Below, piece after piece: positions 1-22,059 of a stretch of 22,059 bases of DNA (positions within the stretch are counted from its first letter, which is position 1; each line of letters begins with the position of its first letter). Origin of the DNA: a virus; IMG/VR virus record IMGVR_UViG_3300044620_000037, positions 1 through 22,059 of that record; one strand, written 5' to 3'. The notes under the pieces were generated by a model. It was not told where the DNA came from, did not search any database, and worked only from the letters and a program-made list of their open reading frames with translations. The position numbers and the translations under genes are program-made.

Positions 1-712
1 CGTTATCGAAGTTATCGAACCACCAGTCGCGCTGTGGGAGAAATACCGGAGTAGCGGTTGTACCAAGACCCCATGCATCCCGTCCCCAAGTACCTACACC
101 CCAGCCGTATCCGGCAGTTGTTATAGCGTTACCGGGTTCAATCTCGAAACCTATAATGATTGCAGTGCCACCCGTGTTGCTCACCGTTGAGGTGGCAGCG
201 GTAGCTACTTCGTAGGAAAAAGAGTCGGTGTCTATGACCGTGATTTTATAGTTGCCGTTGAGCTGCGACGAGGGGATGCCGCCCACAGGGCCAGAAATAC
301 CGCTTATCTCTACGTAGCTATCTGAAGTAGCACCGTGGGCGACCGCTAGGTTTATGGTAACTGTACGGGAACCGTTTACTACATTCACGCTATTGTTGGT
401 ATCCGGTGTATCCAACGTAGGGTCAACACTGCGTAGCGGCGTGATATCAAAGAAGTTACCACCGGCCTCTATGTACAGCTTCTCGTTCGTGCCCACAGCA
501 AGCAGATTATCGCTGTAAGAAGTAATCCAGCTCCATAGCTGGCGGCATACGCCGATAAATGATATCGACGAACCCTTCTCCCACCCACCCAGTTTCTGGG
601 GGTAGCCCGACCGGAACCTAATCTTGTCGCACTCATACCAGCCGCCCTCGCCAGAGTAGTTAGTCTGGTCGCGGTTTACACCAGGCTTAAACTGGAGTTT
701 GATGAATGGCAT
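1..712 (-). CDS. Large tail structural protein, nozzle-like (C-terminus outside window)
   Basis: The frame opens at ATG 710-712 and runs without a stop to base 1, giving 237 codons; the rest lies beyond the left edge. The start overlaps the stop of the preceding gene as TAATG. The N-terminus (MPFIKLQFKPGVNRD, then GEGGWYECDKIRFRSGYPQK and LGGWEKG) resembles a protein I know from many environmental short-tailed phages. There it follows the adaptor genes and probably forms the tail nozzle or stabilises packaged DNA, as P22 gp10 or T7 gp12 do. Residues about 105-190 look like an inserted Ig-like beta module (AHGATSDSYVEISG, YKITVIDTDSF) related to one in the gene at 15559-16032. Further on are Trp/Gly-rich segments (GYGWGVGTWGRDAWG). 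The structural role is well supported; the exact nozzle assignment is inferred. Confidence 0.8.
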   Translation of the reverse strand, partial: MPFIKLQFKPGVNRDQTNYSGEGGWYECDKIRFRSGYPQKLGGWEKGSSISFIGVCRQLWSWITSYSDNLLAVGTNEKLYIEAGGNFFDITPLRSVDPTLDTPDTNNSVNVVNGSRTVTINLAVAHGATSDSYVEISGISGPVGGIPSSQLNGNYKITVIDTDSFSYEVATAATSTVSNTGGTAIIIGFEIEPGNAITTAGYGWGVGTWGRDAWGLGTTATPVFLPQRDWWFDNFDN

Positions 713-1287
713 TACGCGCTCCGCAGTGCTTCTAGTTCAACTACCCAAGTACCAAGGACTGTAGTGGTGCCTATTTTACGTACTTGAAATTCAAGGGTCG
801 TGAATTTACTACCAGAAGATATCTGCTCTATGTACCAGTCACGGGTGGTGCCTAACGACAGCCAAGTGTCTACGATACCGCTGCCCGGAAAGAGCGTTCC
901 CCCCAAGAGCGTGGCGTATACTTCGTACTGATTAGCAACGCTTGTGGGTGTCGCCCACTGCTCCAACTCATTGGTTATAAACGACGAAGTTTCTATTGAA
1001 TACACACGACCGTTACTGTTAATCTGATACCCAACAAGTGCGCTATCTGGCACTACTGCGATGTCTATAAGGGACTGGCCGGTAAACTCTATGACGACCG
1101 CAGTCGTACCGTAAAAGTTTCGGATGCTGATTGCACCAGATGAAGGCACAGCACCATAAGTACCCGTTGTCCCAGCAGGGACAAAGCTACCACCAGCATA
1201 ATACTCACTTAGTGATATGGGGTTGCTACCACCAAACTCACCTTGGATGTCGGATAGCGATAGCGGTCCACTAGATGGAAGAGGCAT
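712..1287 (-). CDS. Phage tail-associated structural protein, 191 aa
   Basis: Starts at ATG 1285-1287 in a TAATG overlap with the upstream fibre gene, and its own stop overlaps the next start in the same way. The N-terminus contains two versions of a short motif: PSSGPLSLSDIQGEFGG near residue 4 and PSSGAISIRNFYG near residue 48, separated by a Gly/Thr-rich linker. This PSSG(x)(I/L)S motif is common at the start of phage tail or fibre accessory proteins. The rest is beta-rich with no catalytic motif, signal peptide or membrane segment. Position between a fibre gene and the nozzle-like gene suggests a minor tail or fibre-attachment component. No precise function can be assigned. Confidence 0.75.
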   Translation of the reverse strand: MPLPSSGPLSLSDIQGEFGGSNPISLSEYYAGGSFVPAGTTGTYGAVPSSGAISIRNFYGTTAVVIEFTGQSLIDIAVVPDSALVGYQINSNGRVYSIETSSFITNELEQWATPTSVANQYEVYATLLGGTLFPGSGIVDTWLSLGTTRDWYIEQISSGSKFTTLEFQVRKIGTTTVLGTWVVELEALRSA

Positions 1288-2783
1288 TAGATGCTCCCGT
1301 AGGCTGTGACGTTGTTCTTGCCGGTGAAGTTACCAGTGCTGTCTAGCACGGCAATAGTGGTGCCGTTGTACTGGAAGAGCAGGTTGGTGCCCGACTGCAC
1401 AACCGAGAAGTTTGCCGCCACGAGATTAGCCGCGTTCGTGGCATTGGTAGCGTTCGTCGCATTGGTAGCGTTCGTCGCATTGGTAGCTGTTGTAGCCGAT
1501 GTTGCACTTGTAGCTGTTGCTGCGTTGCCGCTGATGTTGATACCCCAAGTGCCCGTAGCCCCGGAACCACCAGTGGAAGGAACATCAAGCGCAGTGCGTG
1601 CGTTTGCTGCTGTAGTAGCACCAGTACCACCATTGCCGATTGCAAGAGTACCTGTGATTTGTGTTGCTAGGCTAACACCGGAGAGCGTGCCGCCAAGAGT
1701 GAGATTACCTGAGCTAGTAACGCTACCGCTAAGTGTAATGCCGTTGACTGAGCCAGTGCCGCCTACCGACGTAACAGTACCAGCATTGCTGGTGTAACCA
1801 CTTGGGTTGGACGCAGGATATGCACCGAGGTTAGTAAGTGCTTGGGCAGCGGATGTAGCGTTCGTACCGCCATTGGCGATAGGTAGAGTGCCTGTGACTT
1901 GCGTCGTAAGGCTGACACCCGAAAGTGTGCCGCCAAGAGTGAGTGAGCCAGATGTAGTGACTGTGCCGGTGAGCGTGAGGCCGTTGACCGTGCCTGTACC
2001 CGCTACGCTAGTAACCGAACCATTACCTGTGCCCGCGCCAAGATTAGACCGAGCAGTCGCCGCATCGGTTGCGCCTGTGCCGCCATTGGCTACCGCCAGA
2101 GCAGTGCCAGACCAGTTAGAGTTGTTAATAGATGATAGTACAGCAAGAGAACCGAGACCAAAGTTAGTCCGCGCACCCGCAGCGTCAGAAGCACCTGTAC
2201 CGCCATCAGCAACAGCTAGGTCAGTAATGCCTGTAATTGAGCCGCCAGTGATGGTGACGGCGTTTGAGTTCTGCGTGGAGATTGTGCCAAGACCAAGGTT
2301 AGTCCGTGCACCCGAAGCAGTGTTGGAGCCTGTGCCGCCTGAGAGAACCGGAAGCGCTGTGCCAAGCGTAAGCGACGTGAGGTGAGAAGTTGCATCCACT
2401 ACGTTAGTGGCATCGCTGTAGACCCACATGGTCTTACCTGCTGGAACCGTTATGCCTGTACCCGCAGCTGTTTTTACGACAATGCTATCCGCGCAGTCGT
2501 TCTGCACAATGTAAGGCTTCTCAATGCTGGGGACCACGAGGTTGCGGGTCGAGCCGCCTGTCGTGCCGGTGCAGCGCAAGCGCATATTGCGCGCAGCTTG
2601 CGTAGTGTTAGTATCTGTTAGTGTAAGTGTGACGTTGGCACTGGAAAACGTAACGTCGGCAGAGCCAACAATGGCCTCCTCGAGCGCAGTGCCTAAGTTG
2701 ATGTTGGTGACGTTACCCCATGTGGTGCTGTTCTCACCCGTGGCCATCAACTGGATTTTAAGGTTGCTGTAGGTACTTGCCAT
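1287..2783 (-). CDS. Tail fibre protein with GGTGAT repeats, 498 aa
   Basis: Start ATG 2781-2783 lies behind AAGGAACGAAG, which overlaps the upstream stop. The N-terminus (MASTYSNLKIQLMATGENST, residues 1-20, then TWGNVTNINL) is a widespread phage fibre anchor-type sequence. From about residue 145 come five copies of the fibre repeat GGTG(A/S)(T/S/N)xAxxARxNLG, at about 149, 194, 234, 305 and 386. Residues 255-320 and 335-400 are a tandem duplication offset by 80 residues. A Thr/Ala/Asn-rich stretch (ATN repeated, about 433-450) precedes a short C-terminal domain (NLLFQYNGTTIAVLDSTGNF). No S74 chaperone is present, unlike the larger fibre at 5764-9321. Receptor binding is likely, but the repeats could also make this a structural shaft. 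Confidence 0.85.
   Translation of the reverse strand: MASTYSNLKIQLMATGENSTTWGNVTNINLGTALEEAIVGSADVTFSSANVTLTLTDTNTTQAARNMRLRCTGTTGGSTRNLVVPSIEKPYIVQNDCADSIVVKTAAGTGITVPAGKTMWVYSDATNVVDATSHLTSLTLGTALPVLSGGTGSNTASGARTNLGLGTISTQNSNAVTITGGSITGITDLAVADGGTGASDAAGARTNFGLGSLAVLSSINNSNWSGTALAVANGGTGATDAATARSNLGAGTGNGSVTSVAGTGTVNGLTLTGTVTTSGSLTLGGTLSGVSLTTQVTGTLPIANGGTNATSAAQALTNLGAYPASNPSGYTSNAGTVTSVGGTGSVNGITLSGSVTSSGNLTLGGTLSGVSLATQITGTLAIGNGGTGATTAANARTALDVPSTGGSGATGTWGINISGNAATATSATSATTATNATNATNATNATNATNAANLVAANFSVVQSGTNLLFQYNGTTIAVLDSTGNFTGKNNVTAYGSI
1434..1487 (-). repeat. Three 18-bp tandem repeats inside the fibre gene
   Basis: Three consecutive 18-bp units reading gttcgtCgcattggtagc on the plus strand; the first differs by one base (gttcgtGgc). 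On the coding strand they give the repeated Ala-Thr-Asn triplets of the fibre. The length is a multiple of three, so copy-number change would keep the frame. Confidence 0.9.
1584..2021 (-). repeat. Tandem duplication of about 200 bp, offset 240 bp, in the fibre gene
   Basis: Bases 1584-1781 and 1824-2021 encode two copies of the same block (residues 335-400 and 255-320). Both include the 11-residue string LTLGGTLSGVS and end in a GGT(G/N)AT repeat. The offset is exactly 80 codons. The copies have diverged at many third positions, so the duplication is old or was kept by selection rather than fresh. Confidence 0.85.
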
Positions 2784-2792
2784 CTTCGTTCC

Positions 2793-3497
2793 TTACGTCG
2801 GTATCTGGGCCCAGATTACTGTGTTTCCGTCGTTGACCTGTGTCCAGTTATCCGTTTGGGTATCATTAACCGGCGTCCAGTTTGGTGTTTGGTTGTCATT
2901 AATAATGCCCCACACTAACGGAGTTGTGACTACTGCAGCAGCTTGTACACCAACGAGGAATACTTTACAACTGGCTACTACGCTAGTGGTTCCTATCTGA
3001 CCGGTAGCTTCTACACCCGTGACCGGCACAACTTTCGGTATGCGTACGACGACGGAGTTAAGTAGTGCGGAGGCTTCGACGCCTGTAACCGCAACAACGG
3101 CCTTGGATGAAGTAGTAACCGAACCGATTGCACCTGACGCAGTTAAGCCGGAAACTGATACGTTTGCGTCTGCGGATGCAAAGACGGTGCCTAGAAGAGC
3201 TTGAGCGGATACAGAGGTAAGTGCTGTGGTAGACGCTGCACGGACAAGTACGGAACCAACGGAGGCTGTAGCCTCTACGCCTGTCGGGAATACCTTAAAG
3301 ATAGTCCTGACTTCAACCGTGCCGATTTCACCGACACCATCTACGTCATTAGGGTCTACGGATATACTGCCGCCCGCAGCAACGCCCACGCCATCGTCGA
3401 TGACGTCAAGCTCAAACCCGACTAGCTCTACGACTACCCGGTTAGTTTCTTTGATATCGGAAAATGCTGACCCTGCGAAAGGAGAGAAACCGAACAT
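2793..3497 (-). CDS. Repeat-built phage structural protein, 234 aa
   Basis: ATG 3495-3497 follows a strong GGAGGGAG ribosome site. The first 20 residues (MFGFSPFAGSAFSDI) look like an attachment segment. From about residue 50 the protein is built of seven units with a strict 22-residue period. The motif (T/S)GVEA(T/S)xxxG(S/T)V starts at about 50, 72, 94, 116, 138, 160 and 182, with Gly at 59, 81, 103, 125 and 169. The C-terminus (200-232) has three 11-residue units of the form NDxQTxNWTxV. Such short beta repeats suggest a solenoid or trimeric fibre shaft. Its position between the lysis genes and the 498-residue fibre supports a tail or fibre role. No enzyme motif is visible. Confidence 0.8.
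   Translation of the reverse strand: MFGFSPFAGSAFSDIKETNRVVVELVGFELDVIDDGVGVAAGGSISVDPNDVDGVGEIGTVEVRTIFKVFPTGVEATASVGSVLVRAASTTALTSVSAQALLGTVFASADANVSVSGLTASGAIGSVTTSSKAVVAVTGVEASALLNSVVVRIPKVVPVTGVEATGQIGTTSVVASCKVFLVGVQAAAVVTTPLVWGIINDNQTPNWTPVNDTQTDNWTQVNDGNTVIWAQIPT
2802..2900 (-). repeat. Three 33-bp (11-residue) repeats at the C-terminus of the 22-residue-repeat protein
   Basis: The units encode NDNQTPNWTPV, NDTQTDNWTQV and NDGNTVIWAQI. Asn-Asp at positions 1-2 and Trp at position 8 are invariant. Similar Asp/Gln/Trp end repeats occur in other phage structural proteins. Confidence 0.85.
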
Positions 3498-3541
3498 TAT
3501 TTAGTCTCCCTCCTTCCTAAAATTAAGGGCTTGGGTTGATT

Positions 3542-3709
3542 TTAGCTACCCAGATATTGTGAGATTAATGTTAGAACCGTGGCGATACCTGCAAGTGCAG
3601 CAGCTATACGTGCCTTTATCCCGAAACGTGGTGATGCTACATCTTCCATAGGCAATATCTTGCCTGCGGTTTCTTCGCCTTTACGTTGTAGCTTACTTTT
3701 CCAATCCAT
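3542..3709 (-). CDS. Small membrane protein in the lysis region, 55 aa
   Basis: The frame extends upstream, but the best start is ATG 3707-3709 (MDWKSKLQRKG), because AAGGAG lies 8 bases before it. Two upstream start candidates overlap that ribosome site. The protein is basic at the N-terminus and has one hydrophobic segment near the C-terminus (IAAALAGIATVLTLI, about residues 36-50). It follows the endolysin gene directly, so a holin-type or lysis-accessory role is possible. This rests on topology and neighbours only; I do not recognise the family. Confidence 0.6.
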   Translation of the reverse strand: MDWKSKLQRKGEETAGKILPMEDVASPRFGIKARIAAALAGIATVLTLISQYLGS

Positions 3710-3720
3710 CGTCATTCTCC

Positions 3721-4332
3721 TTACAACCAAGCAGCGTACTTCTTGGTCTTGAGTTTGCGGTCGTCGAGGCCGTGTGTACCACCATTGATGCGTTTTGTCA
3801 GTGCAAGTATTGAGGCGTCGTTTACGCCTTGGTCACAGATGCCCCACAGTTTGTTCCGGTCGAAGAACCATAGAGCACTTTCAAAGGCGAGTTCTGTGGC
3901 GACAAGGTCTGGGTTGTCCATCACTTCGGGGCGTCCGATGTACTTAGAAAACTCAAAATAGTTAGATTTTCCAGTGAGTTGGAGGGCACCCCTGCCCCGA
4001 AATTTCCATCCGTCGCCAGATGCTTCGTCACCATTACCCATGCGATTTGCATAGACGCGGTTGGCAATCTTCTCTGGCTTACGCTCGTAGGCACGAGCCA
4101 GCGCGTCGGTTGGAAAGTACTTACCGAATATGCCGCGCAAGCCCTTGGCACTGTAGTTCAGGTTCTCGCTGAACGCTTTGAAGTTGCCCGACTCATGTGC
4201 CGTTTGAGCAAAGAAATGCGCAGCGCGGTTCTTGTTCAGCTTGAAGTGAGCGCAGGCGGATTTCAATGTCCCCGGTCCGAACGCACCATCTGGATGGCAT
4301 CCGCATTTACTTTGTAGATTTATAAGGCTCAT
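3721..4332 (-). CDS. Endolysin, glycoside hydrolase family 19 (chitinase-like)
   Basis: Probably a muralytic enzyme that cuts the glycan strands of peptidoglycan at lysis. From ATG 4330-4332 the protein has 203 residues. That start overlaps the previous stop as ATGA; an in-frame TTG at 4350 is less likely. GH19 hallmarks are AHFFAQTAHESGNF (residues 38-51), with the presumed catalytic Glu47, and FRGRGALQLTGKSNY (111-125), which forms the substrate-cleft region. An N-terminal stretch (LQSKCGCHPDGAFGPGT, residues 6-22) recalls a small peptidoglycan-binding element. There is no signal peptide, so release would need the adjacent holin-like proteins. The length fits single-domain phage GH19 endolysins. 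Confidence 0.88.
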   Translation of the reverse strand: MSLINLQSKCGCHPDGAFGPGTLKSACAHFKLNKNRAAHFFAQTAHESGNFKAFSENLNYSAKGLRGIFGKYFPTDALARAYERKPEKIANRVYANRMGNGDEASGDGWKFRGRGALQLTGKSNYFEFSKYIGRPEVMDNPDLVATELAFESALWFFDRNKLWGICDQGVNDASILALTKRINGGTHGLDDRKLKTKKYAAWL

Positions 4333-4826
4333 TTGCCAGCACTCCGCCAATCAGGGAAATCATTTTCATCAACTACGCCGTCGCCGTTTGCGTCATAACG
4401 CAGGTCGTTGCGATACTTTTCCCAAGGCTCCATATCGTCATCTTCGTCTACTTCAGGTTCGTCGATAAAGACTGTGCCGTTCGGGTCGCTGTAAGGTACG
4501 AAAGCAGGTGTGGTCACGCCTAGTGGTGCTTCTGGTTCTGGCGCTTCTGGCTCTGGCGCAGGCTCTTTGTCCCGTGCATTAGCGTTGAGGCTCAAACCGC
4601 CAAGCAGGCCGACGAAAGCACCGATGATTGTCTGGAAGGCAGGATTAATCATCTCAAGAATGGCAGTGCTATCCAGAACTTCATTAGGGGCAAACAGACC
4701 TACGGCCAGTGTCAACACAACCACAAGGATAACTGCAGACAGCGTAACGATTGCCACGCGCACGACAAACTCAACGGTGTCATTGACACCATCGCTCTTA
4801 CTTTCAAAACTATTAAGGAAGCTCAT
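4329..4826 (-). CDS. Holin-like membrane protein with acidic tail and EF-hand-type loop, 165 aa
   Basis: An in-frame upstream extension exists, but ATG 4824-4826 (MSFLNSFESK) is preferred, with AAGGATAAAGAAG before it. Two hydrophobic segments (about 20-45 and 63-82) are followed by a long Pro/Glu-rich acidic tail (APEPEAPEPEAP, 90-101). Near the end, D145-D156 (DANGDGVVDEND) fits a canonical EF-hand or dockerin calcium loop, with acidic or Asn ligands at positions 1, 3, 5, 9 and 12. The second membrane segment (INPAFQTIIGAFVGLLGG) matches that of the upstream gene, so the two are probably paralogues. Overlap with the upstream gene (14 bp) and with the GH19 endolysin (4 bp) puts it in the lysis cassette. 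Holin or holin antagonist is inferred. Confidence 0.7.
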   Translation of the reverse strand: MSFLNSFESKSDGVNDTVEFVVRVAIVTLSAVILVVVLTLAVGLFAPNEVLDSTAILEMINPAFQTIIGAFVGLLGGLSLNANARDKEPAPEPEAPEPEAPLGVTTPAFVPYSDPNGTVFIDEPEVDEDDDMEPWEKYRNDLRYDANGDGVVDENDFPDWRSAGK

Positions 4827-5091
4827 CTTCTTTATCCTTCTTTTTCTTTTGCATAGCACCGCTGCCCTGCCCGGCCATAAGTCCTGCCAATGCACCTACG
4901 ATAAACGTAGCTATCGGGTTAATAAGCTTAAAAAACTCAGCGTCATTCGGGGACTGCCCCTCCATCGGCTGCGACACAAACACCAGTGAGTATAACACTG
5001 TAGCTACAATAAACGTGAGCGTCAGCGACAGCACGATGCCGACGATGAACCGCAGCAATTCCTCCGGCGTCCATTCGCTAGTGGGCTTCAT
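4813..5091 (-). CDS. Holin-like two-span membrane protein, 92 aa
   Basis: ATG 5089-5091 (MKPTSEWTPEELL) is preferred to an in-frame GTG four codons upstream that lacks a ribosome site. It overlaps the lipoprotein gene by 14 bp. Two membrane segments (about 14-41 and 59-78) are separated by a short polar loop (SQPMEGQSPNDAEFF). The tail is strongly charged (QKKKKDKEDE). Two spans plus a charged cytoplasmic tail is a common class II holin layout. The next gene repeats the INPxxxxI(V/I)GA pattern of the second span. The family is not certain; a holin is the simplest reading given the GH19 endolysin two genes later. Confidence 0.65.
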   Translation of the reverse strand: MKPTSEWTPEELLRFIVGIVLSLTLTFIVATVLYSLVFVSQPMEGQSPNDAEFFKLINPIATFIVGALAGLMAGQGSGAMQKKKKDKEDELP

Positions 5092-5266
5092 GTTCTTCTT
5101 CACCTGTATTTATCAACCACTCAGTGCAATAACCCATAGCGATACACCGAGGCTTCTTGCAGAGTTCATCTTCCCAATTTGCTGGGTCTTGACAATCATA
5201 GCGGTAGCGGTCTTCGCACCCCAAAAGTAGCAGCGAAGCCACGATAAGGGATGCGAAGCGCCACAT
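5078..5266 (-). CDS. Small phage lipoprotein, 62 aa
   Basis: ATG 5264-5266 (MWRFASLIV) overlaps the previous stop as TAATG. A longer in-frame opening upstream lies inside the preceding gene and is not used. The first 17 residues form a lipoprotein signal peptide with lipobox LLGC (Cys17). The mature part has five cysteines (CQDP, CKKPRC, MGYCTEW, plus the lipidated one) and an acidic end (GEEEHE). It should be anchored in an inner- or outer-membrane leaflet, which implies a diderm host. The gene sits just before the holin-like genes. An outer-membrane spanin (Rz1-like) is one possibility, but the protein is not proline-rich and no inner-membrane partner overlaps it, so the role is open. Confidence 0.75.
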   Translation of the reverse strand: MWRFASLIVASLLLLGCEDRYRYDCQDPANWEDELCKKPRCIAMGYCTEWLINTGEEEHEAH

Positions 5267-5433
5267 TAGTCTTGCTCGCCTACAGTTTCTTGAGCCGCTG
5301 CTGGCACTTGCGCTTCGGCTTGCTGCTTGATTTTTACTACGAGAGGCCATGCGCCGGAAGACGTGGGCAGATTGCCGAGCGTCTGAAGGACGGCGTTAAC
5401 TTCTTCGATGTTTAGGGTAAGCTTGATATCCAT
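5266..5433 (-). CDS. Conserved small phage protein, 55 aa
   Basis: A short gene read directly from the sequence: MDIKLTLNIEEVNAVLQTLG, then NLPTSSGAWPLVVKIKQQAE, ending VGEQD. Start ATG 5431-5433 overlaps the upstream stop as TAATG and has GGAG at suitable distance; its stop overlaps the lipoprotein start the same way. The protein is probably a helical hairpin around a PTSSGAWPL turn. Near-identical patterns (LTLEEVNxxLxxLGxxPTSxGxWPL) recur in phage structural regions, as far as I remember. Function unknown. The overlaps on both sides and the familiar pattern make it a real gene despite its size. Confidence 0.8.
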   Translation of the reverse strand: MDIKLTLNIEEVNAVLQTLGNLPTSSGAWPLVVKIKQQAEAQVPAAAQETVGEQD

Positions 5434-5762
5434 TATTCACTCCATGGTAACGGGGGCGTGACAACAGGAGGATTGATTTGGTCTGCAATCTGCTGCGCCA
5501 CATTCGCTTCATAGCTTGCAACTTGCTCTTCGCCAAGGGCGGCTTGCACCCAGCCGATGACCTGCGCTTCGGTGAGGTCTGCATACGGTGTGAACGGAGC
5601 GTCGGGGTCGATAGCTACGCCCTGTGAGCCATACACGCTACCTACGTATGTGCCGTCCGTGCCAGTGAGCGTCCAGTGGACGTTGAAGACCACATCGGTT
5701 TCGCCATCTTCTTCAGGGTATGCGTCCATCTGCACGACGGCCCAAGTGTTCGTAATGGTCAT
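5433..5762 (-). CDS. DUF7936-like phage protein, 109 aa
   Basis: ATG 5760-5762 lies one base after the fibre stop, behind AAGGAAACTAAA. The N-terminal half is beta-rich (TNTWAVVQMDAYPEEDGETD, then VVFNVHWTLTGTDGTYVGS). The C-terminal half is helical (TEAQVIGWVQAALGE) and ends in a proline-rich tail (NPPVVTPPLPW). This arrangement is familiar from small proteins encoded just after tail fibres in aquatic phages, which I recall as DUF7936; the family name is from memory. A fibre-assembly or virion-accessory role fits the neighbourhood but is not shown. Confidence 0.75.
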   Translation of the reverse strand: MTITNTWAVVQMDAYPEEDGETDVVFNVHWTLTGTDGTYVGSVYGSQGVAIDPDAPFTPYADLTEAQVIGWVQAALGEEQVASYEANVAQQIADQINPPVVTPPLPWSE

Positions 5763-5763
5763 T

Positions 5764-8700
5764 TTAGTTTCCTTCTAGTTGAGCCACGCGGGCGCGGAGT
5801 GATTGAATTTCTGCAATGAGGTTGGCGATGAGTTCAGGTGCAGAATAGTCCATCGCCTGCATTTTCTCTCCGTCCTTCTCGCCTGTAGCGATTGGCGTTT
5901 CGGAGACTTCCTGAACTTCGTGCGCCAGCAGACCGATGAAGCGACTGCCGTCTGCCTTCCAGCTACCTTGCACCGGCTTGAGCGCATCGATGTATGCGCC
6001 GCTGTTGGCAACAGGCCCATCGATTTCCTTGAGGCGGTAATCCGACGAAGTGTTGTAGGCGGTGGCGGTTCCGGATACTGTGACAAGACCAACTTCGCCG
6101 TTGGGATTGTTAAACGAAAGCAAACCCGTATTAGCTGTACTGGACGCGCCTATCCTGACAAAAAGAGGAGCAAGTTGCACTCCTGATACACCAGATACAG
6201 GCGCAGTCGTCGTCCCCACCAGCAAGTTACCGCTGCTGTCGATGCGGGCGCGTTCTGCGTTGTTGGTAACAAAGTAGATTGGCTTATTGGCGGCTTGATA
6301 GACCGCTAGGCCAACCGTGTCCTGACCGAAATAAGCTGTTGAACTCTGGCCTACAACTTTAAGGTACGTCGAAGCAGCGCCGCCGTTTACTTCTAGCTTA
6401 TCGGTTGGTGCAGTCGTACCAATCCCTATATTACCAGCAGCGGTGACGGTCATAGGCGTCCGCGCACCGTAGGTTGCGTCGTTAGTCTTAAAGTCCCAAT
6501 CGACGGTGCCGCCAGCGGGCGACCTAGCTACGATGTTTATGTTGTAAGTGTTTGTCTCAGAAGATGTACCTACGCGAAGGTTTCCAGCGACGGATAACCG
6601 TTCTGCTGGCGAGGCCGTGCCAATCCCGACGTTACCGCCAGCTTCTTGAAGGGTAAGGTTGTATGCTGTTGCGCTGTCGCTACGCTGGGCTTGAAGCCAA
6701 ACGTGTCCGTCCCCACCGTTAGTACCAATCCCAAGGCCGTAAAGTGGGTCCGCATTTGAAAAGAACGCGGGGTAGTTGGTGACGTCGCCCAATACGGGAG
6801 CGTTTATCGAAGCAGCCGCCGACACCCGAAGGCGAGCCAATCCCGCTGTTGTACCAAGGTTGAAGTTACCGCTGGCATCGAAACGACCACGTTCAGTGTT
6901 GTTAGTGAAAAATGTTACGGGCTGTGAGGTAATAGTGCAAAGCCTGAGAGATACGCCAGCTTCAGTTTCAAGGGCAACTAACGAGCCGTCTGCATACAAA
7001 TACCCACGGTTTGAACCCGCCGTCTGAAGCGCCATTATCGTGGAGCTAGTGCCATTGACGCCGAATACGGTGCGCCCACTTGTGACGTATGGCGCGGCAG
7101 TGTTACCGATAACGACGTTGCCGCTGCTGTCGATGCGCATACGTTCTGTGCCGCCAGTACGCAAAGTCAGATAGGAATTACCCTCCACAAACATGGCGCT
7201 GTCAGTTCCAGAACGGCCAATCGCCCCAAGGTAAGTATCGTCAGAACGACGAAGCACAATGAAGCTATTGCCGTTACCGGATGCGTTGTTGTCGCGCATG
7301 TTGATAGCCTGAGTGATGCTACCGCTGCTATTGAAAGCGACAAGCATCTGGTCATTGCCGACGCCAGTTGTGGCTCCGATAAAGAAGCGACCGTCGCTAG
7401 AGAAGCGAGCACTCAGTCCGTTGCTTGAATTGTAGAAATCCGATTGGCCGTTATCCGCGACAATGAAACGGGTGGCCCCGCCAGAGGTAGCCGCCTCAAA
7501 CGAATAGGTTGACCCTGTAGTCCCAGCACCGCGAACAGTAAGGCGACCATTGCCGCTCGTCGCTCCAACAAACAAGTTGCCGCTGCCGTCGATGCGGGCG
7601 CGTTCATTGCCGTTAGTCCAAAACCGTATGTTTGCGGCGTCTATAGTAAAAGGCCCGTACCCTGCATATCCAGCCGAATATGAAACAAGGACGCTGCCGG
7701 TATACGCCGCCGCGTAAGGAATGACACGCACGTTGCCAGTTGTGGCGTTAAGCGCGATGCCATAGGCTTCATCCGCAACCGTATTGATTTGTCCACCAGC
7801 AACAGCCAGTTTGTTCCCCGGCGACGCCGTACCAATCCCGACGTTGCCGCTGCTGTCGATGCGCATCTTTTCGGTGTCGTTATTTTGGAAGACAATAGGT
7901 TTAGCGCCGACTGCTCCAAAATAAGCACCGCCAACAATGCCGCTCATGAAGGCTTGGTCAGTTCCGCTATTGGCAGACACGCATAGTGGGAATGTCGGTG
8001 AAGCCGTACCAATCCCGACGTTGCCCGCAGCGTTGATGCGCATCCGCTCTGTGGGCGCGGTATTGACCGCAGACGAAGTGCCGAAGGCAACGATGCCCTG
8101 CCCAGCGGAGTTTTGGATGTATGTAGAAAACTCACCCGCGCTGTCCACGGCGCTGGTTGCAAAGCTGTAGTTGGCCGTCCAGTATTGCTCGCCGCCGGAC
8201 GTACCGTTCATGCCTATGCGTCCGAAATACGCCCAGCCACTTGCTGCCAGCGTAATCCCGTTGGTGGACCCCGTTGCGCCAGCCAACGCCAAACGCGCAT
8301 TTGGCGTAGCCGTACCAATCCCGACGTTGCCGCTGGTATCAATATTTAGGCGCGCAGTCGTGTTTGTCCCGATTGAAATCGGGTAGTTGCCATCGGTAAA
8401 AATCTGCGCTGTTTCGCCGCTGAAGCCGCCTGTAAGCTGCGAGCCACCAATACCTCCGCTAGAAGAGTACTGGATGCGCAGGGAGCGAGATGCGTCATTT
8501 GTCGCAATAATCTGCGACGTCGAACCAGAAGCGGTCGAGGTGTTATTCGTAACAAGGCTTGCATTTCCAGCAGAGGAATAACGCACGCGGACATTTCCGG
8601 TCACATCCAGCTTCGCACCCGGCGTAGCCGTACCAACCCCGACGTTCGTGCCGTCATCGTACACCACAGACGCGCTGGCGGCAGATGTGCCGTTGCCCTT

Positions 8701-9321
8701 GACCAGATAGCCAGAGGTGAGTGACGTTGCGCCTGTGCCGCCATTAGCTACAGCCAGAGTGCCAGCAAGCGTGATTGCGCCAGTCGTGGCTGACGATGGT
8801 GTGAGGCCCGTTGTGCCTGCGCTGAACGACGTTACGCCGATACCTGAAAGCGTTGCCCATGAGGGAGCGCCGCCAGTATTGCCCACAAGCACCTGACCCG
8901 TAGAGCCGACAGCGGTGGCAGAGATAGCCGAAGTGCCGTTACCGAGCAGGACGCCGTTCGCGCCGAGTGTCGTTGCGCCAGTGCCACCGTTAGCCACAGG
9001 AAGAAGCCCGTAGCCGTCCGAGATAGACTTCTCAGCCGGATAGGTAACGAAGACGTCCTTGGTGCCCGCAGCAAAATCTACAAGCGAACCACTATTGCTG
9101 GACTCAAGCACAGTATCACGTGAGAGCGTAGGGCCAGCACCGAGATATGTACCGATACCGACTTCCCACTGACTACCAGCGTTAATCGTGTAGTACGTAG
9201 TGTTGCCGTTGCCGATTGCACTAAAAGACTGGTAGCCAGTTATGGCCCCAGCAAGGGTTATAGTCCCCGTACCAGTGGTAGTGGTAGTCTCGCGTACGCG
9301 GTCAGCAACGACTAAAGGCAT
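5764..9321 (-). CDS. Tail fibre with C-terminal S74 self-cleaving chaperone, 1185 aa
   Basis: Forms the main receptor-binding fibre, probably a trimer. ATG 9319-9321 follows TAAGGA. Residues 1 to about 105 (MPLVVADRVRETTTTTG, later TLSRDTVLESSNSG and VFVTYPAEKS) form a widespread virion-anchor domain. GGTGAT-type repeats follow at about 110-200. A long shaft then carries roughly nine copies of (T/N)ERxRIDxSGNVGIGTxxP. The C-terminus from residue 1092 is the S74 intramolecular chaperone: SSDYRLKE gives the Ser1093/Lys1098 dyad (Ser+5), followed by FIGLLAHEVQEV and a final coiled coil (LIAEIQSLRARVAQLEG). Cleavage is expected just before Ser1093, after trimerisation. Family knowledge comes from endosialidase-type fibres; the motif is directly visible. 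Confidence 0.93.
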   Translation of the reverse strand: MPLVVADRVRETTTTTGTGTITLAGAITGYQSFSAIGNGNTTYYTINAGSQWEVGIGTYLGAGPTLSRDTVLESSNSGSLVDFAAGTKDVFVTYPAEKSISDGYGLLPVANGGTGATTLGANGVLLGNGTSAISATAVGSTGQVLVGNTGGAPSWATLSGIGVTSFSAGTTGLTPSSATTGAITLAGTLAVANGGTGATSLTSGYLVKGNGTSAASASVVYDDGTNVGVGTATPGAKLDVTGNVRVRYSSAGNASLVTNNTSTASGSTSQIIATNDASRSLRIQYSSSGGIGGSQLTGGFSGETAQIFTDGNYPISIGTNTTARLNIDTSGNVGIGTATPNARLALAGATGSTNGITLAASGWAYFGRIGMNGTSGGEQYWTANYSFATSAVDSAGEFSTYIQNSAGQGIVAFGTSSAVNTAPTERMRINAAGNVGIGTASPTFPLCVSANSGTDQAFMSGIVGGAYFGAVGAKPIVFQNNDTEKMRIDSSGNVGIGTASPGNKLAVAGGQINTVADEAYGIALNATTGNVRVIPYAAAYTGSVLVSYSAGYAGYGPFTIDAANIRFWTNGNERARIDGSGNLFVGATSGNGRLTVRGAGTTGSTYSFEAATSGGATRFIVADNGQSDFYNSSNGLSARFSSDGRFFIGATTGVGNDQMLVAFNSSGSITQAINMRDNNASGNGNSFIVLRRSDDTYLGAIGRSGTDSAMFVEGNSYLTLRTGGTERMRIDSSGNVVIGNTAAPYVTSGRTVFGVNGTSSTIMALQTAGSNRGYLYADGSLVALETEAGVSLRLCTITSQPVTFFTNNTERGRFDASGNFNLGTTAGLARLRVSAAASINAPVLGDVTNYPAFFSNADPLYGLGIGTNGGDGHVWLQAQRSDSATAYNLTLQEAGGNVGIGTASPAERLSVAGNLRVGTSSETNTYNINIVARSPAGGTVDWDFKTNDATYGARTPMTVTAAGNIGIGTTAPTDKLEVNGGAASTYLKVVGQSSTAYFGQDTVGLAVYQAANKPIYFVTNNAERARIDSSGNLLVGTTTAPVSGVSGVQLAPLFVRIGASSTANTGLLSFNNPNGEVGLVTVSGTATAYNTSSDYRLKEIDGPVANSGAYIDALKPVQGSWKADGSRFIGLLAHEVQEVSETPIATGEKDGEKMQAMDYSAPELIANLIAEIQSLRARVAQLEGN

Positions 9322-9330
9322 TGGTCTTCC

Positions 9331-9804
9331 TTATACGATACGGATAATTGCGGTTGTGTTGGTAGCCGTTGGGAAGATGATGGTGAAGTCACCGTCTGTT
9401 GAGGTTTTGTCCGAACCGAAATCTAGCGTAGCAACAGCAGCGTTCGTCAGCGTGGTGTTCGCGTTCGAGTTAGCCGAAGGTGTCGTATTGTAGATAAGCG
9501 CGCCGCGTGCCGTGATGGACGCGTTAGCAAAGGTAAGGTCCGAGAAGTCGGTGAAGCCCGTGCCTGTTGAAGCCGAGTTGTTCGACGTGACTACGCCCAG
9601 ATTGACCAGCGTACCGCCACCAGCGGTGTAGTTTGTACCTGTCGCCTCATTGGACGCGGTGTATGCGGTGGTGTTGGCGTCAATCGAAGCGGACGAAGTG
9701 TATAGTGCGAGTTTAAAAGTATCGCCACCAGTTGCACGGAAATCGTGTACAGCCAGCATAAGCTCGGCCTTAAAACTAGTGCACATTGCTTGGGTAATCG
9801 GCAT
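9331..9804 (-). CDS. Conserved phage structural protein, 157 aa
   Basis: ATG 9802-9804 has a strong TAAGGAGG ribosome site. The N-terminus (MPITQAMCTSFKAELMLAVH) and the segment DTFKLALYTSSASID are a pattern I recognise from many phage structural modules, always near fibre genes. The rest is Ala/Thr/Asn-rich and beta-type (FTDFSDLTFANASITARGA), ending in TIIFPTATNTTAIIRIV. There is no enzyme motif. It sits between a conserved 94-residue protein and the S74 fibre, so a fibre adaptor or tail decoration role is plausible. No specific function is known to me. Confidence 0.78.
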   Translation of the reverse strand: MPITQAMCTSFKAELMLAVHDFRATGGDTFKLALYTSSASIDANTTAYTASNEATGTNYTAGGGTLVNLGVVTSNNSASTGTGFTDFSDLTFANASITARGALIYNTTPSANSNANTTLTNAAVATLDFGSDKTSTDGDFTIIFPTATNTTAIIRIV

Positions 9805-9816
9805 CTTAAAGCCTCC

Positions 9817-10101
9817 TTATGTATCGAGTATGGCGGTTAACTCTGGGTACCCCGCCTGTTTAAATTTGTTTACCAGAGTTACGTTGTGGGACCGCACTGC
9901 CTCGTGCATATAGTGCACAAGCACCCCACGGATGCTGTCTTTGAAGGCTTCGGCTTGGTCGCGGATAGCAGGGTGTGCACCACTACCGACATAGATAATC
10001 TTGTCTAACGCACGCTCGGCAACTTCTTCCGGCGTGAAACCACGGCCTTCGGTCGTCATAACCATGACGTTGCCAACATTACCTGAGACGGGGTCGAACA
10101 T
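9817..10101 (-). CDS. Conserved phage protein, 94 aa, helical
   Basis: ATG 10099-10101 follows an excellent TAGGAGGT site that overlaps the upstream stop. The sequence contains TTEGRGFTPEEVAERALDKI (residues 16-35), a small loop with AHPAIRDQAEAF, and a second helix (GVLVHYMHEAVRSHNVTLVN). This GRGxTPEEVAERxxxK signature recurs in small proteins of podovirus-like genomes. No function is established that I know of. It is soluble and mostly alpha-helical, with no signal or membrane segment. Strong translation and the position after the adaptor gene suggest a virion or assembly role. Confidence 0.78.
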   Translation of the reverse strand: MFDPVSGNVGNVMVMTTEGRGFTPEEVAERALDKIIYVGSGAHPAIRDQAEAFKDSIRGVLVHYMHEAVRSHNVTLVNKFKQAGYPELTAILDT

Positions 10102-10110
10102 CTATACCTC

Positions 10111-10791
10111 CTACGCGACCGGATACCGCGCTTGTGGCGTCCGGTACATATCTTGACGGTTCTTGCCTTCGCCAAGCTGTTTGAGCATACCCAACGCGTC
10201 GTTGTACCGTTTCTGATACTCGGCATTGATGTCCTGCTCGCCCTTCATAAAGATATACGCTTCGATAAGCGCACCGTAGAGCAACACGCTGTCGAAGTTA
10301 TCACCCAACCAGCTTGTGCCAGCAGTTACGATGGACTCTGGGTAGTAGAAGTAATGCAGTTCGACTGCATAGTTCGCGTCTGGCGTCGGCCCCAAGATGT
10401 ACGAGTTCTCGTCAAAGTAGGCGTAGTGCGTGGGTATACCCGTCGTGCTTGGGTTTGGAAACGACTGCCGGATAAAGCTGACGTCCTTGTTGAGCAAATA
10501 CTCATACCGTCCGGTCGCGTCGATAACCGCCATGGAGAAGTTAGCCAGCCAGTCTGAAGGCACGGACAGATACTTATTGCCAGACGTCATATTACCCGTC
10601 ACGTTCTTACGCAAGTCAAGCAGCTGCACCGCGTTAAAGATGCGCTGCTCAGCCTGTTCGATGAACGTGTTAATCTGTTCGGTAGACGTCAAAGTCACCG
10701 TGCTGGAGCCGTCAGAGCCGGTCCATGAGGTGTTGGGGAAATCGTTTTCGACGTACCCCTTGATTGTCTCGAACAGTTGTGCGTAGTTCAT
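10111..10791 (-). CDS. Head-tail adaptor protein (SU10-adaptor-like), 226 aa
   Basis: Likely sits under the portal and joins the head to the tail nozzle. ATG 10789-10791 overlaps the stop of the 46-residue gene as TAATG. An N-terminal helical part (residues 36-63, with FIEQAEQRIFNAVQLLDLRK) is followed by YLSVPSDWL (74-82). Then come the ligand-like beta segment YILGPTPDANYAVELHYFYY (131-150) and a helical part with WLGDNFDSVLLYGALIEAYIF (161-181). The order PSDW, LxPxPDxxYxxELxYY, LYGAL(I)EA is the pattern of short-tailed-phage adaptor proteins. A second connector-like gene lies at 11523-12233. Family assignment is by motif recall, not alignment. Confidence 0.8.
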   Translation of the reverse strand: MNYAQLFETIKGYVENDFPNTSWTGSDGSSTVTLTSTEQINTFIEQAEQRIFNAVQLLDLRKNVTGNMTSGNKYLSVPSDWLANFSMAVIDATGRYEYLLNKDVSFIRQSFPNPSTTGIPTHYAYFDENSYILGPTPDANYAVELHYFYYPESIVTAGTSWLGDNFDSVLLYGALIEAYIFMKGEQDINAEYQKRYNDALGMLKQLGEGKNRQDMYRTPQARYPVA

Positions 10792-10931
10792 TAGCCCAGT
10801 TTCTTGCTGCTATGCGTGCCCTTAGTTGCTGCACCCGTACCGCGAGTCTTCACAGTCTGAGTGTTAGCTACGTTGTTCGGGTAGCCGTTATTGTTCTTCA
10901 CAATCGGCACCGTCTTGGGTTTGTAGTCCAT
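10791..10931 (-). CDS. Conserved 46-residue basic phage protein
   Basis: A short gene read directly: MDYKPKTVPIVKNNNGYPNN, then VANTQTVKTRGTGAATKGTH, ending SSKKLG. ATG 10929-10931 lies one base beyond the previous stop, and its stop overlaps the adaptor start as TAATG. The GYPNNVxxTxTVxxRGxGAATKGT signature is familiar from many phage genomes, where it always lies among structural genes. It is basic, Gly/Thr/Asn-rich and probably unstructured. Function unknown. It shares the lysine-rich character of the block that starts at 14818. Confidence 0.82.
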   Translation of the reverse strand: MDYKPKTVPIVKNNNGYPNNVANTQTVKTRGTGAATKGTHSSKKLG

Positions 10932-10932
10932 A

Positions 10933-11124
10933 TTATTTACTCCGCGAAGATTTCTTCTGGTTGGCGATTTTGGCTAAGTTACGGCCCATTGCACCCATTT
11001 GTGCGTTGGTCTTGCCGCCCTTGGCCATCTTAGTCAGAGGCTTGCCCTTGTGCATTGCGCGCTCGTGCTTGTGCACGGCCTTCGCTGCAGTGGCTTTGTC
11101 CTGCTTCATGTCTTTCTTATCCAT
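10933..11124 (-). CDS. Lysine-rich AKGG-motif protein, 63 aa
   Basis: ATG 11122-11124 (MDKKDMKQDKATAAKAVHKH) is the best start, with GGAG 8 bases before it; a GTG immediately upstream is less likely. The first half is a strongly charged helix. Residues 30-38 (LTKMAKGGK) carry the AKGG motif shared with the proteins at 12625, 12879 and 14489. The tail (ANQKKSSRSK) is very basic. It is too small and simple for an enzyme. Binding to DNA or to the capsid interior is an inference from charge and position. Confidence 0.78.
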   Translation of the reverse strand: MDKKDMKQDKATAAKAVHKHERAMHKGKPLTKMAKGGKTNAQMGAMGRNLAKIANQKKSSRSK

Positions 11125-11126
11125 CA

Positions 11127-11519
11127 CTAATTCTCCGTCTCGATTGTTACGGTCCCTACTTGACCATTGCCTAATAGCGTATTTGGAAGACCAAATAAAC
11201 CCAAAGGATTATTTAACCCTACAGGGTCCCACCCCCACTGAATTACGCGGCTACCATCAGTGGGGTTATTGTTCACGTTCAGGCCCGCTTGGAAATAGCT
11301 GTTATCTGGACGTGGGTCGCGCAGAGCCTGTGGGTCATCTACTGGATACATACCCAATTGGAGCTGCGGCTGGTCCGGTTCCCAGCATGTGGGGCACACG
11401 AGAATATTGACGTTCTTGGTCTTAATAACGAGCCGCTTGAGTTCCTTAAGTTTATAACGAAAGTTACAGCGGTCGCACTGGGCGATTGCCCATTTACCAG
11501 AGGCGAACCGGTTAGGCAC
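11127..11519 (-). CDS. Zinc-ribbon phage protein, 130 aa
   Basis: Starts at GTG 11517-11519, a few bases after the upstream stop; the next in-frame Met is far inside (residue 57), so GTG is the credible start. Residues 15-18 (CDRC) and 42-45 (CPTC) form a four-cysteine zinc ribbon. Basic residues lie between the knuckles (KLKELKRL), and the second knuckle continues as WEPDQP. The C-terminal two thirds is Gly/Asn/Pro-rich (DGSRVIQWGWDPVGLNNP). The metal site may bind nucleic acid or simply hold a small structural fold. The gene lies between the two adaptor-like genes, so a virion or connector role is likely. Confidence 0.78.
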   Translation of the reverse strand: MPNRFASGKWAIAQCDRCNFRYKLKELKRLVIKTKNVNILVCPTCWEPDQPQLQLGMYPVDDPQALRDPRPDNSYFQAGLNVNNNPTDGSRVIQWGWDPVGLNNPLGLFGLPNTLLGNGQVGTVTIETEN

Positions 11520-11522
11520 GTA

Positions 11523-12233
11523 TCACCGGAAATACTGACGAGGCGCGATGCGCAGTGGCGCTTTCTCGCGGTCCTCATCAGCAGCCTGCTGCCAGAGTTC
11601 TTCGTATTGTGCTTTTAGGCTCATGGAACGCTCAAGCGCGCCCGGCACCTTCAGGGATAAGTGATACGCGAGACCAGCCACCAGACAAGGGAGGAACCTA
11701 AACGGTATATCTTGCGTAGTAGTGCCATCGCCAGCATCCTCTAAACGGCGCAAGCGCCAATAGACAAAGGTGTAGAAGTTGTTCTGGTCCGGTGCGGGCC
11801 ACACATTAATCTGTGGGTTGGCTACGCCAGTAACCGGATAGTCTGCGCCTGACTGGCGGTTAATCCACACTTGGATAGGCCGACCCTGCGCGTTCTTGTT
11901 CGGGATGGTCGAGTATGTGTCGATGCTGATACGGCTGATGGTGATATCAGTCTGCTGCTGCCCAGTCTGGGTACGCACGACATGCTCAAGCAAATCAATG
12001 GTGTCGATGGGTAAATCGTAAACAATCTGCCCTTGCACCAACGGTATCGAACCCTGCTCGATGGTCCACAGGTTAATACCACGGTTGGCCCACTCAATAG
12101 TGAGCAGATTGAGGCTGCGGCGCGCAGTGCGCAAGTCATAACCCGTGCGAAGTTCTGCACCGCAACGCTCGAAAGCCTCTTCGACTAGGTCGTTGAGGTT
12201 GAGATTAAATGCACTGGTTCCGCTTGTGGTCAT
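11523..12233 (-). CDS. Head-tail connector/tail accessory protein, 236 aa
   Basis: ATG 12231-12233 overlaps the upstream stop as ATGA. The N-terminal helices (LNDLVEEAFERCG, LRTARRSLNLLTIEWANRG) are followed by a beta segment (GQIVYDLPIDTIDLLEHVV), a polar linker and PQINVWPAPD with YTFVYWRLRRLEDAG. A C-terminal helical tail follows, with LPCLVAGLAYHLSLKVPG and YEELWQQAADEDREK. Overall order and size resemble gp4-like tail accessory or adaptor proteins of short-tailed phages, which attach beneath the portal. The other adaptor-like gene (10111-10791) has a parallel layout, and the two may be remote relatives. Confidence 0.78.
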   Translation of the reverse strand: MTTSGTSAFNLNLNDLVEEAFERCGAELRTGYDLRTARRSLNLLTIEWANRGINLWTIEQGSIPLVQGQIVYDLPIDTIDLLEHVVRTQTGQQQTDITISRISIDTYSTIPNKNAQGRPIQVWINRQSGADYPVTGVANPQINVWPAPDQNNFYTFVYWRLRRLEDAGDGTTTQDIPFRFLPCLVAGLAYHLSLKVPGALERSMSLKAQYEELWQQAADEDREKAPLRIAPRQYFR

Positions 12234-12625
12234 CGGTATTTCGCCGCCTTCTTCGCTATGGCCTTCGGCTGCTTAACGAACTGCTTGCCCGCCTTAGTGC
12301 CTTCGCGCTTCGCCTTGCTTGTAGCAGAGTATTCCTGAGAACTCAAAGCCTCACGTGCTTTCTTGGGTAAGTAGCGCTCACCCGTAGCTTTCGGCCCTTG
12401 AGTAGACGGCTTGCCTGACTTGGTACCCCAGTCTTCCTTACCCCATTTGGACAAAGATTTCTGCGCTTCTGTCTTCGGGCCGCTGTAGCTGCCGCCGGAC
12501 TTCTTGTACCGCTGGGTCGCAAGCTGGGCTTTACGGGCGGACCATTGACCTGCGTTTCCACCCTTCGTGCCAGCCTTTACGCTGGCAACGATGCGCTTCC
12601 ATTTAGGTTCGTCCGACCGTGCCAT
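12230..12625 (-). CDS. DUF5872-like basic protein, 131 aa
   Basis: ATG 12623-12625 overlaps the previous stop as TAATG. The sequence follows the DUF5872 pattern known from phages and a few cellular genomes: MARSDEPKWKRIVASVKAG, then GQWSARKAQLATQRYKKSGG, LSKWGKEDWGTKSGKPS, GERYLPKKAREALSSQEY and KGxKAGKQFVKQP near the end. It is strongly basic, with conserved Trp residues (WSARK, KWxKEDWGT). No catalytic motif is visible. In this setting it may be packaged with or bind DNA. Family naming is from memory; the motif order is clear. Confidence 0.85.
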   Translation of the reverse strand: MARSDEPKWKRIVASVKAGTKGGNAGQWSARKAQLATQRYKKSGGSYSGPKTEAQKSLSKWGKEDWGTKSGKPSTQGPKATGERYLPKKAREALSSQEYSATSKAKREGTKAGKQFVKQPKAIAKKAAKYR

Positions 12626-12879
12626 TACTTTTTCTTAAAGCCCTTCAGCAACTGCGCAAACCGTGCACGTTGGCCTAGCTTACCCGGAGCCTTAGCGGCC
12701 TTGGCAAGCTTACCAGCTGGTATTGGCTTGCCCTTCTTAGCACCAAGAGCCGAGCGCAGTGCACCCGGCTTCTTAATGGCTTTCGAAATGTCGAGTTTCG
12801 CCTCGCCGCCCTTAGCCATACCTGTGGCCTTGGGCATCTTAGCTGGGTTCATAGCCCCCATACCCCGACAAGCGCGCAT
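12625..12879 (-). CDS. Lysine-rich AKGG-motif protein, 84 aa
   Basis: Start (ATG 12877-12879) and stop both lie in TAATG overlaps with neighbours. The N-terminus MRACRGMGAMNPAKMPK is a known opening of small phage proteins. GMAKGGE (residues 20-26) is the shared AKGG motif. I count 18 Lys and 5 Arg against 2 acidic residues, and the Ala/Lys/Gly-rich C-terminus (GKLAKAAKAPGKLGQRARFA) resembles histone-tail-like or nucleoid-protein sequence. There are no membrane segments. A DNA-condensing or capsid-internal role is inferred, not shown. Confidence 0.78.
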   Translation of the reverse strand: MRACRGMGAMNPAKMPKATGMAKGGEAKLDISKAIKKPGALRSALGAKKGKPIPAGKLAKAAKAPGKLGQRARFAQLLKGFKKK

Positions 12880-13988
12880 TAGCAGGAGCCGCCGTTTTTC
12901 ATCTTGACCATTGAAGTCTTGGTCTTGCCCTTAACAGCGCAACCGTCGATGGAGCCGCCCTTGGCAAACTTCATCATTGCACGGCCCTTGGTGTCAGCCG
13001 ACTTCTTCTTCATTGCAGCGCCAAACTTAGTAGCCATTTTTCCACCTTTCTTGTAGCCCGGACCTTCGGAACGGTTTGCGCTTCCAACTACCTTGCCTTC
13101 TGCAGGAGTAGTCTTGGCTTTCTTCAACGAGTCTAGCTGCTTCTTGCTACGAGCGCGGTCAGCAGGAGTAGGTTGTGGGGGTGTAGAACCACCTTTAGCG
13201 TATTTCATAGTCTTTTCCTTTTTAACTGAGCCACCCTTGGCCATATTTGCCGCGCCGTACGCAGACTGTACATTACGGGAACCAAAACTTTTTACGTTTG
13301 CGGCTACTTTAGCTGCCTTAGCCATTCTCTCCTTAGCCGCTTTGTCCTTCTCGGCTTTTTCCCGGATTGCCTTAGCAGTCAGTAGAGCAGTAGTAATGTT
13401 TGGAGTTTTAGCCGCAGGTGTAGGGGTTTTAGCCGCAGGCGTAGGAGTTTTAGCCGCAGGCGTAGTTGCACCTTTATTTGTGCTCGTAGGGTTTGCCGTT
13501 ACTGTGCGCTTAGGGCCTTCACCAGCTACCTTAGTTGTGTAGGTTGTACCCCTGAAAGTAAAATTACCGCGCTTCATAGCTGCTGGGTCGTTACGTGCTG
13601 CACGGAACGCTTCGTTGAACTCTTCACGGGTAGTTTTTGGTTTAATACCTGACTTAGGCGCGGTTAGCGCTGGTAGGCTGTCCAGTACTTTAGACGTTGG
13701 AGCTTCAACAGTCGCCGCCTTTGGTGCGCCAAACTTGCGGGTCTTGGTCAGGTTGCTTTCTGCGGTGCGTTCAGCGGCACGTGTAGCAGTGCGGTCAGCG
13801 CCTGTGCGCTTAGCTAGGTCGTCCTTGGCATCAGCAGTGCGCTGAGCACGCTTAGCTTCAAGCACTTCAAGAGCCTTACCGCTTTTGCCCTTTGAGTCTT
13901 TTGCGAAGTCTTTATCAATGTCCTTCATACGCCGGTCGTAACGACCTTGTGCGCCACCGGCTGAGAACTTTTTCATCTTGCGTGCCAT
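12879..13988 (-). CDS. Large Lys/Ala-rich AKGG-motif protein, 369 aa
   Basis: ATG 13986-13988 follows GAGGAAGG. Residues 1-80 are a charged helical region. At 122-157 there is a recognisable phage motif: EEFNEAFRAARNDPAAMKRG, then NFTFRGTTYTTKVAGE. A low-complexity linker (about 177-196) holds three PTPAAKT units. A highly charged helix (IREKAEKDKAAKERMAKAAK) follows. The C-terminal third has three AKGG copies (250, 264, 342), a KKGGK (313) and an end DGCAVKGKTK (348-357) that matches the tail of the protein at 14489. The last residues are NGGSC. It looks modular and unfolded in parts; an internal virion or ejected protein is a possible role. Function unknown. Confidence 0.75.
   Translation of the reverse strand: MARKMKKFSAGGAQGRYDRRMKDIDKDFAKDSKGKSGKALEVLEAKRAQRTADAKDDLAKRTGADRTATRAAERTAESNLTKTRKFGAPKAATVEAPTSKVLDSLPALTAPKSGIKPKTTREEFNEAFRAARNDPAAMKRGNFTFRGTTYTTKVAGEGPKRTVTANPTSTNKGATTPAAKTPTPAAKTPTPAAKTPNITTALLTAKAIREKAEKDKAAKERMAKAAKVAANVKSFGSRNVQSAYGAANMAKGGSVKKEKTMKYAKGGSTPPQPTPADRARSKKQLDSLKKAKTTPAEGKVVGSANRSEGPGYKKGGKMATKFGAAMKKKSADTKGRAMMKFAKGGSIDGCAVKGKTKTSMVKMKNGGSC
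13402..13464 (-). repeat. Three 21-bp repeats coding PTPAAKT
   Basis: Three head-to-tail 21-bp units (plus-strand pattern ggRgttttagccgcaggYgta) that differ at one or two positions. They code for the proline/alanine/lysine linker of the 369-residue protein and keep the frame. Confidence 0.9.
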
Positions 13989-13990
13989 AA

Positions 13991-14233
13991 CTATACCTTC
14001 CTCATCTCATCGACCTTGATTTCAAGGCGCTCAAAGGCCCGGTCAAACCGGTCTCCTAACCTATCAACTAGCGTGTTCATCTCAGCGCGAGTCACGTGGT
14101 CGCGGGCGACTTCTTCGCGGGTTTTGTTGAGCAGGATGCCGAGACGGTCCAACTCGTCAATCTTGCCCTTAAACAAAAAACCCATAACCGCCACGGTTGC
14201 GCTCAGTACGATGTTCCATATCATCATCTCCAT
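13991..14233 (-). CDS. Small membrane protein with coiled coil, 80 aa
   Basis: ATG 14231-14233 (MEMMIWNIV), one base after the previous stop, is the likely start; an in-frame ATG at 14284 lies inside the preceding gene. One N-terminal membrane span (IWNIVLSATVAVMGFLF, about 5-21) is followed by a charged helix with heptad character (KIDELDRLGILLNKTREEVA, later VDRLGDRFDRAFERLEIKVD). An N-terminal anchor plus coiled coil matches the layout of inner-membrane spanins. Similar proteins also occur inside phage structural clusters with no known role. It is far from the lysis genes here, so I leave the function open. Confidence 0.72.
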   Translation of the reverse strand: MEMMIWNIVLSATVAVMGFLFKGKIDELDRLGILLNKTREEVARDHVTRAEMNTLVDRLGDRFDRAFERLEIKVDEMRKV

Positions 14234-14234
14234 G

Positions 14235-14489
14235 TTAGCACTTCCACGCACGAAGAGATTTGTTGATGCGGCTGTTGGGGTCATTCGCGGTTTTCTTGCT
14301 GGTCAGCTTCTTCTTCATCCCAGACATGCGCGCACAGAATGACTTCTTACGCGGACCACCTTCAGGCTGCGGTGCCTTGAGACCGGGCTTGCCCGGATTG
14401 GCTTTGTTGTAAGACGCACGACCCTTGGCGTTCAGCCCGCCAGACTTCGCTTTGCCTTCTTTGCGTGTCCAAGCGGGTGTCTTGGCCAT
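14235..14489 (-). CDS. DUF6321-like basic protein, 84 aa
   Basis: ATG 14487-14489 overlaps the previous stop as TAATG. The sequence follows a very conserved phage pattern that I recall as DUF6321: TPAWTRKEGKAKSGGLNAKG (residues 4-23), RASYNKANPGKPGLK, RKKSFCARMSGMKKKL, and TANDPNSRINKSLRAWKC at the end. It is highly basic with two conserved cysteines (in SFCARM and the final Cys). It has no enzymatic motif. High conservation despite small size suggests a defined binding role, perhaps to nucleic acid. Cellular location is unknown. Confidence 0.85.
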   Translation of the reverse strand: MAKTPAWTRKEGKAKSGGLNAKGRASYNKANPGKPGLKAPQPEGGPRKKSFCARMSGMKKKLTSKKTANDPNSRINKSLRAWKC

Positions 14490-14818
14490 TAGATGAACTT
14501 CCCTTTGGTTTTGCCCTTGGTAGCGCAGCCATCACCACGCTTCGAGGCAGAGCCGCCCTTGGCCATCTTCTTGACCTTGCCGCCCTTGCGCATCATCGGC
14601 GCGCCTGCAGGAGCTTCTTCAGCTACCATGATGTCTTCTACCATAGGGCGACCGCGCATACCGACAGCAGGTGCTCCTGCTTTCTTCTTTTTAGCAGCCA
14701 GCATACCCATGATACCTAGACCGCCGTTTCGGGCGATTTTATTAGTTATACCCGGATTGGTTGCAGCGAGTCCGGCTAGACCGAACATACCGCTTTTTGC
14801 GAGTTTCTTGATGCTCAT
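14489..14818 (-). CDS. Gly/Lys-rich AKGG-motif protein, 109 aa
   Basis: Start (ATG 14816-14818) and stop both lie in TAATG overlaps. The first 45 residues are Gly/Ala-rich and weakly hydrophobic (GMFGLAGLAATNPG, GGLGIMGMLAA) with a KKKK cluster. A middle acidic patch (MVEDIMVAEEAP) leads to MMRKGGKVKKMAKGGS (residues 75-90) and a C-terminus DGCATKGKTKGKFI (96-109). The last part is nearly repeated in the 369-residue protein. Proteins with this ending are frequent in uncultured phages, as far as I recall, without known function. Not a convincing membrane protein. Confidence 0.76.
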   Translation of the reverse strand: MSIKKLAKSGMFGLAGLAATNPGITNKIARNGGLGIMGMLAAKKKKAGAPAVGMRGRPMVEDIMVAEEAPAGAPMMRKGGKVKKMAKGGSASKRGDGCATKGKTKGKFI

Positions 14819-15555
14819 TATGCTGCTTCCTTCTGTGCGGGGACAATCATCGGGTAGAGAATGTCTTCACCGTAGTTACCGACATATTCCTGTACGCCCA
14901 TGTGGCCCAGTGTGATTGTGGGGTCTACCCACACTTCAAAGCCCAGTTCCCGTGCACGGTCGCAGAAGAGGAAGTCCTCTCCGATATAGCCTTCGTCGGT
15001 AACAAGGAAATCGAACATAGCGTTTAGCATGCGGTCAGACCGCGTGTCGTAGTAACTCCACTCTGGGTGGGCTTCAGACATTTGCTCAAACACTTCGCGG
15101 CGTACCAGCATAAATGCTGTAGCTACACGCTTCGCACGGACCAGACCCATGTTGTTCATGGAAAGCTGGTTGTTCTCGTCGTGGTCGAGAGTAGCGATGT
15201 AAGTTTTGGTTTCGCTGCGCGTACGGGGCACGGCAGCTACAATGCCCTTCTTAGGGTCGGTGCCCCATGCCATAAGGCGGAACACATCTTCTGGCTCGAA
15301 GTTAATATCCGAGTCGATGAACATTAGGTAGTCGCACTTTGACTCCAGCAAGTCTTGCGCCAGCAGGTTGCGCGCACGAGAAACAACCGAACACCCGCAT
15401 ATACTGCCGATGTGAAGTTCAATTCCGTGCTGCGCAGCCTGCTGAGCAAAACGAGCAAGAGAAACAGCTAGCTTCAAGGACACCTTGAAGTCGTACGCTG
15501 GAAGAGCGATGAAGACGCTCTTACCAGCTAAGTCGTAGCTCTGTTCCTGTTGCAT
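14818..15555 (-). CDS. GT-A-fold glycosyltransferase, 245 aa
   Basis: Probably transfers a sugar from a nucleotide-sugar donor to a protein or glycan acceptor. ATG 15553-15555 follows GGGTGAT at the upstream stop. The N-terminal strand (SVFIALPAYD, residues 13-22) starts a nucleotide-binding fold. CGCSVVSRARNLLAQDLLES (53-72) leads to the metal-binding DxD motif in YLMFIDSDINF (76-86, D81 and D83). GEDFLFCDRARELGF (192-206) and the GHMG histidine (H218) resemble the acceptor/base and metal regions of GT-A enzymes. No membrane segment or signal peptide is present. It lies among head genes, so it may glycosylate virion proteins. Substrate unknown. Confidence 0.85.
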   Translation of the reverse strand: MQQEQSYDLAGKSVFIALPAYDFKVSLKLAVSLARFAQQAAQHGIELHIGSICGCSVVSRARNLLAQDLLESKCDYLMFIDSDINFEPEDVFRLMAWGTDPKKGIVAAVPRTRSETKTYIATLDHDENNQLSMNNMGLVRAKRVATAFMLVRREVFEQMSEAHPEWSYYDTRSDRMLNAMFDFLVTDEGYIGEDFLFCDRARELGFEVWVDPTITLGHMGVQEYVGNYGEDILYPMIVPAQKEAA

Positions 15556-15558
15556 ATA

Positions 15559-16032
15559 TCACCCGTAGAAAATGGTGCAGTGGATATTCGCACCGAGGAA
15601 CACCCGGATACCGTTTTCCGCCAAAATACCTTCGCCGGGAATAACTACGCTATAGGCTGTTTGGTCCGAAGCGTCTGCTTGCGTTAATACCTCACCCCAC
15701 ACCGTGACGTTACCGCTGGTCGCGCCGCTGTTAGTCACAGTTACAGTGAACGTGTCGGTACCAGTTACAGTGACTTGATACGGGTTATCCGTTAAGTCCC
15801 AATCGAGGTAGACCCATTGACCGGTACGTAGCCCGTGGTTGGCTACGGTAATCGTCGCCGTTGTAGTGGACCGAGCATAAGTACCCGACATAGACACATC
15901 GTTCACAAACGTAGAATAACCGGTTGCGTTGGTGAACGGAAAAATAACCGCACCTTTTAAACGCGTACGGTACCCGACCATAAGGCCGTCATCGGCGGCA
16001 TGAGTGGATTTGACATCAAATTGCATACCCAT
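15559..16032 (-). CDS. Beta-rich virion protein, 157 aa
   Basis: ATG 16030-16032 has AAGGAG 7 bases before it. The N-terminus is MGMQFDVKSTHAADDGLMVG. Residues 52-113 form a beta module (TITVANHGLRTGQWVYLDWD, YQVTVTGTDTFTVTVTNSG) that resembles the insert in the nozzle-like protein at 1-712. The C-terminal part (YSVVIPGEGILAENGIRVFL) ends in NIHCTIFYG. It is probably a head or head-fibre component, since it follows the 121-residue fibre-like gene. There is no enzyme motif, and the role is not established. Confidence 0.75.
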   Translation of the reverse strand: MGMQFDVKSTHAADDGLMVGYRTRLKGAVIFPFTNATGYSTFVNDVSMSGTYARSTTTATITVANHGLRTGQWVYLDWDLTDNPYQVTVTGTDTFTVTVTNSGATSGNVTVWGEVLTQADASDQTAYSVVIPGEGILAENGIRVFLGANIHCTIFYG

Positions 16033-16063
16033 CAGTATTCTCCTTCTTAGAGGTTGTTACCGA

Positions 16064-16429
16064 TTACGATGCAGTAGTTACGGCAATCCAAGTGGTACCG
16101 CCATCCGAAACGTACAAACGTGTCGAAGCAGACGAACCGTCGCTGCGCAGGTAGATTGAACCCTTAGCGGCTGCAACAGTTGGGGCACCCGAACCGACAT
16201 ACACGCCCATACCGCCAGCAGCGGTAGTTGCGAGGAACGCAGAAGCACCGCCAGCGACGAGAGCCGAAGCGCTGTCAGCAGTAATGTTACCTGTGGCGGC
16301 CAAAGTGGTGACCGAAGTAGCTGCGCCGAATGTACCAGTTACGGTTACAGCGCCGGTTGTGGCGTTGATTGAAATTGTTTGGAAGCCGTTCTCAGAACGA
16401 ACTGGGCCGTTAAATGTGGTATTAGCCAT
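16064..16429 (-). CDS. Head fibre/decoration-like protein, 121 aa
   Basis: First gene after the capsid terminator, with CAGGAG upstream of ATG 16427-16429. It begins MANTTFNGPVRSENGFQTI, then NATTGAVTVTGTF, and consists of Ala/Gly/Thr-rich beta repeats. The C-terminus (GSIYLRSDGSSASTRLYVSD, then GGTTWIAV) is a typical small trimeric phage fibre tip. Encoding just behind the major capsid gene points to a fibre or decoration on the head surface, although a small tail-fibre role is possible. It is a likely candidate target for the nearby glycosyltransferase, but that is only inferred. Confidence 0.75.
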   Translation of the reverse strand: MANTTFNGPVRSENGFQTISINATTGAVTVTGTFGAATSVTTLAATGNITADSASALVAGGASAFLATTAAGGMGVYVGSGAPTVAAAKGSIYLRSDGSSASTRLYVSDGGTTWIAVTTAS

Positions 16430-16532
16430 GACTTTCTCCTGTGTAGTAGCACTCGTCCGTACCGTCTCTACTAAGTCCGCTGGGCCGGTCGGTACGAATA
16501 ATGTTCCCTAGTAGCGTAGATATAGCACATAT
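16430..16532 (-). promoter_or_regulatory. Leader between terminator and fibre-like gene, with inverted repeat
   Basis: About 100 bases separate the terminator from the next start. The ribosome site AGGAG is clear. A 7-bp inverted repeat (cgtaccg 16458-16464, cggtacg 16490-16496) could fold the transcript leader. A weak extended -10-like TGCTATATC lies just after the terminator T-run, but no convincing -35 box is seen, so an independent promoter is only a possibility. Confidence 0.35.
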
Positions 16533-16566
16533 AAAAAAGAAGGGAAGAGATTTCTCTCCTCCCTTC
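16533..16566 (-). terminator. Intrinsic terminator after the major capsid gene
   Basis: On the minus strand a 12-bp stem (GAAGGGAGGAGA with TCTCTTCCCTTC, one G-U pair) closes a GAAA tetraloop and is followed at once by six T residues. It lies about 40 bases past the capsid stop. The plus-strand reading has no T-run, so it acts only in the direction of the genes. Partial read-through must supply the downstream genes unless a promoter follows. Confidence 0.93.
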
Positions 16567-16603
16567 CCCCCGTTCCCTTGAGCTACGCTCTCGGGGAAAC
16601 TTA

Positions 16604-17515
16604 TTAGGCTGCGCCTTCGCTGCCGTACATACCCAGAGGGTCTGACCAGCCGAACGAATAACGCTCACGAGCCTTGTAACGTACGTTACCAGTATCGAAG
16701 TCACCGTCCATGCCCGTCGCCATTGGCGTACGAACAAAGTGCTTCAGACCGTTTGGCACGTCTGTGGTCAAGAACCATGCATCCGTGTCGGTCAAGAAGT
16801 GGTTTACGGCGTAACCTTCTGGGATAGAGCCGTTCGACTTCAGTGCGTTGATGTCGTTGTCTGCAGTCGAAACGCGGAGTTCGGTTTCGAGCAAGCGAGT
16901 AGCAACAAACATCAGGCTTGGCGGTACGATGAGCTTACGCGGTTTCGCCGCGATGAGCAGGCCACGTTCATCCGTCCACGCTGCAATCTGAATTACAGCC
17001 GCTTCAAGCGACGTTTCGTTCAAATCAGCAGGAGTGCTTGGGATGTTCGAGTTCGTGCCACCAGAAACCAGTGGGTGCGAAGCCGAGAACAATGGTTGGC
17101 CGTCGCCACCGGTATAGTCGGTGTCGAAGCCGTTGTTCAGGACTGCAGCAGCCTTAGTTTGCTTGGTGTAGGCCATGGCGCGAGCCAATGCCTTCGTGTA
17201 ACGCGACGACAGCGAGTCGTACAAGTTATCTTCAATCGCTTCTTCCGTGAGCGAGAACCCGAGGGCAATCGTTTCGTGGTTGTAGCGAGCTGTGAAGACT
17301 TCTTGACCGTTGTCGTATGCGATGGCCGAACCTTCGTTCTTGACTGGAGCAGCCGAGAAACCAGAAAGCTTCGTTTCTTCTTCGAACGAACGTTCGGAAG
17401 TTTCCGTTTCGTAGATTTCTTTGTGCTCTTCGCCGTAACGTGCATACTCGAGGCCGAACAAAGCGTTCAGTCCGGGCAACAGTTCTTTAAGAAGTTGTGC
17501 GCGTGAAATTGCCAT
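16604..17515 (-). CDS. Major capsid protein, HK97-fold type, 303 aa
   Basis: The shell-forming protein. ATG 17513-17515 has AAGGAG about 9 bases before it. The N-terminus (MAISRAQLLKELLPGLNALF) is helical, followed by an acidic arm (EEHKEIYETETSERSFEEET), a spine-helix-type region (LSSRYTKALARAMAYTKQTK) and FSASHPLVSGGTNSN. P-domain-like segments are RKLIVPPSLMFVATRLLETE and AWFLTTDVPNGLKHFVR. Length and motif order fit phage capsid proteins of the HK97 fold. Gene order portal, scaffold, capsid and a dedicated terminator directly after it support high expression. The fold name is inferred from family resemblance, not from structure. Confidence 0.9.
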   Translation of the reverse strand: MAISRAQLLKELLPGLNALFGLEYARYGEEHKEIYETETSERSFEEETKLSGFSAAPVKNEGSAIAYDNGQEVFTARYNHETIALGFSLTEEAIEDNLYDSLSSRYTKALARAMAYTKQTKAAAVLNNGFDTDYTGGDGQPLFSASHPLVSGGTNSNIPSTPADLNETSLEAAVIQIAAWTDERGLLIAAKPRKLIVPPSLMFVATRLLETELRVSTADNDINALKSNGSIPEGYAVNHFLTDTDAWFLTTDVPNGLKHFVRTPMATGMDGDFDTGNVRYKARERYSFGWSDPLGMYGSEGAA

Positions 17516-17527
17516 TGTTCAGTCTCC

Positions 17528-18145
17528 TTATGCCAGACCGGTTGGGTTGAGGTAGCTGTGGGTGCCTTGGTTCCACTTTACGATAACTTCGGTGTAAGAA
17601 CCGGGGTTACCTGCAAGAGCGGTTTCAGGAACAACATCCACAACGCGGATAGGCCACGTCGAAGTCGTACCTTCGGTCGAGTCTACACCGACCTTAGAGT
17701 TACCGTTCGAAGTTGAACCAACGTTGTTTGCGCCGTTTGCCAGCTTGAGGTTCGAACCAACAGCAGCTTGTGTTACGAAGCTTACAGTGTTCGAGTTGGT
17801 ACCAGCGCATACAGCGACCTTGAACAACGCATCAGGGTCTTCCTGAACGTATGCTGTGATGTCACTGATGTTTGTGGTGCCGGGGTAGTACTGACGGAAT
17901 GTCAGACCAAAGGTTGGGTCCGTGTAGGTGCAACCGAGGAAAACACCGACAGGGGTTGCAGCGTCTGTACCGGTGTCCTTGCCAACAGTACCGCCTGCGA
18001 GCAACTTAACGACGTCACCATAGAAAATGGCAGTCGAAGAGTTAACCGCGATTGGAAGTTGACGAGTAGCACCAGCAAAAACCTGTCCGCCAATCAAGTT
18101 GATTGGGATTAGCCCGTAAGGGCTGGTAACAGAAGGGTATGCCAT
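17528..18145 (-). CDS. Capsid-associated structural protein, 205 aa
   Basis: ATG 18143-18145 is preceded by AAAGGAG, which sits in a small hairpin. The protein begins MAYPSVTSPYGLIPINLIGG and continues with beta-rich segments (GDVVKLLAGGTVGKDTG, TPVGVFLGCTYTDPTFG) and a C-terminal WPIRVVDVVPETALAG. It lies directly before the capsid gene, with only 12 bases between them. That position and the all-beta character suggest a capsid decoration or stabilising protein. Similar proteins accompany capsid genes in environmental podoviruses. There is no protease or enzyme motif. I am sure it is structural, less sure of its exact place. Confidence 0.8.
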   Translation of the reverse strand: MAYPSVTSPYGLIPINLIGGQVFAGATRQLPIAVNSSTAIFYGDVVKLLAGGTVGKDTGTDAATPVGVFLGCTYTDPTFGLTFRQYYPGTTNISDITAYVQEDPDALFKVAVCAGTNSNTVSFVTQAAVGSNLKLANGANNVGSTSNGNSKVGVDSTEGTTSTWPIRVVDVVPETALAGNPGSYTEVIVKWNQGTHSYLNPTGLA

Positions 18146-18148
18146 ATT

Positions 18149-18165
18149 ATAGCTCCTTTAGCTAT
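18149..18165 (-). promoter_or_regulatory. Hairpin holding the ribosome-binding site of the 205-residue protein
   Basis: On the minus strand ATAGCT AAAGG AGCTAT forms a 6-bp stem with a 5-base loop just before ATG 18143-18145. The loop carries most of the Shine-Dalgarno sequence AAAGGAG, and the stem begins inside the upstream stop. It could tie translation to passing ribosomes. The stem is short, so the effect may be slight. Confidence 0.45.
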
Positions 18166-18638
18166 TTGCCTTTGCCAAATGACGTCGTAGACCGTTTTTC
18201 CCTAAAGAGTGGCATACGAGCGTCGTTCTCACGCATGAAGTTATTATCCACTGACTCCATCTGAGACTGGTTTTTGCTAGCGAAATATTCTTTACGCTGG
18301 CGCATCAGTTCTTCTGGTGCCTTGCACAACAACAATCCTGCGACTTCGATGTTGTTTTTGAAACGGCTATCTGGGTCCACCAACATTTGAAACTGGGGTT
18401 GTTCCTCGATGGCTACTGGCTCCCAACCTTCCCGTAGTTTGGACGAGACGTTGCTGGGGTCATTCTTACCCATCGAAGCTACACGTATCCAACGATACGC
18501 ATAACCAGCTTGCTTGTCCGGTTCTGGCAGGGTCGATGCCGGTTGCCATACTTTAGGACGTTCAGCTTCTGCACGAGTTTCACGAGGGGCACGAGTCGAA
18601 CCCGTTTTACCTTCTAAGGCGTCAATAATGTCAGTCAT
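18162..18638 (-). CDS. Conserved phage head-region protein, 158 aa
   Basis: ATG 18636-18638 lies one base past the scaffold stop, with GGAGAG before it. After a flexible N-terminus comes YAYRWIRVASMGKNDPSNVS (residues 46-65), SKLREGWEPVAIEE, NIEVAGLLLCKAPEELMRQR (95-114) and QMESVDNNFMRENDARMPLF (126-145). The end is RSTTSFGKGK. This order (YRW-R, NVSSK-REGW-P, GLxLCKxPxE, QMESVDNNxMRExDxRMPLF) is a familiar conserved protein between scaffold and capsid genes in aquatic phages. No function is known to me. It may be a head assembly cofactor or minor head protein. Confidence 0.82.
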   Translation of the reverse strand: MTDIIDALEGKTGSTRAPRETRAEAERPKVWQPASTLPEPDKQAGYAYRWIRVASMGKNDPSNVSSKLREGWEPVAIEEQPQFQMLVDPDSRFKNNIEVAGLLLCKAPEELMRQRKEYFASKNQSQMESVDNNFMRENDARMPLFREKRSTTSFGKGK

Positions 18639-18639
18639 T

Positions 18640-19593
18640 TTATCTCTCCATCTTCATAAGTTCACGGGCATATTGCTCAGGGGTTAAACCCAGTTTGCGA
18701 GCGATTACCAGTTGGGACTGTTTCAACACAATCTTTTTGGGGGACCGTGTACGTGAGGCTGGAGCAACGACTGACGACGCTTTTTGTTCGCGTGCAGCAG
18801 GTTTGGTGTCGCCATTATCCATTTCATCTCCGAAGTAATCGGAGAAGCGACGGCGCATAGTTTTGTCTACAACGCCCCAATATTCGTCGGTACCTGCAAA
18901 CTGCGGGCCACGTTCATTTATGAGCCTCTGATGAAGCCCAAGAGCAGCTGCGGTCATTTCCGGGTCCGTACCATACCACGTATTGCGCTCTTGCCACGCC
19001 ATAGTTTTCTGGTCAGGTTGCGGAACTTGCAACTGCTGTTGAGGTATTTCTACCTCGTTATCTTCCTCCTGTAAAGTAGGACGATAATTATTTATTTGCT
19101 GCATACGGTAATTGACCGCTGCAAGCTTCTCTTGAGCGTCTGCTAGACGGTCTGCATCGCCTGACTCGTAAGCTTCTTTGAACTCACGTTTGGCTGCAGC
19201 TGCCTCAAACTCCGCAGTTTGCTTATAGCTACCAAGCAAAGACTGTTCGCCCTGTGCTATTGCGCTTTTTAACTTGCGGTTTTCTTCTAGAATACGTTGT
19301 GCAACAGAAAGAGCTTCCGTCTTTTCGCGCATCTCGCGTTCTTTTTCACGACGCTCGTCGTGCCAGACCTTCTTCATCTGTTTCAGACGGGTCTTTACCT
19401 TGTCGGAGTAGTCTTCAAGCTCATCAGCTTCTAACTCTTCAACAAGCTCCTTCGGCATAGGCTCACGCCCACGGTCTGCTTCAGGAGTATCATCTTCAAT
19501 TTCGATTTCCGGCTTATCAGCCTCAGAAACGGGGGTTTCGTTTTCGACTTCGTACGAAAAATCGTCGAAGTCGTCGTCATTCTGCATACTCAT
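18640..19593 (-). CDS. Capsid scaffolding-like protein, 317 aa
   Basis: Likely drives procapsid assembly and is then expelled or degraded. ATG 19591-19593 has AAGGAG at good distance. The N-terminal 65 residues are very acidic (EIEIEDDTPEADRG). Residues 65 to about 165 form a long coiled coil (KVKTRLKQMKKVWHDERREK, later LEENRKLKSAIAQ). A Gln/Pro linker (IPQQQLQVPQPDQ) and a helical part with WYGTDPEMTAAALGLHQRL follow. The C-terminal LKQSQLVIARKLGLTPEQYA resembles the helix-turn-helix capsid-binding end of other scaffolds. Location between portal and capsid is as expected. Confidence 0.82.
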   Translation of the reverse strand: MSMQNDDDFDDFSYEVENETPVSEADKPEIEIEDDTPEADRGREPMPKELVEELEADELEDYSDKVKTRLKQMKKVWHDERREKEREMREKTEALSVAQRILEENRKLKSAIAQGEQSLLGSYKQTAEFEAAAAKREFKEAYESGDADRLADAQEKLAAVNYRMQQINNYRPTLQEEDNEVEIPQQQLQVPQPDQKTMAWQERNTWYGTDPEMTAAALGLHQRLINERGPQFAGTDEYWGVVDKTMRRRFSDYFGDEMDNGDTKPAAREQKASSVVAPASRTRSPKKIVLKQSQLVIARKLGLTPEQYARELMKMER

Positions 19594-19622
19594 ACTGTTC
19601 TCCTTTGTACGGGTTACGTCCG

Positions 19623-20069
19623 TTAAGCGCGGGAAATGCCCCGTGGGTCTTCAACAACACCTTCTACACTGTCGTCGTTGATGATGCGGAACTCACGACC
19701 GTGGATTTTCACACGGCTACCTGCCATTGGGCGGGTCAGAATAAAGTCACCTTCTTGGCACCATGGGCCAGACGGGAAGCGTTTCTCGTCTTTGTAGGCG
19801 TCAGGGCCTATCTTCAGCACCATAAGCACTGGAGTGGTGAGTTCTTCATACTGCTTGGTAGAGTCGGCCTTGAAGATACCGCCAGCGGTCTTCTCTTCGA
19901 CTTCAGGAATAGCACACAAAATGCGGTATCCAGATGGGTCAGGAAGTTGCTTAGCTTTCTTCTCGTCGGTGTCAGGTAGGACCGTTGAGTCCTCGATGTT
20001 GTTTACGTCCGAAGCCAGAAAAATCTCTGGGGTGTTCGGGAGAGTATTGTCCTCTTCAGTCATCATCAT
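19623..20069 (-). CDS. GroES-like co-chaperonin (Cpn10)
   Basis: Would cap the host GroEL chamber, or replace host GroES, during folding of virion proteins. Start is uncertain: three ATG codons at 20069, 20066 and 20063 are likelier than a TTG at 20096, but no strong ribosome site is present. After about 40 acidic extra residues comes the Cpn10 domain: PSGYRILCAIPEVEEKTAGG, then GIFKADSTKQY, which corresponds to the mobile loop (GGIF in place of GGIVL in GroES). The beta-roof region (LTTPVLMVLKIGPDAY) follows, and then CQEGDFILTRPMAGSRVKIH and GREFRIINDDSVEGVV. The overlap with the 64-residue gene suggests coupled translation. Confidence 0.83.
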   Translation of the reverse strand: MMMTEEDNTLPNTPEIFLASDVNNIEDSTVLPDTDEKKAKQLPDPSGYRILCAIPEVEEKTAGGIFKADSTKQYEELTTPVLMVLKIGPDAYKDEKRFPSGPWCQEGDFILTRPMAGSRVKIHGREFRIINDDSVEGVVEDPRGISRA

Positions 20070-20250
20070 GTTCCATTCTTTGTGCGGCTTCAGCAATGAA
20101 ACCGTTTGTAATCATAAGCCCACGGACAATCCCGCAGGCATACTTATATTCCCCGTGGTCCTTTGCAGTGCCACGGGCGAGGTCAACGCTAAGTACGTCA
20201 ATCTCGTCTTGTATCTTTTTTGACAGGTACGTCAGTAACTCATGTGTCAT
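20056..20250 (-). CDS. Conserved small phage protein, 64 aa
   Basis: ATG 20248-20250 overlaps the portal stop as ATGA and has AGGAG upstream. The protein is helical: LLTYLSKKIQDEIDVLSVDL (residues 5-24), a short loop (RGTAKDHGEYKYACGIVRGL), and a second helix (ITNGFIAEAAQRMEHDDD). The EYKYACGxxRGL segment is one I associate with small proteins next to portal genes in phages. No function is known. It may be a head-assembly cofactor. Its 3' end overlaps the start region of the co-chaperonin gene. Confidence 0.8.
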   Translation of the reverse strand: MTHELLTYLSKKIQDEIDVLSVDLARGTAKDHGEYKYACGIVRGLMITNGFIAEAAQRMEHDDD

Positions 20251-22059
20251 TCATTCTCCTTGGGCGTTGCTTGGTTAGGAACGGGTTGTTCACGTTGGAA
20301 GGCTTCACGGGCCAATTCGATACCCATGCGAAGTCCTTCCGCTTCCTGCTTAGCTTCCATTTGACCTTTGGAAGTGGCAAGTTTTGCGCCGACATTTAGG
20401 CCAGCAATCTCTTCTTGTGACTCGATGCGCATCTGCTCAAGCTCGATGCGGTCGTTCTTTTCAGCAGCGTCAATCATCAGCCTTTGTTTCTTAAGCTCAA
20501 GTTCACCCTGCTTAATCTGAAGCTCTTGCTGCTGCATCTGGATGATGGGGTCTTGGGCCATCTGCTGGTTCTGCTGCTGCTGAGCTTCGGCTTGGTTCTT
20601 CTGTAGCAGTTGTTGTGCTGCTTGCGCCGCCAGACGGGAGACAGCCAGCTCGGTGTTCTCGTCCATCTCGGCGTTAGGTGGGGGTAGTGGTACGCCCGCT
20701 TGCTCTTCGACCTGCTTGCGATACTGGAACGCAAGGTGTTCTGCTATATGAGCCTGCATAGAGGCTTGCATCGACTGCGCGTTAGGGTTCTGGCCCATAA
20801 GCTGCATAAGCTTGGGGTCTTGCATAGCAGCCATGTGCACAGCAATGTGAGCTTCATGGTCTTGGTAAATGAACGCCTTGACCGGCTTACCATTAATGAC
20901 GTCCATGTTTTCAGACACAGGGTCACGTGGCTTCATGTCGTCACCATCTTTAAGCGGTACGAGCTTCTGGGCGTTCTTAATGCCCAACACCTCAAGCATC
21001 TGGCGGTGTAGGTACGGCAGGTCATAAATCTGCGGAGCACCTTGAGCCAACTGGATGACAGCCTGATACTGCACAATCTTCTGCGCCATAGTGGCAGCGT
21101 TGGGGTCAGATACAGGGATAACATCGACGTTATCGTAGTCAGACTTTTTAGCCCGACGACCACCTTCTTCTGGCTCGTAGCTGTACGAGTCTGGTGTGTA
21201 GTCGCGGATAATGCCCTTAAGAAGCTGAAACTCGCGCTTCATCGCATAGTGGACACGTGCCTGCACGGCACTCATCATCTTCAACGTACGCTCGAGAATA
21301 GCCAGTGTGGTACCCACAGGAGCCTGTGCAGACATGTCAGACACCTTCATGTCCGCCATACCCGCGAAGCGACGACCCTCGTCTACTATGGTGCCTAGAA
21401 GCGAATAAAGGACCTGTGAAGGTTCCTTGTAGGGCAAAGGCATGATATTATCACGCATCGTACCCGACGCTACGTCCACATCGCGCCATTCAGCCGGACT
21501 TATCGGCGTGTCGTCACCTTTGACGCGCAAGCCTTTAGTTTTAAATCCACCCGGTAGATTAGATAGAGTACCAGCATCGACAAGCTGACGAATAAGGCTG
21601 GTACCAGACTTAGCAAAAGCACCGATAAGGTGAATAAGACCAAAAGCATAGAAGCCAAAGCCCGGAACATACGAATAATGTACGAAGTGGTTGCGCTTAA
21701 GCTTTTTCTTGTCATCTGGGTTCCAGTTACGGCGAATGGATAGGACCGTTTCGGTCTCTTTATCTATGGTAACGACGTACGGAAGTGCGATTTCAAGGTT
21801 ATTTTCTTCCTTGTCGCGGTAGTCGTCGTCCTCAATCACGAGGTCCACGTGCATTTCTAGCAGTTTGTACCGGTCATCGGTCTCAGCACGGAAGCCGAGC
21901 TGCTCCGAAATCTTCTGTTCTACCTCATCCATCGAGTTGACGGGGTCTGGTAGGTCTACATCACGGTAAAAACCCGAAGCTTGGAGCTTTTTGAGCTCAT
22001 TCGGGGTCTTCCGCATCACATGGGTGACGCGTTCAGCGACTTCCAAGCTGGACGCGCCA
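20247..22059 (-). CDS. Portal protein (N-terminus outside window)
   Basis: The dodecameric head vertex through which DNA enters and leaves. The frame stays open to base 22059 with no stop, so the TTG at 22046 is not a real start; the gene begins to the right of the window. Numbered from 22046, recognisable parts include RKTPNELKKLQASGFYRDVD, FVHYSYVPGFGFYAFGLIHL, SLLGTIVDEGRRFAGMADMK and PVGTTLAILERTLKMMSAVQ. These follow portal proteins of short-tailed environmental phages. The last 150 residues are a Gln-rich coiled coil (QAAQQLLQKNQAEAQQQQNQ, then MQQQELQIKQGELELKKQR), possibly a portal barrel or scaffold contact. It is followed directly by head genes. Confidence 0.87.
   Translation of the reverse strand, partial: GASSLEVAERVTHVMRKTPNELKKLQASGFYRDVDLPDPVNSMDEVEQKISEQLGFRAETDDRYKLLEMHVDLVIEDDDYRDKEENNLEIALPYVVTIDKETETVLSIRRNWNPDDKKKLKRNHFVHYSYVPGFGFYAFGLIHLIGAFAKSGTSLIRQLVDAGTLSNLPGGFKTKGLRVKGDDTPISPAEWRDVDVASGTMRDNIMPLPYKEPSQVLYSLLGTIVDEGRRFAGMADMKVSDMSAQAPVGTTLAILERTLKMMSAVQARVHYAMKREFQLLKGIIRDYTPDSYSYEPEEGGRRAKKSDYDNVDVIPVSDPNAATMAQKIVQYQAVIQLAQGAPQIYDLPYLHRQMLEVLGIKNAQKLVPLKDGDDMKPRDPVSENMDVINGKPVKAFIYQDHEAHIAVHMAAMQDPKLMQLMGQNPNAQSMQASMQAHIAEHLAFQYRKQVEEQAGVPLPPPNAEMDENTELAVSRLAAQAAQQLLQKNQAEAQQQQNQQMAQDPIIQMQQQELQIKQGELELKKQRLMIDAAEKNDRIELEQMRIESQEEIAGLNVGAKLATSKGQMEAKQEAEGLRMGIELAREAFQREQPVPNQATPKENE

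Follow-up and report, generated by a model that had tools for sequence, protein, structure and literature searches.

A conserved EF-like loop module, probably metal-binding, at the C-terminus of a two-helix holin-like protein in the lysis cassettes of uncultured phages

Background

The locus analysed here raises the question of why a small membrane protein encoded immediately before a phage endolysin should end in what looks like a calcium-binding loop of the EF-hand type, and whether metal ions may help control when and how such phages burst their hosts. How holins are timed is one of the main unsolved problems of phage lysis; holin concentration, membrane potential and antiholins are the known inputs. 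The window, that is, the whole stretch of DNA that was analysed (22,059 bases), is a virus record with genes for portal, major head and SU10-type adaptor proteins; its portal shares about 42-44% identity with the portals of phages Pag-Yong1, CRP-901 and HTVC027P over approximately three quarters of its length. A sequence-only reading of this DNA had proposed an EF-type calcium loop in the span 4329-4485, which corresponds approximately to residues 115-165 of the protein P0001 plus the stop codon. The principal parts of this protein are as follows:

4329-4826, minus strand: P0001, a 165-residue holin-like protein with two transmembrane (TM) helices and a C-terminal EF-type module (translation)
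4572-4784, minus strand: two-TM head of P0001 (AlphaFold2 helices at residues 15-45 and 53-85)
4443-4571, minus strand: variable, acidic, Pro/Glu-rich linker, residues 86-128 (pLDDT below 50 at residues 91-114 and 117-128)
4344-4442, minus strand: conserved C-terminal module, residues 129-161, DDDMEPWEKYRNDLRYDANGDGVVDENDFPDWR (pLDDT block means of about 80-87)
4419-4454, minus strand: loop 1, residues 125-136, EVDEDDDMEPWE, degenerate (canonical in 7 of 199 distinct relatives)
4359-4394, minus strand: loop 2, residues 145-156, DANGDGVVDEND, an intact 12-residue loop of the EF type (translation, conservation and pN/pS)

Results

Conservation of the intact loop

Translation of 4329-4826 on the minus strand confirms the loop claimed for residues 145-156: DANGDGVVDEND contains Asp at position 1, Asn at 3, Asp at 5, Gly at 6, and Asp at 9 and 12, the arrangement of a 12-residue EF loop. 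A PROSITE-like EF pattern was matched in 40 of 20,000 shuffles of P0001 and, when the tail alone was shuffled, in 15 of 20,000; of the 161 stop-to-stop frames in the window that span 60 amino acids or more, one matches it, P0001 itself.

Relatives of P0001 were found in 312 stretches of an uncultured viral collection, and neither the protein nor its tail had a relative among 50,697 phage records. A scan of genome contigs yielded two short contigs of metagenome-assembled genomes (L097 and L098), which do not settle the host. The tail is thus common to many environmental phages, with no cultured relative in the collection searched. The tail proteins with a recognised start number 279, of which 199 are distinct. 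To avoid choosing proteins by their tails, we scanned with DNA patterns drawn from the heads only, and then read whatever followed; each head scan gave at least 120 matches, and the loci from L099 upward were re-scanned with the same patterns. For the head of the window's type (head A), there were 122 matches, 118 of them with the C-terminus inside the contig, giving 93 distinct C-terminal parts; for a divergent second head (head B), the corresponding numbers were 120, 116 and 87. Proteins cut by a contig end (4 of 122 and 4 of 120, respectively) were excluded when tails were counted, and duplicates were collapsed.

Among the matches listed, the loop was kept in 89 of the 93 distinct head-A C-termini and in all 87 of head B. 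The head-A set consists of 83 pattern matches, six loops in which position 4 is not Gly, which were recognised by eye, and four tailless proteins. Within the loop carriers of this head-selected sample, D1, D5, G6 and D12 are invariant, and positions 2, 4, 10 and 11 vary. Position 3 is Asn, except that three of the 83 head-A loops tabulated automatically have Thr, and position 9 is Asp, with Thr in five of the 87 head-B loops; outside this count, a single relative (L006) has Val at position 12. At the codon level, measured on the 198 of the 199 distinct tail proteins that fit the spacing used, pN/pS is 0.006 (head A) and 0.016 (head B) for the ligand codons, where synonymous changes are free, and 0.29 and 0.31, respectively, for the non-ligand codons 2, 4, 7, 10 and 11; the values for the heads, which were compared at equal length and unaligned, are not relied upon. 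The very low pN/pS shows that the protein's metal-ligand residues are under selection; the conservation of the ligands in homologues, which had been proposed as a check of the calcium loop, holds at the sequence level.

Conceivably, an acidic low-complexity tail might merely resemble an EF loop and bind nothing. The acidity of the tail does raise the odds of such patterns, and loop 1 is largely decayed, being non-canonical in 192 of the 199 distinct relatives. However, given the scarcity of matches among the shuffles, together with nearly invariant ligand columns amid freely changing synonymous codons, a chance motif is rejected and a chance or decay origin appears untenable, to the point that we assign it hardly any probability. 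The tail of P0001 therefore seems to be a real, strongly conserved and probably metal-binding element. The predicted cation is Ca2+, possibly Mg2+, which an Asp at position 12 may favour. Conservation extends beyond the ligands, to P134, W135, E136, R139, D141, R143, F157, P158, W160 and R161.

A two-loop, EF-like module

The sequence-only reading counted a single loop. One loop is indeed intact, but the acidic stretch that precedes it is a degenerate first loop: in the window, EVDEDDDMEPWE has acidic residues at positions 1, 3 and 5, Met at 8 and Glu at 12, and has lost Gly6. In seven of the 199 distinct full-length relatives (L212, L224, L226, L227, L229, L231 and L362), the first loop is canonical (for example, DENGDGELQPWE and DLDGDGELQPWE) and ends in PWE as in the window. 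Proteins with two intact loops occur with both head types, and loop 2 begins 20-21 residues after the start of loop 1. The canonical first loops of these relatives suggest that the tail is a compact two-loop module in which loop 1 is usually reduced to a stretch of acidic residues, and we infer that loop 1 is a decayed loop rather than an incomplete precursor.

The proposed fit to EF-hand or dockerin loops stands as far as the 12-residue pattern is concerned, but the scores against the Pfam profiles are sub-threshold. P0001 scores 13.0 bits against the Pfam EF-hand_1 profile (cut-off 25.4), the best relative reaches 20.7 bits against an EF-hand profile (cut-off 25.9), and Dockerin_1 gives no match to P0001 in the Pfam search and 11.6-14.6 bits in relatives, below the cut-off of 22.9. 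In the AlphaFold2 model of P0001 (pTM 0.33), the tail is helical only at residues 134-137, 142-144 and 154-156, that is, in helices of three or four residues, and the model of a two-loop relative, L226, is similar. A Foldseek search of P0001 against the PDB gave no match, no chain reached Z of 2 or more among the three compared with the L226 model, and a fold search of BFVD retrieved two relatives without a stated function. Against the sequences of solved structures, the best E-value for P0001 was only 1.3; the two-loop tail of L212 had weak matches to ordinary EF-hand proteins (best E 0.0013). Because of the short predicted helices and the sub-threshold Pfam scores, the tail is best described as EF-like rather than as a proven EF-hand.

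The lysis cassette

P0001 lies in a gene cassette on the minus strand, with the following neighbours:

3542-3718, minus strand: 58-residue protein with one probable TM helix, directly after the endolysin
3721-4332, minus strand: P0003, GH19 endolysin (Pfam Glyco_hydro_19, E 2.6e-10; PHROG endolysin, E 1.6e-64)
4813-5091, minus strand: P0002, a second two-TM protein of 92 residues (phrog_25359, unknown function), related to the P0001 head around the second helix
5078-5269, minus strand: small Cys-rich lipoprotein-like protein (...LLLLGCEDRYRYDCQDP...), upstream of P0002

The 5' end of P0001 overlaps the 3' end of P0002 by 14 nt, and its TGA stop codon overlaps the ATG of P0003; the ATGA start-stop overlap recurs in 151 of 239 distinct proteins. 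The endolysin neighbourhood typical of two-TM holins is found in the window, and also wherever the locus extends for more than 900 nt beyond the tail gene: all 183 such distinct proteins have a P0003-like GH19 endolysin downstream, within 1.5 kb and on the same strand. On this genomic context, P0001 is a lysis gene. A strictly obligate pairing of tail and endolysin is nevertheless rejected, because related endolysins occur without the tail. In loci detected only by an endolysin scan, a set that is tail-depleted by construction, one of the 51 distinct GH19 proteins is accompanied by the tail and 38 have more than 700 nt upstream; endolysins with such upstream room and up to 76% identity to P0003 occur without an EF-tailed protein. 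L388, L411 and L394 have an endolysin of this type preceded by a P0002-type protein alone; such cassettes therefore do not in general require the EF-tailed protein.

Tailless relatives of the head occur as well. One, unannotated, is flanked in MW202520.1 by a spanin-like pair on one side and a lysozyme on the other. Five tailless head-A loci (L267, L268, L272, L273 and L278) have no recognisable endolysin neighbour in the stretch read, which indicates that members of the head family also occur outside such cassettes; by eye, those of L267, L273 and L278 have nearby genes that resemble terminases or DNA polymerases, and they seem to belong to other, larger phages.

Several small genes accompany these cassettes. 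The 58-residue protein has no family match in PHROG or Pfam and is a possible further lysis protein. A small one-TM protein of the MAGNLSTVELIGQLWP.. type is located between the tail gene and the endolysin in L105, L131, L152 and L059. The Cys-rich lipoprotein-like protein (C-x-DRYRYxCQDPxN... and variants) recurs upstream of P0002-type genes in L388, L411, L394 and L221; since L221 and L411 have separate spanin-like genes, it is probably not the outer spanin. Unannotated small two-TM frames are present upstream of endolysins in the public phage records MW202520.1 (L220, 2986-3207) and MW202675.1 (L219, 2974-3243) and are likely to be holin genes that were missed.

Two heads, one tail

The AlphaFold2 model of P0001 contains the two hydrophobic TM helices in a small protein that are characteristic of two-TM holins. 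P0001 has no match to a known holin family among Pfam and PHROG profiles; its best PHROG hit is a family of unknown function (E 0.027), and one relative matches Phage_holin_3_6 below the cut-off (E 0.0031; 18.0 bits vs 28.4). The initial description, a holin-like protein that ends in a calcium loop of the EF type, is supported, and the loop's ligands are conserved in homologues. The tail is attached to head A (...NPAFQTIIGAFVGLLGGLSLN... and close variants) or to head B (...DNKDVFGLLSYVMTSVVGAVAGSYATLMGMKG...); the 119 tail-bearing frames of L099-L217 comprise 92 with head A, 22 with head B and five cut before the head, with no third head type among them. The profiles of the full A and B proteins align with an E-value of 2e-46, in part via the shared tail, and we regard the heads as divergent, holin-like two-TM domains.

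Counts of Lys plus Arg in 112 head-A and 87 head-B proteins are lower between the helices (0.33 for A and 1.00 for B) than on either flank (N side, 2.41 and 3.74; C side, 2.06 and 1.83, respectively). This scarcity of positive charge between the helices suggests that both termini are cytoplasmic (N-in/C-in). In the part that follows the second helix, net charge has a median of -19 and the number of prolines a median of 13 across the 199 tail-bearing proteins.

P0002 is similar to head A in the region of the second helix (hhalign probability 74.5%, E 2.7e-5, 36 columns) and carries a KKKKDK run after its own second helix. A P0002-like protein was detected upstream of 47 of the 104 head-A proteins with room for it (39 of 94 head-A loci with room) and of none of 74 of head B. 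By contrast, a one-TM protein of the SGKIAI type is upstream in 66 of 74 head-B loci and in eight of the 94 head-A loci with room; this protein (SSGKIAII..WAGFQVYQQFLTM), with a probable coiled region, is conserved in L103, L132, L226, L229 and most head-B loci. The different upstream genes and the combination of two heads with one tail point to a stable tail around which heads and neighbouring genes have been exchanged.

Discussion

Related endolysins occur without the tail, and in places with a P0002-type protein alone, so P0001 might be either the holin or a partner of a holin, P0002. The interpretation we tentatively favour, although it falls a little short of what we would call probable, is that P0001 is a holin or the partner of its paralog P0002, with an acidic linker and a cytoplasmic, cation-binding tail that responds to Ca2+. 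The linker is probably unfolded, and the approximately 30-residue module, with its one intact and one decayed loop, would face the cytoplasm together with the N-terminus, the intact loop binding a divalent cation (Ca2+ or possibly Mg2+). The mechanism that we tentatively prefer as part of this interpretation is that in the intact cell, where free Ca2+ is low, the strongly negative tails would hold the proteins apart and delay lysis; the first breach of the membrane would then let in Ca2+, which would fill the loop, neutralise and fold the tail and so favour clustering and full lysis. The most far-reaching version, which we consider unlikely, is a calcium-gated holin, in which cytoplasmic EF-type tails would restrain holin clustering up to that first breach and so turn lysis into a self-reinforcing switch. 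To our knowledge, calcium gating has not previously been recognised as an input to lysis timing.

The main rival for the role of the protein, with P0002 as the holin and P0001 as an antiholin or other accessory regulator, is quite possible. The presence of a second two-TM protein in the cassette allows it, P0002-type proteins stand alone before GH19 endolysins in the three loci mentioned above and are also found near endolysins in Manatee Spring phages, and the mycobacteriophages Girr and NBJ are reported to use two unequal holin-like proteins that act together (PMC13056207). Against this assignment, P0002 was detected only patchily upstream of head A and not at all upstream of head B, whereas the tail protein and the endolysin are constant elements throughout this set. 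For the tail, the main rival holds that the metal is structural rather than a signal, a Mg2+- or Ca2+-loaded docking domain keeping the endolysin or another lysis protein at the membrane. We deem this somewhat unlikely: the conserved non-ligand residues in the P134-R161 set would fit a binding surface or a small core, the endolysin always adjoins in the tail-bearing set and the loop is dockerin-like, with weak Dockerin_1 scores in relatives, but homologs of P0003 do without the EF-tailed protein, 1 of 51 having it in the tail-depleted set. Acidic tails may be translocated by the proton motive force, and a periplasmic tail (N-out/C-out) with a loop permanently loaded with Ca2+ could help to anchor the protein to the envelope; such a topology is improbable in view of the distribution of positive charges in both head families and of the KKKKDK run that follows the second helix of P0002.

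If the favoured interpretation of P0001 as a holin or holin partner with a Ca2+-responsive tail is correct, the conserved metal-binding tail would be a directly testable ionic input to lysis timing. A family without a name in the profile libraries searched can also be assigned a likely role. No holin bearing an EF-hand is described in the listed titles and opening abstract lines of the open literature searched, and passages of four further papers (PMC9694453, PMC5795418, PMC5889276 and PMC11915829) concern other proteins.

Relation to known systems

With the EF-hand loops of the Dx[DN]xDG type (PF00036, PF13405 and PF13202), the intact loop of P0001 shares D1, N3, D5, G6, a hydrophobic residue at position 8, D9 and an acidic residue at 12. 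Two canonical loops are seen in 7 of 199 relatives, whereas the first loop of P0001 is degenerate; P0001 differs in its scores below the Pfam cut-offs, the short predicted helices and Asp instead of Glu at position 12, and the loops of its family start 20-21 residues apart compared with about 36 in calmodulin. The loop is also similar to the DxNGDGxVxxxD-type loop of type I dockerins (PF00404), although P0001 itself has no Dockerin_1 match and its relatives score 11.6-14.6 bits against a cut-off of 22.9. As a small two-TM protein of probable N-in/C-in topology whose gene overlaps that of the endolysin, P0001 is similar to the two-TM (class II type) holins, but differs from these, including Phage_holin_3_6 (PF07332), in belonging to no family above the cut-off and in the addition of an acidic linker and a metal-loop module. 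Two relatives in BFVD come from uncultured Caudovirales phages: the uncharacterised A0A6J5MK48 (62% identical) and A0A6J5NMR5 (165 amino acids, 45% identical), whose name, 'EF-hand domain-containing protein', shows that the motif had already been flagged; unlike the cassette described here, both are database entries only, without a stated lysis role. A further related system is the staphylococcal endolysin LysGH15, for which an EF-hand-like calcium site is reported (PMC4022735): here, too, an EF-like calcium loop is part of a phage lysis protein, but in LysGH15 the loop resides in the enzyme, whereas in P0001 it is borne by a membrane protein.
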